Shown here: one piece after another, positions 1 through 64,000 of the stretch
Position numbering within the stretch: position 1 is the stretch's first letter
Layout of the letters: every line of letters starts with the position of its first letter
NCBI RefSeq assembly: GCF_019431355.1
Contig: NZ_CP080269.1
Coordinates: 5,141,001 to 5,205,000, forward strand
Reading direction: 5' to 3'
Origin: Paenibacillus sp. R14(2021)
Lineage (GTDB): Bacteria > Bacillota > Bacilli > Paenibacillales > Paenibacillaceae
Length of the DNA: 64,000 nucleotides
The notes under the pieces: generated by a model
Databases searched by the model: none
Told to the model about the DNA's origin: nothing
The model's input: only the letters and a program-made list of their open reading frames with translations
Position numbers and translations under genes: made by a program

Positions 1-476
1 AGGAAGTAATGGCAGCGGGTCTGCTTGCCTTCATGGGGATTTTCGACCTGGTTGGCACGACATTGTCCGGCTGGCTGTCGGACCGGTTCGACGCCCGGAA
101 GCTGCTGTTCTGGTATTACGGGCTGCGCGGTCTGTCGCTCTTATTCCTTCCGTATGCACTCGATACGACGCCGACGATGCTTGTCGTGTTCTCCGTATTT
201 TACGGGCTGGACTGGATTGCGACCGTGCCGCCGACGGTTAAATTGGCTGCCCAGGAATTCGGTAAAGAGAAAGCCGGCATGGTGTTCGGCTGGGTCGTCG
301 TCGCCCATCAAATCGGCGCTTCGATGGCTGCTTATGGCGCCGGCATCGTGCGCGATATGACCGGCACGTACACGACCGTATTCGTCACGGCCGGATTTAT
401 CTGCCTGATCGCCGCGATCATGGCGCTTCGTATTGCGAAGAAAGCGGCGGCACTGCCTGTATCCGTGCAAGCTTAA
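1..476 (+). CDS. MFS transporter, C-terminal part, cut by window edge
   Basis: Only the last roughly 158 codons are present; the frame is already open at base 3, so the true start lies outside the window and the Met at base 9 is probably internal. The visible part is mostly hydrophobic, with about five membrane segments, and carries the loop GWLSDRFDARK, which matches the short charged loop motif between helices of the major facilitator superfamily. A second amphipathic stretch ends in a basic tail. It should be a cytoplasmic-membrane secondary transporter, but the substrate cannot be told from this half. A terminator hairpin follows at 534-561, so the gene ends its transcript. The next gene is a DeoR-type regulator. 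Confidence 0.8.
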   Translation, partial: EVMAAGLLAFMGIFDLVGTTLSGWLSDRFDARKLLFWYYGLRGLSLLFLPYALDTTPTMLVVFSVFYGLDWIATVPPTVKLAAQEFGKEKAGMVFGWVVVAHQIGASMAAYGAGIVRDMTGTYTTVFVTAGFICLIAAIMALRIAKKAAALPVSVQA

Positions 477-533
477 TCGGCGTTCAGACCGCGCCTGGAT
501 AGATAGGACGGTCGATCATTCAACAATTACGGC

Positions 534-561
534 AAGGCGCCTTGGGAATAGGCGCCTTTTT
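534..561 (+). terminator. Rho-independent terminator of MFS gene
   Basis: Stem AAGGCGCC (534-541) pairs with GGCGCCTT (551-558) around a 9-nt loop and runs into a T-tract. Confidence 0.8.
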
Positions 562-681
562 GCTGCGCGGCATTTACTATGGGAGATGGCAGGCGAGAAC
601 CATACCTTCGAGGATATGGACGCGGTGGCGTTGAAGGACGTAAAATAAGAGCAAGACTAAGTACGAAAGCGATGGAATCGG

Positions 682-1458
682 ATGAACCCTTTGCGAAGAT
701 ACGAGAAAATCATGGAAACCTTGCTGGCGGCCCGAGAAGTGACGGTCGCGGAGCTGAGCGAACAGCTGGAAGTGACGGGCAAGACGGTGCGGGAGGATCT
801 GGCCAAGCTGGAGGAGAAGGGACTGCTGCAGCGCATCCATGGCGGCGCCGTGCTGGCTCAAGCGAACCAGCTCGGCATTCTGTCGCCGAAGCGCGAGGAA
901 GCGCCGAATGCGGCAGAGCGCCAGGAGATCGCCGCGCTTGCCGTATCGCTCATCGAACGCGGCGACGTCATTGCCCTGGACGGAGGACGAACGACGCTTG
1001 AAATCGCCAGGCAGCTGCCGGATCAGCCGCTGACCGTGGTGACGAACGACCTGTTTATCATCGCGGAGCTGGCCCGTAAGGAGGCGGTACGCTTGGTCGT
1101 GCCGGGCGGCTACCAGATGCGCAACATGCTGATCGGCGCGGAAGCGGAGGCGTATATCCGCAAGCTGAACATCTCGAAAGCGTTCCTGTCCGCGACGGGC
1201 GTACATCCGGCGTCCGGATTTACGATTTATGCCGGCGAGTCGGCGGAGATCAAGCGGGCGTGGCTGGAAACGGCGAAGACGGCCTACGTGCTGGCGGACC
1301 ACGAGAAATTCGGGCAAGGGGCGCTGTTTACATTTGCTAAGCTGGATGAGGTTGAAGCGATACTAACGGATTCCGGCATGCCGCACGAAACGGCCGAGCA
1401 GTACCGCCTTGCAGGCATCCGGCTGATGATACGGGGGAATGGGAGCATTGAGCTTTGA
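682..1458 (+). CDS. DeoR-family transcriptional regulator
   Basis: A 258-residue protein of typical DeoR length. The N-terminal winged helix (about residues 1-57) shows the family pattern VTVAELSEQLEVTGKTVREDL followed by LLQRIHGGAVL. The C-terminal part is the DeoR sensor domain, which in this family resembles sugar-phosphate isomerases and binds a phosphorylated sugar; GDVIALDGGRTT and the later TGVHP segment fit that fold. The chosen ATG gives the usual MNPLRRYEKI start, although its ribosome binding site is weak; an in-frame ATG ten codons on would cut the first helix. It probably represses a carbohydrate or nucleoside gene set; no such target lies directly downstream, so the MFS gene upstream is a possible target. 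The effector is unknown. Confidence 0.88.
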   Translation: MNPLRRYEKIMETLLAAREVTVAELSEQLEVTGKTVREDLAKLEEKGLLQRIHGGAVLAQANQLGILSPKREEAPNAAERQEIAALAVSLIERGDVIALDGGRTTLEIARQLPDQPLTVVTNDLFIIAELARKEAVRLVVPGGYQMRNMLIGAEAEAYIRKLNISKAFLSATGVHPASGFTIYAGESAEIKRAWLETAKTAYVLADHEKFGQGALFTFAKLDEVEAILTDSGMPHETAEQYRLAGIRLMIRGNGSIEL

Positions 1459-1597
1459 TAAACGGGGAAGTCGGCGCATGTGACCGACACTTCTGGCGGG
1501 CGGAGGGCTCATTAAAGACGGATGCCGAAGCATCGGCAGGCGTGCGGCCTTAGCGGCTTCAGCCGATCTGCTGATGGAGATAAACCGAGCAGCGAAG

Positions 1598-1628
1598 AAG
1601 AACCTGCCTTTCGAGGCAGGTTCTTTTT
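1598..1628 (+). terminator. Rho-independent terminator after DeoR gene
   Basis: A 12-bp stem (1598-1609 with 1614-1625) closed by a TTCG-type tetraloop and followed by a T-run. The rest of the 1459-1708 gap shows no gene. Confidence 0.8.
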
Positions 1629-1708
1629 GCCGATTTACCCGGCTCGTACCCCGTGATAGAATGAATAACGCAGCTTACGGGAGACGGGGCGGAAAGGAGG
1701 ACACAGCA

Positions 1709-3514
1709 ATGAGAACACTGCGCTTCTATCGCAGCTGGAGCGTGACGGCGAAATTCGTCGCCATCTATGTGTCCATCCTGCTGGTGTCGCTCACGGTAAC
1801 GGGTTTTATCTTGTACGTGCAGGCATCCCAATCGGCGGTTTCGCAGGCGCAGACCGTCATGGAGCAGAATGTGCTGCAGACGAAGAACAGCATTTCGGAG
1901 AAGGTGAACATGATTGAGAATATCTCGCAGATCATTTCCTTCGACTCCAGAATTCAGACCTTGCTTGGAAGCGCCTTCATTAATGAAAGCTTCCAGCTGG
2001 AGGATTACCGCTACAACGTTGTTCCGATTCTGGATAATATGATGCGTCAAAACCCCTATATCCATTCGATTCATGTGTATATGGACAACGAGACGATCCC
2101 GGAGCTGTACGAGCTGTACGACGGGTTCTACGGGATGAAGCGCATTCGCTCGGAGAGCGGGTACCGCGTGTTTCTGGACAATCGGAGCAAGCAAACCGTG
2201 TGGCGGGATCTGCACCTGGAGAAAGTGCTTTCGACGAAGCCCGGCAACATTCAGAAGGCGGACGTGTTCTCGTACAACCGCAAAATCTATTCGATTCAAA
2301 ACTTCGACGTGGCAGGGCTGGTCGAGATCGAAGTGACGCAGAACGAGCTCTTCCAGTCGCTGAAGGACTCCATCTCGGGCAATCTGGGCAGCGTCTTCGT
2401 AATCGACGAGGCCGGCAAAGTCGTATCCGGCAATCTGCCTGGTGCGTACAAGAAGCAGACGGCGGAGCTTGGTCTTGCGCCGCTGCCGCCGAACGAGAAG
2501 GTGAACGAGATTCAGCGCGTGAACGGTGTCCGTTCGATCGTGATTTCAATTCCGCTCGTAGGCCCGGGCCTGCGGGTCGTCGGCGTCTTCCCGGTCAGCC
2601 ATTTTAACGATAAAGTGACGCATTCGATTCGTATGATCCTGATCGTGCTTGCCTTTGCGCTGCTGCTGCTCAGCCTGCTCGTTTATTTCGTCACAGTGAA
2701 GCTGCTATCGCGAATGAAGCTGCTGCTGAAGGCGATGAAGCAGGTGCGCGAGGGCTCGCTCGACGTGTCCGTGCCCGTCGTGGGAAGCGACGAGTTCTCG
2801 CAGATGACGCTCAGCTTCAATCATATGACAAGCCGGATCCACGATTTGGTGGAAACGGTTTATAAATCGGAGCTGCTCGAGAAGGAGGCGGAGCTGAAGG
2901 CGCTGGAGTCGCAGATCAATCCGCATTTTCTATACAATACGCTGGCGACGATTTCCTGGGTGGCCCGCAAAGCCAAAGCGCCCGACGTGACGCAAATCGC
3001 CAATGCGCTGGCGAAGTTTTACCGGCTGGTGCTGAATAAAGGCAGCTCGGAGACGCTCCTTGCGAATGAAGTGGAGATGGTGAAGGCCTACCTGCATATT
3101 CAGAAGTTCCGCTTCGAGGACCGGTTCGATGCCGTCTTCGAGATCGAGGACGGCGTGATGGATTGTTATACGCCCAAAAACATTTTGCAGCCGATTATCG
3201 AGAACGCGCTTAATCACGGCATCGAGCCGAAGCGTTCGCACGGCACGATCATTATTCGGGCGGGCATTGAAGCGGACCGAGTCGTGCTGCGCATTATCGA
3301 CGACGGCGTCGGCATGGCGAAGGACCGGATCGCGGACGTGCTGGCAGGTCAAGCCGTGAAGACAAGCGGGAGCGGCTACGCGGTCAAGAACATTATGGAT
3401 CGGCTGCAGGCGTACTACGGGGAAACGCACAGCTTCGAGCTGTTCAGCAGGCCGGGCATCGGCACAGTCGTGACGATCACGTTTGCCGCAAGGAGGAGAA
3501 TGGGCGATGTTTAA
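1709..3514 (+). CDS. YesM-type sensor histidine kinase
   Basis: A 601-residue membrane kinase. A first membrane segment lies near residues 15-38, an extracellular sensing domain of about 270 residues follows, and a second membrane segment sits near 310-335. Then come a HAMP region, the His_kinase domain with the phospho-acceptor box QINPHFLYNTL (His about 406), and an HATPase domain with N-box QPIIENALNHG and G-box DDGVGM. The start at 1709 is supported by AAAGGAGG at 1692-1699; an upstream extension would add soluble residues without purpose. The stop overlaps the start of the response regulator by 8 bases, so the two are translated together. By family precedent it senses an extracellular sugar and controls the transporter genes nearby; the ligand is not known. 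Confidence 0.93.
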   Translation: MRTLRFYRSWSVTAKFVAIYVSILLVSLTVTGFILYVQASQSAVSQAQTVMEQNVLQTKNSISEKVNMIENISQIISFDSRIQTLLGSAFINESFQLEDYRYNVVPILDNMMRQNPYIHSIHVYMDNETIPELYELYDGFYGMKRIRSESGYRVFLDNRSKQTVWRDLHLEKVLSTKPGNIQKADVFSYNRKIYSIQNFDVAGLVEIEVTQNELFQSLKDSISGNLGSVFVIDEAGKVVSGNLPGAYKKQTAELGLAPLPPNEKVNEIQRVNGVRSIVISIPLVGPGLRVVGVFPVSHFNDKVTHSIRMILIVLAFALLLLSLLVYFVTVKLLSRMKLLLKAMKQVREGSLDVSVPVVGSDEFSQMTLSFNHMTSRIHDLVETVYKSELLEKEAELKALESQINPHFLYNTLATISWVARKAKAPDVTQIANALAKFYRLVLNKGSSETLLANEVEMVKAYLHIQKFRFEDRFDAVFEIEDGVMDCYTPKNILQPIIENALNHGIEPKRSHGTIIIRAGIEADRVVLRIIDDGVGMAKDRIADVLAGQAVKTSGSGYAVKNIMDRLQAYYGETHSFELFSRPGIGTVVTITFAARRRMGDV

Positions 3515-5189
3515 AATGCTTATCGTCGAGGATGAGCGCTGGGAACGGGAAGGACTCGTCGACTTTCTTGAATGGGAAGCGATGGGGATCGGAACGGTCG
3601 AGACGGCATGCGACGGCATCGAAGGGCTGGAGAAAGCCCTTGCGCTTCAGCCTGATATTATCGTGACCGATATTCAGATGCCCGGAATGACCGGCATTGA
3701 GATGGCCGGTCGGATTCGCGAGCAGCTGCCCCAAGTACGGATCGTCGTGCTGACCGGCTACGACGATTTCGAATTTGCCCGCGGCGCGCTTCGGCTGGGG
3801 GCCGTCGATTATGTGCTGAAGCCGGTCGAGGAAGAAGAAATGCGCAGCACGATGCTGAAGGTCGTGCGGGACTGCGAGCAGGAGCGGTTGAAGCAAGGCG
3901 AGGAGGCGCGCCTGCGGCAGGAGAACGGCCAGAGCAGGCGCGCCGCGCTGCGGCAGCTGTTCACGGAGCTGCTGACATCGGGGGGCGCCGCGGAATTCGC
4001 GGCCGATTCCATCCTGCAGCTTCAGGATCTCGGCGGCTTCGAGGCCGGTGCGTATTCGGTCTGGATCATTCAGCCCTCCAGCCTGCTGCAGACGCAGGAG
4101 ATCGATGGCTTGGAGGAGACGGCGCAGTCGGTGCTGGAACGCTCCTGTCTGGTGCAGACAGTGCCGGGCTATGGCGGCGGCAGTGCATTTGCCGTGCTTG
4201 TGCCGCTCGATTCCGAGGAGACCGGCAGCCAGGAATTACTGGCTGAAGAGCTGCTCCGGGCGCTGGAGCTGCCGCCCGCGAGCCCTCACAGCCAGCAGGA
4301 GCATGCGGGACAGCCAGCCGAAGCCGTAAGCGGAGCCGCGCCTTACGCTGAAGCCGGGGCGGTGCTGCTCGCCCTCGGAGCGGTCACGGACAAGCTCGAG
4401 GAGGTAGGCGAATCGTACAGGCAGGCGCAGCACGCGCTCCGGTTCGCGGTGTTTACCGGCCGAAGCGGCATTGCCCAGGCCGGCGAATTCGAGCGGGCCA
4501 AGCAGCAATTTGCGCTCGTGTCGGAGACGTTCGCCGGCCGCTGCCAGGAGCTGACGAAGCAGATCCGCATCGGCGTCGCCGGTTTGGACGAGAGCGGCAC
4601 GGCAGCATGCCTTGACGAGCTGTTCGCCTTGTTCGCTGCGCAGCCCGGCGCGGACAGAACGTATGTCGGCGCGGTGCTGAGCGGCTTGATCGGCGAGCTG
4701 TCGCCGCTTGCCGCCGTGCACGGCGCGGGAAGCGCCGGCGAAGAGGCGGAGCGGCTTCGCGAGCTGCTTGCTTGCGAACGGCTGGCGGATATGCGCAGCT
4801 GTGCCAGCGGGCTTGTAACCGAAATCGCGGCCCGCTTGGACGCGAAACGAAACCACAAAGACGACTATGTCGTGAGCCGCGTCATTCGGATTATCGAGGA
4901 ACGATACGGCGAGGCCGACCTGAATGTAACGCTTGTCGCCGGCGAAGTATTCATGTCGCCGAATCACCTGGGCATGATTTTCAAGAAAGCGACAGGGAAG
5001 ACGCTGAACGAATATGTGCTCGCGTACCGCCTGACGAGAGCGGAAGAGCTGCTGCGCACGACGAAGCAGCGGGTCGCTTCCGTCGCGGAGCAGGTCGGCA
5101 TTCCGAACACGTCGTACTTCGGCACGCTGTTCAAGCAGGCCTACGGCATGACGCCGGGCGGCTACCAGGAAGTCATGCAGCGGCAGTGA
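3507..5189 (+). CDS. YesN-type response regulator with AraC DNA-binding domain
   Basis: A 560-residue protein starting at the ATG at 3507, with AGGAGG just upstream at 3491-3496 inside the kinase gene. Residues 1-120 form a receiver domain with acidic residues near the start (VEDE), phospho-acceptor Asp55 in VTDIQMPG, the TGY switch segment and the LKPVEEEE lysine motif. A long, Ala/Glu/Leu-rich middle of about 300 residues follows, as in YesN proteins. The last 100 residues are an AraC HTH pair, including NVTLVAGEVFMSPNHLGMIF and VASVAEQVGIPNTSYFGTLF. It is the partner of the kinase it overlaps. The likely target is the ABC operon that begins at 6200, but no binding site was identified. Confidence 0.93.
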   Translation: MFKMLIVEDERWEREGLVDFLEWEAMGIGTVETACDGIEGLEKALALQPDIIVTDIQMPGMTGIEMAGRIREQLPQVRIVVLTGYDDFEFARGALRLGAVDYVLKPVEEEEMRSTMLKVVRDCEQERLKQGEEARLRQENGQSRRAALRQLFTELLTSGGAAEFAADSILQLQDLGGFEAGAYSVWIIQPSSLLQTQEIDGLEETAQSVLERSCLVQTVPGYGGGSAFAVLVPLDSEETGSQELLAEELLRALELPPASPHSQQEHAGQPAEAVSGAAPYAEAGAVLLALGAVTDKLEEVGESYRQAQHALRFAVFTGRSGIAQAGEFERAKQQFALVSETFAGRCQELTKQIRIGVAGLDESGTAACLDELFALFAAQPGADRTYVGAVLSGLIGELSPLAAVHGAGSAGEEAERLRELLACERLADMRSCASGLVTEIAARLDAKRNHKDDYVVSRVIRIIEERYGEADLNVTLVAGEVFMSPNHLGMIFKKATGKTLNEYVLAYRLTRAEELLRTTKQRVASVAEQVGIPNTSYFGTLFKQAYGMTPGGYQEVMQRQ

Positions 5190-5225
5190 CGAGCGGAAGC
5201 CGCACGCCCTCAGCCGCGACATGCA

Positions 5226-5269
5226 AAAATGCCCCAAGCGCAATGTAAAACGGCGCTTGGGGCATTTTC
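5226..5269. terminator. Bidirectional terminator between convergent genes
   Basis: A perfect 15-bp stem (5226-5240 with 5254-5268) has A-run and T-run edges, so it can serve the response regulator gene on the plus strand and the SGNH hydrolase gene on the minus strand. Confidence 0.85.
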
Positions 5270-5321
5270 GTTTAAGCCTGCCGGTGTTGGCGCAGGCCGG
5301 GGCGGTTCCGGCACTGGATGA

Positions 5322-5981
5322 TCAGCGGCGTGCGGAGGGCAAAGCGGCTTCGACCGTTCTCAGCCACTGTCTCGCGATCAGCTCATGTCCCGCTGCCGTG
5401 GGGTGAAACCCGTCCCACAGCCAGTAGGCTGCAGCAGCAGTCTGTGCCGCATCGTCGAATAGCTGCTGGAGCGGCACATGGACTGCTCCGAAGGCGGACG
5501 CGATACGCTTGATCGCTTCCTGACGAAGCCCGATCTCTTCCCGCCAGCGTTCCCACTGCTCGCCCACCCGGCCGACAGGCAGAACAAACGGCTCGCACAG
5601 GACGAGGCTCAGCGCCGGATTGGCCTCTCTTGCTTCCTCCAGCAGCAGGCTGTAGACGCGCTCGAATTTCGGGGCGGGGGCACCGCTGGCGTCGTCGAAC
5701 GCCTTCAGAATATCGTTAACGCCGACGAGGATGCTCAGCACATCCGGCTTCAGGTTGAGGGCGTCTTCCTGCCAGCGCGCATATAAATCCACCGCGCGGT
5801 TGCCGCTGATCCCTTTGTTAATGAACGTTAGATTGCGCGCCGGATAATCCGCGCCGAGCCGGCTCGCGATCAGATGGACGTAGCCGTGGCCGAAGATATG
5901 GTTGGGGTCGCTGTCGCGTCCCCGGTTGCCGTCCGTGATGGAATCGCCCTGGAACAGAATGGTCGTATTGGGTTGAAACAT
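5322..5981 (-). CDS. SGNH/GDSL-family hydrolase, probable carbohydrate esterase
   Basis: A 219-residue soluble protein without signal peptide. It has the four SGNH blocks in order: FQGDSITDG with nucleophile Ser14, the Gly block GISGNRA, the Asn block VGVNDI, and DGFHPTAAGH with the catalytic Asp/His pair. The start at 5981 is chosen because GGAGAGGGG precedes it and the protein then begins MFQPN, close to the Ser block as in this family. Relatives include rhamnogalacturonan acetylesterase-type enzymes that remove acetyl groups from oligosaccharides. It lies between a YesMN pair and a sugar ABC operon, which suggests it deacetylates an imported oligosaccharide in the cytoplasm. The substrate is inferred from context only. 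Confidence 0.87.
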   Translation of the reverse strand: MFQPNTTILFQGDSITDGNRGRDSDPNHIFGHGYVHLIASRLGADYPARNLTFINKGISGNRAVDLYARWQEDALNLKPDVLSILVGVNDILKAFDDASGAPAPKFERVYSLLLEEAREANPALSLVLCEPFVLPVGRVGEQWERWREEIGLRQEAIKRIASAFGAVHVPLQQLFDDAAQTAAAAYWLWDGFHPTAAGHELIARQWLRTVEAALPSARR

Positions 5982-6131
5982 GCAGGCATTGCCCCTCTCC
6001 ATGAGTATGTAACCCAAGGGTAGCAGGAAGGAGAAGCAGGCGTCAACGCGGCGAAAGACAGCGTTTACAAACACCGTTGGTTTCTGATACCCGCGTAGTT
6101 TTTTTGTATTTCGCCCCGTTTCGACCGATTT

Positions 6132-6154
6132 TATAATAAACGTAAGCGTTATCA
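6132..6154 (+). promoter_or_regulatory. Promoter -10 element with CcpA (cre) box, sugar ABC operon
   Basis: TATAAT at 6132-6137 is followed at 6141-6154 by CGTAAGCGTTATCA, which matches the cre consensus TGWAANCGNTNWCA at 13 of 14 positions. The box covers the expected transcription start, a place where CcpA represses in other Bacillota. No convincing -35 hexamer was found. Confidence 0.55.
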
Positions 6155-6199
6155 CTAGCAGCGAGAGCGAACAAAAGAGAAGACGAAAGGAAGACCTCT

Positions 6200-7129
6200 A
6201 TGCGTACAATGCCCGCCAAACGCACATTTGCCAAACGGTTATGGGTGCAGCGTTACCTGATGATTCTGACGCTGCCCGCCGTGCTTTGGATCATCGTGTT
6301 CAATTACATTCCCATGTACGGCATCATTATTGCCTTTAAGGAATATACGCCGTTTCAAGGCTTCCTCCACAGCCAGTGGACGGGCCTTGCGAATTTCCGG
6401 GAGCTGTTCACGGACCCGACCTTCAAGGATTCGCTGTCCAATACGTTCAAAATCAGCATCTACAAGCTGGTGCTCGGCTTCCCGCCGCCGATCATTCTGG
6501 CGCTTCTGTTAAACGAGCTGGTCTTCAAGCGTTTCAAGCGAATCGTGCAATCGCTAACCTATTTGCCGTATTTCGTATCCTGGGTGCTTGTCGTAGGCTT
6601 CATGTACACGCTGTTCGATCCGGAAACAGGCGTGCTCAGCCGGCTGCTGATGAAGCTTGGCGTCATCGGAAGCGACACGATGCTGATGGGCGATACGCAT
6701 TCGTTCCTGACGCTGGTCGTGGCGACGGAGATCTGGAAGAACATCGGATGGAACTCCATCATCTACCTGGCCGCGATTGCAGGAATCGATCCCCAGCTTT
6801 ACGAAGCGGGCGTCGTTGACGGAGCGAATCGGTTCCAGCGCGTATGGTACATCACGCTGCCCGCGCTCAAGCCGACCATTATTATTTTGCTCATATTGTC
6901 GATCGGCGGGCTCGTGAACTCCAACTTCGACCAGATGTATTTGATGCAAAACTCGATGACGCAGGATGCCGCCAACGTGCTGGCTGTTTATTCCTACAAG
7001 ATGGGTCTTGTCTCCGGCAGGTTCTCCTACGGTACGGCCGTTGGACTGTTCCAGTCGATCGTGGCCTTCGTGCTCATGTACGCGGCGAATTACTCCTCGC
7101 GGAAACTCACCAAAGAAAGCTTGTTCTAG
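6200..7129 (+). CDS. Sugar ABC transporter permease, LplB type
   Basis: A 309-residue inner-membrane permease with six predicted membrane segments. The first is at about residues 20-40 and is followed by the loop YIPMYGIIIAFKEYTPF, which is typical of the LplB/YtcP group. The EAA loop that contacts the ATPase reads EAGVVDGANRFQRVWYITLP near residue 205. An AAAGGAAG ribosome binding site precedes the ATG. It forms an operon with the second permease (13 bases downstream) and the binding lipoprotein. As is usual for this group no ATPase gene is linked; a shared MsmX-type ATPase elsewhere in the genome is expected to energise it. The imported sugar is unknown; plant cell-wall oligosaccharides are the common cargo of relatives. 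Confidence 0.92.
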   Translation: MRTMPAKRTFAKRLWVQRYLMILTLPAVLWIIVFNYIPMYGIIIAFKEYTPFQGFLHSQWTGLANFRELFTDPTFKDSLSNTFKISIYKLVLGFPPPIILALLLNELVFKRFKRIVQSLTYLPYFVSWVLVVGFMYTLFDPETGVLSRLLMKLGVIGSDTMLMGDTHSFLTLVVATEIWKNIGWNSIIYLAAIAGIDPQLYEAGVVDGANRFQRVWYITLPALKPTIIILLILSIGGLVNSNFDQMYLMQNSMTQDAANVLAVYSYKMGLVSGRFSYGTAVGLFQSIVAFVLMYAANYSSRKLTKESLF

Positions 7130-7142
7130 GAGGGAGAACGTT

Positions 7143-8021
7143 ATGGTTGCCAATTCGAAAAGCTGGTCAGGGCGAAGTTTCGACATCTTGAACGTGCTGC
7201 TTCTGGTCACGCTCTGCGTGATGACCCTGTACCCTTTTTACAATATTGTTATTACTTCGTTTAATGATCCGACCGACGCCGCCCGGGGAGGCATTACGTT
7301 CTGGCCGCGCGAATTCTCGGTCGAGAACTACAAGATGGTGTTCAAGGACGACAACATGATTCGCGCGTTCATCGTGACCATCGCAAGGACGCTCGTCGGT
7401 ACGGCCGCCGCGGTGCTCTTCACCGGCGCTTTCGCCTACGGCGTGGCGAAGAACGAGCTGATCGGACGCAAATTTTTCCTGATGCTGGCGATCGTGACGA
7501 TGTATTTTAGCGGCGGCATCATTCCTTACTATCTCGTCGTGGCCAAATATTTGCATATGAAGGGTCACTTTCTCGTCTATATCGTGCCGAATTTGTTCAA
7601 CGTCTTCAACGCGATTCTGATGCTGACGTTCTTCAAGGGGCTGCCGAAGGAAATCGAGGAGTCGGCGAAGATCGACGGCGCCAATGATTTGCGCATCTTC
7701 TTCCAGCTGGTGCTGCCGGTGTCGAAGCCGGTGCTCGCCACCATCGCGCTGTACAACGCCGTCTCCCATTGGAACGCCTGGTACGATGCCATGCTGTTCG
7801 GCAACGAGAAGCTCGTCACGCTGCAGCAGATTCTCATGCAGATCATCAGCTCCAACAGTAACGTCAGCCTGCTGGCGAACAATCTTGGCTTCGGCACGGT
7901 GACGGCTGCGTCGCTAAAGTTGGCAACAATGGTGATCACGACGCTGCCGATCGTGTTTACGTACCCGTTCGTTCAGAAATACTTTGTCCAAGGCGTTATG
8001 ATCGGCTCGGTCAAAGGGTAA
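7143..8021 (+). CDS. Sugar ABC transporter permease, LplC type
   Basis: A 292-residue permease with six membrane segments. The N-terminal region has TLYPFYNIVITSFND, characteristic of the second permease of carbohydrate importers, and the EAA loop EIEESAKIDGANDLRIFFQLVLP lies near residues 165-190. The ATG at 7143 is preceded by AGGAGGGA, overlapping the end of the first permease region; an earlier in-frame start would only add residues encoded inside the upstream gene. It pairs with the LplB-type permease to make the translocation channel. Confidence 0.92.
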   Translation: MVANSKSWSGRSFDILNVLLLVTLCVMTLYPFYNIVITSFNDPTDAARGGITFWPREFSVENYKMVFKDDNMIRAFIVTIARTLVGTAAAVLFTGAFAYGVAKNELIGRKFFLMLAIVTMYFSGGIIPYYLVVAKYLHMKGHFLVYIVPNLFNVFNAILMLTFFKGLPKEIEESAKIDGANDLRIFFQLVLPVSKPVLATIALYNAVSHWNAWYDAMLFGNEKLVTLQQILMQIISSNSNVSLLANNLGFGTVTAASLKLATMVITTLPIVFTYPFVQKYFVQGVMIGSVKG

Positions 8022-8113
8022 GGCTGCTTCGGCTTTAAGGGCTCACGCCGTTTAAAGTATAGAGAGAAAGTCCGCATTCATCGGTTCAGATTATAACTTC
8101 AGGAGGTCATCAA

Positions 8114-9835
8114 ATGGAAACGAAAGGTTTGAAAGTGCTTGCTGCTGCCGCGATTGCGGCAACGGTTCTAGCCGGCTGCGGATCTGGTGGAGGCAATGAC
8201 GGCGGAAACGGCGCGGCAAATACGGCCAGCGACACAAAGACAACGAACAACGCCGGCAATGCAGCAGGAAACGCGGCGACGCAAGCGGACAGCGGTCCAT
8301 CTTGGAAGAAGGATACGTCCCCGTTCACGTTCACGCAATATTTCTACGGCAACTGGGCGTCCAACTACCTGTGGAAGGATCAGTACGCCATGAAGCTGGC
8401 GACGGAGAAAACCGGCATTACGATCGACCGCAAGCTGGCGACCGGGAATGACGAGGATTACTTGAACACGATGATTGCCTCCGGCGATCTGCCGGACACG
8501 ATCATGCTGGATTGGAACAACCCGGCCGTTACGAAATTGATCAAGAACGGCATGGTGTACTCCATGGACGAATTGATGGACAAATACGCGCCGGATCTGA
8601 AGAAAATGCTCGATCCCGATATGGTCAAATACCATTCCATCGACGGCAAGCTCTGGTACCTGCCGAACTTCTACGAGACGAAGGACAGATTGACGAGCGG
8701 CGTGCCGATTACGCCGATCCGCCCTTGGTTTATCCGTTCGGATATCTACAAGGCAATCGGAAGTCCGAAGATCGAGACGACGGACGATTTGACGAACGCG
8801 CTGAAGCAGGCGAAAGCGAAATTCCCGAAAATCAGCCCGGTCGGCGTGGAGTTCTTCGACGTGGCGAAGATTGGCTTCGAAGGCAGTCTGTCGATGGATT
8901 ACTTGATCGATTCCTTCTCGCCGAAGCTGCTTGAGGACCGCGTGAAGGCCGACAAGCAGATTGTCGAATATCCGATGCGTAACAAAGGGTTTATCGACGC
9001 GTTCCGCTACATGAGCCAGCTGAGCCGCGACGGCCTGTTCGATCCGCAGCTGCTGATCTACAAGCAGGAGCAGTACGAAGAGAAGCTGTACGGCGCGCAG
9101 TATGCGGTCGCTTCGCAGTTCATGAACGGCATGTATACGCAGTACAATCCGAAGATCGAAAGCACGCTCGGCAAGGATCAGAAGTACCAGGCGCTCGGCG
9201 GCGTGAAAGCGAACGGTCAAGATCCGCGCTATCCGGCTTCCCGCCTGATGGGCTGGCAGGGCTTCTTCATTACGAAAGCAGCGAAAAACCCGGAGCGCAT
9301 CATCCGTTTCCTGGAGTACGCATGGTCGGATGAAGGCCAGCTGGATTTCCGTTACGGCAAAGAAGGCGAAACGTATGACATGGTCGACGGCTTGCCGCAA
9401 TACAAGCCGGAAGTGCAGGAGCTGATGCTGAAGGACAACAGCGCATGGTACGCCAAATACGGCTTTACCGCATCGACGCTCCTCTGGCGGGCAGGCAAGC
9501 TGTGGGATGATGCCTCGACGCGCGACTTCAAGAAAGACCAGCCGGATCAGTTCGCAGCGGCGAAGGAATTGGAGAAGTACAACTTCGACAACTACTCGCT
9601 CGGCATGGAGAACCTGGAGCCGGACGGCTCGTCGCCTGAAGGCGTCATCAACGCGAAGATCAAGGATCTGTGGAACAAAACGATTCCGAAGCTGATTCTG
9701 TCCAAAACGGACGCGGAGTTCGACGGCATCTACAACGACTTTATCGGCCAAATGGATCAAGTCGGCGCCGAGAAGGTCGAGAAAGTAATGTGGCAGCGCC
9801 ATCTGCAGGATCTGGAGAAGAAAGGAATTCAATAA
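8114..9835 (+). CDS. Extracellular solute-binding lipoprotein, LplA type
   Basis: A 573-residue lipoprotein. Residues 1-21 are a lipoprotein signal ending in VLAG with lipidated Cys22, followed by a Gly/Asn/Ala/Thr-rich linker of about 40 residues that should lift the domain through the cell wall. The rest is a large family 1 type binding domain of the length usual for LplA/YtcQ proteins. The start has a strong AGGAGGT site. Being last in the operon with two permeases, it is the ligand-capture component outside the membrane. Its sugar cannot be read from sequence. Two hairpin terminators follow. Confidence 0.92.
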   Translation: METKGLKVLAAAAIAATVLAGCGSGGGNDGGNGAANTASDTKTTNNAGNAAGNAATQADSGPSWKKDTSPFTFTQYFYGNWASNYLWKDQYAMKLATEKTGITIDRKLATGNDEDYLNTMIASGDLPDTIMLDWNNPAVTKLIKNGMVYSMDELMDKYAPDLKKMLDPDMVKYHSIDGKLWYLPNFYETKDRLTSGVPITPIRPWFIRSDIYKAIGSPKIETTDDLTNALKQAKAKFPKISPVGVEFFDVAKIGFEGSLSMDYLIDSFSPKLLEDRVKADKQIVEYPMRNKGFIDAFRYMSQLSRDGLFDPQLLIYKQEQYEEKLYGAQYAVASQFMNGMYTQYNPKIESTLGKDQKYQALGGVKANGQDPRYPASRLMGWQGFFITKAAKNPERIIRFLEYAWSDEGQLDFRYGKEGETYDMVDGLPQYKPEVQELMLKDNSAWYAKYGFTASTLLWRAGKLWDDASTRDFKKDQPDQFAAAKELEKYNFDNYSLGMENLEPDGSSPEGVINAKIKDLWNKTIPKLILSKTDAEFDGIYNDFIGQMDQVGAEKVEKVMWQRHLQDLEKKGIQ

Positions 9836-9845
9836 GACGAAGAAC

Positions 9846-9873
9846 GGACCGCCGGGGCTACCCGGCGGTCCTT
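9846..9873 (+). terminator. Terminator hairpin after binding-protein gene
   Basis: GGACCGCCGGG at 9846-9856 pairs with CCCGGCGGTCC at 9861-9871. The T-tract is short and interrupted. Confidence 0.6.
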
Positions 9874-9882
9874 CGTATATTT

Positions 9883-9914
9883 AGGTCAACCAGCGATACG
9901 TGGTTGACCTCTTT
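9883..9914 (+). terminator. Second tandem terminator hairpin
   Basis: AGGTCAACCA at 9883-9892 pairs with TGGTTGACCT at 9901-9910, followed by CTTTGTTGTT. It stands directly before the penicillin-binding protein remnant. Confidence 0.55.
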
Positions 9915-9919
9915 GTTGT

Positions 9920-10195
9920 TCGCAGGCGGCAACTGGCGACTCGGGAACCGGGCATGGCCTATTGAATTCCGTCTTCATCGCACTTGCTCCCGCGGTTAAT
10001 CCTGTTCTTGCCGTGGCGGTCGTCGTGCCGGACGGCGGGTTCGGCGCCTACGGCGCTGCCCCGATCGCGAGACAAATTTTCGATGCGTACGATGCCTATG
10101 TGGGGCTGGACGGGACTCCGCATCCTGAGCGGCTGGCCGGCGGACAGACGCGCGCTTGCGCAGCACACGAAGAAGGCGCTTGTTTCGGGGATTAG
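9920..10195 (+). pseudogene. C-terminal remnant of a penicillin-binding protein 2
   Basis: From base 9920 the frame reads SQAATGDSG, then SVFIALAPAVNP and AVVVPDGGFGAYGAAPIARQ with IFDAYDAYVGL. This is the pattern seen at the very end of PBP2-type transpeptidases of Bacillales, after the KTGT active-site region: a strand, a VxxPxGG turn, then a helix of the GAAPIAR kind. There is no start codon with a ribosome binding site, no transpeptidase SxxK or SxN motif, and no membrane anchor, so about 85-90% of the gene is missing. The last 20 or so codons run into the terminator hairpin and do not look native. I read it as a dead end piece of a deleted gene. The assignment rests on memory of the family, not on an alignment. 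Confidence 0.62.
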
Positions 10196-10218
10196 ATCCC
10201 TGGAACAGGCGCCTTCTT
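10170..10218. terminator. Hairpin terminator for the PadR/MFS operon
   Basis: AAGAAGGCGC (10170-10179) pairs with GCGCCTTCTT (10209-10218); an inner GGGAT/ATCCC helix extends it. It lies just past the stop of the minus-strand PadR gene. Confidence 0.65.
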
Positions 10219-10230
10219 GTCGCTAAAGCC

Positions 10231-10866
10231 TTATTTCTTCTCAGAACCCGGACTTGGGTTCGCCTTATCGAATTCCTTCAATCCTTTAACATAAGCCTCG
10301 ACCTGCTCGCTGGTCAGCATATGCGCCTCGAAGAGGCTGCCTCCCCGCGCTTCCTCAATCACTTTCTTAATCCAATCAATCTCGGTTTCCCCAAACTGGA
10401 TGAAGCCCTCGATCATGAGGGAGGAGCCGCGGGGGATCAAATGTCCCTTCAGCTCCATGATCGCTTTCATCCGCGCAACGCGTGCCTCGCAGTCCGCAAG
10501 CTGCTTCACGAGCAGCGCCTCGACCTGTTCGCGGTCGCCGTGGCGAACGAAGGGCATGGCGAGAAACAAAGGGTTCTGCGGATAGGACGTGAGCTTGAAC
10601 TGTTCGTGCAGCAGACCGACGAACGCTTCGCGGCCGCTGTCCGTAATGCGGTAAATCGTTTTGTCGGGACGATGATCAGGTCCTTGGATGACCTCCACCG
10701 CTTCGATGAATCCGTCTTGGCGCAGCTGGTCCACTGCATAATAAAGTGATCCATCACGAAGCCGGAAGCTTTCGTTCCAATTGCGCAGCTTGATCGTCTG
10801 CCGAATTTCATAGGGATGCTGCTCGCGTTCCATTAACAGCCCTAAAATTAAGAGCCTCATTGACAT
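10231..10866 (-). CDS. PadR-family transcriptional regulator
   Basis: A 211-residue protein. The winged helix is at about residues 1-85, with LLILGLLMEREQHPYEIRQTI, the SLYYAVDQL recognition region and the DKTIYRITDSGREAF wing that define PadR proteins. The C-terminal part is the helical Vir_C-like dimerisation region of the long PadR group. GGAGG precedes the ATG. Its start lies 4 bases after the stop of the MFS pump gene, so the pump and its regulator are made from one transcript. PadR proteins of this arrangement are usually drug-responsive repressors of the linked pump, and the palindromes in the operon promoter fit autorepression. Confidence 0.9.
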   Translation of the reverse strand: MSMRLLILGLLMEREQHPYEIRQTIKLRNWNESFRLRDGSLYYAVDQLRQDGFIEAVEVIQGPDHRPDKTIYRITDSGREAFVGLLHEQFKLTSYPQNPLFLAMPFVRHGDREQVEALLVKQLADCEARVARMKAIMELKGHLIPRGSSLMIEGFIQFGETEIDWIKKVIEEARGGSLFEAHMLTSEQVEAYVKGLKEFDKANPSPGSEKK

Positions 10867-10870
10867 GCTG

Positions 10871-12454
10871 TTATCCTCCGTGGAAGGTCGGTTCTACTTT
10901 GCCTGCATCGTGCTGTTGGCCAGGCTTGCCGGGAGCGTCTTGTGCGCCCGGCTTCTTGATTTCAAGACGTGCGCGGCCCATCAGCAATACGAAGGCCAAC
11001 CCCACGACCGGCAGCAGGAGAGACCATTGAAAGATGTGGATGACGGAATGTGCGAACTGGTTCAGCAGGTTGTTCACGACGTCCTGCGGGAGGTTCATTT
11101 TCTTCTGCATCTCAGGATCAAGCAGCACTTGCCCGCCTTTGATCTGAGCAGCCATTGCCGGGCTGACGTCCGACGTGGTTTGAACGCCGGATTGGAACGA
11201 AGCCTTCTGAATGGCGCCGAATACGGCGATGCCAAGCGCGGAGCCGATCGTCCGGAAGAACGTTATGAGCGACGAAGCAGAGCCTTTGTACTGCGGCGCT
11301 ACGGCATTGAGCGTCGAAATGTTCAGCAGCGAGAAGGAAACGCCGAGTCCAAGTCCGACGATGACCATGTATAAGCTGACGATGAAACGGCTTGTCGACG
11401 TGTCCATGCTGAATCCGAGCAGCGCGGTACCGAGAATCAGCACGAGCACGGACACGAGCATGATGTCGCGATAGCGGAATTTATTGACGACGCGGCCGCC
11501 GATTTGGCTGCTTGCGACAACGCCGAGCATCATTGGAATCATGACCGTACTCGTCTGCGTTGCCGTCTTATGGAATACGCCTTGAATGAAAAGCGGAATA
11601 TAAGAAGAAGTTGCAATCAAAATGCCCCCGTAAAGCATGCTGATTACCATGCTGCTCGTGACGACGCGGCTGTTGAACAAGCTGGGTCTAATAATAGGGT
11701 CCTTCGCCGCGCGCTCGACGAGCAGGAACACGACGAAGAGAACTGCGGCAGCGACGAAGAGCGAGATTGTCTTGACCGAATCCCAGGCCCAGCCGTCTGA
11801 CCCGCCAAGCTGCAGGCCGAACATTAGGAAGAGTACGCAGGCTGTAAGTGTAATGGCACCGGCCCAGTCGATAATCTGCTTGCGCGAAACCTTGGTCTCG
11901 TGGTAAGCCTGCACGATGAACAGCACGGCCAGAAGGCCGATCGGTACATTAATATAGAATATCCAGCGCCAGCTGATATTATCGGTGATGAGTCCGCCAA
12001 TAATGGGCCCGAATACGCTGGAGATGCCGAATACGGCGCCGAAGAGACCCATCATTTTCCCGCGCTTCTCGGCAGGGAACAGGTCGAAAATAATCGTGAA
12101 GACGATCGGCATGAGCGCGCCGCCGCCAACCCCTTGAACCGCGCGGTAAATAATGAGCTGGTCTATGTTATTCGCGGTCCCGCACAGAATGGAGCCCACC
12201 ATGAATAGAATCAGCCCGGTCAAGAAGAAGCGTTTGCGTCCGTACATGTCGGACAATTTGCCGAAGATCGGTGTGGATACGACCATGGCAATCATGTAAG
12301 CGGAGTAGACCCAGATGAATTTATCGAGTCCTCCGAGTTTCTTGATAATCGTGCCCATGGCGGTGGATACGATCGTCTGATCCAGCGCGGCCATGAACAA
12401 GCCGAGGAGCAGACCTGCGATAACGAGCTTCATATTGCTTCGTTTTGCATCCAA
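10871..12454 (-). CDS. Multidrug MFS transporter, DHA2 (EmrB/QacA) family
   Basis: A 527-residue membrane protein with about 14 hydrophobic segments, the number of the DHA2 drug:proton antiporters. Motif A appears as [14 protein letters not shown], and the motif C region near [16 protein letters not shown] and the [13 protein letters not shown] loop are classic for EmrB-type pumps. Translation appears to start at a TTG at 12454, with AAAGGA about 10 bases upstream; the next in-frame ATG would lie seven codons inside. A hydrophilic His/Gly-rich tail ends the protein. It is the first gene of an operon with padR, and its promoter carries two palindromes. Substrates are unknown but are expected to be hydrophobic toxic compounds. 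Confidence 0.92.
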
Positions 12455-12482
12455 AAAGAATCATTCCTTTCAATCTAGACAT

Positions 12483-12528
12483 ACTCAAATTTGATTACTC
12501 TCATCAGTCATTATACTCAAATTTGAGT
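12483..12528. promoter_or_regulatory. Paired operator palindromes of MFS/padR operon
   Basis: ACTCAAATTTGAGT at 12515-12528 is a perfect 14-bp palindrome; ACTCAAATTTGATT at 12483-12496 is a near copy, with 32 bases between equivalent positions, about three helical turns. The first sits between -35 and -10, the second just past the start of transcription. The likely ligand is the PadR protein of the operon. Confidence 0.6.
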
Positions 12529-12537
12529 GATTGGCAA
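12510..12537 (-). promoter_or_regulatory. Sigma-A promoter of MFS/padR operon
   Basis: On the minus strand TTGCCA (12532-12537) and TATAAT (12510-12515) are 16 bases apart, and the operator palindrome fills the spacer. Confidence 0.7.
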
Positions 12538-12677
12538 GAAAAAATAATGTAAATAATAAAGAGCCGCCCCTAGGGGCAGCTCGTCTCTAAATAAGGATAA
12601 CGCTATGAAACTTTAAAGAGTCAATGCATTGCATACGTGGTTGTCTCTTCGCAGGATAGTGAATAAAAAGCTGACTG

Positions 12678-13271
12678 CTAGACTGCCATGTCTCCATGAA
12701 TATAAACCTTTACTTGGTTCGCGCAATGCCGAATATATTTATTGTCATTATACAATTTACTCAACATAACTCCGCCTTCTATTAGAGCAATGATTACACT
12801 GCTCGCGGCCTCGACATCGATATCGCTTCGAAACTGCTGCCGCTTGATGCCATCCTTGATAATCTCGCCGAGCCCCGTCATTAGTTCATTCATTGCAGAC
12901 TGTGCTTTTTGTTTTAACAGAGGATGGCCATCGTCGTTCTCAACAGCGGTATTCAATATGGGGCAGCCGCCTTCGCAGATATTCTGTTCAATCAAATTGA
13001 TATAAACATCACAGATCGCTAGTATTTTTTCTGTTGGCTCGGACCACTCAGACATCGCCTCCGTCAAGACGTTTTTTAACTGAGCAAACATAAAGTCAAA
13101 TGCGCCTAGCGCAATTTCGTCTTTACTTTCGAAATGGTTGTAGATGCCCCCCTTGCGAATATTGGCACGCTCCATAATCTCCGACAGAGATGTACCTCCA
13201 TACCCTTTCGTATTAAATAACCCAGCGGATTGACGAATAATATGTTCTTTTGTATCTTGCCCTTTACCCAT
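12678..13271 (-). CDS. TetR-family transcriptional regulator
   Basis: A 197-residue protein of normal TetR length. The N-terminal HTH (about residues 5-55) has the family pattern IIRQSAGLFNTKGYGGTSLSEIMERANIRKGGIYNHFESKDE. The C-terminal helices form the ligand-binding and dimer region. The ATG at 13271 has AAAGAGGG upstream; earlier frames lack a site. It is divergent from the metallo-hydrolase gene at 13427, and both genes have a related operator-like sequence in the 155-base space between them. It most likely represses itself and that neighbour. Base composition is much more AT-rich than in flanking genes, which suggests that the pair was acquired together. Confidence 0.9.
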   Translation of the reverse strand: MGKGQDTKEHIIRQSAGLFNTKGYGGTSLSEIMERANIRKGGIYNHFESKDEIALGAFDFMFAQLKNVLTEAMSEWSEPTEKILAICDVYINLIEQNICEGGCPILNTAVENDDGHPLLKQKAQSAMNELMTGLGEIIKDGIKRQQFRSDIDVEAASSVIIALIEGGVMLSKLYNDNKYIRHCANQVKVYIHGDMAV

Positions 13272-13291
13272 AGCAATCCCTCTTTCAAAAG

Positions 13292-13403
13292 TACCGAATG
13301 GTCTTAAATTATCACACTCTACTTTTGCACTCAATATGTAAATGGAAAATTGTGCTTGATCTGTCTAGTGGACTATGTTAATTTTAAAACAGACCGGTCG
13401 GTA
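13292..13403. promoter_or_regulatory. TetR operator-like sites between divergent genes
   Basis: AGACCGGTCGGTA at 13391-13403 contains the palindrome GACCGGTC, a common TetR-family type site. Read on the minus strand, 13292-13304 gives AGACCATTCGGTA, an 11 of 13 match, close to the regulator start. Both divergent genes thus carry one copy. A minus-strand TGTGATAAT element upstream of the second copy is a possible extended -10 for the regulator. Confidence 0.5.
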
Positions 13404-13426
13404 TTAAAATACAAGGAGTGATTGCG

Positions 13427-14200
13427 ATGGGCATGTCGTTTCAACACATACGAAACGCTACATCGGTTTTAAACGTGAACGGTAAAAAAATATTGATCGA
13501 TCCTATGTTAAGTGATACAGGCGAGCTTCCGCCGGTTCCGTTCACTCGTTCACTTCGCCGAAATCCGTTGACGCCTCTTCCTGTTCCGCTGCATTTTTTC
13601 AATCACATGGACGCAATACTTCTGACGCATCGCCATTTTGACCATTTGGATAAGAAAGCCCTGTCCGTACTGAATAAAAAAATGCCTGTTTTTTGTCAAC
13701 CAGAGGATCAAGCCTTCTTACATAAAGCCGGATTTATCAATGTATATGCAATTCAACAGTCGTTTGAATGGTGCGGCATCCAGATGAAACGTATAAAAGG
13801 ACGTCATGCTCCAGGCTTCGCGGCTAAGCTGCTCGGACCGGTATCCGGATATATCGTAAGCACACCAGTTGATGGCTCAGTTTATATCGTTGGCGACTGC
13901 ATCTATACTCCTGCTATAGAAGAGGCCTTCCGCGAATATCAACCAGATACTGCCGTCTTGAATACACCCCGCGCACAGATGCTGTTAGGAACCATCATCA
14001 CAATGACAGCTGAAGATATCGTTCGTATTGCAGAGTTATTTCCAACCACGAGACTTATAGCCGTACATATGGATGCAATCAGCCATTGCACATTCAAGCG
14101 CCAACACCTTCGATCTTTTCTAAAGGATAGGGGCCTGGAGCATGCTGCTGTAGTGCCAGATGACGGGGAAGTAATTGATCTCAATACAGCAGCAATCTAA
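13427..14200 (+). CDS. MBL-fold metallo-hydrolase, UlaG-like
   Basis: A 257-residue soluble protein. It shows the metallo-beta-lactamase motif HRHFDH (His68, His70, Asp72, His73), a following Asp in VGDCIY and a late His in AVHMDAISHC, so two metal sites should form. The N-terminal HIRNATSVLNVNGKKILIDP is like UlaG/L-ascorbate 6-phosphate lactonase relatives, many of which act on unknown lactones or phosphoesters. AAGGAG lies 8 bases before the ATG at 13427; an in-frame GTG at 13418 overlaps that site and is less likely. It is divergent from a TetR gene and is probably under its control. Codon use is AT-rich, like the regulator and unlike the rest of the window. Confidence 0.85.
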   Translation: MGMSFQHIRNATSVLNVNGKKILIDPMLSDTGELPPVPFTRSLRRNPLTPLPVPLHFFNHMDAILLTHRHFDHLDKKALSVLNKKMPVFCQPEDQAFLHKAGFINVYAIQQSFEWCGIQMKRIKGRHAPGFAAKLLGPVSGYIVSTPVDGSVYIVGDCIYTPAIEEAFREYQPDTAVLNTPRAQMLLGTIITMTAEDIVRIAELFPTTRLIAVHMDAISHCTFKRQHLRSFLKDRGLEHAAVVPDDGEVIDLNTAAI

Positions 14201-14263
14201 AACTTTATTTTAGATTTAAATGGATTTTGGTGGTTTGCTTCATTAAATGGGGCAGCGCCGCGA

Positions 14264-14313
14264 AAACAGGCGGCCGCTTGCCCGGATCATACCGGACGAG
14301 CGGTCGCCTGTTT
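14264..14313. terminator. Bidirectional terminator between convergent genes
   Basis: AAACAGGCGGCCGCT (from 14264) pairs, with one mismatch, with AGCGGTCGCCTGTTT (to 14313); an inner CCGGA/TCCGG-type helix is also present. Confidence 0.65.
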
Positions 14314-14326
14314 ATTAGGCAAGATC

Positions 14327-14551
14327 TTATTCATTCTCGACGACGCGCGCAACCGGTCTGCCGCATGTCCGGCATTTGCCGGTCAGCAGAAGGGCATGCT
14401 TCTCTTCCCGAATGCTGTAATCGACGATTTCAACCGCGCCGCCGCATTTTCCGCAAAACACGTTCCGCACCAGCCTGTCCCGCAGCTGCTGCGGAATCGC
14501 CCGCCATAACTGCAGTGCTTTAAAGGAGGTCACATTCTCGGCTTGACTCAT
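14327..14551 (-). CDS. Small protein with two CxxC pairs
   Basis: A 74-residue protein. Residues about 31-39 read FCGKCGG and residues about 56-64 read CRTCGRP, so it can form a treble-clef or zinc-ribbon site with four cysteines. The N-terminal third is helical with many polar residues (KALQLWRAIPQQLRDRLV). I prefer the ATG at 14551 because GGGAGTG lies upstream at usable distance; the ATG at 14569 has no site. It stands alone between a terminator and the lipoate ligase gene. Similar short proteins are common in Paenibacillus but have no assigned role, and I do not assign one. Confidence 0.68.
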   Translation of the reverse strand: MSQAENVTSFKALQLWRAIPQQLRDRLVRNVFCGKCGGAVEIVDYSIREEKHALLLTGKCRTCGRPVARVVENE

Positions 14552-14603
14552 CTCCCATTTCACTCCCATTCAGCGAATTGTATAATGTAGGGCATACTTG
14601 TCC

Positions 14604-15593
14604 TTAGAACAATAGGGCCAGCCATTCTTCACGGTCCACCGGACCGAAATAGACGGTAAGATCCACATCGGCAAGCGCTTCGGCAACGGAGGCTGCGTCA
14701 TACTTGACGCCGGCAAGCTTGTCCGTCACCTCGGACACCTCGCCGGTGCCGAAGAAGTCACCGTACACGGAAGCTTCTGCGATGACGCCGCCCTCCACTT
14801 GAAGCCGGACATCGTAGGTTCCGGCGGACAGCCGTTTCACCTGACGGACATTAAAGGCCGGCGAACGGCCGTAGTTCCAATCCCAGCTGCGGTATCGCTC
14901 ATCGGCGAGCTTTTGGACGGCTTTCAGGTCAGCTTCGGTTAAGCGGTATTCCGGAATGTCCGTGCCGCTGCCGAATACGGATTCCAGAATGAAGCGGCGG
15001 AACTGCTCCATCGTGAGCGGCTCCTTCAGAAATTCCGAGATGTTGGCGACACGGCTGCGGACGGACTTGGTCGCTTTGGACTCGAATTTCAACGGGTTGA
15101 CGTTGAGCGCGGATACGATGGCATCCACCTCGGAGTTGAAAAGCAGCGTTCCGTGGCTGAACATGACGCCTTTCGTCGCAAATTGGGCGTTTCCGGAAAT
15201 TTTGCGTTCCCCGACCTGAAGGTCGTTGCGGCCTGTCAGCTCGGCTTCCACGCCAAGCTTGCGAAGCGCTTCTACGACCGGCTCGGTGAACTTGCGGAAA
15301 TTATGAAAGGACTTGCCGTCGTCTCTCGTAATGAAGCTGAAGTTTAAGTTGCCGAGATCATGATAGACGGCGCCGCCGCCGGACAATCGCCGCACGACAT
15401 GAATGCCGCTCGATTCCACGAAGGAAGCATTCACTTCTTCGGCGGTGTTTTGGTTTTTGCCGATAATGATGGATGGTTCGTTAATGTAGAACAGAAGAAA
15501 ATCTTCATCGCCAGCCAGATGGCGCAGCGCATATTCTTCAAGCGCCAAATTCCAAGCGGGGTCATGGTTGTTGCCGTTATCGAGAAATCGCAT
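14604..15593 (-). CDS. lplJ: Lipoate-protein ligase A
   Basis: A 329-residue soluble enzyme that activates lipoate with ATP and attaches it to the lysine of lipoyl domains in the 2-oxo acid dehydrogenases and the glycine cleavage H protein. The LplA fold signatures are present: NWALEE-like PAWNLALEEY, RRLSGGGAVYHD (lipoyl-AMP loop), and the catalytic lysine in ERKISGNAQ. The C-terminal extra domain of about 90 residues, as in LplA/LplJ, is present, so the enzyme should perform both steps. AGGAGG precedes the ATG. It is a single-gene unit. Confidence 0.93.
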   Translation of the reverse strand: MRFLDNGNNHDPAWNLALEEYALRHLAGDEDFLLFYINEPSIIIGKNQNTAEEVNASFVESSGIHVVRRLSGGGAVYHDLGNLNFSFITRDDGKSFHNFRKFTEPVVEALRKLGVEAELTGRNDLQVGERKISGNAQFATKGVMFSHGTLLFNSEVDAIVSALNVNPLKFESKATKSVRSRVANISEFLKEPLTMEQFRRFILESVFGSGTDIPEYRLTEADLKAVQKLADERYRSWDWNYGRSPAFNVRQVKRLSAGTYDVRLQVEGGVIAEASVYGDFFGTGEVSEVTDKLAGVKYDAASVAEALADVDLTVYFGPVDREEWLALLF

Positions 15594-15783
15594 GGTCGTT
15601 GCTGCCTCCTATTTCATCAGACGTCCTCCCAATGCCCGGGTTGGAAGGCGTGCTGCCTGGTAGTTCTTGCGCTTGAGCGGGGGCTTGTGCCCGAATTGGA
15701 CGAAATGGTATAGCAAAACGGTCGATGCCGCGCAAATCTTCTGCGCCTTGCTTCTATTATAACGCTGCGGCGCAGACAGGAAC

Positions 15784-15806
15784 AGCCCGGCGGAGCCGCC
15801 GGGCTT
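15784..15806. terminator. GC-rich hairpin downstream of Dabb gene
   Basis: AGCCCGGCGG pairs with CCGCCGGGCT around a very short loop, 26 bases past the stop of the minus-strand gene. There is no clear T-tract. Nothing gene-like is seen in 15594-15783. Confidence 0.45.
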
Positions 15807-15831
15807 GTCATTTGCTTCTGACTTACAGGCA

Positions 15832-16134
15832 TTACGTTACGGGGTAATCCACGACAACGACATTCTCAAGCACGCCGCCCAATGCTTGGACGAAATCTTG
15901 GTGTGCTGGATGAGGACCATATGCGCGAAGCGCATCCTGATTCTCGAACGTGACGCGAAGGCCGAGCGAATAACCGTGCCTGTTGTCGGTTTCTTCGGTG
16001 ACGTTCATACCCGCCGATAAGTCGACGATGCCGGGAATGACGCCTTTAAGCGCGAGCAGCTTGTTCAGCAGCTCCTGTTCGTGCTCCGGCGTGATGGCGG
16101 CGTTGAATTTGAAGATAACAAGATGCTCGAACAT
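15832..16134 (-). CDS. Stress-responsive alpha/beta-barrel (Dabb) protein
   Basis: A 100-residue soluble protein of the dimeric alpha/beta barrel family. It begins MFEHLVIFKFN, the usual first strand, and has the SLGLRVTFENQDALRAYGPHPAHQDFV block with the conserved HP/H pair near residues 75-80. The start at 16134 has GGAGGAG upstream. Members are often called stress-responsive because the plant relative is induced by salt; in bacteria the role is mostly unknown. It stands alone. Confidence 0.87.
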   Translation of the reverse strand: MFEHLVIFKFNAAITPEHEQELLNKLLALKGVIPGIVDLSAGMNVTEETDNRHGYSLGLRVTFENQDALRAYGPHPAHQDFVQALGGVLENVVVVDYPVT

Positions 16135-16332
16135 GAATGGATCTCCTCCACAAGATAGATGATGGTATGGTGGTGCAGTTGGCCAAATTATACCATGCTG
16201 GAGCGTTCTGTGCGCGTGAAAAGGAAGGCGCCTAGGGTGGACAGCTCCTCTATAGCGTCGGAATGAACAGCCTATTGTTTGCGTTGCCGGAACGGCGGCG
16301 TACAATGAGACTAGATTGATAGTACCACGTAC

Positions 16333-16370
16333 CTTCGCCTCTCGCGCCATGAGGTGCGAGAGGTGCCGAA
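16333..16370. other. Hairpin in front of hypothetical gene
   Basis: CCTCTCGC (16338-16345) pairs with GCGAGAGG (16355-16362), extended outward by CTTCG/CGAAG with a small bulge. It lies 36 bases before the start codon at 16407 and could be a leader structure or an old terminator. The remaining part of 16135-16406 holds no gene. Confidence 0.35.
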
Positions 16371-16406
16371 GCTGGATTGATTTCTTGAAGAGGGGGACTG
16401 GAATCG

Positions 16407-16931
16407 ATGAATCGAGAGGAAGCGGAGGCCTTATCGGCATGGCTGGAGCGAAGCAGCGCCGGCATCGTCAGTGCCTATGATATTACGCGGATCAGCATGG
16501 ATGGCCTACCGCTGCAGGGCTTTCATCAATGGGCGAACGGCAAGCCGCTCGTGAACGCTTATCACGTGAAGCGATTGGAAGGCGGAGCGCTGTATCTGTT
16601 GTTTATCGATTGGCATCGCAACGACAGCTACTATGCCGTCCTATACGCCGGCGACAAATCCACGACGCATGCGGAGATTCGCCAGCTCGTCTATGATGAC
16701 GGCGGACGGCCGTCCCATCTGAAGTGGACGTACAATCCGCTGAAGCGTGATGGGGGCAACGCGATAAGAAAAGCCTTTTACAAGCAGAAATGGGGCGGAA
16801 CGGAGGTAACCTTCCCCGTACTCGGGGTGCTGAAGGAAGAAGAGACGGATCTGTTTCTGGCATCACTGTTTGAGGCGGTGGAGCGGAGGCTTCAGGCGGA
16901 CCGGTCACCGGAGCTTTTCGACGAAATGTAA
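16407..16931 (+). CDS. Conserved hypothetical protein
   Basis: A 174-residue soluble protein with no signal peptide or membrane segment. I do not recognise the family. It is rich in aromatic residues (WHRNDSYYAVLYAG, LKWTYNPLKRDG) and has mixed alpha/beta character; the N-terminal 30 residues look helical. A GAGGGGG stretch about 10 bases before the ATG serves as ribosome binding site, and coding bias is normal for the window, so it is likely a real gene. It stands between the Dabb gene and ppaC as a separate unit. Confidence 0.7.
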   Translation: MNREEAEALSAWLERSSAGIVSAYDITRISMDGLPLQGFHQWANGKPLVNAYHVKRLEGGALYLLFIDWHRNDSYYAVLYAGDKSTTHAEIRQLVYDDGGRPSHLKWTYNPLKRDGGNAIRKAFYKQKWGGTEVTFPVLGVLKEEETDLFLASLFEAVERRLQADRSPELFDEM

Positions 16932-17066
16932 TAAATCGGTCAACGATTTGCATGTAATGGAATAGGAATTCATGTCATTTACAGGTATAATAGCGGTTAG
17001 GGATTTATAAGGGCGGCGTCTTGCGGTCCGTGCACCCAAATACATGACGGGATAAGGAGTATTCAG

Positions 17067-17999
17067 ATGTCAAAAACATTGATTTTCGGACACAAAAATC
17101 CAGACACAGACACGATCTGCTCGGCAATCGCTTATGCAGACCTCAAAACCAAGCTTGGACAAGAGGTTGAAGCTGTGCGTCTTGGCGAAGTGAACGGCGA
17201 AACGCAATACGCGCTTAACCAATTCAAAGCGGCTGCTCCGCGTTTGGTGGAAACGGTTTCGAACGAAACGGGCACCGTTATCCTGGTTGACCATAACGAG
17301 CGCCAACAAAGCGTAAGCGACATCGATAAGGTACGTGTGCTTGAAGTAATCGACCACCACCGGATCGCAAACTTCGAGACCAGCCACCCGTTGTACTACC
17401 GCTGCGAGCCGGTTGGCTGCACGGCTACGATTCTGTTGAAGCTCTACAAAGAGAACGGCGTTGCTGTCGAGAGCAGCATCGCAGGCTTGATGCTGTCCGC
17501 AATCATCTCCGACTCCCTGCTGTTCAAATCGCCGACTTGTACGCCGGAAGACGTTGCTGCGGCACGCGAACTTGCGGCGATCGCAGGCGTTGACGCCGAT
17601 TCGTACGGCCTTGAAATGCTGAAAGCCGGCGCCGACTTGAGCCAAAAAACGGTTGCGCAGCTGATCTCCCTGGATGCGAAAGAATTCGCAATGGGCAGCT
17701 ACAAAGTCGAAATCGCTCAAGTGAACGCGGTTGACGTGAACGATGTTCTGTCCCGCCAAGCTGAAGTTGAAGCGGCGCTGAATGCAATCATCGCGGACAA
17801 AGGTTTGGACCTGTTCGTCCTCGTTGTCACGGATATCCTGAACAACGATTCCGTTGCACTGGCACTGGGCAAAATGGCCGGCGCCGTCGAAACAGCTTAC
17901 AACGTGAAGCTGGATGACAACAAAGCGGTGCTGAAAGGCGTCGTATCCCGCAAGTCGCAAATCGTTCCGGTATTGACGGAAACATTGGCGAAACTGTAA
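17067..17999 (+). CDS. ppaC: Manganese-dependent inorganic pyrophosphatase
   Basis: A 310-residue cytoplasmic family II pyrophosphatase, which splits diphosphate into two phosphates and pulls biosynthetic reactions forward. The DHH domain has [13 protein letters not shown] with metal ligands His9, Asp13 and Asp15, then VDHNE and VIDHHRI. The C-terminal DHHA2 domain includes the ISLDAKEF and [10 protein letters not shown] segments with substrate-binding Lys/Arg. Length equals that of Bacillus PpaC. AAGGAG precedes the ATG, and TATAAT is seen at 16986-16991, but the -35 box is poor. Codon use is strongly biased, as for a highly expressed gene. Confidence 0.96.
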
Positions 18000-18014
18000 G
18001 AGATGCTATAAAGC

Positions 18015-18058
18015 AAATACCCCGTTCGGCCTTGTTATGGCTGACGGGGTATTTTTTG
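18015..18058 (+). terminator. Rho-independent terminator of ppaC
   Basis: AAATACCCCGT (18015-18025) pairs with ACGGGGTATTT (18044-18054), followed by a T-run. Confidence 0.88.
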
Positions 18059-18089
18059 TTGGGCGGGTGAGGGAGGTGGCGCTGGAAAT

Positions 18090-18744
18090 AGCGCAAAAGG
18101 GTGATGTAGTAGCCTTCTTGCGGTAGGAACCACCGAATTAGGCGCAAAAGGGTGATGTAGTAGCCCTTTTGAGGTGGAAACCGCCGAATTAGGCGCAAGA
18201 GGGTGATATAGTAGCCTTCTTGCGGTGGAAACCGCCGAATTAGGCACAAGAGGGTGATATAGTAGCCTTCTTGCGGTGGAAACCGCCGAATTAGGCGCAA
18301 AAGGGTGATATAGTAGCCTTCTTGCGGTGGAAACCGCCGAATTAGGCGCAAGAGGGGATGTAGTAGCCTTCTTGAGAGGAAAACCACCGAATTAGGCGCA
18401 AGAGGGTGATGTAGTAGCCTTCTTAAGAGGAAAACCGCCGAATTAGGCGCAAAAGGGTGATGACGTAGCCTTCTTAAGAGGAAAACCGCCGAATTAGGCG
18501 CAAGAGGGGATGTAGTAGCCTTCTTGAGAGGAAAACCGCCGAATTAGGCGCAAGAGGGTGATGTAGTAGCCTTCTTAAGAGGAAAACCGCCGAATTAGGC
18601 GCAAAAGGGTGATCCAGTAGCCCTCTTGAGAGGAAAACCGCCGAATTAGGCGCAAAAGGGTGATGTAGTAGCCCTCTTGAGAGGAAAACCGCCGAATTAG
18701 GCGCAAGAAGGTGATCCAGTAGCCTTCTTGTGGTGGGAACCGCG
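18090..18744. repeat. Tandem array of a 51-bp unit, 12 full copies plus one partial
   Basis: Unit boundaries taken after each GAATTA fall at 18140, 18191, 18242, 18293, 18344, 18394, 18445, 18496, 18546, 18597, 18648 and 18699, and a thirteenth copy degenerates near 18744. Ten full copies are 51 bp and two (18345-18394, 18497-18546) are 50 bp. Each unit starts GGCGCAA, contains GTAGTAGCC in most copies and ends CGCCGAATTA. The first five full copies mostly have GCGGTGGAAACCGC near the end; the later ones have GAGAGGAAAACCGC. Within a unit CAAGAGGG can pair with CCTTCTTG and, across the junction, CGCC can pair with GGCG around GAATTA. The array lies between the ppaC terminator and a minus-strand terminator. 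Because 51 is divisible by three, several frames stay open, but I see no coding signal. Confidence 0.93.
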
Positions 18745-18765
18745 CCTGCCTCTCCCTCATATGCA

Positions 18766-18804
18766 AAAACCGGTAGGAGCAGATACATCATCTGCTCCTG
18801 CCGG
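18766..18804 (-). terminator. Minus-strand terminator of the decayed mannosidase gene
   Basis: A 15-bp stem (18770-18784 with 18790-18804, one wobble pair) followed on the minus strand by GTTTTTGC. Confidence 0.7.
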
Positions 18805-18852
18805 CATAGGAAGAGCGCAAGTGTGCACCCGTGTCAAATCCGACGCTTATGA

Positions 18853-19157
18853 TTATGGCCGGTTACTGGGAGGACCGGCGCCCCATGGGAGGGGAGCGCC
18901 GACCTCCTCCAGCACATTGCTTGCGTATGCGCTGCCATGAACAAACCCTTCCGCGCTCATGCTGAGCTCGGCCGACTCGCCGGATAAGTTGTACCAGCGG
19001 GCAATCCAGTCGCCGCGGTCCACGTTGACTTTCAGGTTCGACAGCGCCCCGTGCTGCTCCGATTCAGCAGGCTCTGCCGAGGCGCAAGCTTGCCGCCGTG
19101 CAGCCCGGTTTGGCTGATCTGCAGCGGAACTTGATAGCCGTACGCCGCCTGGCAAGC
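18853..19157 (-). pseudogene. Frameshifted C-terminal remnant, probably GH38 alpha-mannosidase
   Basis: On the minus strand one frame reads AYGYQVPLQISQTGLHGGKL and then loses register near 19080; the adjoining frame continues LSNLKVNVDRGDWIARWYNL and SGESAELSMSAEGFVHGSAY, ending SNVLEE and a short tail to the stop at 18853. This order (a P-L strand, then xLSxLKxxxDRxxxIxRxYN, then xNVLEE) resembles the C-terminal beta domain of GH38 alpha-mannosidases. No catalytic part remains; upstream the sequence meets a 17-bp inverted repeat and the aldo/keto reductase gene. Its own terminator survives downstream. The family call is from memory; the broken frame is directly visible. Confidence 0.55.
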
Positions 19158-19205
19158 GCGGAATCGCTCCTCCTCACCGGCATGGGGAAGGAGGAGCGAT
19201 TCCGC
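19158..19205 (-). terminator. Perfect 17-bp inverted repeat after aldo/keto reductase gene
   Basis: Arms 19158-19174 and 19189-19205 (GCGGAATCGCTCCTCCT and its complement) enclose 14 bases. It lies downstream of the minus-strand reductase gene and may end its transcript, but no T-tract follows. Confidence 0.45.
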
Positions 19206-19287
19206 CTCGTTGGGCCATCGGATCGATGCGGGCATTCAGGTTTCTACTTAACTATGGTAATGCTTCGCTCTGAAGCGCTGCTTCGCG

Positions 19288-20256
19288 CTACTTCCCGCGC
19301 GTAGCGGCATACAGCCGGTTCCAATCGTCGCGCGAAAGTTGTACCTTCGTCGCGTCCTTACAGGCGCGGATGCGCGCGGGATTGATGGTGCCGATGACGG
19401 GCTGAATGCCGGCGGGGTGCTTCATCAGCCAGGCCAGCACGATGGCTTCAGCCGTCGTATCCTGCTGCTCGGCCAGCTCTGCTACGAGCTTCGCCGTCTT
19501 GACGACGGACTCGCTTTGACCTTCCAGCGAGCGCCCGGAATACATGCCCTGCGCGAGCGGGCCCCAGGATTGCAGCTGAATGTTTTCCAGACGGCAGTAT
19601 TCCATCGTCCCTTCGGGAAACACGCTGTTTCGGGACGCTTCTTGGTTAACGGTAACGCCCGTGTCGACAAAGCTGGTCTTATGCAGGCTCATCTCCAGCT
19701 GATTCACGATGAACGGCTCGTCGCTATAAGCGGCAAGCAGGCGGATCTGCCCTTGGCTCATGTTGGATACGCCGAAGTGGCGAACCTTGCCGGATGCTTT
19801 CAGCTTGCTGATCGCGCTCGCCACTTCTTCTGGATCGACGAGCGGATCGGGCCGATGCAGCAGCAAAATATCGAGATATTCCGTACCCAGACGTTCCAAT
19901 GTCCCGTCCACGCTGCGAAGGATGTGGGCTTCCGAGAAATCGAATTGATGCGGCAAATTCTCTTCCTCCAAGCGGATGCCGCATTTGGATTGCAGAATGA
20001 TGTCCCCGCGAAGCGATGGACGCTCCTTCAGCAATTGGCCGAAGACGCGCTCGGCTTTGCCGCGCGTATAGATGTCAGCGTGGTCATACATGTTGATGCC
20101 GATTTCAAGCGCGGCATCCAGCGCTTCATGGCCTTCTTTATAATGCTCGGCAGTAATCGGCGACTTGGCGTTCCAATCGCCCCCGAGCCTCATACAGCCC
20201 AGCACGAGCTGGCTTGCTTGAATGTCCCGGCGTTGCAGCGGAATTAGTTTCGTCAT
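19288..20256 (-). CDS. Aldo/keto reductase, YdhF-like
   Basis: A 322-residue cytoplasmic NADPH-dependent oxidoreductase of the (beta/alpha)8 aldo/keto reductase family. The catalytic tetrad is visible: Asp and Tyr in NMYDHADIY, Lys in LQSKCGI, and His in DILLLHRPD. The NADP-binding end shows VIGTINPARI. The protein resembles the YdhF subgroup of bacterial AKRs with unknown physiological substrate. TGGAGGT precedes two adjacent ATGs at 20259 and 20256; the second has better spacing. A further upstream open frame is not credible because it would add a non-family leader. It stands alone between two decayed genes. Confidence 0.92.
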   Translation of the reverse strand: MTKLIPLQRRDIQASQLVLGCMRLGGDWNAKSPITAEHYKEGHEALDAALEIGINMYDHADIYTRGKAERVFGQLLKERPSLRGDIILQSKCGIRLEEENLPHQFDFSEAHILRSVDGTLERLGTEYLDILLLHRPDPLVDPEEVASAISKLKASGKVRHFGVSNMSQGQIRLLAAYSDEPFIVNQLEMSLHKTSFVDTGVTVNQEASRNSVFPEGTMEYCRLENIQLQSWGPLAQGMYSGRSLEGQSESVVKTAKLVAELAEQQDTTAEAIVLAWLMKHPAGIQPVIGTINPARIRACKDATKVQLSRDDWNRLYAATRGK

Positions 20257-20429
20257 CATTACCTCCAGATAGGGTATCGTTAATTTAAACCTCTGTTTCA
20301 TTATGCTGGAACCGCTGTCAAATGAATAGTAGGGAAAAGGATGATATGAAATGAGACGAGGTATACCTAGTGAGCCGGAGTATAGCGGGTTCTTGTGACG
20401 GCAATCTTCCGCAAACGCGGTAGCAGGAG

Positions 20430-20810
20430 ATGGCATTTAAATATGCGACGTTCGACTATTTCTCCGACAAAGGCTTGGAGTCGGTCGAAGCCAGCATCAA
20501 GCAGCGCAAGAAGGACAACAAATACTTCATTCCGCCAGTCATCCAATACTTCACGGACAACTCGGAGTAAGGACAGAAGGTGAAAGCCGTCTATGACAAG
20601 TACGACAACGTCTACCAATACAGCCCTGAAATCACGAGCCTCTTGGACGGGAAGCTGGAAGAGCAGTTCAACACGCAGGATTACTATGCGGAGATGACGA
20701 ACAACGTGCAGGAGATCTTCTCGAAGAAAGACGTCGACGTGAAAGCCGTGCTTGACGCGTCCGCGAAGAAAATGCAAGAGAAGTTCTACAACAATATTAA
20801 AGTGCAATAG
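20430..20810 (+). pseudogene. C-terminal remnant of an ABC solute-binding protein
   Basis: The frame from 20430 reads FKYATFDYFSDKGLESVEAS, then QYFTDNSE, meets a TAA at 20568-20570, and continues without shift as GQKVKAVYDKYDNVYQYSPE to the native-looking end at 20810 (KKMQEKFYNNIKV). The composition (charged helices, a late KLEEQF and a final KKMQEKFY) is that of the C-terminal helices of family 1 extracellular solute-binding proteins. The signal peptide and about two thirds of the binding domain are missing. An AGGAG just before 20430 is probably chance. The in-frame stop plus the missing front make it a dead gene. Confidence 0.65.
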
Positions 20811-21057
20811 TCCCTGTACCCGCGGTTCGCGGCTTCGGAAAGAGCATCGGCGGTCGTTGTAGGGAGCGCCAAATTATCTGAGAACGGCGTTGCTTACTGC
20901 CATGCGGCAGCGGGGAACGCCGTTTTTGCATGGAACGAGATACCTGGGAAAGCAGGCGAAAATAAAGCGTGATTTAGCCAGACTTGAGGGATATACTGGG
21001 GATTGCGAATCAACAGATTCTCCGGTGGGCCGGAGAACGACGGGGAGGAAGAGAGCG

Positions 21058-21474
21058 ATGAAACGCGCGGGATGGATGATAGTGGCAATGCTGCTTGTCC
21101 TGCTGCTGGCACAGCCGGTATCAGCAGCCGGGAAAACGACGAAGATCAAGGTCACCTTCGTCGGCGCTTCGCTGGACGAGAACAATCATGTCGGCAACGA
21201 ATGGTGGAGCGGCGCGTATGTCAACGGCAAACCGATCGACGAGGGCGGCTCGGTGACGTTGAACGTCAAATCGACCGACACGATCAAGCTGAAAGCCGAA
21301 GCGCAGGAGCAGGACAAATACCCGGATGACGGCGAAGCCAGCACGACGGTTAAGGCCGCTTCCGTGACGAAGACGATCACGAAGGCGTTGCACGTTACCG
21401 TCGTCGAGAATCGGGGCCGCTACTCGGGAAACACGGCGCAGTGGACGTTTGCGTTTCAGATTCAGAAGGTTTAA
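21058..21474 (+). CDS. Small secreted protein of unknown function
   Basis: A 138-residue protein. Residues 1-24 form a signal peptide with a hydrophobic core (MIVAMLLVLLLAQ) and a likely signal peptidase I cut after VSA-A. The mature part of about 114 residues is polar, rich in Thr, Lys and Val, with alternating strands (IKVTFVGASL, SVTLNVKSTDTIKLKAE, TITKALHVTVVENRG), so it is likely a single beta-sandwich domain outside the cell. GGGAGGAA precedes the ATG at 21058. No cysteine, no lipobox and no sorting signal are seen. I do not recognise the family. Confidence 0.75.
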   Translation: MKRAGWMIVAMLLVLLLAQPVSAAGKTTKIKVTFVGASLDENNHVGNEWWSGAYVNGKPIDEGGSVTLNVKSTDTIKLKAEAQEQDKYPDDGEASTTVKAASVTKTITKALHVTVVENRGRYSGNTAQWTFAFQIQKV

Positions 21475-21516
21475 ATACGATGCTGGAGGTAATGAGCATT
21501 CAGCCAGGGCGCAAAC

Positions 21517-21558
21517 AAAAGAGAGGCTTTTCCCACTCGGGGAGAGCCTCCTCTCTTT
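21517..21558. terminator. Terminator between convergent secreted-protein and GGDEF genes
   Basis: An imperfect stem AAAAGAGAGGCTTTTCCC / GGGGAGAGCCTCCTCTCTTT closed by ACTC, with A- and T-rich edges. Confidence 0.6.
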
Positions 21559-21584
21559 GCGCTGCTGCCAGCTCCGGCACGGCG

Positions 21585-23129
21585 TCACAACGTTGCATTC
21601 AATTGAAAATCATTCCGTCCGTTCCGTTTGACTTTGTACATCGCTTCGTCCGCGCTGTGCAGCAGGGCGTCGCTGTCATCGCCGTCCTGCGGAAAGAAGC
21701 TAACCCCGATACTCGTGCCGATCGGAATGACGTGGCCCTCGAACAGCAAGCGCTCGTCAGTGAACCGGCGCTGCAGCTGCTTTAGACGCTCGCCGACATC
21801 GGCCGCTGACGCGATTCCGCTTAGGAAGAACACAAATTCGTCTCCGCCGATACGGGCCGCCATGCCCTGATGCGCCGCGGTCTCGCCGATGAGCTTGGCC
21901 GCATGCTTCAGCACCTCGTCGCCTGCCTTGTGGCCGTAGGTATCGTTCGTCTCCTTGAAGAGATCGAGGTCGATGAGGATGAGGGCCAGCTGCTCGCGAT
22001 GCGTCCGGGCGTCTTGGATGGCTTCTTCGAACTTCTCGTAGAAGTATCGGCGGTTCGGCAGCAGCGTCAGCGGGTCGTGATACGCCATGAACGTAATGAC
22101 CTTCTGGTTCTCCTTCTGCGCGGTAATGTCTCGGATGATGAGAATGGTATGCGGTTCGTTGTCCACCAGCACGTAATCGCCATCCACGAGCACGTCCAGC
22201 CGCCGCTCCTCTGCGTGTACCGTTGTCTCGAAATCGACAATCGCTTGCCGGCTGAGAATGCGCGCTTTGACCGAATCCCCGACCAAATCATAGAATAGCC
22301 GTGCTTCCAAGGTGACGGGCCGGAACAGATGTCTGGCGCTGGGGTTGATTTCTTTGATCTTGCCCTGCAGGTCGATGAGCAGAATCGCCGCCGGGTTCAG
22401 ATTGAATAATTTCTCGTATTTCTTGTCTTCGAAATTCAGAAAATCAAATTTGATCATGGCCAGCCGCAGCGTGAAGCCCCAGATCAAGCCTGCGTAGATA
22501 TACGGATAAGGCGGCAGAAACGAGCTCATGTCAACGTAGCCCGTCAGCACCGTCCAGACGAGCACCAGGATGGATCCTGTGCTGAGCAAGGTGAAGATGG
22601 CTTTGTGCTCGGGGGTGGCAGCGTTCGATTTTCCTTTGGCGATGAACAGGAGGAAGAAGGCGCTGACGAACAAGCTGACGGTGATCGTAATGTAGTAGGG
22701 CAGGTTGAGGATCGGCATTTTCCAGATGCCGGCTTGTACGAACATGTCCGTGGAAATGATCCGTTTCGAACTGAAGAGGTTGGCTGCAACAACGATCAGC
22801 GGCACGTAGAACACGTACGGATAGAGATAACGCGGCATTCGCTTGTCGAAACGGGCGAATTTCATCAGCACATGTATGCCAATGCCTGGAATTAGGATGC
22901 CGACATTGCTGAACCATTTGGCCGCGAGGATGCCGCTGTAGGACATAGGCAGCTGGAAGCGCACGTATTCCTCCAGAAACAAGAGCAAATAACAACCGAT
23001 CATGACGCTGACTAGACGATGCTCGGCGCTTCGGAGATTCCGCAGCAGCACGTCAATGCCCATATACATAAAAAATAAAATAGGCAGCAGGTAGGCAATT
23101 AGGGGGATCAGGGATTCCTTTAGGCTCAT
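21585..23129 (-). CDS. Membrane diguanylate cyclase (7TM-like, PAS, GGDEF)
   Basis: A 514-residue protein. Residues 1-215 hold about seven hydrophobic segments, followed by a PAS-like domain (about 220-340, starting near FNLNPAAILLIDLQGKI) and a GGDEF domain (about 350-510). The active loop reads RIGGDEFVFF with intact GGDEF at 428-432, and upstream YHDPLTLLPNRR and DLDLFKETNDTYGH are the nucleotide and metal segments, so it should make cyclic di-GMP from two GTP. The inhibitory RxxD motif normally five residues before the active loop is absent (HQGM there). The ATG at 23129 is used; a TTG eight codons upstream is possible. No phosphodiesterase domain is fused. It is a single gene. Confidence 0.9.
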   Translation of the reverse strand: MSLKESLIPLIAYLLPILFFMYMGIDVLLRNLRSAEHRLVSVMIGCYLLLFLEEYVRFQLPMSYSGILAAKWFSNVGILIPGIGIHVLMKFARFDKRMPRYLYPYVFYVPLIVVAANLFSSKRIISTDMFVQAGIWKMPILNLPYYITITVSLFVSAFFLLFIAKGKSNAATPEHKAIFTLLSTGSILVLVWTVLTGYVDMSSFLPPYPYIYAGLIWGFTLRLAMIKFDFLNFEDKKYEKLFNLNPAAILLIDLQGKIKEINPSARHLFRPVTLEARLFYDLVGDSVKARILSRQAIVDFETTVHAEERRLDVLVDGDYVLVDNEPHTILIIRDITAQKENQKVITFMAYHDPLTLLPNRRYFYEKFEEAIQDARTHREQLALILIDLDLFKETNDTYGHKAGDEVLKHAAKLIGETAAHQGMAARIGGDEFVFFLSGIASAADVGERLKQLQRRFTDERLLFEGHVIPIGTSIGVSFFPQDGDDSDALLHSADEAMYKVKRNGRNDFQLNATL

Positions 23130-23254
23130 TTGACCACATCTCTTCTGTCGCAATTGGTAAAATCTTGTCTATTTAAATCATAGCGCAGATGTTAATCGTT
23201 GCCAACCGAATTGTCGTTTTCTGCTGGTGTCCAAGCCTCCTAATTGGTCACAAA

Positions 23255-23285
23255 AAACGCATGCTTTTACAGATGCGTTTCTTTA
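23255..23285 (+). terminator. Small hairpin with T-rich tail upstream of ECF sigma gene
   Basis: AAACGCAT (23255-23262) pairs with ATGCGTTT (23273-23280), followed by CTTTAATTT. It lies between two divergent genes and just before a -10 box, so it may only insulate the promoter. Confidence 0.45.
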
Positions 23286-23291
23286 ATTTCC

Positions 23292-23300
23292 TGCTATAAT
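23292..23300 (+). promoter_or_regulatory. Extended -10 promoter element of ECF sigma gene
   Basis: TGCTATAAT is a perfect extended -10 motif, 40 bases before the start codon. No -35 hexamer is apparent. Confidence 0.5.
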
Positions 23301-23339
23301 AAAAGATAGATGGATGACGGGTGGTAAAGGAGAATTGCG

Positions 23340-23942
23340 GTGAACGAGGCACAGTTAGTCATGTTATCAAGACAAGGCGACCAGATGGCCTTCAACAAAC
23401 TGGTTGAGCTCTATAAGGATAAATTGTTTCACATGGCGCATCGGATTCTCCGCAGCAAGTCGGAGTGCGAGGATGTCGTTCAGGAAACGTTTCTGAAGGT
23501 GTATTTGAATTTGAACCGCTTCGATGAAAACAAACGCTTCTCGACGTGGATCTTCCATATCGGCAAGAACGTTTGTCTGGATTTGCTGCGCCGCCGCAAA
23601 GCACCGCCGCTTCCTCTTGATCAGCCTGTCACGGCTCACTCCGAACAGAATCTCTCGCTGCACGACGTTATCCCGCATACGGCTCTTTCTCCGGAAGGAG
23701 AAGTGATCGAACGCGAGCTTTCGACGAAAATGGCGGAGATGATCGACAAACTGCCTGACAAGTACAAGAGTGTTGTGTATCAGCGGTATGTGCTGGAGAT
23801 GTCGATGGAAGACATCGGGCGCGCCAACAATATTCCCGTCAACACGGTCAAGTCGCGCATTCATCGCGGCAAAGACTTCATGAAGAAGCGCTGGGGCAAG
23901 ACGTTTCTCATCTATTCCTTGTTATTATTCGGTTTCTTCTGA
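23340..23942 (+). CDS. ECF-type sigma factor, SigW-like, with hydrophobic tail
   Basis: A 200-residue sigma-70 family protein. Region 2 (about 20-85) has LVELYKDKLFHMAHRIL, EDVVQETFLKVY and FSTWIFHIGKNVCLDLLRRR; region 4 (about 125-180) has LPDKYKSVVYQRYVLEMSMEDIG and IPVNTVKSRIHRG. These match the SigW group that responds to envelope stress. Translation starts at a GTG with AAAGGAG upstream. Two things are odd: no anti-sigma gene follows, only a terminator, and the protein ends in WGKTFLIYSLLLFGFF, a 13-residue hydrophobic stretch that SigW proteins do not normally have. The tail could touch the membrane or be the trace of a lost fused or neighbouring gene. Confidence 0.87.
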   Translation: MNEAQLVMLSRQGDQMAFNKLVELYKDKLFHMAHRILRSKSECEDVVQETFLKVYLNLNRFDENKRFSTWIFHIGKNVCLDLLRRRKAPPLPLDQPVTAHSEQNLSLHDVIPHTALSPEGEVIERELSTKMAEMIDKLPDKYKSVVYQRYVLEMSMEDIGRANNIPVNTVKSRIHRGKDFMKKRWGKTFLIYSLLLFGFF

Positions 23943-23966
23943 TTCCTATAGCAAGCAGCTGACCAG

Positions 23967-23997
23967 GCTCCTGACTACATGTCGGGAGCTTTTTTTG
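23967..23997 (+). terminator. Rho-independent terminator of ECF sigma gene
   Basis: GCTCCTGAC (23967-23975) pairs with GTCGGGAGC (23981-23989), followed by a T-run. The remaining bases up to 24125 hold no gene. Confidence 0.82.
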
Positions 23998-24125
23998 CAT
24001 GCATGCCCTATTTCGGCCTTGGCCGCGGCTTACGCTTTCCGTTATGGCGAACAACTGCGGAGAGGCACCGTTGATGCCTGCGGGACGGCATCAGCAGCAT
24101 GCTGACGGTATCTAATGGCCAGCAA

Positions 24126-25019
24126 CTATTCAGGCACCTGCTGCCGGCTGGCTTCCGCGGCGAATTGCTTGCGGTACTGCAAGGGCGATTGGCCGGTTGC
24201 GAGCTTGAAGCAGACGGAGAAGTAGGGCGTCCCGTGAAAGCCGACGTCTTCGGCAATAGCGGCCACGGCCCGTTCGGTCTTGATGAGCAGCAGCTTGGCC
24301 CGCTCGATGCGGTAGCGCAGCAAGTAATCCTGCGGCGTGCAGCCGTAAATCTCCTTCATGCATCGCACGATGTAGCCGGGGTGAAAATGAAGCGCCTCGC
24401 CAAGGACCGTGTTGGTGAGTGCTGACGCATAGTGCTGTTTGATGTAGGCTTCCGTTCGTTCGGCGACATGGAAGGAAGGCGACGCGTACGTCGCTCTCCG
24501 GCTCTCGTCCAGCGATTGAAGAATATCATGGAACAACTTTTGTTCGTTCCAGAACGCGGCCGACCGCTTCTCGGTGCCGAGCCTGATCAACGCCTCCATC
24601 TGGTCGTACGTCGTCCTCGGGGCCGGAATCGTCCAATGCTTGGGAATATGAATCGTATAGTGCAGCGATCCCCCTTCTTCCCCCTCCGGTCTTCGCAGCG
24701 GCTCATTATGCGCCGCGAACTCCTCCCAGCTTCCCTCGCATTTGAAATGCATCCAATAGAAAATCGTCTCCTCCCGGCAGGGCTGCACGGCGTAATGGTA
24801 ACGGTCCGGCAGGAGCAGCAGCGTTTGTCCGCTCGTCAGCGCCCATTGCTTGTCGCCTTCGCCGATATAGAGCGTGCCCGATAACAGAATCAGCAAATCG
24901 AATACGCGCAGATTGCTGCGGCTGGGATGCTGCTCGCCGGGCTGGAAGACGGATTTGCCGCATTCCAGATAATAGGGCATCGGCGGGGGGGGGAACGAGA
25001 CAACTGCAGGTTCATACAT
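24126..25019 (-). CDS. AraC-family regulator divergent to GH127 gene
   Basis: A 297-residue protein. The N-terminal half is a cupin-like sensor (LLILLSGTLYIGEGDKQWAL, then SGQTLLLLPDRYHY); the C-terminal 100 residues are two AraC helix-turn-helix units, with YIVRCMKEIYGCTPQDYLLRYRIERAK and VAAIAEDVGFHGTPYFSVCFKLATGQSP. AAGGAGGG precedes the ATG. It is transcribed away from the GH127 gene over a 149-base space, which strongly suggests that it controls that gene in response to an arabinose-containing sugar. The inducer is not shown by the sequence. Confidence 0.9.
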   Translation of the reverse strand: MYEPAVVSFPPPPMPYYLECGKSVFQPGEQHPSRSNLRVFDLLILLSGTLYIGEGDKQWALTSGQTLLLLPDRYHYAVQPCREETIFYWMHFKCEGSWEEFAAHNEPLRRPEGEEGGSLHYTIHIPKHWTIPAPRTTYDQMEALIRLGTEKRSAAFWNEQKLFHDILQSLDESRRATYASPSFHVAERTEAYIKQHYASALTNTVLGEALHFHPGYIVRCMKEIYGCTPQDYLLRYRIERAKLLLIKTERAVAAIAEDVGFHGTPYFSVCFKLATGQSPLQYRKQFAAEASRQQVPE

Positions 25020-25168
25020 GGCGGGCGATCCCTCCTTGAGGCGATATTGGATAGGTTCATATTTTATAAAAATGGTGTCAAAATGCGTCTATTTCCTCTC
25101 CACTATACAAGATAGAATACGGATATGAAAGGTTCGATAAATGAAAAAATGTGGAGGTTGAATACGCT

Positions 25169-27124
25169 ATGACAGCACACAGCAAGCCGATCCCGCTCAA
25201 GCTGGTAACGATAACGGACAGCTACTGGTCGGCGTACCAGAAGCTGATTCAAGATACGGTCATCCCTTACCAATGGGAAGCCTTGAATGACCGCATTCAG
25301 GGCGCCGAGCCGAGTCATGCGATCCGCAACTTCCGAATCGCGGCTGGACTGGAGCAGGGCGAGTTCGGCGGCATGGTGTTCCAGGACAGCGACCTGGCCA
25401 AGTGGCTGGAGGCCGTCGGCTTCAGTCTCGCGATCCGGCCGGACGCGAAGCTGGAACGTCTGGCGGATGAAGCGATTGCGCTGGTCGGCATGGCTCAGGG
25501 CGAGGATGGTTACTTCAACACGTATTTTACGGTGAAGGAGCCCGGAAACCGGTGGACGAATCTGCAGGATTGCCATGAGCTGTATGTGGCCGGCCACTTC
25601 ATGGAAGCGGCAGTCGCGTACTACTACGGGACGGGCAAGCGCAGCCTTCTCGATATCATGTGCCGGTTCGCCGATTATATCGATTCCGTGTTCGGCCCGC
25701 TGCCGGGTCAGCTGCGCGGCTATGACGGTCACCAAGAGATCGAGCTTGCGCTGGTCAAGCTGTACGGCGCGACGGGCGAGGAGCGCTATTTGCGGCTCAG
25801 CCAGTTCTTCATCGACGAGCGGGGACAGGAACCGAATTTCCTGCTGAACGAATGGTCGGCCAGGGGCGGCGTCTCCCACTGGACAGGGCGCGTAACGCCG
25901 AAGCCGGATATGGCGTACAATCAAGCGCATGTACCGGTTCGGGAGCAGGCCGCGGCGGTCGGTCACGCGGTACGCGCGGTATACATGTACGCGGCTATGG
26001 CGGATTTGGCGCTGCATACCGGCGACGAGCCGCTGCTTGAGGCTTGCCGCAGACTGTGGACCAACACGGTGACGAAGCAAATGTATATCACCGGCGGCAT
26101 CGGCACGACGCATCTCGGCGAAGCGTTTACGTTCGATTACGACCTGCCGAACAATTCCGTCTATGCGGAAACCTGCGCTTCGATCGGTCTCATTTTCTTC
26201 GCGCAGCGGATGCTGTCGCTGGAAGCGAACGGTGCGTATGCCGACGTACTGGAACGCGCCCTCTATAATAATGTCGTCGGCAGCATGTCCTGCGACGGCA
26301 AGCATTTCTTCTATGTGAATCCACTGGAGGTGTGGCCGGAGGCTTCGCAGCGCAATCCGGACCTGCATCATGTGAAAGCCGAGCGCCAAGCCTGGTTCGG
26401 CTGCTCCTGCTGCCCGCCGAATGTAGCGCGTCTGCTGGCGTCGCTAGGCGAGTACATCTATACCGCGGGAACGGATACCCTATATACACATCTCTATATC
26501 GGCAGCGAGGCAATTGTCGAGCTTGCGGGACAATCGGTATCGCTTCGGCAGGAGACGCGGTACCCGTGGGACGGAGAAGTGACGTTTACGCTGGAACTGG
26601 CAGAGGCAGCGGCATTCACGCTTGCGCTGCGTATTCCTGGCTGGTGCGATGGCGCGGTAATTTTCGTTAACGGACAGCCGGCAGAAGGCGTTCGCGTGAA
26701 GAAAGGCTATGCGTACGTGAGCCGGACATGGCGCAGCGGCGACAACGTGAGCTTGACGCTTCCGATGGCGGTTAAGCTCATGGAGGCGAACCCGAACGTA
26801 CGCAGCAACGCGGGCAAAGGCGCACTGCAGCGCGGGCCGCTCGTGTACTGCCTGGAAGAGAAGGACAACGGAAGTCGGCTGGCCTCCATCAGCATCTCGC
26901 CGGAAGCCGTGTTCGACGCGAAGTTCGACTCCGAGCTGCCGGGCGGAGGGGGCATCGTCCTGGAAGGGGTAGGCGTCAAGGACGGCGAGGAAAGCTGGCG
27001 CGGCGAGCTCTATCGTCCGCTTCGCAGGGAGGCCGGGCGCATTCCGCTCAAAGCCATCCCGTACAGCTTATGGGGCAACCGAGGCAGCGGCGAGATGGCG
27101 GTGTGGCTAAGACTATCGAATTAA
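25169..27124 (+). CDS. GH127 glycosidase, probable beta-L-arabinofuranosidase
   Basis: A 651-residue cytoplasmic enzyme without signal peptide, matching GH127 (former DUF1680) in length. The (alpha/alpha)6 barrel includes DCHELYVAGHF, YNQAHVPVREQ and YITGGIGTTHLGEAF. The zinc/cysteine active site is intact: Glu334 and Cys336 in YAETCAS, and Cys412, Cys414 and Cys415 in FGCSCCPPN, equivalent to the Zn ligands and nucleophilic Cys of HypBA1. It should release beta-L-arabinofuranose from imported oligosaccharides. TGGAGGT supports the ATG at 25169; a GTG six codons earlier overlaps that site. It is alone downstream of its AraC regulator; no transporter is linked. Confidence 0.92.
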   Translation: MTAHSKPIPLKLVTITDSYWSAYQKLIQDTVIPYQWEALNDRIQGAEPSHAIRNFRIAAGLEQGEFGGMVFQDSDLAKWLEAVGFSLAIRPDAKLERLADEAIALVGMAQGEDGYFNTYFTVKEPGNRWTNLQDCHELYVAGHFMEAAVAYYYGTGKRSLLDIMCRFADYIDSVFGPLPGQLRGYDGHQEIELALVKLYGATGEERYLRLSQFFIDERGQEPNFLLNEWSARGGVSHWTGRVTPKPDMAYNQAHVPVREQAAAVGHAVRAVYMYAAMADLALHTGDEPLLEACRRLWTNTVTKQMYITGGIGTTHLGEAFTFDYDLPNNSVYAETCASIGLIFFAQRMLSLEANGAYADVLERALYNNVVGSMSCDGKHFFYVNPLEVWPEASQRNPDLHHVKAERQAWFGCSCCPPNVARLLASLGEYIYTAGTDTLYTHLYIGSEAIVELAGQSVSLRQETRYPWDGEVTFTLELAEAAAFTLALRIPGWCDGAVIFVNGQPAEGVRVKKGYAYVSRTWRSGDNVSLTLPMAVKLMEANPNVRSNAGKGALQRGPLVYCLEEKDNGSRLASISISPEAVFDAKFDSELPGGGGIVLEGVGVKDGEESWRGELYRPLRREAGRIPLKAIPYSLWGNRGSGEMAVWLRLSN

Positions 27125-27167
27125 TTCGAGGCTTATGCGTATCTGATTTATGATGTGACACAATATT

Positions 27168-27215
27168 CAATAGCAAATAGAACAGCTGAACATTCAGCTG
27201 TTCTATTTGCTATTG
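27168..27215. terminator. Perfect 23-bp inverted repeat after GH127 gene
   Basis: Arms 27168-27190 and 27193-27215 are fully complementary with only two bases between them. It probably ends transcription from one or both sides, although no long T-tract follows. Confidence 0.55.
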
Positions 27216-27220
27216 ATTCA

Positions 27221-27477
27221 CTATAGAAGGGGCTTCGGTGAATGGGCTCCGACCGCGACCATGCCTCGGTACGGCTCGCCCTTCGACTCGCTGTAGATGA
27301 TGCGGGCCAGCAGGTTGAGGCGAATGTTTCCCTGGGTCAGTTCGGTTAACCGCCGGATCGTCAACGGATGCAACCGATTCGATGCACTGATGCGGAATTC
27401 TTCTGAAAGGATAGCAGGGCCGATTTTATCGAATTATTCCGATAGCCCAGTCCGCGCAAACGCTCCTTGATGTTCAT
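27221..27477 (-). pseudogene. Remnant of an SleB-like spore cortex lytic enzyme
   Basis: On the minus strand a short frame opens at an ATG at 27477 with a perfect AGGAGG 6-7 bases upstream and reads MNIKERLRGLGY, then LLSFQKNS, as in a peptidoglycan-binding repeat, and stops after 38 codons. The next frame then reads TIRRLTELTQ and LARIIYSESKGEPYRGMVAV before ending at 27221. That is the opening of the SleB/CwlJ hydrolase domain with its catalytic Glu (YSES for the usual YAEA). So both halves of an SleB-type protein are present but shortened, frame-broken and cut off after about 20 residues of the hydrolase. The signal peptide is absent. Confidence 0.6.
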
Positions 27478-27581
27478 TTTTTTCCTCCTTTCGCAGCGGC
27501 TCTGTAATCTCGTTTAATCTAAGTAAACGCAATAGTTTCCGCTTGTATGGGTGCCCGTGGTCTTTTTATGTTTTCAAAATC

Positions 27582-27617
27582 AAGAAGCTGCCAGCATATA
27601 TGCATGGCAGCTTCTTT
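27582..27617. terminator. Hairpin in the gap before the amidase gene
   Basis: AAGAAGCTGCCA (27582-27593) pairs with TGGCAGCTTCTT (27605-27616). Apart from this and the SleB remnant, 27478-27804 is AT-rich and holds no gene. Confidence 0.55.
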
Positions 27618-27804
27618 GCACTAACGGGCGTTGTGTAATTAATTCTTACATATAAGTATATAAAAGTGTAGTTGTCGTCTGACGGACCTGATTTTTCATG
27701 TATAATCTAGGATATTTATTGACATTATTCGCATCATCCCTTAAATTATGTTAAGTAATCTAACATATATATATGGGCTACAACAGGGAGGAGCAGCATC
27801 ATTT

Positions 27805-29433
27805 ATGAGAAACCTATTTAAAATTGTTTTAGCGCTGCTATTGGCAATTGCCGTCGTTCCTTGGCAGAACGCCGACGCGAAGGAACAGGGCTTCGACCCT
27901 TTCGAGAAAAGCATCGATCAAATCTACGAGGCGCTGGTCTCGGGCCAAACGACGTCCGAGCAATTGGTCGACTATTATTTGGCCCGCATCGCGGCGTACG
28001 ACAAGACCGGTCCGCGCGTGAACGCCATTATTACGGTGAACGATAAGGCCGTCGAGCTCGCGAAGCAATTGGATGCGGAACGCAAGGCGACCGGGCCGCG
28101 AAGCAAGCTGCACGGTATACCGATCGTCGTGAAGGACAACTACGACGTGGTTGGCATGCCGACGACGGCGGGATCCGTGGCACTGAAATCGTCATATCCG
28201 GCCAAGAACGCCTTTGCCGTTCAGAAGCTGATCGATGCCGGCGCGATCGTGATCGCGAAGACGAATATGTCCGAATTTGCGGCCTCCTACGGCCGTTTGG
28301 GCTATAGCTCTCTTGGCGGATTGACGCTCAATCCGTACAACCTGAACCGCGATGCCTCCGGCTCAAGCAGCGGCTCCGCCGCCGCCGTCGCGTCCGATTT
28401 TGCGGTATTCGGCTTGGGCACCGATACGTCCGGCTCCATCCGGGGACCTGCCAACGTAACGGGGCTCGTCGGCGTCAGGCCTACGCTCGGCTTGACCAGC
28501 CGCAGCGGCGTCATCCCCGCCGCGCTATCGTTTGATACGGCAGGCCCGCTGGCCAGAAGCGTGACGGATGCGGCGATCGCGCTCGGTGCCATGGCCGGCA
28601 CGGACAAGAACGACTACGCGACGAGAGCCGCGGATAAACACGCCGCGGACTACAGCGCCGGATTGAACGCCGCCTCGCTGAAGACGGCCCGAATCGGCGT
28701 TGCTGCCGAGTTCTTCGGCGACAATGCCGAGGTGGACGAGATCGTTAACAAGGCGATCGCCGGCATGAAGCGGATGGGGACGCAGTTCGTGCCCGTCACC
28801 TTCTCCAAGACGACGAGCTACTTGTGGACCCCGGTGCTCGGCCCGGTCGGAGACGCGGAATTCAAGGTACAGCTGGAGAAGTATCTTGGCCGCCTGCCGC
28901 AAGGTCAGCCGAAGACGCTTCAGGACATCATTGACATCAGCGAATCGCCGGAGGTGCTCGGCTCGGCTACGCCGGTCAACCCGGCACGCCTCGAGGGACT
29001 GAAGACCGCGCTGGGCGCGGCGGCGAACAAGAACTCGCCGTCGTACAACCGAATCATGCAGAAGATCATACCGGAGACGCGGGGCGAAATTCAGAAAATC
29101 ATGAAAGAAAACCGGCTGGACGCGATCGTCTTCCCGACGATGTCCTGCCCCGCATCCCCGCGTTTCGACCGCGAAGATCCGACGTATAAGTGCGAAGCGT
29201 ACGACACGTACGCGGCCAGCTACGTCGCGTCGGCTACCGGTTACCCGGAGGTGACGGTTCCGGCCGGCGGGACCAAGGACGGCTTGCCGGTCGGCATCTC
29301 GTTCTTCGGCCTGGCCTACAGCGAACAGAAGCTTCTGAGCCTGGCGTACTCGTTCGAGCAATCGGCGAAGGCCAGAACCGCGCCGATCCATACGCCCGAG
29401 TTGCCGATTCTGCTTCCGGCGCTGCAGCCTTAA
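27805..29433 (+). CDS. Secreted amidase of the amidase-signature family
   Basis: A 542-residue enzyme. Residues 1-25 are a signal peptide (KIVLALLLAIAVV, probable cut near NADA-K). The amidase-signature fold carries the Ser-cisSer-Lys triad: Lys110 in VVKDNYD, the Ser-rich loop GSSSGS (187-191), and the nucleophile Ser211 in TDTSGSIRGPA. It hydrolyses an amide bond outside the cell; substrate unknown. It is not likely to be GatA, which is cytoplasmic and linked to gatC/gatB. GGGAGGAG lies about 12 bases before the ATG at 27805. It forms a single-gene unit closed by a terminator. Confidence 0.92.
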   Translation: MRNLFKIVLALLLAIAVVPWQNADAKEQGFDPFEKSIDQIYEALVSGQTTSEQLVDYYLARIAAYDKTGPRVNAIITVNDKAVELAKQLDAERKATGPRSKLHGIPIVVKDNYDVVGMPTTAGSVALKSSYPAKNAFAVQKLIDAGAIVIAKTNMSEFAASYGRLGYSSLGGLTLNPYNLNRDASGSSSGSAAAVASDFAVFGLGTDTSGSIRGPANVTGLVGVRPTLGLTSRSGVIPAALSFDTAGPLARSVTDAAIALGAMAGTDKNDYATRAADKHAADYSAGLNAASLKTARIGVAAEFFGDNAEVDEIVNKAIAGMKRMGTQFVPVTFSKTTSYLWTPVLGPVGDAEFKVQLEKYLGRLPQGQPKTLQDIIDISESPEVLGSATPVNPARLEGLKTALGAAANKNSPSYNRIMQKIIPETRGEIQKIMKENRLDAIVFPTMSCPASPRFDREDPTYKCEAYDTYAASYVASATGYPEVTVPAGGTKDGLPVGISFFGLAYSEQKLLSLAYSFEQSAKARTAPIHTPELPILLPALQP

Positions 29434-29458
29434 TGCAAGTCAGCATAGACCATCCCGA

Positions 29459-29490
29459 GGACTGCCCGACATATGTAGGGCAGTCTTTTC
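29459..29490 (+). terminator. Rho-independent terminator of amidase gene
   Basis: GACTGCCC (29460-29467) pairs with GGGCAGTC (29478-29485), then TTTT. Confidence 0.8.
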
Positions 29491-29594
29491 TATTAGGCGG
29501 CGACGAGTCCCGGCCGATACGGGACGCCACGACGGGCGGACACCTTCCTTAGTCGGTCGATCATGGGGGAGAAGTTACCTATTGAAGCGGGTTT

Positions 29595-30473
29595 TTAATC
29601 ATGCGTTCGTGCATCATCCCGAAACCGGGCAGGCGTCGTTTTCATCAAGCTGCTGAACGTACGGGTAAAATAATGAACCGAGCCGAAGCCGGTCAGCTCC
29701 GATATTTCCTTGATGGTACGCTCGGAGTATCGCAGCAGCTCGGCTGCCCGGCGGATGCGCTGCTTGCGTACGTAATTGGTGTACGATTCGTTGACGTTGG
29801 AGGCGAACAGGCGGGACAGATGCCGCGCCGAGATATTAATCTGCGCCGCAACCTTGTCGAGCGACAGGTCGTCGTCGCTCAGGTTGTCGGTGATGAACAG
29901 CTTCGCCTGCTTCAGCAGCGCGATGGAGCTGCGCTTCGGCGCTGTCCACTGCCGCGGTAAGGGCTTGCCGAACACGGCCGGCAGCGACAGCAGCAGGGAG
30001 ACGGCAATATGCAGGAGCACCGCCTCCGGCAGGGAAGCCTCATCGCCGCTGCGCCTTATTAAGGCGCGCCACAGCTGCGCGGCTGCCAGCTCGTCGCCGT
30101 CTTGGACGATGCAGGTGTCCGTCTCGGCGAGAGCTTGGAACGCGGTTCGCATCGCTTCCGAGCTGTCGCTCTCATCAAGCTCGAAGGCAACGTAGAGGAT
30201 GGCGAGCTCGGGATGGCTTTCAATGTAGTGGGTAATGCCGGGACGAGAGCAGAACAGACTGCCTTTGGACAGCGGATAGAGCTTGCCGTCGTCCAGATAC
30301 GTCCCTTGGCCGCCCAGCACGTAACAGATTTCGAGGAAAGAATGTTTATGCAGGAAGTTCGACATCATGCGGTCTTGGACGCCCCAATAATGGACGGTGA
30401 AGGCAGCTCCATCCGTCTTGAGCCGAAGGGCGTTTTGATTGAGCCAAGTGGCGGTTTCATTCCACAGAAACAT
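29595..30473 (-). CDS. AraC-family regulator divergent to PhyH gene
   Basis: A 292-residue protein with a cupin sensor domain in the first 150 residues (FLHKHSFLEICYVLGGQGTYL, LYPLSKGSLFCSRPGITHYI) and two C-terminal AraC HTH units (DLSLDKVAAQINISARHLSRLF and TIKEISELTGFGSVHYFTRTF). AGGAG precedes the ATG. It lies back to back with the PhyH-type dioxygenase gene over 134 bases and probably regulates it. The ligand is unknown. Confidence 0.9.
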   Translation of the reverse strand: MFLWNETATWLNQNALRLKTDGAAFTVHYWGVQDRMMSNFLHKHSFLEICYVLGGQGTYLDDGKLYPLSKGSLFCSRPGITHYIESHPELAILYVAFELDESDSSEAMRTAFQALAETDTCIVQDGDELAAAQLWRALIRRSGDEASLPEAVLLHIAVSLLLSLPAVFGKPLPRQWTAPKRSSIALLKQAKLFITDNLSDDDLSLDKVAAQINISARHLSRLFASNVNESYTNYVRKQRIRRAAELLRYSERTIKEISELTGFGSVHYFTRTFSSLMKTTPARFRDDARTHD

Positions 30474-30607
30474 AGGGTCAGTTCTCCTAGTTTGTCTATA
30501 ATGTCCGAAAAAGACAAAAACATGACGTCATCGGCTAAAGATGTGAATCCCCGGGATCAGCTATAATAAAGCCATAAGAGCGCTATCATTCTAAGGAGGT
30601 CCGTACG

Positions 30608-31381
30608 ATGATTAAACCACAGGATGTTGAATTTTACAATGAAGAAGGCTACCTGCTCGTTAAAGGCGTATTCAACCAAGATGAAGTGATACAGATGCGT
30701 ACGGCGGTCGGCAATATTATTGACCGCGCGGCCAAAGCAAATAGGGACCACAATGCCCAGTGGCAGGGAGACTTCCTCCCGGCCGATGAATTGAAGAAGC
30801 TTGTGCTGAAAGGCTTCCACGACGTTCATTATCACGACGCTTCGTTCCTGCGTGCGCTGATGCATCCCAATATGACGGCGGTGCTTTCGCAAATCATCGG
30901 CCCGAACGTTCAGCTCCATCACTCCAAGATGCTCGTTAAGCCGCCGGAGAACGGCGCGGCATTCCCGATGCATCAGGATCACCCGTACTTCCCGCACGAA
31001 CAGCATACGATGCTTGCGGCAAGCGTTCATCTGGACGATGCCAATGTGGAGAACGGCTGTCTTCACGTCATCCCCGGCTCCCATAAGCAAGGCTCGCTGC
31101 CGCATGTGGGCAGACATTATTTGAACGCCAAGGAATACCCGATCTCGGCAGGCATCCCATGCGTGGCGGAAGCGGGCGACGTGCTGTTCTTCAACTATTT
31201 AACCATTCACGGCTCGCCGCCAAACCGCAGCGAGCGCAACCGCCGCAACGTGCTGTTCCAGTATCGCAGCGCGACGGATTTCCCGACGACAAAGGAGCAT
31301 TTTGACTGGGGCATGGGCCTCATGGTGTGCGGCGAAAATCCGCATTTCGATAAGGTTCACCCGGAGTTTAGAATCGTCTAA
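30608..31381 (+). CDS. Phytanoyl-CoA dioxygenase (PhyH) family protein
   Basis: A 257-residue Fe(II)/2-oxoglutarate-dependent oxygenase. The jelly-roll core gives the iron triad His122 and Asp124 in MHQDHPY and His201 in TIHGSPPN, with a downstream Arg in RNRRNVLFQYR to bind 2-oxoglutarate. CLHVIPGSHKQG is the loop typical of PhyH and ectoine-hydroxylase relatives. The substrate is not phytanoyl-CoA with any certainty; bacterial members hydroxylate many small molecules. TAAGGAGGT precedes the ATG. It pairs with the divergent AraC gene, and a terminator follows. Confidence 0.9.
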   Translation: MIKPQDVEFYNEEGYLLVKGVFNQDEVIQMRTAVGNIIDRAAKANRDHNAQWQGDFLPADELKKLVLKGFHDVHYHDASFLRALMHPNMTAVLSQIIGPNVQLHHSKMLVKPPENGAAFPMHQDHPYFPHEQHTMLAASVHLDDANVENGCLHVIPGSHKQGSLPHVGRHYLNAKEYPISAGIPCVAEAGDVLFFNYLTIHGSPPNRSERNRRNVLFQYRSATDFPTTKEHFDWGMGLMVCGENPHFDKVHPEFRIV

Positions 31382-31406
31382 ATGGAAATAGGATATAGAA
31401 GCGTAG

Positions 31407-31447
31407 GAAGACCGGCAGGAGTGAGCATGCTCCCGCCGGTCTTCTTT
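31407..31447 (+). terminator. Rho-independent terminator of PhyH gene
   Basis: GAAGACCGGC (31407-31416) pairs with GCCGGTCTTC (31435-31444), with an inner GGAG/CTCC helix and a short T-tract. Confidence 0.75.
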
Positions 31448-31546
31448 GCGCTTTTACGGGTATGCGGACGTTCTTCATATAGTCTTCATTTATGTTTGCT
31501 ATTGTGGGAGAGCAATAGACGATATAGAGAGGTGGATACGAACATT

Positions 31547-32266
31547 ATGGAACGCTCAAGTATAAAAATGATGGCAGCCGCAATGGTCATCACGGTCATG
31601 CTTACCGGCTGCGGCGACAAGAACGACGCGCAGCCTGCGAATAATGGACAAGCGGCGGATCGAAGCACGGGCGGCGCTGCCGCAAGCTCGGGGCTGCAGC
31701 AGCCGGACCGCACGGCGGATTATTTTGCCAAAGTGGTCAAGGTATCGGGGGACTCCATTATCGTGCAGAAATCCACGGTCTCTCCGGCGGATATGCCGGC
31801 GGGCGGCGGTTTCGGCGGCCGTCAGGGCGGCGGGCAGCGGCCGAATCGAAACGGCGGTAGCGGTGATGACGGTCAACAAGGGCAGCAAGTCGGCAACGCC
31901 GATTCCGCGCCGCAGAGCGGCGGCAATGGCGGTACCGGCGGCGAGCAGGGGAACGGCAATGGTACTGGCGATCAGAACGGTGGTAAAGGCGGCCGTCAAG
32001 GCGGGCGTTTCGGCGGCGGTTTCATGAATCAGATGAAATTCGCCGACGAGCAGACGACGGTTCCGATCAATGGCGATACCGAGATCGTGACGGTGAAGCG
32101 CAGCCAGGACGGCATCACGAACGAGACGCTGAAGGCGGCCGATTTGAAGGAAGGCGACGTGCTGTCGGTCTGGATGGGAGCAGATAATACGACGGCTGCG
32201 TACATCATGCTCCGGTTTAATCCGGCGAATATGGGGAATCAGGGGAAGGCGGGTAACGCAAAATGA
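31547..32266 (+). CDS. Glycine-rich lipoprotein, first gene of efflux operon
   Basis: A 239-residue lipoprotein: signal peptide with MLTG and lipidated Cys22, a short polar linker, a conserved-looking strand segment (YFAKVVKVSGDSIIVQKS), about 80 residues rich in Gly, Asn and Gln, then a small folded part (TVPINGDTEIVTVKRSQ, LKEGDVLSVWMG). The order looks like a small OB- or barrel-type domain interrupted by a flexible glycine insert. The ATG at 31547 gives the signal peptide directly; the upstream open frame has none. Its stop overlaps the start of the membrane-fusion protein gene by 4 bases (ATGA), so it belongs to that pump, perhaps as an accessory outside the membrane. Function not established. 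Confidence 0.8.
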   Translation: MERSSIKMMAAAMVITVMLTGCGDKNDAQPANNGQAADRSTGGAAASSGLQQPDRTADYFAKVVKVSGDSIIVQKSTVSPADMPAGGGFGGRQGGGQRPNRNGGSGDDGQQGQQVGNADSAPQSGGNGGTGGEQGNGNGTGDQNGGKGGRQGGRFGGGFMNQMKFADEQTTVPINGDTEIVTVKRSQDGITNETLKAADLKEGDVLSVWMGADNTTAAYIMLRFNPANMGNQGKAGNAK

Positions 32267-33729
32267 GAAAATGGTGGCTCCTTGGAATCGGCGTGCTGTT
32301 TGTCGCAGCCGGTGTAGTCGTTTATATGCGAATGGGTTCGAAGGAGACGGCGGCGGCCCCGGTCGTGGCGACGACAAGGGTTATTAAAGGAACGATCGAC
32401 GTCCACGTTAGCGGCACGGGCAGCCTGGCGCCGGTAGATAAGGAAACGATCAAGTCCTCCGAGCAGGGCACGGTGGAGAAGGTGAACGTCAAGGAAGGCG
32501 ACGTCGTAAAGAAGGGCGACGTACTTCTGACGATTGAAGGCGAGGACAATAGCGACAAGATCAAATCCGAGGAGCTAAACCTTCAGAGCAAGCTGCTGGA
32601 TCTGCAGGATACGCAGACGAAGCTGAAGACGGCGACCGACGACAGCAGCATCGACAGCTTGAAGCTGAATCTGAAGAAACAGCAGCTGTCCATCGATCAA
32701 TCCCGGGATACGATCGCTGATCTGCAGGACAGCGGAGAAGGCGGGTCGATTACGGCGCCGTTCGACGGTACCGTGTCCGCGCTCGCCGCAGCGGCGGGCG
32801 ATTCGCTGAACCCTTCGACAGAGCTGATGGTCATCGCGAACTATAACAAACTGCAAATGGTCGTCGGCATCGACGAGTTGGACATTGCCAAGGTGAAGAT
32901 CGGCCAAACCGCGACGATCTCCGTCGAAGCGCTCGCCGACAAATCGTTTACCGGCAAAGTGACCAAAATCGCGGATGAAGGCACTTCAAGCAATGGCGTT
33001 GCATCCTTCGACGTAACGGTTGCACTGGATAAAGGCGTAGGCTTGAAGAGCGGGATGTCCGCTGAAGCCAGTGTTGAAATCGAGAAGAAGGAAAACACGC
33101 TCATGCTTCCGATCGATGCCGTGCAGTCGGTAGGCAATCGATATATCGTGCTTCTGCCCGCAGCTGCCAGCAGCACGGGAACACCGGCGGCCGGCGGAAA
33201 CGGCGGCAGTCGCGGTGGATACGGAGCAGGAGCCGGCGGTCAATCAGGTTCCGGCGGAGCATCGGGCGCTGAAGGACAACAAGTCACTCAAGGCCGAGGA
33301 CAAGGACAAAGTAGAGATGGTCAAGGCGGTTATGGAGGATTAGGCGGCCAAGGCGGTACGGGCGGTCAGGGCGGCTCCGGCTATCGGAATGCCGGCAGCG
33401 GAAGAACAGGTGGAAGCAGTCGGTTTGGCGGCGGAACGCCGCAAATGATTACGGTCGGCATCCATAACGAAGATTACATTGAAGTGCTCTCCGGCCTTAC
33501 AGAAGGTCAAAGCGTCGTCGTGCCTACGATCGTCCCGACTACGACGAATGCCAATCAGCAGCAGGGCGGATTCGGCGGGGGCGGAGGCTTCGGCGCAGCA
33601 TTCGGAGGCGGGGGCGGTCTTGGCGGCGGAGGCTTCGGAGGAGGAGGCTTCGGAGGCGGAACCGGCCGTACGACCACGCGAACAGGCGGAGGTACCGGCA
33701 CTGGGAGCGGCGGCGGGGGTACACGATAA
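32263..33729 (+). CDS. Membrane-fusion (HlyD/RND-type) adaptor with glycine-rich inserts
   Basis: A 488-residue adaptor anchored by one N-terminal membrane segment (WWLLGIGVLFVAAGVVVYM). A biotinyl-lipoyl half (SEQGTVEKVNVKEGDVVKKGD) is followed by a coiled hairpin (about 95-150), the second lipoyl half (ITAPFDGTVSAL) and a beta-barrel domain (MVVGIDELDIAKVKIGQ). At about 305-395 an extremely Gly/Ser/Gln-rich insert interrupts the membrane-proximal domain, which resumes as MITVGIHNEDYIEVLSGL; the last 55 or so residues are again mostly glycine. Normal adaptors of this family lack such long inserts. It is translationally coupled to the lipoprotein before it and overlaps the ATPase gene by one base. 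Confidence 0.88.
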   Translation: MRKWWLLGIGVLFVAAGVVVYMRMGSKETAAAPVVATTRVIKGTIDVHVSGTGSLAPVDKETIKSSEQGTVEKVNVKEGDVVKKGDVLLTIEGEDNSDKIKSEELNLQSKLLDLQDTQTKLKTATDDSSIDSLKLNLKKQQLSIDQSRDTIADLQDSGEGGSITAPFDGTVSALAAAAGDSLNPSTELMVIANYNKLQMVVGIDELDIAKVKIGQTATISVEALADKSFTGKVTKIADEGTSSNGVASFDVTVALDKGVGLKSGMSAEASVEIEKKENTLMLPIDAVQSVGNRYIVLLPAAASSTGTPAAGGNGGSRGGYGAGAGGQSGSGGASGAEGQQVTQGRGQGQSRDGQGGYGGLGGQGGTGGQGGSGYRNAGSGRTGGSSRFGGGTPQMITVGIHNEDYIEVLSGLTEGQSVVVPTIVPTTTNANQQQGGFGGGGGFGAAFGGGGGLGGGGFGGGGFGGGTGRTTTRTGGGTGTGSGGGGTR

Positions 33730-34460
33730 TGGAAGCCAACCGTAAACCGCTCATTCAAATCGAGTCGCTGTCCAAGCTGTACAAGATGGGCGGCGAAACC
33801 GTGCATGCGCTGAGTGAAATTTCGCTGCGCGTGGATAACAGCGATTTTATCGCCATTATCGGACCTTCCGGTTCGGGCAAATCGACGCTCATGAATGTGA
33901 TCGGCTGCTTGGATGCGCCAACGTCAGGTAAGTATTGGCTGGACGGCGAAGAAGTAAGCCGGCTGCGCGAGAATCGGCTCGCTGAAATTCGCAACCAGAA
34001 GATCGGATTCATCTTTCAAGGGTTTAACCTGCTCAATAAGCTGTCTGCGCTCGAGAACGTAGAGCTGCCGCTCATTTACCGAGGCGTTCCGGCGAAGCAG
34101 CGCAAGGAGCAGGCGACCGAGGCGCTTGCAAAGGTCGGGCTGGAAGGCCGTACGCGGCATAAGCCGAGCGAGTTATCCGGCGGGCAGCAGCAGCGCGTTG
34201 CCATTGCGCGGGCGTTGGCGGGCAATCCGCCGATTCTGCTTGCGGATGAACCGACGGGAGCGCTGGATACACGCACAGGCGCGGAAGTGATGGGGCTAAT
34301 GAAAGAATTGAATGCGCAGGGACATACGATCGTCCTCATTACGCACGATACGGCCATATCCAAGCAGGCTAGACGCGTCGTCCGCATTCAGGACGGCCAA
34401 ATCAGTGAAGAAGGCGGTGAGGGACGTGAACGTCAGTCAAGCCTTCAAAATGGCGGCTAA
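33729..34460 (+). CDS. MacB-type ABC transporter ATPase
   Basis: A 243-residue ATPase with Walker A GPSGSGKST (about 43-51), Q-loop FQGFNLL, signature LSGGQQQRVAIARAL, Walker B ILLADEPTGALD and switch ITHD. It belongs to the LolD/MacB/YknY group, which powers mechanotransmission-type export with FtsX-like permeases. The start codon shares one base with the stop of the adaptor gene. The C-terminal 35 bases overlap the permease gene start, so all four genes form one coupled operon. Confidence 0.94.
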   Translation: MEANRKPLIQIESLSKLYKMGGETVHALSEISLRVDNSDFIAIIGPSGSGKSTLMNVIGCLDAPTSGKYWLDGEEVSRLRENRLAEIRNQKIGFIFQGFNLLNKLSALENVELPLIYRGVPAKQRKEQATEALAKVGLEGRTRHKPSELSGGQQQRVAIARALAGNPPILLADEPTGALDTRTGAEVMGLMKELNAQGHTIVLITHDTAISKQARRVVRIQDGQISEEGGEGRERQSSLQNGG

Positions 34461-35598
34461 AAGCATTCTGGCGAACAAAATGCGTTCGCTGCTCACCATG
34501 CTCGGCATCATCATCGGCGTTGCCGCGGTAATCGCGCTGGTCGGCGTCGGCCAAGGCACGACGAAGCAGGTGACGGATCAGGTGCAGAGTCTCGGCACCA
34601 ACTTGCTGACGGTCAGCATCACGGGCCGCGGATCCAAGACGACGCTGGATTATAAAGAAGCGGAAGATATCACGAATAAGGATGACATCGCATATGCCGC
34701 GCCGTTCAACCAGCAGAACGCCACGGTGAAGAACGGCAGTGCAAGCACGAGCGTCAGCGTCGTCGGCACGACGGCCGATTATCTGGACGTGAAGGATTAT
34801 AACGTCGCCGAAGGCCGATTCGTCGCGCAGATCGACTTGGATTACGATCAGAAGATCGCCGTTCTGGGCTCGACGACGGCGACGGATCTGTTCGGTACCG
34901 CGAATGCGGTCGGCAAGACGTTTCTTATCAACGGCGTCCGGTATAAGGTCGTCGGCGTACTGGCAGCCAAGGGCAGTTCCTTGACGGGCTCCAATGACGA
35001 GATTGTCGTTATCCCGATTACGACGTCGGAACGGCTGTTCAAATCCAAGGGCGTCAAGACGATCAACGTGCAGGTCGCGGAATCGGACAAGATGGACACG
35101 GTTATGGCGGAATTGGAAACGGCGCTCAGCAAGAAATTCCGCAACGACACGAACAGCTATCGCGTGTTCAATCAGCAGGATTTGCTCGATTCCTTCAGCA
35201 GCATCTCCGATACGCTGTCGCTGGCGCTTGGCGGCGTTGCCGCGATATCCCTGCTCGTCGGCGGCATCGGGATCATGAACATCATGCTCGTGTCCGTGAC
35301 GGAGCGGACGAGGGAGATCGGCATTCGCAAAGCGATCGGCGCGAAGAAACGGGATATTTTGACACAGTTTCTAATCGAGGCGGTCGCGCTCAGCGGTCTT
35401 GGCGGCATACTCGGCGTTGGCATTGGGCTCGGCACCTCGCAGCTCTTATCGAAATTCATGCATATTACCGTTGTTCTATCCGTGCCGATTATCGGCTTGG
35501 CGTTCGGATTCTCGGTCTTTATCGGCGTCGTCTTCGGGCTCTTCCCGGCGAACAAGGCTTCGAGCTTGAGACCGATCGAGGCGCTTCGTTACGAATAG
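34426..35598 (+). CDS. MacB/YknZ-type ABC permease (FtsX family)
   Basis: A 390-residue permease. One N-terminal membrane segment (MRSLLTMLGIIIGVAAVIALVGVG) is followed by an extracellular MacB-type domain of about 220 residues and three C-terminal membrane segments (from about 275, with the SVTERTREIGIRKAIGAKKRDI coupling loop between the first two). I choose the GTG at 34426, which has GAGGGA upstream; an ATG at 34450 is an alternative. With the adaptor and ATPase it should export peptides, drugs or similar compounds; YknXYZ of Bacillus, which protects from a toxin, is the closest known arrangement. Confidence 0.92.
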   Translation: MNVSQAFKMAAKSILANKMRSLLTMLGIIIGVAAVIALVGVGQGTTKQVTDQVQSLGTNLLTVSITGRGSKTTLDYKEAEDITNKDDIAYAAPFNQQNATVKNGSASTSVSVVGTTADYLDVKDYNVAEGRFVAQIDLDYDQKIAVLGSTTATDLFGTANAVGKTFLINGVRYKVVGVLAAKGSSLTGSNDEIVVIPITTSERLFKSKGVKTINVQVAESDKMDTVMAELETALSKKFRNDTNSYRVFNQQDLLDSFSSISDTLSLALGGVAAISLLVGGIGIMNIMLVSVTERTREIGIRKAIGAKKRDILTQFLIEAVALSGLGGILGVGIGLGTSQLLSKFMHITVVLSVPIIGLAFGFSVFIGVVFGLFPANKASSLRPIEALRYE

Positions 35599-35621
35599 GC
35601 TCGTGGGTCGGCGACAACTGC

Positions 35622-35655
35622 AGCCGGACGGGAAACTCCCGTCCGGCTCTTGGCG
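35622..35655 (+). terminator. Rho-independent terminator of efflux operon
   Basis: AGCCGGACGGGA (35622-35633) pairs perfectly with TCCCGTCCGGCT (35637-35648); a weak T-tract follows. Confidence 0.75.
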
Positions 35656-35708
35656 TTATAAGGCCCAACTACCGCTGTTATTAGCTATGATTTCACCCTT
35701 TTTTTATA

Positions 35709-38891
<3,183 letters not shown>

Positions 38892-38898
38892 GACAAAT

Positions 38899-38955
38899 AA
38901 GCGCCCCGGGTACCGGGTGCATGCCAAGCATGCACCGGCGTCCGGGGCGCTTCTA
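38899..38955. terminator. Bidirectional terminator after beta-galactosidase gene
   Basis: AAGCGCCCCGG (38899-38909) pairs with CCGGGGCGCTT (38942-38952); an inner CCGGTGCATG-type helix gives a long rod. It serves the convergent adaptor gene too. Confidence 0.8.
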
Positions 38956-38983
38956 TACCACTCATGAGGGAAGCTGAACGGTC

Positions 38984-40030
38984 TTAATTATCGATGACGA
39001 CTTTCTGGCCCTCTTCGAGCCCTTTCAACACTTCGACCTGGCTGCCTGTGCGCAGTCCGGTATCCACATCCACCTGCTTGACCCGATTATTCTCGATGAT
39101 TTCGACATAATTGCGGCCGAACATCGACTTCAGCCCTTCGCGGGGCACGATGAGCACATTGTCGCGCTTCTCGATGAACAGCTTAATATCCGCATAGGCA
39201 CCGATCTTCAGGCCTGGATTCGGCTCGTCCAAGGCAATGACGAGCGACTTGGCATTGCGGCTGGTTACTTTGGGATCCTCGCTCTTTGGAGCGGTAGACG
39301 GCGTCTGGATGACGGTGCCATGAAGCGCCTGTTTATCCAAGGTGACGTCGACCTCGGTCCCCTTCTTGACGGCTGCGATTTTGGTTGCATCCGTGGCGTC
39401 GTAGACGAGATTGATTCTGTTCGGGTTAGAGATAACGGCCATCGACTGGTTCGCTTCCACGGCTTCACCCGGCTTCAAATCATTCACATACGTAACAACG
39501 CCGTCGGCCGGGGCGAACAGGAGCGCCTTGCTGTATGCCTTCTTCAAGGCGTCCAGCTGCAGCTGCTCGGCCTCCAAATCGATCTGTGCGAGGCGAACAG
39601 TGTCCTTGTCGCTGTTCTGCTTTACCGCATCCTGATAGCGGATTTTGCGCTGCTCCACCGTAAGCTCCTGCAGCTTCAATCGAATCGGGAGATCGCCGCT
39701 GTCGAGCTCCGCGATCGGGGCGCCTTTCTTGACGGGATCGCCTTCGTTCACGAACATTTTCTTCAATATGCCGCCGGATTCCGGGAACGCGACGGACTGA
39801 TTCCTATCCGACACCGCAGTGGCAATGGACGATAGAAACAGCTCCATGTTGCCGCGCGTGACGGGTGAGGTCTCGTGAACGACTTCTTTCATGTTAAGCA
39901 CCGGTGGATCCAGTGATTCTTCCTCGGCAGGAAGCATGGAGCAGGCACTCAGCAGCGAAAGGGCAAGGCAAGCTGCGCCTGCGCGGCGAATCAGGGCATG
40001 CCGATGTTTGCGTTTCGAAAAAATGTGCAT
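38984..40030 (-). CDS. Orphan membrane-fusion lipoprotein (efflux adaptor)
   Basis: A 348-residue adaptor with a lipoprotein signal: basic n-region, LALSLLSA and Cys30. The order is first lipoyl half (AFPESGGILKKMFVNEGDPVKKG), a helical hairpin (about 105-170), second lipoyl half (LLFAPADGVVTYVNDLKPG), barrel domain and membrane-proximal end (VDTGLRTGSQVEVLKGLEEGQ). No ATPase or permease is linked, so it must work with a pump coded elsewhere or alone. Start choice is uncertain: the ATG at 40030 gives a clean signal peptide but its GGGGAG is 14 bases away; an ATG at 40054 has no site. A promoter with a palindrome in the spacer lies upstream. Confidence 0.83.
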   Translation of the reverse strand: MHIFSKRKHRHALIRRAGAACLALSLLSACSMLPAEEESLDPPVLNMKEVVHETSPVTRGNMELFLSSIATAVSDRNQSVAFPESGGILKKMFVNEGDPVKKGAPIAELDSGDLPIRLKLQELTVEQRKIRYQDAVKQNSDKDTVRLAQIDLEAEQLQLDALKKAYSKALLFAPADGVVTYVNDLKPGEAVEANQSMAVISNPNRINLVYDATDATKIAAVKKGTEVDVTLDKQALHGTVIQTPSTAPKSEDPKVTSRNAKSLVIALDEPNPGLKIGAYADIKLFIEKRDNVLIVPREGLKSMFGRNYVEIIENNRVKQVDVDTGLRTGSQVEVLKGLEEGQKVVIDN

Positions 40031-40098
40031 AAGCAGGAAGGCTTCTCCCCTCATAATGGGATGGTCTTTAGCTGGGTTCGGACAGGCTGTCTATACAA

Positions 40099-40127
40099 AG
40101 AATAACGTCGACGTTAGGTCATGTCAA
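40099..40127 (-). promoter_or_regulatory. Promoter with palindromic spacer, MerR-like layout
   Basis: On the minus strand TTGACA (40122-40127) and TATTCT (40099-40104) are 17 bases apart. The perfect palindrome TAACGTCGACGTTA (40103-40116) fills the downstream part of the spacer and touches the -10. MerR-family sites sit in this way, but usually in spacers of 19-20 bases, so ordinary repression is as likely. Confidence 0.5.
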
Positions 40128-40286
40128 CGTTTTCATTTCCAGATATTAGTTGTATGCACATAGGATTGCACGACTGAAAGATGAGGCTGCAGGCGGGTTT
40201 GCACGGGGAAATGCAGCGATTGAACGGACTGCGCGCGAAAGCGGAGCGGCAGAGCCGGAACGGGCCAAATGCTTAGAATTATACAA

Positions 40287-40315
40287 TTGTCACTGCTATC
40301 CCTCTGTGCTATGGT
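40287..40315 (+). promoter_or_regulatory. Sigma-A promoter of Fsr-like transporter gene
   Basis: TTGTCA (40287-40292) and TATGGT (40310-40315) with a 17-base spacer, 55 bases before the start codon. The rest of 40128-40286 holds no gene. Confidence 0.5.
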
Positions 40316-40370
40316 TGCAGGTAGTGGTTTGGTTTGATGCAAATGTGTAAGCGAAAGGTGGCTGGCGGCA

Positions 40371-41594
40371 TTGAATACTGCAGCGGCACGCACGGCCGTC
40401 CTGCGAACAGGCACGGTTTACGTTATTTTATTCATGATCAGCTCCGTTCATTTATTGAACGATACGATGCAGGCCGTCGTGACCGCATTGTTCCCGGTAT
40501 TTGCGGATTCGCTTCATCTAAGCTACGGCCAGATGGGCTGGATTGCCTTTACCCTCAATATGACCTCGTCCATCATGCAGCCGGTCGTCGGCTATTTCTC
40601 CGATAAACGTCCCATGCCCTGGATGCTCCCCGTCGGGATGGGACTCAGCTTGATCGGCATGGCCGGGCTTGCGTACGCGCCGGGATTTGCCTACGTGCTC
40701 TTGTCGGTCGTATTCGTCGGACTCGGCTCCGCGATCTTCCATCCGGAAGGCTCGAGGGTCGTCTACTTCGCGGCAGGCGGGCGGCGCGGACTAGCGCAGT
40801 CCATCTATCAGGTCGGCGGAAACGCAGGCAGCTCGCTTGCGCCGCTGATGACGATTTTCGTCTTCCTGCCTCTCGGTCAGCCCGGCGCGATTTGGGGCAC
40901 GCTGCTTGCGGCTGCCGCAATCGCGATCCTGCTTCGCGTCGTACCTTGGTACAAGGGCCAGCTCAATGAGCACGGCAAGCCGGCCAAGAAAGCAAAGTCT
41001 GCCGGAACGACGAACGGGGCAGCCGGCAAGAGCCGGTCAGTAATCGTGTTCGCGATGACGATTCTGGTGCTGCTCGTATTCGCGCGTTCGTGGTACATGA
41101 GCGGCATCTCCAGCTTTTATAATTTCTTCGCGGAGGAGAAATACGGGTTATCAGTCCGCGCGGCTCAGGTGCCGATCTTCCTGTTCATGGCCGCAGGCGT
41201 GCTGGGCACGTTCTTCGGCGGCGTGCTTGCGGATCGCTTCGGCCGCAAACGGATGATTATGTTCTCCGTCGGCGGCGCAGCGCCGTTCGCGCTGCTGCTG
41301 CCGCATTTGCCGCTCGGCTGGGTGTATCCGGTCAGCTTCATTCTTGGCTTCATCCTGCTGTCCGGCTTCTCGGTCAGCGTCGTCTATGCGCAGGAGCTCA
41401 TTCCGAACAATGTCGGCATGGCTTCGGGACTTATAACGGGGCTTGCCTTCGGCATGGGGGCACTCGGCGCGATCGTACTCGGCAACGCCGCGGAAGCGTG
41501 GGGGCTGGACAAAGTGATGAACTGGTCCAGCGTGCTTCCACTGCTTGGGCTGCTGTCGATATTGCTTCCGCCGGACCGGCGCGAATCAGCTTAA
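40371..41594 (+). CDS. MFS transporter, fosmidomycin-resistance (Fsr) type
   Basis: A 407-residue membrane protein with about 12 hydrophobic segments split by a charged central loop (about 195-220). The N-terminal VHLLNDTMQAVVTALFPVFADSLHLSYGQMG and the GYFSDKRP loop are characteristic of the Fsr/YfnC-like MFS group; the second half repeats the loop as GVLADRFGRKRM. Translation begins at a TTG with AAAGGTGG about ten bases upstream. It is expected to be an efflux pump for small drugs, though most members have untested substrates. It is a single-gene unit with its own promoter and terminator. Confidence 0.9.
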   Translation: MNTAAARTAVLRTGTVYVILFMISSVHLLNDTMQAVVTALFPVFADSLHLSYGQMGWIAFTLNMTSSIMQPVVGYFSDKRPMPWMLPVGMGLSLIGMAGLAYAPGFAYVLLSVVFVGLGSAIFHPEGSRVVYFAAGGRRGLAQSIYQVGGNAGSSLAPLMTIFVFLPLGQPGAIWGTLLAAAAIAILLRVVPWYKGQLNEHGKPAKKAKSAGTTNGAAGKSRSVIVFAMTILVLLVFARSWYMSGISSFYNFFAEEKYGLSVRAAQVPIFLFMAAGVLGTFFGGVLADRFGRKRMIMFSVGGAAPFALLLPHLPLGWVYPVSFILGFILLSGFSVSVVYAQELIPNNVGMASGLITGLAFGMGALGAIVLGNAAEAWGLDKVMNWSSVLPLLGLLSILLPPDRRESA

Positions 41595-41614
41595 CCTGGT
41601 CTTACAGCAGCAGA

Positions 41615-41666
41615 GGGCTGTCTCTTGTGTCATGGACGATGACAGGGGAGACAGCCTTTTTTTTTG
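41615..41666 (+). terminator. Rho-independent terminator of Fsr-like gene
   Basis: GGGCTGTCTC (41615-41624) pairs, with G-T/G-C adjustments, with GAGACAGCCT (41648-41657), with an inner GTCAT/ATGAC helix and a long T-run. Confidence 0.85.
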
Positions 41667-41824
41667 GAGATCGACTTCTTCGATTCAATAACTATTTCAA
41701 TATCTATGCGAGCACTAAGTTTTCGGCTGTTCTTCCGATACTTGGCTTGAACGAAACAGCCGTAATCGCGTAGAATGGAAGCAGGGCCGCAGGCCGATTT
41801 TAGTTCCGAAGGAGTGTATGAAGC

Positions 41825-42010
41825 ATGGCGAGAAGCAAGGCGCGGAAGCGCATGGAGAAGCAAGTGCAGCAGGGCGGACTGGATCCAAGGCAGCAGCGGG
41901 GACATTGGAACGGGATCAAGCCGATTACGAGGGTGAAGCCGGATAAACGGAAATATGCGTATCCTAAGAACGACGATGATCGAGGTTTTAAGCATGCGGC
42001 AGCGGCTTAA
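41825..42010 (+). CDS. Small basic protein
   Basis: A 61-residue, strongly basic soluble protein (MARSKARKRMEKQVQQGG start; later RVKPDKRKYAYPKNDDD). GAAGGAG lies about 10 bases before the ATG. Short proteins beginning with SKARK and a helical EK segment are common and uncharacterised in Bacillales; the basic charge hints at contact with nucleic acid or ribosome, but that is only a guess. The 3' end of the gene forms the left arm of the terminator stem at 41966-42032. Confidence 0.65.
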   Translation: MARSKARKRMEKQVQQGGLDPRQQRGHWNGIKPITRVKPDKRKYAYPKNDDDRGFKHAAAA

Positions 42011-42032
42011 AGGTTGGATCATCGTCGTTCTT
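41966..42032. terminator. Terminator whose left arm lies inside a coding region
   Basis: A perfect 16-bp stem (41966-41981 with 42017-42032). The left arm codes for residues 48-53 of the small basic protein. It can end transcription for this gene and for the convergent lipoprotein gene. Confidence 0.65.
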
Positions 42033-42049
42033 CTGTAGCAAGGTGCTGG

Positions 42050-42568
42050 TTATTGCACTTCGATGGCGAACACGACAGACGTATCCCCTTTGGCATACTT
42101 GCCGTCCTCCGATTTCCAGAACGCCGAGATGCCGTAATCATACACGCCAGGCTCCTCCGGTGCATGGAACTGCCCGCCTGTCATCGGAATGCTGCTGAAT
42201 GCGTTGCCGTCAAGATACTGCGTGAGATCTACCTGCGCGGGGGCGGGCTGATAGGGAATCGAAATTTGAATAGCCGCGCCGGGCGTTACGACTGCCGGCT
42301 GCTTGCCTTGCAGCATGATTTTACCTCCGGCATAATCGGCGCAGCCTCTGTTGCCCCAGCAGTACGTGCTTTGCGTGACGGGAATGGGTTTACCGGCGGA
42401 AACCACTTGCGGCACCGGAATGGTATCCGGCTTCGTAAGGATGGCATGGGCCTTCTGCGAGACAAAGGACTTCAAGGCCGAGGCTTGCGAGCAGCCGGTC
42501 AAGGCGAGCATGCTTGCAGCGAGCAGCAGGAAGACGCTGGATCGGGCGATGAACGGAATTTTACGCAT
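42050..42568 (-). CDS. Lipoprotein of unknown function
   Basis: A 172-residue lipoprotein with signal peptide, LALTG and lipidated Cys26. The mature domain has a pair of cysteines (YCWGNRGCADYAGG) that could form a disulfide and then beta-rich segments (VVTPGAAIQISIPYQP, GVYDYGISAFWKSEDG), suggesting an immunoglobulin-like fold outside the membrane. AAGGAGGT precedes the ATG. I do not recognise a characterised family. It stands alone, convergent to the small basic protein gene. Confidence 0.8.
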   Translation of the reverse strand: MRKIPFIARSSVFLLLAASMLALTGCSQASALKSFVSQKAHAILTKPDTIPVPQVVSAGKPIPVTQSTYCWGNRGCADYAGGKIMLQGKQPAVVTPGAAIQISIPYQPAPAQVDLTQYLDGNAFSSIPMTGGQFHAPEEPGVYDYGISAFWKSEDGKYAKGDTSVVFAIEVQ

Positions 42569-42745
42569 GGAATGCCGACCTCCTTGTTGCTGCTATAGAC
42601 GAACGTTCGAAGGAAAAGGTTCCGCGGGCAGCAGCCGGAATGCGGCGAAGGCGGCATTGTTAATTGCGGAAAACATGATATATTGACTAGGGCAGCGCAG
42701 CCCGTCTCTAAGGCTGCCCGTATAGCTGGAAAGGAAAACGGAACG

Positions 42746-43165
42746 ATGAACAGACGCAAAGAATTGCAAAACGAATTCGGCATGAAGCAGCGTGCCATGG
42801 GCATCTTTCAAATTACTAACGGGCGCAATGGCAAACGGTACGTCGCAGCTTCGCCGACCTTGGACTCGGCCTGGCAGCGGGAGAAGTTCATGCTCGACAT
42901 GGGCAGCCATCTCAATTCATCGCTTCAAGCGGACTATAAAGAGCAAGCCGGCGTCGATTTTCATTATGAAGAGCTTGAGAGGTTAAGTCTTGCCGAAGAG
43001 TCGGGCAGCGTGAACAAGGATGCGCTCGAACCAAGAACGACCGCGCTCAATCGCGGGGCAGTGCAGGCCTATCGGGACGCGCTCAAGAGGCTGGAGCAGC
43101 AATGGCTGGACAAGCTGCAGCCCTTCGAGCCGGACGGCTACAATCGGACAACGAGGGAGCAGTAG
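42746..43165 (+). CDS. GIY-YIG nuclease-like protein, motif degenerate
   Basis: A 139-residue soluble protein. After a helical N-terminus (MNRRKELQNEFGMKQRAM) comes GIFQITNGRNGKRYVAAS, which aligns with the GIY-(about 10)-YIG core but reads GIF and YVA. The following SAWQREKFMLDMGSHLNSSL has an Arg at the position of the catalytic Arg and matches small Bacillota GIY-YIG proteins, and the Glu-rich helix FHYEELERLSL is where the metal-binding Glu is found. About 45 more residues form a C-terminal helix. With the altered GIY-YIG tyrosines, nuclease activity is doubtful. The ATG at 42746 has AAAGGAAA upstream. Confidence 0.75.
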   Translation: MNRRKELQNEFGMKQRAMGIFQITNGRNGKRYVAASPTLDSAWQREKFMLDMGSHLNSSLQADYKEQAGVDFHYEELERLSLAEESGSVNKDALEPRTTALNRGAVQAYRDALKRLEQQWLDKLQPFEPDGYNRTTREQ

Positions 43166-43244
43166 CCCGCGCGCAGCAACAGAATGCATCTGATACTCGC
43201 CATTAGTAGGGCAGCGGGACGTATCGGATAGGATCGAATACTGG

Positions 43245-43285
43245 AGAGACCGTCATCATCACGATGAGCGCGTCTCTTTTTTTTG
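43245..43285 (+). terminator. Rho-independent terminator before ECF operon
   Basis: AGAGAC (43245-43250) pairs with GTCTCT (43272-43277), with inner helices and a T-run of eight. Confidence 0.78.
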
Positions 43286-43371
43286 CTGTTCCTCTATCAG
43301 TTCGTCGCTATGTATAATAATGGCATACCAAGCAAGTCAGGGTTCCTTGCGAAAATCTTTTTGACAGTTAG

Positions 43372-43398
43372 GGAACTATTAGGCGGCTCCATCGTCTA
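43372..43398 (+). promoter_or_regulatory. ECF-type promoter, probably autoregulated
   Basis: GGAAC at 43372-43376, 16 bases, then CGTCTA at 43393-43398. This fits the general ECF promoter form (GGAAC/TGAAAC, N16-17, CGTC/CGTA). The expected transcription start falls near 43404, only about a dozen bases before the TTG start codon, so the mRNA leader would be little more than the ribosome binding site. Confidence 0.6.
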
Positions 43399-43416
43399 CT
43401 TTCCGAGGTGAATAGG

Positions 43417-43983
43417 TTGCAGTTTGAATATTTGAAGCATGTGACAGATGGCTTGGACCGTCACGCTGTGCTTAACGAGCTTATGGCGGCGTACGGCAAG
43501 GACGTCTGGAATTTCGCCTTCTTCTACACGCATTCGAGAGAGATGGCAGACGATATCGCTCAGGACGTATTCGTGAAGGTATTTCAGCAGCTTTACGATT
43601 TCCGGGGACAGTCGTCGATCAAAACATGGCTGCTTTCCATTACCCGCAACACGGCGCGCGACGTGCTGCGGTCGGCTTGGGTGAGGCGGGTCGTGCTATT
43701 CGATACGATTCGTACCCGCTCGCACCATTCGCCGTCGGCGGAGCGGGAGAGCCTGGACAAGCTGATGACCGAGGAGATTTGGGCGGTCGTCTTGAAGCTG
43801 CCGCGAAAGCTGCGGGAAGTGCTGCTGCTGAATAGCCATTATGACCTCTCCATGCAAGAGATGGCGGATTTGCTCCAAGTATCAATCGGCACCGTGAAGT
43901 CGCGTTTGCACCGCGCAAGAGCCGCGGTCAATCGAATGCTGACCGAGACATCACTGTTGACCGGGGAGGAAGAATGGACATGA
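43417..43983 (+). CDS. ECF sigma factor of a sensory operon
   Basis: A 188-residue sigma factor. Region 2 (about 20-90): LMAAYGKDVWNFAFFYTH, MADDIAQDVFVKVFQQLYDF and SIKTWLLSITRNTARDVLRS. Region 4 (about 115-175): LKLPRKLREVLLLNSHYDLSM, EMADLLQVSIGTVKSRLHRAR. Start is a TTG at 43417 with GAGGTG eight bases upstream; a GTG at 43408 inside that site is the alternative. Its end overlaps the next gene by ten bases, the arrangement of sigma with its anti-sigma. It should recruit RNA polymerase to this operon and perhaps to transport or hydrolase genes elsewhere once released from its partner. Confidence 0.9.
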   Translation: MQFEYLKHVTDGLDRHAVLNELMAAYGKDVWNFAFFYTHSREMADDIAQDVFVKVFQQLYDFRGQSSIKTWLLSITRNTARDVLRSAWVRRVVLFDTIRTRSHHSPSAERESLDKLMTEEIWAVVLKLPRKLREVLLLNSHYDLSMQEMADLLQVSIGTVKSRLHRARAAVNRMLTETSLLTGEEEWT

Positions 43984-45524
43984 AGGAGCCGGTAAACGAC
44001 TGGGAGCGTCGTCTTGCAGGAAAGCCTCCCGTAAGGAATGGGTTCACCTCGGAGCTGGAACGTAAAGTGAGGGAGCGCATTTATATGAATACAACCAAAC
44101 GGCGTGCGCTGTTTCGAGCGGCGGCTGCGATAATGAGCATGGTTATTTTGATAGGCTGCGGCTGGTGGTTTCGGGACGATGTCATAGCGCTGCTGAAGCC
44201 GAAGGGACAAGAAGAGGTGCCTGCCGCATTAAGCAAGGACCCGCTCGCGAATAAGGAATATGTGCTGAAGGTGCAGCAGTTCGAACAGATGAACAGCTTC
44301 GAATATCTCTATAAGAAACCGTTCATTATTCGGCATCCATCCGTGAAACTGAAGATGGCGAACGCCGCTTACAAGCTTGCGCAGGATCCCGAGAAATTCG
44401 AAGCCTGGTTCGATCAGGAACAGCCGGACATCGTACAACTGCCAATGAATCTCTATACGAAGCTTGCTGCGGACGGCAAGCTGAAGCCGCTGGATGCGCT
44501 GATGAAGGCAAGCAAATTCGACTTGGGGGCGCTGCATGCCCCGCTGATCGACTACCTGCGGCAGGCGGGCGGGAACGGCGAGCTATATGGACTTTCGCCG
44601 GATTTTGACACCATGGTGTTGTACATCAACGAGGATGTATTTGCTGCTCACGGGATTGCGGTGCCCGAAGGCGAGCAGTCGATGGAGCAGATTTTGCAGC
44701 TGGCTGCGCGGTTTCAAGGCACTGGTGTTACGGGGCTCAGCGCGACAGCCCAGGCGAACAAGTTCTCGCTGGTGGAGCTGATCGGGCAAACGAACGGCCT
44801 GCAAACGATGAAGAGCGTTGAAGGTCACTACGAGGCAACGGTCAATTCCGCGGCGTGGAAGAAGATATGGGATTCGGTCGCTGCCGGCTACCGGGACGGC
44901 TGGATCAAGCCGGAGAAGGCGAAAAACTACGGCAAGAATGGTTTGACAATGGCAGAGATGGCCAAACAGGATGCCTTTGCGCTCGGCCAGGTCGCCATGA
45001 CGATCGCACCCAGCTATTACTACACAAATTATGAGCAGTATGCGCAAGAAGAGGCGATGAAGGCGAATTGGGCTGCGCTGCCGATTCACGTCGATCCGTC
45101 GGCAACCAATCCAGGCAGATATCTCAGTGCGAACACGATCTACGCATTGAATGCATCCTCGATCCAAAGCGAAGCGGCTTGGCAGCTGCTGCAGTTTATC
45201 GTCGGAAGCAAACTTACTGATAGTCCTAGTACTCGATATCAGCTCCTGAAGCCGCTGGCCGATCGGACAGGAATGAACCCGGCAACGAGCAAGCATTGGG
45301 ATGCCTTTTATGCGACAGGGGTTGATCCGGTGAAGGCGGCGGAAAACACGATCTTCCTGTCGGACCCAGATGTTTCTGCGGCAAACGGGATCCTGTACAA
45401 GCTCGGCAGTGAAGAAATGGAATCCATTCTGAATGATTCGATTTCCGTCTCAGCGGCGCTTGAGTCGCTTCAGAGCAAACTGGAAACCCAGCTTCTTGGC
45501 ATCGAACAAGGTAAGCGCCCATGA
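43974..45524 (+). CDS. Probable anti-sigma factor fused to an extracellular solute-binding domain
   Basis: A 516-residue protein. Residues 1-45 are cytoplasmic, polar and helical (NDWERRLAGKPPVRNGF, TSELERKVRERIYM); 47-66 are one membrane segment; about 75-510 are a family 1 type solute-binding domain (ADGKLKPLDALMKASKFDLG, LYGLSPDFDTMVLYINEDVF, QDAFALGQVAMTIAPSYYYT). The gene begins inside the sigma gene, so the short cytoplasmic part is well placed to hold the sigma factor. There is no ABC permease nearby. Oddities: the membrane segment ends in ILIG followed by Cys62, a good lipobox, and the internal ATG at 44085 (Met38) has GAGGGAG nine bases upstream, so a shorter lipoprotein form is possible. 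No known anti-sigma domain (ZAS zinc motif) is seen; the role is inferred from position and topology. Confidence 0.75.
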   Translation: MDMKEPVNDWERRLAGKPPVRNGFTSELERKVRERIYMNTTKRRALFRAAAAIMSMVILIGCGWWFRDDVIALLKPKGQEEVPAALSKDPLANKEYVLKVQQFEQMNSFEYLYKKPFIIRHPSVKLKMANAAYKLAQDPEKFEAWFDQEQPDIVQLPMNLYTKLAADGKLKPLDALMKASKFDLGALHAPLIDYLRQAGGNGELYGLSPDFDTMVLYINEDVFAAHGIAVPEGEQSMEQILQLAARFQGTGVTGLSATAQANKFSLVELIGQTNGLQTMKSVEGHYEATVNSAAWKKIWDSVAAGYRDGWIKPEKAKNYGKNGLTMAEMAKQDAFALGQVAMTIAPSYYYTNYEQYAQEEAMKANWAALPIHVDPSATNPGRYLSANTIYALNASSIQSEAAWQLLQFIVGSKLTDSPSTRYQLLKPLADRTGMNPATSKHWDAFYATGVDPVKAAENTIFLSDPDVSAANGILYKLGSEEMESILNDSISVSAALESLQSKLETQLLGIEQGKRP

Positions 45525-46852
45525 GAAAACGTCTAATTGCTTTTCTCGTTGCGGCGATCATGATGAGTTCGTTGCTCTACGGCTGCATGCTTCGCAGCGA
45601 TGGTGATGCCAGCCAACAGGTGCTGCGCATCGCGCTTCCGGACAAGGATAGTTATCAATCGAGTCTAGGCGATTATTTGTCAGCCGCTTATCCGGATATG
45701 AAGGTTGAGTTGATCGAAATGGAGCCGGGCTTTAATCCGATTTCCATCGAGCAATACGAGCAGAAGCTGAAGGAAGAGAAGCCGGATCTCGTTCTGCTGG
45801 GCTATTCGGGCAAATACGCCAAACTGGCGTCAGACGGCATGCTGTCGGACTTATCGCTTCGCATGCAAGCAAGCGGCCTGCATGAAGACGATTTATACCC
45901 CGGCATGATCGAGAAGATCAAACGTGACGGAGGAGGCACTTTGTTTGCCATCGCCCCTACGTTTCAAGCCGAGGTGCTATACTACAACGCGGATCTGTTC
46001 CGCCAGTATAAGGTCGGCCTGCCGCAGAACGGGATGACGATCAAGGATGTGATGAAGCTGGCCAGTCAGTTTGCCAGAGCAGGCAGCTACAAGGCCGGCA
46101 TCGCAGGCTACCACTTGCCGCTGAGCAGCATGCCGAAGGATCTGCTGCTCGATATGTCGAGCCGAGAGGGCATCAAGGCTGTCGACTTTCGTTCAGGGAA
46201 GGTCACGGTCAACACGCCCAGCTGGAGAGCGCTTATCACGATGGTCATCGAATTGTATCGGAACGGAACTTACAGGATGCAGAATGTGCAGGGCGTAGTG
46301 AAGGACGGGGAGACTTGGTACGGCCCCGAGGAGGTAAGCGAGGCGGATTTATTCGCCAAAGGGAAAGCGGCGATGACGATCGCCAGCTACAACAGCATTC
46401 AGAATGCAAAATTCGAGACGGGCTTCGTCACGCCGCCGGTCAGCTCGCTCGACACGAGCCGCTCTATGAATCTGGGCGTCTACAACTACATGGCGATCCC
46501 CGCGGGCGCCGCGAACGGGGATGCGGCATGGACGGTCATTCAGTTCATGTTAAGCGACTATATGGCGAAGGTAAGCGCAGGTCTTGAAGAAGCCTACGCC
46601 ATGCCGGTACAGAAGTCATACATGAAATACGACCATAATCCTGTATTGCCTAAACTGTATGACTTGCTGCCTGGCGTCGATCAAGTGTACGACTCCACCG
46701 GTTACGACCCCAAGTTCATGACCCTATTCTACGAGCTGCAGGATCGTGAAATCAAAGCCGCCGTCAAAGGCGAGATAACCGCCGATGCCTGCATCGCGGC
46801 GATTCAGCAAGAAGGACAAGCGCTGCTTGACGCTGCGAAAGTGAAGAAGTAG
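45521..46852 (+). CDS. Solute-binding lipoprotein, third gene of ECF operon
   Basis: A 443-residue lipoprotein with signal peptide ending LLYG and Cys22. The mature part is a family 1 type binding protein: VLRIALPDKDSYQSSLGDYL, KEEKPDLVLLGYSGKYAKLA, APTFQAEVLYYNADLFRQY, LFAKGKAAMTIASYNSIQ. Its start overlaps the stop of the fusion gene (ATGA), so it is made together with sigma factor and fusion protein. It is shorter than the LplA-type protein at 8114 and not paired with permeases. It may present a ligand to the membrane-anchored homologous domain, or compete for it. A strong terminator follows. Confidence 0.88.
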   Translation: MRKRLIAFLVAAIMMSSLLYGCMLRSDGDASQQVLRIALPDKDSYQSSLGDYLSAAYPDMKVELIEMEPGFNPISIEQYEQKLKEEKPDLVLLGYSGKYAKLASDGMLSDLSLRMQASGLHEDDLYPGMIEKIKRDGGGTLFAIAPTFQAEVLYYNADLFRQYKVGLPQNGMTIKDVMKLASQFARAGSYKAGIAGYHLPLSSMPKDLLLDMSSREGIKAVDFRSGKVTVNTPSWRALITMVIELYRNGTYRMQNVQGVVKDGETWYGPEEVSEADLFAKGKAAMTIASYNSIQNAKFETGFVTPPVSSLDTSRSMNLGVYNYMAIPAGAANGDAAWTVIQFMLSDYMAKVSAGLEEAYAMPVQKSYMKYDHNPVLPKLYDLLPGVDQVYDSTGYDPKFMTLFYELQDREIKAAVKGEITADACIAAIQQEGQALLDAAKVKK

Positions 46853-46890
46853 CGAAGGGAGCCTCCGAGCCCGAGATCGGGACGATGAAT

Positions 46891-46932
46891 AAGAAAGCTC
46901 CTGCAGCAGATGCTGCAGGAGCTTTCTTTGTC
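46891..46932. terminator. Strong terminator after ECF operon
   Basis: A perfect 18-bp stem (46891-46908 with 46911-46928). It may also serve the convergent xylR gene. Confidence 0.85.
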
Positions 46933-47015
46933 CTATAGGGTTTGCCGGAGACCAGCGCTAGCCAGCAGCATCGGTCCGTGTGTCGCATTCATATGCGGTA
47001 ATGCTTAGCACCATC

Positions 47016-48179
47016 CTAGACGCCGCTTCCTTTCATTTTGGCCAGAAATGCGGAGATCGCATAGTAGGCGGCCCCGCGTACGGCGGAGCGGTCCCCCTGC
47101 TCCGCGAACAGAATGCGCAGCTTGCCGCGGTGATGCGACAAGGCGCGGCCTGCAACGGTGCGCTGAATCGCATCGCTGATCCAGGCTTCCGCCCGCCGCA
47201 TCCGGTTTCCGATGATCACGACATCAGGATTAAACACGTTGACGATGTTCGCGATGCCGACGCCGATCCATTCCCCGATGTGATCGAGCAGCGCAATCAC
47301 CTCCGCGTTACCGTGCGATGCGGCATCCAGCAAGTCTTCCAGGTCGTGATAGCCAAGCGGCACGGCTTGCTCCAGCAGCGCATTCTCGGAAGCGTACAGC
47401 TCCCAGCAGCCTTGATTGCCGCAGCGGCAGGGCTTACCGTCCGCTTCGATGGAGAGATGTCCAAGCTCGCCGGAGAACCCGCCGGCGCCGCGGTACAGCT
47501 CTTTATTCAAGATCATGCCGGTTCCGATCCCGATCCCGACACTGACATAAATCTGATTGGCGACACGGCGGCCTGCTCCGTACTTCTGCTCGCCCTGCGC
47601 GCCTGCGTTCGCCTCGTTATCGATCGTAACAGGCACGCCGAACCGAGCTTCGACCACCGCCCGCAGCGGCACTTCCGGCCAAGAGAGGTTCGGCGCGAAC
47701 AGAATCGTGCCGGATTCGTTAACAAGGCCGGGCACGCCGATCCCGATGCCGACCAGGCCGTAAGGGCAGTCCGGGATATCAAGCCGCAGCGCATCGATGC
47801 AGGCAATCAGCTGCGCGATTACGCTATCCGAATCCTGCGTAGTCAGCGTCAGCGTACATTCGCTGATGACGGCGCCTTCCAGATCAGTCAGAATGCCGAG
47901 AATGTAGTTGACGCCAAGATCGATGCCAATTGCATAACCGGCGCTCGCATGAAACTGCAGCAGGTTCGGCTTGCGGCCGCCGCTGGATTTGCCTAGCCCT
48001 AGATCCAGCACGAGATGGCTGTCGATCAGATCCTGCACGAGACTCGATACCGTTGCCTTGTTCAGTCCCGTCCGCTCCGAGATTTGGGCACGCGAGAGAG
48101 GGGCATACCGGAGCACCGCATCCAGCACGATCGCGGTATTCATTTTTTTGACGAGCGCCAAATCTCCGGTTTTCTTCAT
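47016..48179 (-). CDS. xylR: ROK-family xylose repressor
   Basis: A 387-residue protein, equal in length to Bacillus XylR. Residues 1-80 hold a winged helix (LSRAQISERTGLNKATVSSLVQDLI). The ROK part follows: IGIDLGVNYILGIL (phosphate-loop type strand), VGIGIGVPGLVN, TIDNEANAGAQGE and the zinc site GKPCRCGNQGCWE. It is divergent from xylA, and an inverted repeat of the xyl operator type lies at 48442-48466 by the xylA promoter. Xylose should release it. The ATG at 48179 is preceded by GGAGG at a slightly long distance (12 bases). An open frame upstream adds residues with no ribosome binding site. Confidence 0.93.
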   Translation of the reverse strand: MKKTGDLALVKKMNTAIVLDAVLRYAPLSRAQISERTGLNKATVSSLVQDLIDSHLVLDLGLGKSSGGRKPNLLQFHASAGYAIGIDLGVNYILGILTDLEGAVISECTLTLTTQDSDSVIAQLIACIDALRLDIPDCPYGLVGIGIGVPGLVNESGTILFAPNLSWPEVPLRAVVEARFGVPVTIDNEANAGAQGEQKYGAGRRVANQIYVSVGIGIGTGMILNKELYRGAGGFSGELGHLSIEADGKPCRCGNQGCWELYASENALLEQAVPLGYHDLEDLLDAASHGNAEVIALLDHIGEWIGVGIANIVNVFNPDVVIIGNRMRRAEAWISDAIQRTVAGRALSHHRGKLRILFAEQGDRSAVRGAAYYAISAFLAKMKGSGV

Positions 48180-48441
48180 AATCCGCTGACTTCCTCCGTT
48201 TGCCTTGCATGATATGGGAACGATTTTACCACGGGAAACGAAATGTTGCATCTATAGTTTATGGGCCGAGAGAGGAGAAGCGTCCTCGGCGCGAATGAAC
48301 AGCTGACGATATCCGCATAATTCGGCTGGATTTAACAGAGGCTGATTCTGTTGAAACAACGTAATCCCCGGCAGGAGTTGAGAGGTAGGCTGTCCTGCTG
48401 CCGATATGCGGGCAAGACGTACAAGCTATTCAAAAAAACTT

Positions 48442-48482
48442 ACTTTGTTTACTAGACAAACAAAGTTTAACGATGCTAAAAT
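48442..48482 (+). promoter_or_regulatory. xylAB promoter with XylR operator
   Basis: ACTTTGTTT-7-AAACAAAGT (48442-48466) is a perfect inverted repeat like known XylR operators. The -35 TAGACA (48453-48458) lies inside it and an extended -10, TGCTAAAAT, ends at 48482 after an 18-base spacer. Confidence 0.75.
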
Positions 48483-48487
48483 AACCA

Positions 48488-48501
48488 TAAGAACGTTTTC
48501 A
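48488..48501. promoter_or_regulatory. CcpA (cre) box of xylAB
   Basis: Read on the minus strand TGAAAACGTTCTTA fits the cre consensus at 13 of 14 positions. It overlaps the probable transcription start, so glucose repression by CcpA is expected. Confidence 0.6.
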
Positions 48502-48531
48502 TAATCATTAATCCGGGAGGGATTTCATTTC

Positions 48532-49845
48532 ATGGCTTATTTCAAAAACATTGGTAAAATTGCATACGAAGGCAAAAACTCCGACAATCCGCTTGCGTTC
48601 AAACACTACAATCCGCAAGAAGTTGTACTTGGCAAAACGATGGAAGAACATTTGCGTTTCGCAGTCGCTTATTGGCATACATTCACAGGCACCGGCTCCG
48701 ATCCGTTCGGTGCAGGCACGGCCGTTCGCGGCTGGGACAGCGCGGACGCGATGGATCAAGCGAAAGCCCGCGTCGAAGCAAACTTCGAATTCCTGAGCAA
48801 AATCGGCATTCCGTACTACTGCTTTCATGACCGCGACATCGCGCCTGAAGGCACTACGCTTGCCGAAACGAACAAGAACCTTGACGTTATCGTAGACCTG
48901 CTGGAAGCGAACATGAAGACCTCCGGCGCGAAGCTGCTCTGGAACACGGCGAACATGTTCACGAACCCGCGCTTCGTTCACGGCGCAGGCACAACTTCCA
49001 ATGCCGACGTATTCGCTTATGCCGGCGCGCAGCTGAAGAAGAGCCTTGAAGTGGGCAAACGCCTCGGCGCGGAGAACTACGTCTTCTGGGGCGGCCGCGA
49101 AGGCTACGAAACGCTGCTTAACACGGATATGGCGCTTGAGCTCGATAACCTGGCACGCCTGTTCCACATGGCGATCGCGTACGCCAAAGAAATCGGCTTC
49201 GGTGCTCAATTCCTGATCGAGCCTAAACCGAAAGAGCCGTCCAAACACCAATACGACTTTGATGCGGCTACGACAATCGCGTTCCTGCAGAAATATGATC
49301 TCAAAGAGCACTTCAAGCTGAACCTGGAAGCGAACCATGCAACGCTCGCTGGCCACACGTTCGAGCACGAAATCCGCGTAGCGGCAATCAACGGCATGCT
49401 GGGCTCGCTCGATGCGAACCAAGGCGACCTGCTGCTCGGCTGGGATACGGATGAATTCCCGACCGACCTGTACTCCACGACGCTTACGATGTACGAAGTG
49501 CTCAAAGCCGGCGGCATCGGCAAGGGCGGCGTCAACTTCGACGCGAAAGTACGCCGCGGTTCCTTCGAGGACGAGGACTTGTTCCTCGCGCATATCGCAG
49601 GTATGGACACGTATGCTTGGGGCCTCAAAGCAGCTGCGAAGCTGATCGAAGAGAAGGTGCTCGACAACATTGTCGACAACCGCTACCGCAGCTTCAAGGA
49701 CGGCATCGGCGCAGAGATCGTAGCCGGCCGCGCCACGCTGGCATCGCTTGAGCAGTATGCGCTGCAAAACAATGTGATCAAGAACGAATCCGGCCGCCAA
49801 GAGCGCATTAAATTGGTGCTGAACGAAATCATCTATAGCGTATAG
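48532..49845 (+). CDS. xylA: Xylose isomerase
   Basis: A 437-residue cytoplasmic class II xylose isomerase, interconverting D-xylose and D-xylulose. The TIM barrel shows [13 protein letters not shown] with catalytic His99 and Asp102, [33 protein letters not shown] with a metal Glu and catalytic Lys, [16 protein letters not shown] and [12 protein letters not shown] with further metal ligands. GGGAGGG precedes the ATG. It is the first gene of xylAB, controlled by the operator, promoter and cre box just upstream. Strong codon bias suggests high expression. Confidence 0.97.
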
Positions 49846-49859
49846 GAGGCCGTCGTACC

Positions 49860-51359
49860 ATGTCATACGTCATTGGGATCGACCTCGGCACAAGCGCGGT
49901 AAAGGTGCTGCTTCTGGACAGAAGCGGCGCCGTCGCGGCTGAGGCATCGCGCGACTATCCGCTGTTTCACGAGCATTCCGGCTGGAGCGAGCAGCGCCCA
50001 GACGATTGGGTGAAGGGCACGATCGAGGCGCTTCGCGAGCTGGCGGAGCGCTCCGGCGTTTCCCCGGATGCCATCGAAGGACTCAGCTTCTCGGGCCAAA
50101 TGCACGGTCTCGTGCTGCTGGACGCGGAGGGCAATCCTGTCCGCAACGCGATTCTGTGGAACGATACACGCACGACCGCGGAATGCCGCGAGATCGAAGC
50201 GCTTCTCGGCCAAGAGAAGCTGCTCACGATTACGCGTAATCCCGCGCTGGAAGGCTTCACGCTGCCTAAGATTCTGTGGGTGCGCAAGCACGAGCCCGAA
50301 GTATTCGCAAGAGCCGTATCGTTCCTGCTGCCGAAGGATTATGTCCGTTACCGGCTGACAGGCGCGCTGCATATGGACTTCTCCGATGCAGCCGGCACGC
50401 TGCTGCTGGACGTGGCGAACAAGCGCTGGAGCGACGCGGTGCTGGCGGCGGTCGGCCTGCCGGCATCGTTCGCGCCTCCGCTCGTGGAGTCGCATGCGCT
50501 GACGGGCACGCTGCTTCCGGAGCAAGCGAACGCAGCAGGGCTGAACGCCTCGACGAAAGTGTTCGCGGGCGGCGCAGACAATGCATGCGGAGCGATCGGC
50601 TCAGGCATACTGCAAGAAGGACTGACGATGTGCAGCATCGGCACTTCCGGCGTTATCCTTTCCTATGAGGAAGGCAGCGCCAACGATTTCCGCGGCAAGG
50701 TTCATTTCTTCAACCATGGTCAAGAGAACGCATTCTACGCCATGGGCGTAACGCTTGCGGCGGGCTACAGCTTAAGCTGGTTCAAGCAAACCTTCGCCAA
50801 GGGCGAGTCGTTCGACGAGCTTCTGCAAGGCGTCGGCGATGTGAAGCCGGGCTCCAAAGGGCTGCTCTTCACGCCTTATCTCGTCGGCGAGCGCACGCCG
50901 CATGCGGATTCCGTTATTCGTGCCAGCTTCATCGGCATAGACGGCTCGCATGAACGGGTGCATTTTGCCCGTGCGGTGATGGAAGGCATTACCTTCTCGC
51001 TCAACGAGTCGGTGGCGATGTTCCGTCAAGCCGGCAAGACGGTCGATACGATCATCTCGATCGGCGGCGGCGCATCCAATCCGGTATGGCTGCAAATGCA
51101 GGCGGACATTTTCAACGCTGACGTCGTGTCGCTTGCCAACGAGCAGGGTCCTGGTCTTGGCGCTGCCATGCTGGCGGCATACGGCTGCGGATGGTTCGAG
51201 AGCCTTACGGCGTGCGCGGAGCTGTTCGTGAAGCGCGGGTCGGTCTATAAGCCGAATCCGGCTGCAGTAGATGCCTACAGCGGTTTGTTCCGTATTTATC
51301 AAGAGGTGTACGCAGCAACGCGCGCATTGAATGAAGGGCTTCAAGGGTATCGCAATTAA
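49860..51359 (+). CDS. xylB: Xylulokinase
   Basis: A 499-residue FGGY-family sugar kinase that phosphorylates D-xylulose to xylulose 5-phosphate for the pentose phosphate pathway. The N-terminal IGIDLGTSAVKVLLLD is the first phosphate loop, LSFSGQMHGLVLLD and NAILWNDTRT are typical of xylulokinases, GGADNACGAIGSG has the catalytic Asp, and IGGGASNPVWLQMQADIF is the FGGY signature 2. AGGAGG lies before the ATG, 14 bases after xylA ends. A terminator closes the operon. Confidence 0.96.
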   Translation: MSYVIGIDLGTSAVKVLLLDRSGAVAAEASRDYPLFHEHSGWSEQRPDDWVKGTIEALRELAERSGVSPDAIEGLSFSGQMHGLVLLDAEGNPVRNAILWNDTRTTAECREIEALLGQEKLLTITRNPALEGFTLPKILWVRKHEPEVFARAVSFLLPKDYVRYRLTGALHMDFSDAAGTLLLDVANKRWSDAVLAAVGLPASFAPPLVESHALTGTLLPEQANAAGLNASTKVFAGGADNACGAIGSGILQEGLTMCSIGTSGVILSYEEGSANDFRGKVHFFNHGQENAFYAMGVTLAAGYSLSWFKQTFAKGESFDELLQGVGDVKPGSKGLLFTPYLVGERTPHADSVIRASFIGIDGSHERVHFARAVMEGITFSLNESVAMFRQAGKTVDTIISIGGGASNPVWLQMQADIFNADVVSLANEQGPGLGAAMLAAYGCGWFESLTACAELFVKRGSVYKPNPAAVDAYSGLFRIYQEVYAATRALNEGLQGYRN

Positions 51360-51386
51360 GCTATTTCATGTACGCACTGGCTATTT

Positions 51387-51420
51387 AACCGCTTCCTCTG
51401 TTATGGGGGAGCGGTTTTTG
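51387..51420 (+). terminator. Rho-independent terminator of xylAB
   Basis: AACCGCTTCC pairs with GGGAGCGGTT with one bulge, then a T-run. Confidence 0.75.
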
Positions 51421-51620
51421 TTATATGAAGTAGTAATGTACAGGTAAATGCAGATAATTGGAGATAATTGGGGCTACCGTTCGAATTTTGGAGGATTAAC
51501 AAGCAATTTCGGGGCTATGACAGCTTTTTCACTTATTCGCATTCAACGTATAATAAATTTTGTAAAGATAGCTTACGTGAAAGCTTACATTTAAATCATG
51601 GGCAACAGGAGCGGATTCGT

Positions 51621-53354
51621 ATGGAGAAGAATAAGGTGAAGCTAAGGTGGACGGTAGGGGCGAAGCTGATGACAGCATTTTTGAGTGTGCTGCTGCTGCT
51701 TACCGTTACGGGCGGGCTCAGTTATACGATGATGTCCAAGATGAAAGAGAACAACGAAGCGTTGGCGGACAAATGGATCGTCGGCGTTGAAACGGTCAAC
51801 GGCATTGCGTACATGGCCGAAAATGTCATGACGATTCAATACAAGCTGTTTTTCGACAAAAACGAGAACTTGAAAAAGCAGCGCATGGCGGATGCGGATA
51901 TCTCCATAAAGAAGGTCGATGACAGCCTTGCGCTCTATCGCACGATTATGAACACCAATAACGACAACGAGAAAGCGTTGGTCGATCAGCTCGAGAAAGC
52001 CTGGAAAATCTATGAGGACAACTATAGGAAAATGGTCGCCGCCGCTTCCGGAAAATCGATTACATATGAGCAAATGACAGGTTTCATGAAGGATTCTGAG
52101 AGCTCGTTCGCGGCGGTTCAGAGCAATTTGGACTATCTGGTCCGCAATAATCACAGCGGCGCCGAAGAAGCGAAGAATGCGAGCTCATCTTTGAACGCCC
52201 AGGCAACGCTCGCCATCTTGATTGCCCTCTTCGCGGGCTTAGTTCTCGTTGGTCTGCTGACCTGGTACGTACGGCAGGCCATTGCGAAGCCGATTCGGCT
52301 GGCTGCGCATGTTGTCGACGAAGTAGCGGGCGGCTGCCTGCAGGTAACGGTTCCGCGCATCCGTAACCGGGATGAGATCGGAGGACTCTTCCTCTCGCTG
52401 CAAGCGATGGTGACGCAGCTGCGCAGTGCGATGCTCGGCGTACAGGAAGCATCCGCCGGGATCGCGCTCTCGTCGCAGCAGTTGCTGGCGGTGTCCGAGC
52501 AGAATGCCGGTTCGGCCCAGCAGGCCGCATCGGCTATGCAGCTGATGGCGGAAGGCTCGGAGGCTGCGCTGCAGCGGTTCGACGAAGTGAATAAGACAAC
52601 GCAGGATTTTGGCGCAGGCATAAATCGCATCGCGGAATCGAGCGCCATCGTAGCCTCCTTGTCAGGCAATGCCAGCGGACAGGCTGTGCTTGGCCGGGAT
52701 GCGGTAAGCCAGGCAGTCGCAAGCATGGATTCGGTGAATGAGAGCGTGCGAGTAACGGCGGGACAAGTTGCCAGGCTGGAGCAGCATGCGCAGAACATCG
52801 GCGGCATCTCGAAGCTGATCGGCCAAATTTCGCGTCAGACCAATTTGCTGGCGCTTAATGCGGGAATCGAGGCGGCTCGGGCAGGCGAGCATGGTCGGGG
52901 CTTTGCCGTTGTCGCGGGCGAGGTGCGCAAGCTGGCGCAGCAAACGTCGCAGGCCGTACTCGATATCGACGACGTTATTGCGCAGGTGACGGACGATACG
53001 TTCGAGACGGCCCGGCAGATGCGGACAAGCGCGGCCGAGGCAGAGACGGGGATGGTCGCCGTTCGCGAAGCCGGCTCGTCCTTTGCCCAAATCGCGGACG
53101 CCTCCGAGCGGGTATCGGGGCAGGTGCAGGAGGTGGCGGCCGCCTCCGAGGAGATGGCCGCAGGCTCGGATCAGCTCGTAGCGGCTATGCTGCGCCTGCG
53201 CGAGCTTGCCAAGCAAAGCGCGGAGACCGCCATGACGGTTGCCGCGACGACGGAAGCTCAGACAGCTTCCGCGGAGCAGATTGCCTCGTCTTCCCGGTCG
53301 CTGAGCTCCATTGCATCGCAAATGAACGAACTGGCCGCCAGGTTCAAGCTGTAA
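51621..53354 (+). CDS. Methyl-accepting chemotaxis protein
   Basis: A 577-residue receptor. Membrane segment 1 (about 15-38), an extracellular four-helix-bundle domain of about 150 residues (4HB_MCP type, [21 protein letters not shown]), membrane segment 2 (about 192-218), a HAMP domain, and a long signalling coiled coil with the conserved hairpin [38 protein letters not shown] is 11 bases before the ATG at 51621; a longer upstream frame has no membrane logic. It signals to the CheA/CheW complex, and the ligand is not known. Proximity to xylAB may be chance. TATAAT at 51549-51554 is a possible -10. Confidence 0.93.
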
Positions 53355-53360
53355 GAAAAA

Positions 53361-53393
53361 AGCGCGTTCCTCGTGTACGGGAACGCGCTTTCT
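53361..53393. terminator. Bidirectional terminator between convergent genes
   Basis: AGCGCGTTCC (53361-53370) pairs with GGAACGCGCT (53380-53389), with A-run before and T-rich tail after. Confidence 0.82.
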
Positions 53394-54341
53394 CTATGAT
53401 TGAAATGCATCCCAAATATCGGAGGGAGCAACGCCGAGCTCGTCGGCGATCAGCTTGGCGGTGAGCCGCTGCGGTTTTTTGATCTTGCCGTTGCGGATGT
53501 TGGAAATCGTAGTGAGCGAGATTTGCGTATTCTCTGCTAATTTGGTGACTGAGATTTGCTTTTCCATCATGAGCAGGCGCAGCTTGTAAGAAGCGTCGCG
53601 TTGGATAAGCTCATTTACGGGTGCAGCTAAGCTTACTTCTTCATCTTGGACCGGTACCATGGAATAAACAACGATTGCGTAGCATTTAAAGCTGCCGTTG
53701 GCATGATAGAAGGGTTTGACGACGATGCTTGTGAGGTACTGCTTCTCGTCAAGCTGCTGCGTAAAATACAGCTCCGACGTATTACCGCTGGCTTGAATAT
53801 CCAAGAGCTGAGATCGTACGCGCTCCCGGTCCTGCTCGGCCAGAAACTGTCCGCTCTCCGCGCGCGTGAGTTCCAGCATGTCGTACATGATGGGGCCGCG
53901 GTAGCTCCGCAGCGAGGCGATCGTGAAGCTGTTCGTTAGCAGAAGGGATACGATCGGGGTCGACTCGCTGACTCTGTCATCGATCCAATGATGCTCCGAT
54001 CTGTCACGGATTGTAATCATGATGAGAGGCTCGCCGGATTCCTGCAGCTTCTTGGCATAGAGTTCGCCGAAGAGCTGCGTGTCGCCCGTCAGCGAGAAAT
54101 AGGATTCGGCGTAAACTTCAGGGGTGCCAGGAGAAATATCGCTGCACATCCGCCTGATAATCGGCCATAATGGATAGATACCAATGAGCGGCAGCTCGGA
54201 TAGATCCTTGCCTATTAATTGCTCGCAGGAAGAATCTATTAAGCTGTAGAAGGCTGAGCTGCATGCGTATACTGTCCAATTGTCAGGATTCTTACGTATA
54301 ATCATTACCGCATCTGAAGAATAAGCGAAGATATCTACCAT
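53394..54341 (-). CDS. PAS-like sensor with C-terminal XRE-type HTH
   Basis: A 315-residue soluble protein. The first 110 residues resemble a PAS domain (YSSDAVMIIRKNPDNWTVYAC, SFYSLIDSSCEQLIGKDL-like order), and a second such region follows at about 125-240 (SYRGPIMYDMLELTRAESGQ, YLTSIVVKPFYHANGSFKCY). The last 65 residues are an XRE-family helix-turn-helix (MEKQISVTKLAENTQISLTT, ISNIRNGKIKKPQ). It is unusual to have the HTH at the C-terminus behind PAS modules. It may sense a small ligand or redox state; targets unknown. It is convergent to the chemotaxis gene. It faces the DUF1835 gene head to head over 70 bases. Confidence 0.78.
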   Translation of the reverse strand: MVDIFAYSSDAVMIIRKNPDNWTVYACSSAFYSLIDSSCEQLIGKDLSELPLIGIYPLWPIIRRMCSDISPGTPEVYAESYFSLTGDTQLFGELYAKKLQESGEPLIMITIRDRSEHHWIDDRVSESTPIVSLLLTNSFTIASLRSYRGPIMYDMLELTRAESGQFLAEQDRERVRSQLLDIQASGNTSELYFTQQLDEKQYLTSIVVKPFYHANGSFKCYAIVVYSMVPVQDEEVSLAAPVNELIQRDASYKLRLLMMEKQISVTKLAENTQISLTTISNIRNGKIKKPQRLTAKLIADELGVAPSDIWDAFQS

Positions 54342-54411
54342 CTTCTTCTACACCCCTGCTCTTGTTGTCCGTCCATTATATCACATTCGTCTAAATTGGA
54401 GGGAGATTGTT

Positions 54412-55362
54412 ATGCTTCATGTTACAAATGGTGACAGCGCCGCGTCCTTGCTTGTCCGCGCCGGCATGCCAGGGAATGTGCTTCCTTGGCGGGAAAGCTG
54501 GATTGACGGTCCGCTGCAGCTTCGTTGGTGGGAGGCGGGCAGTCTGGCAGCGCGTTCCCGCTGGTTTGAACATGCCTTCGGCGTACCGCAGGACTTGTTT
54601 CGCCGGCAGGCTGAAGAGCAGCTCGTGCAGCTGACGGAGGTGGTGAGGCGCGGCGAAGAGATCGTGCTGTGGTTCGAATATGATTTGTATGATCAAGCGA
54701 TACTGGCTGCACTGCTGCATTGGTTGGCAGAAGAACCCAGCAGGGGGGCTACGGTTCCCCATCTGCAGCTTTCTTGGGTCATTGTGGGGAAGGAAGCGGT
54801 GCCCGGCGTAACGGATTTTCGCGGCATTGGCGGGCTGACGCCGGAGCAGACAGCCGAATTGTGGCAGCTGCGTCGGGAAGTGAGCGCTGAAGAGCTGGCT
54901 GCTGGAGCGCGGGCTTGGGAAGCGTACGTATCGACGGAGACTGACGAATGTGCCTGTGCGCTTCAAGCATGGCTGACGGCGGAAGGCGCGGCACTGCCTG
55001 TCATGGCGGAGGCCATGGACTTTCATCTGCTGCGTTCGGGTGCTCACTCAGAAGGCGGGCTCGGCATCGTGGAAGCGACGACGCTTGCTAAACTCTCCGA
55101 TATCGGTCCGGTTACGCCAGAGATTTTGTTCGGCGCGGTCTCATCCGAGCTTGCGATGCTCGGGATGGGCGATCTCTCGTATTGGCAGGTGCTGAAGGGG
55201 ATGGCGCTGAACGACGGCATGCCGCTGCTCACAGTGCAGGGCGATGCGCCGCTGCCGGACTTTGCGGCTGTTCATCCCATCGATTGGCAGCAGTGGACGA
55301 TCTCAATTACGGCGCACGGCAGATCTGTATGGACTGCGAGGCAAGCTGAGTCAGCGCCGTAG
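54412..55362 (+). CDS. DUF1835-family protein
   Basis: A 316-residue soluble protein starting MLHVTNGDSAASLLVRAGMPG, the usual DUF1835 opening, with VLPWRESWIDGP a few residues later and IVLWFEYDLYDQAILAALLHWL near residue 85, both hallmarks of the family. GGAGGGAG precedes the ATG. Function is unknown; relatives are common in Bacilli and have been seen next to sigma factor or regulatory genes. It begins a plus-strand unit with the acidic small protein that follows. Confidence 0.85.
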   Translation: MLHVTNGDSAASLLVRAGMPGNVLPWRESWIDGPLQLRWWEAGSLAARSRWFEHAFGVPQDLFRRQAEEQLVQLTEVVRRGEEIVLWFEYDLYDQAILAALLHWLAEEPSRGATVPHLQLSWVIVGKEAVPGVTDFRGIGGLTPEQTAELWQLRREVSAEELAAGARAWEAYVSTETDECACALQAWLTAEGAALPVMAEAMDFHLLRSGAHSEGGLGIVEATTLAKLSDIGPVTPEILFGAVSSELAMLGMGDLSYWQVLKGMALNDGMPLLTVQGDAPLPDFAAVHPIDWQQWTISITAHGRSVWTARQAESAP

Positions 55363-55450
55363 AAGGATGAAGCGGGAGAGAATGACGCGAAGCCGATCGG
55401 GGCAGGCTATATGGGAATGGAACATTTTAGCCGAAAAGGAAGTGCCTGCT

Positions 55451-55873
55451 ATGCAGCAAAATGACACTGCGTTATTGTTTCAGTTCAGCGATTCCCGTAC
55501 CGCCGCCATGGCCGGAAGCACCTTTCAGGAGCTTGGCTACGATCCCGTCGTCCAGCAGGGGAGCGACATCCACATCCACATGCACGGGGACGATCTTCCC
55601 TCGGCGCTGGAGATCGCGCAGTCGCACGGCGGACAGCTGGCGGTGCAATCCTCCATTCCGGATATCGAGCTGACGAACGAAGCCTACCATATGGAGAATC
55701 ATATTGCGATTCCGGCGCATGTCGTCAACGAGGACTGGGTCTCGCAGGAAGAAGCGGGGGACCAAGCAGCCGGAGACGGCCTCAGCAATCGGGATGATGA
55801 TGCTCCGGACGAGGATGAGTTTTTCCCCGATGACGGCTCTTACGGGTATTTCTCGGGAGACGTGCACAGCTGA
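55451..55873 (+). CDS. Small acidic hypothetical protein
   Basis: A 140-residue protein in two parts: residues 1-75 look like a ferredoxin-like alpha/beta fold (TALLFQFSDSRTAAMAGSTF, DIHIHMHGDDLPSALEIAQS), and the remainder is acidic and disordered, ending DDDAPDEDEFFPDDGSYGY. GGAAG lies about 10 bases before the ATG at 55451; upstream in-frame codons have poor coding character. I do not recognise a named family. It may be cotranscribed with the DUF1835 gene 88 bases upstream. A terminator follows. Confidence 0.72.
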   Translation: MQQNDTALLFQFSDSRTAAMAGSTFQELGYDPVVQQGSDIHIHMHGDDLPSALEIAQSHGGQLAVQSSIPDIELTNEAYHMENHIAIPAHVVNEDWVSQEEAGDQAAGDGLSNRDDDAPDEDEFFPDDGSYGYFSGDVHS

Positions 55874-55889
55874 TCGGGCTCGTACGCTA

Positions 55890-55929
55890 AGAAGGCTGAC
55901 CAGGCGGATATCCGCTCGGTCAGCCTTCT
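55890..55929. terminator. Bidirectional terminator between convergent genes
   Basis: AGAAGGCTGACC (55890-55901) pairs with GGTCAGCCTTCT (55918-55929). Confidence 0.82.
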
Positions 55930-55930
55930 A

Positions 55931-57187
55931 TTATAATAGGGCGGCGCTCGTGCCTGCCGTGTAGCCGGTGGAGAAGGCGGCTGTGATGTTATAGCCCCCC
56001 GTGTAGCCGTGAATATCAAGCACCTCGCCGCAGAAGTAGAGTCCCTTCGTCAGCTTGGATGCCATTGTTTTGGGATTGATCTCTTTGAGATTGACCCCGC
56101 CTCCGGTGACGAATGCGTCCTCAAGGCTGAGCGTGCCGTAAGCACGGATCGGAAAGGCCTTGACCAGCTTGGCAAGGTCCAGCCAGGCCTGCTTCGGAAT
56201 ATGATCGAAGGTCAGCTGCTCGTCCAGCCCTGCGCCCTTCAGCAAGAGCGGGATCATCCGTTCCGGCAGGCAGCTCTTCAGCACGTTTTTGACCGATTTC
56301 TTGGCTTCGGCTTGCGCCAGAAGGAGCGACTCCTTGTAGAATTCATCGCTGCTGAGGTCCGGCAGCAGGTCGATGGTCAGGAGTGCGTTCCGCGCATCGC
56401 CCTTCTTCAGCTCCTTGACGACAAACTGACTGCAGCGAAGCGCGATGGGACCGGATACGCCGAAGTGGGTGAAAATCATATCCCCCCGATGCTCGATCAC
56501 GCGTTTACCCTTTGCATTCCAGACAGAGAGGCTGACATCGCGGAGCGACAGCCCTTGAAGCTCCTTGCTCTGAATGAACGGCTCGTTCGACGTGATCGGC
56601 ACTTCCGTCGGGAACAGCTCCGTAATGGAGTGGCCTGCTTGTTCCGCCCATGGGTATCCGTCCCCGGTCGAGCCGGTATGGGGCACGGACTTGCCGCCGG
56701 TCGCAACGATGACGCTGCGGCAGGGGAAGGTTTCCCCCGACTTGAGCACAACGCCGCTTACTTGCCCGCCGGCATACACGACCCGGCTGACGGGCGTATT
56801 GACCCGAATGTCGACGCCCTGTCTTCGTACTTGATGAACGAGCGCGTCGACAACCGTCTTCGCTTTATCGGTTACCGGAAACATCCGTCCGTTATCTTCT
56901 TCCTTGAGCGCAATGCCAAGGCTCTCGAAGAAGGCGATAATATCTTTATTGCCGAAGCCGGACAAGGCGCTGTACAGAAACCGCCCGTTGCCCGGAATAT
57001 TTTTGATCAGCTCATCCATGTCCTTATTGTTCGTCACATTGCAGCGTCCGCCCCCGGAAATGCCGAGCTTGCGTCCGAGCTTATCGCCCTTGTCGAGCAG
57101 CAGCGTCTTCGCGCCGTTCTTGCTGGCCGCAATGCCGGCCATCAGCCCGGCAGAACCGCCGCCTATTATAATGACATCGTAGTTCAC
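55931..57187 (-). CDS. NAD(P)/FAD-dependent oxidoreductase, HI0933/YtfP family
   Basis: A 418-residue flavoprotein. The N-terminal Rossmann strand and FAD site read [16 protein letters not shown], followed by [16 protein letters not shown], the signature of the HI0933-like family, and by [20 protein letters not shown] and the C-terminal FAD block [18 protein letters not shown]. The likely start is a GTG at 57187 with GAGGAG eight to nine bases upstream; more distal starts would add a leader before the Rossmann strand that the family lacks. Cellular role is not established for this family. Confidence 0.9.
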
Positions 57188-57466
57188 GCGCAGTTTCTCC
57201 TCGAATCCGTATCCGTTTATGCGGCTGTGCAGCCGCCGATACCCTATCATACTATCCAGAAAGAAGCACGTCTACACGAAGGAACGGCTCGATTATTGAC
57301 GGATATTTAGACATAATTGCCTGGAGAAGCATGTTCGGCATTAAATGACATCAAAAACTACCATTTACAGACATTGTAAAATAGATAAACCTATGATTTA
57401 ATCGGAATAAAGGGAAAACATGCGAACCAATAACTGGGTTTCTTCTGAAGGGTGGGGCTCGTTTTT

Positions 57467-59158
57467 GTGTGGAAGCTTATTCTTTTGCAGACCATTGTAG
57501 CCTTAATGCCATTATTTGCTTTTCAAATTTGGTATGACTATTCCAAACCTCTCAAAAGAGTTCCTTTCATCGTGTTTCTGTTTTGCGGAACCTGCTTGTT
57601 CCTTGGCTTTGCAATCTCCATAGACATACACGGCTTCAAGCTGGATTATCATTACATACCCTTGATATTCGGTTCCTTGTACGGCGGAGGCTGGGTTCTG
57701 CTGGCTTTGACGGCTGTTTATTTGATCGTCGGCTGGCTGATGATGGACGGCAGCTGGAGTAATGTGGAGACGATTGGCACACTCCTCTTGATCATCCCGA
57801 TCATTTATAAGTACAACAACGGTTTCATTCAACTCACGCAGCAGCGAAAACACGCCGTACTGTTCGGTTTGACAGGCCTCGTGTTCGCGATTCGCTCATG
57901 CGCCTTCCTTGATTTCTACTCCAAAACACAAGCAGCGGTAACGGTTTCCGACGTGTATTTGTTCGCAGGGCACAGCATCCTGTATCTTCCGATCGTCTGG
58001 ATGATTACAAAACTGACGGACAATTTCATCCGGCGGGAAACGCTCTCCTTGCAAGTGAATACGATTTCAAACAGCTATCGCATCGAGGTCCAGAAGCTGC
58101 AGCAGTTCATAGACGAGACGCCGCTCGGCGTTATTATCGTCAATCAGCTTGGGACCATTACCCACATCAATGAAATGGCGATCCACTTATTGAAGGACAA
58201 GGTCGGCGGCAAACACCGCAATGAGCTCCTCGGGCAGCCGTTCACGATCATGTACGACCACATCGAGAAGGATGTTCTCGGTCGTCTGCTTTACCAGGCG
58301 CTGAACGGACATAAGCTGACGACCGAATACGTACAGGAGCAGGGAAAGATATATGTCAATTCCGGCATCTGCGTCCGCGATATGCAAAACAACGAAATTA
58401 TCGGCGCGGCGCTGATCGCCCACGATATTACCGAGCTGAACCGGCTGCGCGACGAAGTCGGGCGGATGGAGAGGCTCAGCCTCGTCGGCCAGATGGCCGC
58501 GAGCATTACGCACGAAATCCGAAATCCGATGGCGGTTATCCGCGGCTTCGTGCAGTTGATGCGCGAACGCAGTCCGGATCACCAGAAAGAATATTATCGG
58601 ATCGTGATGGACGAGCTCGACCGGGCGAACAGCATCATTAACGACTTTCTCTCCTTGGCGCAAAATCGGATCATCGAGAAGCAGAACTGCTCGCTGCATG
58701 ATATTATCAACGATATTCTGCCCTTGCTCTGGGCGGATGCGAATATGCGCGGACAATCGCTCGAGCTGAATCTAGCCGAGCATCTCCCGAAGCTCATGCT
58801 GAACGAGAAGGAGATGAAGCAGCTCATCTTGAACCTGGCGCGAAACGGCATGGAAGCGATGGATCAGCACGGCGTGCTTTCCCTCGTGACCTCTTCGGTC
58901 GACCAGTATGTGGAGCTGCGGGTATCGGATACGGGCAGCGGCATTCCGCAAGAAAAGCTGGAGCATCTGTTCGAGCCGTTCTATACGACCAAGACCCGGG
59001 GCACCGGTCTTGGGCTGCCGCTCTGCCTTAGCATTATGGAGCGTCACGGAGGCAATATCCAGGTAGACAGCAAGGAAGGCGTCGGCACGACCTTCATCGT
59101 CAGGTTCGACCGCAGACGCAACTATCAAGAAGTCGCAGTGGCGCTAAGCCCGTCCTAG
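57467..59158 (+). CDS. Sporulation-type sensor histidine kinase (5TM, PAS)
   Basis: A 563-residue membrane kinase. Residues 1-195 contain five to six membrane segments of the 5TM-LYT type (WKLILLQTIVALMPLFAF, IPLIFGSLYGGGWVLLAL), then a PAS domain (about 205-325, QQFIDETPLGVIIVNQLGTI), and the kinase core with phospho-acceptor His349 in ITHEIRNPMAVIRGFVQLM, N-box LILNLARNGMEAM, and G-boxes DTGSGIP and GTGLGLPLC. The RGFLQL-like HisKA sequence is that of KinA/KinB/KinE, which feed Spo0F in the sporulation phosphorelay. No partner regulator follows, as is usual for phosphorelay kinases. Start is probably the GTG at 57467 with AAGGGTGGGG upstream; GTG at 57452 is possible. The preceding 57188-57466 holds no gene. 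Confidence 0.88.
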   Translation: MWKLILLQTIVALMPLFAFQIWYDYSKPLKRVPFIVFLFCGTCLFLGFAISIDIHGFKLDYHYIPLIFGSLYGGGWVLLALTAVYLIVGWLMMDGSWSNVETIGTLLLIIPIIYKYNNGFIQLTQQRKHAVLFGLTGLVFAIRSCAFLDFYSKTQAAVTVSDVYLFAGHSILYLPIVWMITKLTDNFIRRETLSLQVNTISNSYRIEVQKLQQFIDETPLGVIIVNQLGTITHINEMAIHLLKDKVGGKHRNELLGQPFTIMYDHIEKDVLGRLLYQALNGHKLTTEYVQEQGKIYVNSGICVRDMQNNEIIGAALIAHDITELNRLRDEVGRMERLSLVGQMAASITHEIRNPMAVIRGFVQLMRERSPDHQKEYYRIVMDELDRANSIINDFLSLAQNRIIEKQNCSLHDIINDILPLLWADANMRGQSLELNLAEHLPKLMLNEKEMKQLILNLARNGMEAMDQHGVLSLVTSSVDQYVELRVSDTGSGIPQEKLEHLFEPFYTTKTRGTGLGLPLCLSIMERHGGNIQVDSKEGVGTTFIVRFDRRRNYQEVAVALSPS

Positions 59159-59184
59159 GCGGCGAATAACTCCGCTCGCTACGC

Positions 59185-59214
59185 GGATAAGCCTCATTTC
59201 AAGCGCGCATACTA
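59185..59214 (+). promoter_or_regulatory. Sigma-G-like promoter of small gene pair
   Basis: GGATA (59185-59189), 18 bases, then CATACTA (59208-59214). The -10 fits the sigma-G form CATnHTA fully and the -35 (GHATR) differs at one base. Transcription would start about 16 bases before the first start codon. Confidence 0.5.
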
Positions 59215-59236
59215 GCTTTGGAAGGGGGTGCCAGCA

Positions 59237-59371
59237 GTGGAGAACAATTCGCAGCCGAGCAAAGCTTCCGGGCAGCAAGCCGCCGCGAGCAAGCAGAAGC
59301 GGTCAAGCAAAGCGCCGGAATCGGAAGGATTCGATAAGAAATTAGACGGCCCCAACCGCCCTTCTACATAA
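59237..59371 (+). CDS. Very small basic protein, possibly spore-associated
   Basis: A 44-residue protein starting at a GTG with AAGGGGGTG about seven bases upstream. It is rich in Ser, Lys, Gln and Ala (ASKQKRSSKAPESEGFDKK) and ends KLDGPNRPST. This composition, the lack of hydrophobic segments and the sigma-G-like promoter in front suggest a forespore protein, but it does not match the classical alpha/beta SASP sequence. The next gene begins 9 bases after its stop with its own ribosome binding site. It is too short for most gene-finding limits. Confidence 0.62.
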   Translation: MENNSQPSKASGQQAAASKQKRSSKAPESEGFDKKLDGPNRPST

Positions 59372-59380
59372 GGGAGGGTT

Positions 59381-59776
59381 ATGGGAATGAACGAGGATGT
59401 CGATAAGGCAGGACAGGGACCGAGGATGGGCGGAGACAACCCGGAGCTGGACCCGTATGAAATCAATTTCCTTCCTCAGTTTCGGAGCGGGCGCGGAACA
59501 AGGGCGCCGTTCGTCAATAGCAGCGGCGTTGTGATCGGCGACCATCAATACGAGTCACCGGAATCGCCGCTCAGCCAGTGGTCGACGGAGACGGATCCGG
59601 CGGTCATGTCCGGGAGCGAGTGGGTGCATCCATTTAAGGACGTGGGATTCCTGACAAGCGAGAACAGGGATTATTTTGAGAAGGGCATATCGCCGCAGTC
59701 CGCTGTTTTCATGCATCCAGACGAGGATGCCGCCTATAAAGCTTCGAAGCGCACGGATGCCGAAGGGAAACCTTAA
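59381..59776 (+). CDS. DUF3905-family protein
   Basis: A 131-residue soluble protein. The core INFLPQFRSGRGTRAPFVNSSG, VVIGDHQYESPESPLSQWS and MSGSEWVHPFKDVGF matches the DUF3905 pattern known from spore-forming Bacillales. AGGGAGGG precedes the ATG. It follows the 44-residue gene directly and probably shares its transcript and its sigma-G-like promoter. Function is unknown; the family's restriction to spore formers and the promoter suggest a role in spores. Confidence 0.78.
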   Translation: MGMNEDVDKAGQGPRMGGDNPELDPYEINFLPQFRSGRGTRAPFVNSSGVVIGDHQYESPESPLSQWSTETDPAVMSGSEWVHPFKDVGFLTSENRDYFEKGISPQSAVFMHPDEDAAYKASKRTDAEGKP

Positions 59777-59786
59777 CGAGATATGG

Positions 59787-59817
59787 AGCAATCGGGCTTA
59801 GGCCTGGTTGCTTTTTC
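59787..59817 (+). terminator. Terminator after DUF3905 gene
   Basis: AGCAATCGGGC pairs with GCCTGGTTGCT (two wobble positions), followed by a T-run. Confidence 0.7.
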
Positions 59818-59818
59818 T

Positions 59819-59847
59819 TTGCTTTCAATTTCACACGGCGGTATAAT
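59819..59847 (+). promoter_or_regulatory. Sigma-A promoter of bacilliredoxin gene
   Basis: TATAAT at 59842-59847 with a partial -35, TTGCTT (59819-59824), 17 bases upstream; the -35 overlaps the T-run of the previous terminator. Confidence 0.5.
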
Positions 59848-59880
59848 AGGGGAAATCGAAATCATAAAGGAGAGATATAC

Positions 59881-60315
59881 ATGTCGATGTCTTTTGAACG
59901 ATACATGCTAGATATGGTACAGCCGATGCGTGATGATCTTACGCGTCTTGGAATCGAGGAGCTTCGCACGCCTGAGGCTGTTGTGGAGAAGCTTCCAGAT
60001 GCGAAAGGAACGGCGCTGGTCGTCGTTAACTCCGTATGCGGATGCGCGGCAGGCCAATGCCGTCCTGGCGTAGCTGAGGCGCTGCAAAATGAAATTAAGC
60101 CGGATCACTTGTTTACCGTATTCGCCGGCCAAGATAAAGAAGCAACGGCTAAAGCGCGCGAATTTTTCGCTCCGTATCCGCCTTCTTCGCCGTCCATCGC
60201 GCTGATGAAAGACGGAGAGCTCGTGCATTTTATCGAACGCCATCAAATCGAGAACCGTTCGGCCGCTGAAATTGCAGCAGATTTGACTTCGGCATTCGAG
60301 CGTTTCTGCCGTTAA
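59881..60315 (+). CDS. Bacilliredoxin (BrxA/BrxB family)
   Basis: A 144-residue thioredoxin-fold protein that removes bacillithiol from S-bacillithiolated proteins. The active site reads VNSVCGCAAGQC, with Cys53 and Cys55 forming the CGC motif of BrxA/B (YphP/YqiW) and a third Cys at 60. The start MSMSFERYMLDMVQPMRDDL is characteristic. AAAGGAGAG precedes the ATG. Its presence implies that the organism makes bacillithiol. nadE begins 11 bases after the stop, so they may be cotranscribed. Confidence 0.94.
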   Translation: MSMSFERYMLDMVQPMRDDLTRLGIEELRTPEAVVEKLPDAKGTALVVVNSVCGCAAGQCRPGVAEALQNEIKPDHLFTVFAGQDKEATAKAREFFAPYPPSSPSIALMKDGELVHFIERHQIENRSAAEIAADLTSAFERFCR

Positions 60316-60326
60316 GAGGTGATTGA

Positions 60327-61136
60327 ATGAGCCTGCAGCAACAGATCATTAAAGAATTGGGCGTACAGCCTGAGATCGATCCCGCGCAAGAAATTCGCAA
60401 GCGGGTTGATTTTCTGAAGGCGTACGTGAAGAAATCCGGTACGACGGGACTCTTGATCGCGATCAGCGGCGGCATTGACAGCGCGGTAGCGACTGGATTG
60501 TGCAAGCAAGCGACCGACGAGCTTTCCGAAGAAACAGGCAAAGCGTACATGACGCTCGGCGTATTCCAGCCGTACGGAGAGCAGGTTGATATCTCCGACA
60601 GCTATGCGGTTGCGGAAGCTTTCAAGCTGGAGCACCGCGTCGAAACCAACATTCAAGAGGCGGTTGACGAAATCGCGCTTGAAGTGGAGCACAGCCTGAA
60701 ATCGATCGGCATTTCCCGTCATATAAGCCGCGGCGGCAAAGGCAACGTGAAGGCGCGCACCCGCATGGTGACACAGTATGCGCTTGCTTTCGAGCTTAAT
60801 CTGCTCGTCGTCGGCACGGATCACGCTTCAGAAGCGATCACGGGCTTCTATACCAAGTGGGGCGACGGCGCAGTGGATATTACGCCGCTCAGCACGCTGA
60901 ACAAGCGTCAGGTCCGCCAAATTGCGGCAGCACTCGGGGTTCCAGGGGCCGTCGTAACGAAAGCGCCGACTGCAGGCTTATGGGAAGGTCAGACCGACGA
61001 GGATGAGCTTGGCATCACGTATGATGAAAACAGCGACTACCTCGAAGGCAAGGATATTAATGAAACCGCCCGCGAGAAGCTGGAGAACCAATATCTTAAG
61101 ACCGCGCATAAGCGGAATGCGATTCCGGGAATTTAA
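60327..61136 (+). CDS. nadE: NH3-dependent NAD synthetase
   Basis: A 269-residue cytoplasmic enzyme for the last step of NAD synthesis (nicotinate adenine dinucleotide + NH3 + ATP). The ATP-pyrophosphatase loop is AISGGIDSAVATG (Ser47 to Ser52), and GTDHASEAITGFYTKWGDGA and PTAGLWEGQTDEDELG are the family blocks for substrate and metal binding. The length equals the ammonia-only form, without the glutaminase domain. AGAGGTG serves as ribosome binding site. It probably forms an operon with the bacilliredoxin gene. Confidence 0.96.
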   Translation: MSLQQQIIKELGVQPEIDPAQEIRKRVDFLKAYVKKSGTTGLLIAISGGIDSAVATGLCKQATDELSEETGKAYMTLGVFQPYGEQVDISDSYAVAEAFKLEHRVETNIQEAVDEIALEVEHSLKSIGISRHISRGGKGNVKARTRMVTQYALAFELNLLVVGTDHASEAITGFYTKWGDGAVDITPLSTLNKRQVRQIAAALGVPGAVVTKAPTAGLWEGQTDEDELGITYDENSDYLEGKDINETAREKLENQYLKTAHKRNAIPGI

Positions 61137-61149
61137 ATGATTGCGCTGC

Positions 61150-61184
61150 TCAGCGTCCTTCGGCTCATGCCGAGGGGCGCTGAT
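61150..61184 (+). terminator. Hairpin terminator after nadE
   Basis: TCAGCG (61150-61155) pairs with CGCTGA (to 61183) with inner TTCGGC/GCCGA helix; T-tract weak. Confidence 0.6.
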
Positions 61185-61284
61185 TTGCGTTCGAGGGGCC
61201 GACATGTTGCCGGCTGCGTTTTTTTTGGTATGATGAGAACAGAGCATTTTATGGAAGCATGCGAGATAAGGCGGTCGAAGCATA

Positions 61285-61677
61285 GTGATAATTGGAATCG
61301 GACATGATCTATCCTCGCTGGATCGGATGGATAAGACGCTGCATGGCAGCCTCGGCGATCGCTTTCGGGCGCGGATCCTAACCGAACGCGAGCAGCAATT
61401 GGCGTCGGCTTACAACGGTAAACGGCTTGTCGAATTCATCGCTGGTAGGTTTGCCGTTAAGGAGGCTGTCTCCAAAGCGTTCGGCTGCGGCATTGGGAGT
61501 CTGCTTGGCTTCCGTGACGTGGAAATCGATCGTGAGCCCGGCGGAAAGCCCATCTGCCGGCTGTCTACCGAAGCTTGGCATCGATTGAAGCTGCCATCAG
61601 AAGAGATCAAAATCCACGTCTCGATCACGCATGATCACGCAATAGCATCCGCATACGTTATCGTAGAGCACACTTGA
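61285..61677 (+). CDS. acpS: Holo-[acyl-carrier-protein] synthase
   Basis: A 130-residue enzyme that moves the phosphopantetheine arm from CoA to acyl carrier protein. It begins MIIGIGHDLSSLDRM with metal ligand Asp8, and has GRFAVKEAVSKAFGCGIG with the second metal Glu and the CoA-binding Lys, and VSITHDHAIASAYVIVE at the end. Length and motifs are normal for AcpS. Translation starts at a GTG; AAGGCGG upstream is a modest ribosome binding site. It is a single gene after nadE, separated by a hairpin. Confidence 0.95.
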   Translation: MIIGIGHDLSSLDRMDKTLHGSLGDRFRARILTEREQQLASAYNGKRLVEFIAGRFAVKEAVSKAFGCGIGSLLGFRDVEIDREPGGKPICRLSTEAWHRLKLPSEEIKIHVSITHDHAIASAYVIVEHT

Positions 61678-61763
61678 ATTGAAAACCGCATGCATAATGT
61701 CGTCACCTTTTCCCCATAATTGGAATACACAATAGGAAAACATAGGGACGGGGGGCGGCATGG

Positions 61764-61994
61764 ATGGCGTTCAAGAGCGGTATGCTATCGAAACGTATAT
61801 TCAGAAGCGGGCAGCTTGTGCTCGTTGAAGGGATGTACGGCGATTTGTGGGGGGACTGGCTGCCCTTGATGCAGGGCGATACATTCCCGCAGCATCCGGA
61901 GATGGGGGATACGAAGTGGACTTACAGCGGCCCACTCGGCACGAGACTGCCTCTTCCGAGATGGAGCGGCAGCGAGCGGGGGCGGGGATGGTAG
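61764..61994 (+). CDS. YjzC-like small protein
   Basis: A 76-residue protein. The core FRSGQLVLVEGMYG, LMQGDTFPQHPEMG and TKWTYSGPLG follows the YjzC pattern (FkxGQ, nGxY, GDxFP, WTy) but is longer at the end with PRWSGSERGRGW. GGGGGGCGG precedes the ATG; a second in-frame Met lies six codons on. Function of the family is unknown. The ATG at 61760, in another frame, opens only 22 codons and is not considered the gene. It may be followed directly by the terminator at 62029. Confidence 0.62.
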   Translation: MAFKSGMLSKRIFRSGQLVLVEGMYGDLWGDWLPLMQGDTFPQHPEMGDTKWTYSGPLGTRLPLPRWSGSERGRGW

Positions 61995-62028
61995 GCAATG
62001 GAGATTACGGTAACAACGATGAAGAACA

Positions 62029-62092
62029 AAAGACCCTGCTTGCGGAGCCGAGAGCGTTACTTGCGCGGCCGCAGCAGGGTCCTTTTATTTTT
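62029..62092. terminator. Bidirectional terminator between convergent genes
   Basis: AGACCCTGCT (62031-62040) pairs with AGCAGGGTCC (62073-62082), followed on the plus strand by TTTTATTTTTT; an inner GCGG/CCGC helix extends it. The right part overlaps the end of the cytochrome gene. Confidence 0.72.
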
Positions 62093-62432
62093 TGGCGCTG
62101 AGCCAGCCGGCCAGCTTCTCGACTTCCGCATCCGATAATCTGCTTCCGAATGGGGGCATTACGCCTCCGCCTTGCTTGATTTGCTTCGTAATTTCGGCCT
62201 TGGTCATACGTTTGCCGACATGGGTCAGGTTCGTAGCGGCTCCCATCCGGCCCTGAAGATCGGTGCCGTGGCAGGAGACGCAGTTGGATCTAAACGTCTG
62301 CGGCGTATCGGCGGAGCCTGTCACGGCTTGAGATGACGAGCCGCAGCCTCCCAGCAAGAGCAGCGCAGCAGGCGCTAGGGCGAGCATTATTCTAGTTATT
62401 CGGGCAGGCGTGGCCCGAGAAACGGACGACAT
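62085..62432 (-). CDS. Cytochrome c551-type lipoprotein
   Basis: A 115-residue membrane-attached c-type cytochrome. The signal peptide ends LLLGG with lipidated Cys30; after a short Ser-rich linker the haem site CVSCH gives Cys51, Cys54 and axial His55. Axial Met92 lies in GGGVMPPFG, and the C-terminal helix LSDAEVEKLAGWLSAK is typical. It should carry electrons on the outer face of the membrane, like CccA/CccB of Bacillus, which donate to cytochrome oxidase. AAGGAGGAT precedes the ATG. Confidence 0.92.
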   Translation of the reverse strand: MSSVSRATPARITRIMLALAPAALLLLGGCGSSSQAVTGSADTPQTFRSNCVSCHGTDLQGRMGAATNLTHVGKRMTKAEITKQIKQGGGVMPPFGSRLSDAEVEKLAGWLSAKK

Positions 62433-62612
62433 CGTGATACATCCTCCTTGCCTGTGGATTTATTACTCAGTATAGGCCGATGCTGGATTTAATTGCAACC
62501 AAGGTATGGTGGTTCCTTTCATTTTGGTGCGTTATAATAGAGGGTATTGTTGTTTTGAATTGAAAGATTTGCTTAATGAGCGATTAACCTTTTTTGATGA
62601 TTGGGAGCCGCA

Positions 62613-63485
62613 ATGAAACTTACCTACAAGACGATCATTCAAAATTATTTTCACCGATTTCAAGCTGAAGTATCCATGGCTGCTTATTCGCGCATGAATC
62701 CGGGCTGGCAGCCGCAGCAAATGCCTGAGTTTTATCGGCTGTGGTTCATTCAAGAAGGATCTGGCGGTCTTCGATTGAACGAGCGCAGCGTGGAGCTGAA
62801 GCCGGGTCAGCTTCTGCTCCTTCCCCCGGGTGCGGTGCAATCTTTCGGATCTAATTTCGCGGATGCGGTCGGCCTGCACTGGTGCCATTTTCGGGCATCG
62901 ATCGGCGACATGGAACTGTTTGACCTGCTAAACCTGCCGATTTGCGTCATGCCGGAGGAGCAGGAGCACCTGACCTGGCTGTTCCAGCGGCTCATCGAAG
63001 CCTATCGTTCGACGTTGATTACGAGGGAACTGCGCATCCGTGCCGTGCTGTTCGCTATCCTCGCCTCTTATTTGGATTATGTGGAGATTAGTGAGGACTC
63101 GATTCGCCGAATCGAACCGATTGAGAAGATCGACCGCGTGCTGGAGTACATCGAGCAGCATTTGTCCGAAGCGATCAGCGTTGAGGATATGGCTCGGCTG
63201 GCGTTTCTGCATCCGAACTACTTTATCGGGTATTTCAAGAACATTGTCGGCTTTGCGCCGACGCAGTATGTGAATATTCGCAGGCTCGAACGCGCGAAGA
63301 AGCTGCTGGAGCAGGAGGAATACAGCATCTCGGAGATCGCGAGGCAGGTTGGCATGCAGAATTACTATCTGTCCCGCCAGTTCAAGCATTACACGGGGCT
63401 GACGCCGAGCCGCTACAAGCAAATTTATTATCAATCGGTGCAGGGCACATCATTCAGCGCCAGTGAAAGGTCGGAGGATGAATGA
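62613..63485 (+). CDS. AraC-family transcriptional regulator
   Basis: A 290-residue protein: cupin-type N-terminal domain (FYRLWFIQEGSGGLRLNERS, LKPGQLLLLPPGAVQSF) and two C-terminal HTH units (AISVEDMARLAFLHPNYFIGYF, SISEIARQVGMQNYYLSRQF). GGGAG lies a few bases before the ATG at 62613; a TTG four codons earlier is less likely. TATAAT at 62533-62538 is a possible -10. Its end overlaps the start of mutY by 4 bases (ATGA), a pairing with no obvious functional link. The ligand is unknown. Confidence 0.9.
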   Translation: MKLTYKTIIQNYFHRFQAEVSMAAYSRMNPGWQPQQMPEFYRLWFIQEGSGGLRLNERSVELKPGQLLLLPPGAVQSFGSNFADAVGLHWCHFRASIGDMELFDLLNLPICVMPEEQEHLTWLFQRLIEAYRSTLITRELRIRAVLFAILASYLDYVEISEDSIRRIEPIEKIDRVLEYIEQHLSEAISVEDMARLAFLHPNYFIGYFKNIVGFAPTQYVNIRRLERAKKLLEQEEYSISEIARQVGMQNYYLSRQFKHYTGLTPSRYKQIYYQSVQGTSFSASERSEDE

Positions 63486-64000
63486 CAACGGAAGCGGTCC
63501 GCTATTTCAGCACGGAGCTGCTGCTCTGGTATAAGGCCAACAAAAGGGATCTGCCATGGCGGATGAACCGCGACCCTTACCGGGTGTGGGTATCGGAAAT
63601 TATGCTTCAGCAGACGAGAGTCGATACGGTTATCCCGTATTACGAGCGTTTCATGGCCCAATTCCCGACCGCCGCTGCTCTGGCGGAAGCGCCGGAGCCG
63701 GAGGTGCTCAAATGCTGGGAGGGGCTCGGCTACTACTCGCGCGCACGCAATTTGCAGGCGGGCGCCCGCGAAGTGTTGAGCCTGCATGGCGGCACTGTCC
63801 CGGATGACAAGGCGGCAGTTGCCGCGCTTCGCGGCGTGGGACCTTATACGACGGGCGCGATAATGAGCATTGCGTTCAATCGGCCGGAGCCAGCGGTGGA
63901 CGGAAATGTGATGCGCGTGCTCTCCCGGTATTTCTGCCTGGAAGAGGACATTGCGAAGCCTGCTACGCGGGTGAATATCGAGAAACTGGCAGCGTCTCTG
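63482..64000 (+). CDS. mutY: A/G-specific adenine glycosylase, N-terminal part, cut by window edge
   Basis: The first 173 codons are present. The enzyme removes adenine paired with 8-oxoguanine in base-excision repair. LPWR precedes the helix VWVSEIMLQQTRVDTVIPYY, with catalytic Glu39; the helix-hairpin-helix is ALRGVGPYTTGAI, and the catalytic Asp140 lies in VDGNVMRVLSRYF. The Fe-S cluster and the C-terminal NUDIX-like domain are beyond the window. GGAGG precedes the ATG, which overlaps the AraC gene stop by 4 bases. Confidence 0.94.
   Translation, partial: MTTEAVRYFSTELLLWYKANKRDLPWRMNRDPYRVWVSEIMLQQTRVDTVIPYYERFMAQFPTAAALAEAPEPEVLKCWEGLGYYSRARNLQAGAREVLSLHGGTVPDDKAAVAALRGVGPYTTGAIMSIAFNRPEPAVDGNVMRVLSRYFCLEEDIAKPATRVNIEKLAASL

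Follow-up and report, generated by a model that had tools for sequence, protein, structure and literature searches.

A three-gene operon with an ECF sigma factor gene and two solute-binding proteins

Inspection of the open reading frames (ORFs) in the window, the whole 64,000-nucleotide stretch of DNA analyzed here from a 5.98-Mb, single-contig genome (G000), revealed three genes that overlap in series at positions 43417-46852 and encode a sigma factor, a fusion protein and a solute-binding protein (SBP). The operon comprises the following features.

43417..43983, + strand: ECF sigma factor gene, 188 aa; TTG start, ribosome-binding site GAGGTGA at 43405-43411
43974..45524, + strand: predicted anti-sigma factor, 516 aa; short cytoplasmic domain, one membrane helix and an extracellular solute-binding domain
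45521..46852, + strand: separate solute-binding lipoprotein, 443 aa
46891..46929, unstranded: strong palindrome with A/T flanks, read directly from the sequence; probable two-way terminator between the operon and the convergent xylR

The best start of the sigma ORF is the TTG at 43417, behind GAGGTGA, and the stop is at 43983. A Pfam scan of its product matched Sigma70_r2 (PF04542; 55.9 bits, cut-off 24) and Sigma70_r4_2 (PF08281; 51.6 bits, cut-off 25.7), and the closest solved chains are ECF sigma factors; the protein is of the ECF type, with regions 2 and 4 only. The sigma and fusion genes overlap by exactly 10 bases and the fusion and lipoprotein genes by 4 bases, as the first-pass annotation had stated and in agreement with it to the base. 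Its statement that no permease or ATPase is present also holds: no such gene was found between 40.3 and 51.4 kb of the window, where the neighbors of the operon encode an MFS transporter, a lipoprotein, a small protein, an XylR-like ROK protein, XylA and XylB. The gene content of the operon is sigma factor, fusion protein and SBP, with no histidine kinase receptor, and PADLOC gave no match in this analysis. The separate lipoprotein carries the lipobox LLYGC and matches SBP_bac_1 at 54.3 bits.

Sigma-fusion modules are conserved in Paenibacillales

Surveys of 297 Paenibacillaceae genomes and of 298 genomes of the order Paenibacillales, with inspection of full-length relatives, yielded 68 distinct modules in which an ECF gene is followed by a membrane-anchored SBP (43 from the family survey and 30 from the order survey, minus 5 overlaps). 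The first-pass annotation had set its reading against homologues that lie mostly beside ABC permeases without sigma genes; the opposite was found, an ECF sigma gene lying directly 5' of the full-length fusion homologue in 43/43 cases in Paenibacillaceae and 30/30 across the order. The two genes usually overlap in the modules inspected. The closest named module relative of the window is that of Paenibacillus sacheonensis, whose fusion protein is 60% identical, and 398 genomes sampled from the phylum contained no full-length relative outside the order. At one locus (L075), two sigma-fusion modules face each other on one small contig.

The outer region of the fusion protein has a MalE-type fold

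Three parts can be distinguished in the fusion protein.

43998..44087, + strand: conserved cytoplasmic segment, predicted anti-sigma, residues 9-38, with W10, E11, L14, P18, G23, F24, E34 and R35 (conservation, profile search)
44112..44168, + strand: membrane helix, residues 47-65 (AlphaFold2 model helix, hydrophobicity)
44250..45509, + strand: MalE-type solute-binding domain, residues 93-512 (PF01547, AlphaFold2 model, Foldseek)

This architecture of a short cytoplasmic segment, one membrane segment and a complete extracellular solute-binding domain had been described at first pass and was borne out by the ORF, by a PF01547 match of 41.6 bits at window positions 44421-45206 in a six-frame search, and by an AlphaFold2 model. 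A default Pfam hmmscan of the protein missed the SBP domain and found nothing, which looks like a filter effect; 37 of the 43 fusion homologues match PF01547. The model, built on these 43 homologues, shows a MalE-type fold over approximately residues 93-512, mostly with pLDDT >90. Foldseek returned 1eu8 and 4rk2 as the best matches of the model (E ~1e-18), and the top of the list consisted of trehalose/maltose-, sugar- and YesO-type binding proteins. From this fold, we infer a putative sugar-binding function for the outer domain. Cys62, in the sequence LIGC, was considered as a lipobox whose processing would cut off the anti-sigma domain, and was rejected: the position is Cys in 8 of the 43 homologues and Gly in 19.

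In nearly all modules, at least one SBP gene lies downstream of the fusion gene, and two or three are present in some. L080 is a module without a downstream SBP; it ends in a terminator-like stretch, so the lipoprotein is not indispensable. This bears on an alternative in which the fusion protein is an anti-sigma factor and its outer domain no longer binds a small ligand, but senses the envelope state or a protein contact, or serves as the docking site for the lipoprotein as the real receptor. Outer domains of different modules share 25-60% identity, the positions that follow the AMTI motif (348-350) vary in their aromatic residues, and proteins with unrelated outer domains carry the same N-terminal segment (see below), all of which would fit such a loss. 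However, the fold is complete and modeled with confidence, the aromatic residues W295, W366 and F335 of the outer domain are invariant in the 43 sequences, and L080 has no SBP gene after the fusion gene. We consider this alternative unlikely.

A short N-terminal segment is a predicted anti-sigma domain

The fusion protein has 46 Arg/Lys-rich residues before the membrane helix. Across the 43 modules, residues 9-38 are its best-conserved stretch, with a mean pairwise identity of 0.53; the corresponding values are 0.33 in the membrane helix, 0.32 in the SBP domain and 0.22 in the linker. The segment follows the motif WExxL..P..GF[TS]..K[VI][RK]ER[IV], in which W10, L14, F24, E34 and R35 are invariant. 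The AlphaFold2 model places helices at residues 10-13 and 26-38, with low confidence for these N-terminal helices (pLDDT 39-56). The profile match to anti-sigma families that the first-pass annotation had looked to for this N-terminus did not appear: in Pfam scans of the window's fusion protein and its homologues, the segment matched no anti-sigma family and no family at all. There was also no sequence match to solved anti-sigma chains.

Profile A3, which represents the N-terminal segment alone and uses no gene context, was run on 121 genomes and gave matches in 72 of them. An ECF sigma gene lies just upstream in all 30 of the profile-A3 loci fetched, ~21 of which carry other outer domains; those scanned were DUF4850, DUF4871 or without Pfam assignment. 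Because it lies behind an ECF gene at every locus fetched, whatever outer domain is attached, the segment appears to be a short, reused anti-sigma domain, and this co-occurrence with ECF genes regardless of the sensor carried is the strongest argument for such a role. Outside the modules, an ECF sigma gene accompanies 0/30 segment-less homologues. In L053 (second copy, L053:7108-8547), L059 (second copy, L059:6728-8245) and L057, the segment has been lost from duplicated membrane-SBP genes that are distant from the sigma gene; those in L053 and L059 retain their own copy of the ECF promoter. Conservation of the segment, its linkage to ECF genes, its reuse and its loss away from the sigma gene thus lend comparative support to the first-pass proposal that the fusion protein is the anti-sigma factor, with the N-terminal segment behaving as the predicted anti-sigma domain.

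Alternatively, the N-terminal segment might be a mere membrane anchor, the sigma factor only transcribing genes for membrane- or lipid-bound SBPs and being controlled otherwise, as could be imagined from the occurrence of segment-less homologous SBPs as orphan lipoproteins. A mere anchor, however, would not retain the invariant W/L/F/E/R pattern, and would not be expected either in ~21 other ECF-linked proteins or to be lost solely from copies distant from the sigma gene, which makes this explanation very improbable.

The short motif heads many ECF-linked membrane proteins (L176-L199; e.g., L179, L184, L188 and L197). P0004 (L084:3646-4692), which is a weaker relative and has FG-GAP-like repeats, sits behind the second ECF gene of locus L084.

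Related SBP genes and permeases

Among SBP relatives without the N-terminus, the closest are orphan lipoproteins that are frequently encoded in tandem, with no sigma gene and mostly no permease nearby. Such orphan solute-binding lipoproteins, commonly in tandem pairs or triplets, are scattered in Paenibacillales (L085, L088-L090, L092, L093, L095 and L097-L104). The window's own genome has a distant SBP relative (L096, G000:C1 117500-132000) whose gene follows MacB-like exporter genes encoding an ATPase, a 974-aa membrane protein and an HlyD-like protein.

That both SBPs of the operon serve an ABC importer encoded elsewhere, with the sigma gene an ordinary neighbor, was already disfavored and is scarcely credible: the window's genome has ~90 SBP-domain matches and the genes for permeases and SBPs can be separate, but the genes overlap or abut in constant order in 68 modules, no permease lies within the operon of any module inspected, and none was found in the fetched stretch of 36 of the 43 family loci, in a search with few queries, taken from the window's genome, that may miss distant types. 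In L061, a separate complete SBP-permease set lies ~450 bases downstream.

The operon has a conserved ECF-type promoter

Upstream of the operon lie two promoter matches and a divergent gene.

43372..43398, + strand: ECF-type promoter of the sigma operon, GGAAC-N16-CGTCTA, conserved in modules; the start codon follows after ~45 bases
42596..42623, − strand: second promoter match, GGAACCTTT...TTCGTCTA, spacer 17; candidate target
42050..42568, − strand: small divergent lipoprotein, 172 aa, behind the second promoter; candidate regulon member, uncertain

In 43 of 46 SBP modules, the pattern GGAAC[CT][AT]T...CGTC(TA), with a 16-base gap, precedes the start codon of the sigma gene by ~45 bases; in this count two loci enter twice and some match only CGT at −10. 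The strict pattern, searched in 22 genomes of the genus, gave 14 matches versus 2 for the reversed control, and 12 of the 14 are at modules. These comparisons strongly indicate that the operon is autoregulated from the GGAAC-N16-CGTC promoter. A genome-wide search of G000 yielded no excess over the reversed-pattern control (9 vs 20; second search, 12 vs 18), and a large regulon was rejected on these grounds.

The match at 42596..42623 is the only other convincing one in the window's genome. Homologues of the lipoprotein behind it have related promoters with other −35 letters, and these ECF-type promoters also occur in genomes without a module (G001, G020 and G079), suggesting that another sigma factor may serve this gene; as a specific target, the lipoprotein was rejected. 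With few promoter matches elsewhere and the lipoprotein perhaps a target of another sigma factor, the visible regulon appears small and consists mainly of the operon itself. The lipoprotein family (L203-L210) shares a conserved TYCWGxxGCADYxGG motif and ECF-type promoters.

Proposed mechanism

We propose, with a probability of roughly 0.78, that the locus in the window is a self-regulated unit of an ECF sigma factor and a transmembrane anti-sigma factor with a MalE-type outer sensor. First, residues 1-46 of the fusion protein would tether the ECF sigma factor to the membrane. The outer MalE-type domain, which has no transporter, would bind a ligand, probably a sugar or oligosaccharide, either alone or aided by the co-expressed lipoprotein, which may deliver the ligand as CuaD does to CuaS (PMC10384115). 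The ligand state would then be relayed through the one membrane helix, with regulated proteolysis of the anti-sigma factor as the most likely route by analogy with other Bacillota; RsiP (PMC8844934) and RsgI (PMC12203970) are precedents for this type of release. Finally, the freed sigma factor would transcribe its own operon from the GGAAC-N16-CGTC promoter, raising the levels of the sensor and the binding protein, but few other genes. Given the conserved unit of a sigma factor and a membrane protein with an outer domain of the sugar-binding type, Paenibacillales probably use an importer part without a pump to sense sugar outside the cell and turn genes on.

Comparison with known systems

The locus resembles the SigW-RsiW and SigP-RsiP type in three respects: the ECF sigma factor is limited to regions 2 and 4, its gene overlaps one that encodes a single-pass membrane protein whose N-terminus is cytoplasmic, and the ECF-type promoter is of a kind that indicates autoregulation. 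It differs in that the outer domain is a full solute-binding protein, that the operon adds an SBP lipoprotein, and that the cytoplasmic domain was not recognizable in Pfam scans as a class I or zinc anti-sigma domain. Class I domains have at least 50 residues, four helices and a profile match; the cytoplasmic domain here has ~46 residues, for which two helices are predicted, and matched nothing in Pfam. A short cytoplasmic two-helix anti-sigma domain, assigned to class II, is known from CnrY (PMC7406223). The window's segment is similar to it in size and in having two helices, predicted with low confidence, ahead of one membrane helix, but shows no detectable sequence similarity. CnrY works with the metal sensor CnrX, not with an SBP.

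In SigI/RsgI of Clostridium thermocellum (PMC12203970, PMC4711584), a single-pass anti-sigma factor with an outer carbohydrate-recognizing domain holds a sigma factor, much as proposed here. However, the window's sigma factor scores as ECF (Sigma70_r2, r4_2), and Pfam scans of its fusion protein and homologues gave no match to RsgI_N. Where RsgI has a polysaccharide-binding or glycosidase module on the outside, the fusion protein has a solute-binding protein, and the visible regulon is small. The three-component systems CuaDSR (PMC10384115) and XylFII-LytS share with the proposed unit an SBP that senses and has no transport role of its own, and a separate SBP beside a membrane receptor; here, in contrast, the output is an ECF sigma factor instead of a kinase, and the receptor itself contains an SBP domain. 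The SBP-activated receptors surveyed in 2022 (PMC9602780) comprise chemoreceptors, sensor kinases, diguanylate cyclases/phosphodiesterases and Ser/Thr kinases, and no anti-sigma factors. None of the literature that we searched reports an ECF anti-sigma factor that senses through a solute-binding domain; the 2021 ECF classification (157 groups), which lay outside this search, may include the sigma group.

More broadly, Paenibacillales may possess an unrecognized class of very short anti-sigma domains (WExxL..P..GF..K..ER) mounted on many outer sensors, including complete transport-type SBPs, the latter branch sensing sugar by an importer part without an importer and with an ECF sigma factor as the direct output; we give this generalization an even chance. 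If the proposals are correct, anti-sigma factors would be added to the kinds of receptor that work with an SBP, extracellular sugar would have a direct route to a sigma factor in a large group of bacteria from soil and plants, and the motif would provide a sequence signature for an anti-sigma domain absent from Pfam. They also hint at a sensing role for many permease-less SBP genes of these genomes. Being compact, with three genes and one clear promoter, the module could serve as a sugar-responsive switch in Bacillus subtilis.

The xyl neighborhood

xylR-xylA-xylB adjoins the module in the window (47016-51359) and in L054-L057, in the last of which it adjoins sigma-less copies, and xylR lies near the module in L058, L062, L066 and L067; xylR or the whole set is thus found next to the module in several genomes of two genera. 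A small gene upstream of the sigma gene (42683-43165), which matched no family, is also near the module in about a dozen loci. Since this gene is conserved too, the xyl linkage may be inherited synteny rather than function. As a lead, the linkage to xylR-xylA-xylB points to xylose or xylo-oligosaccharides as a candidate ligand.
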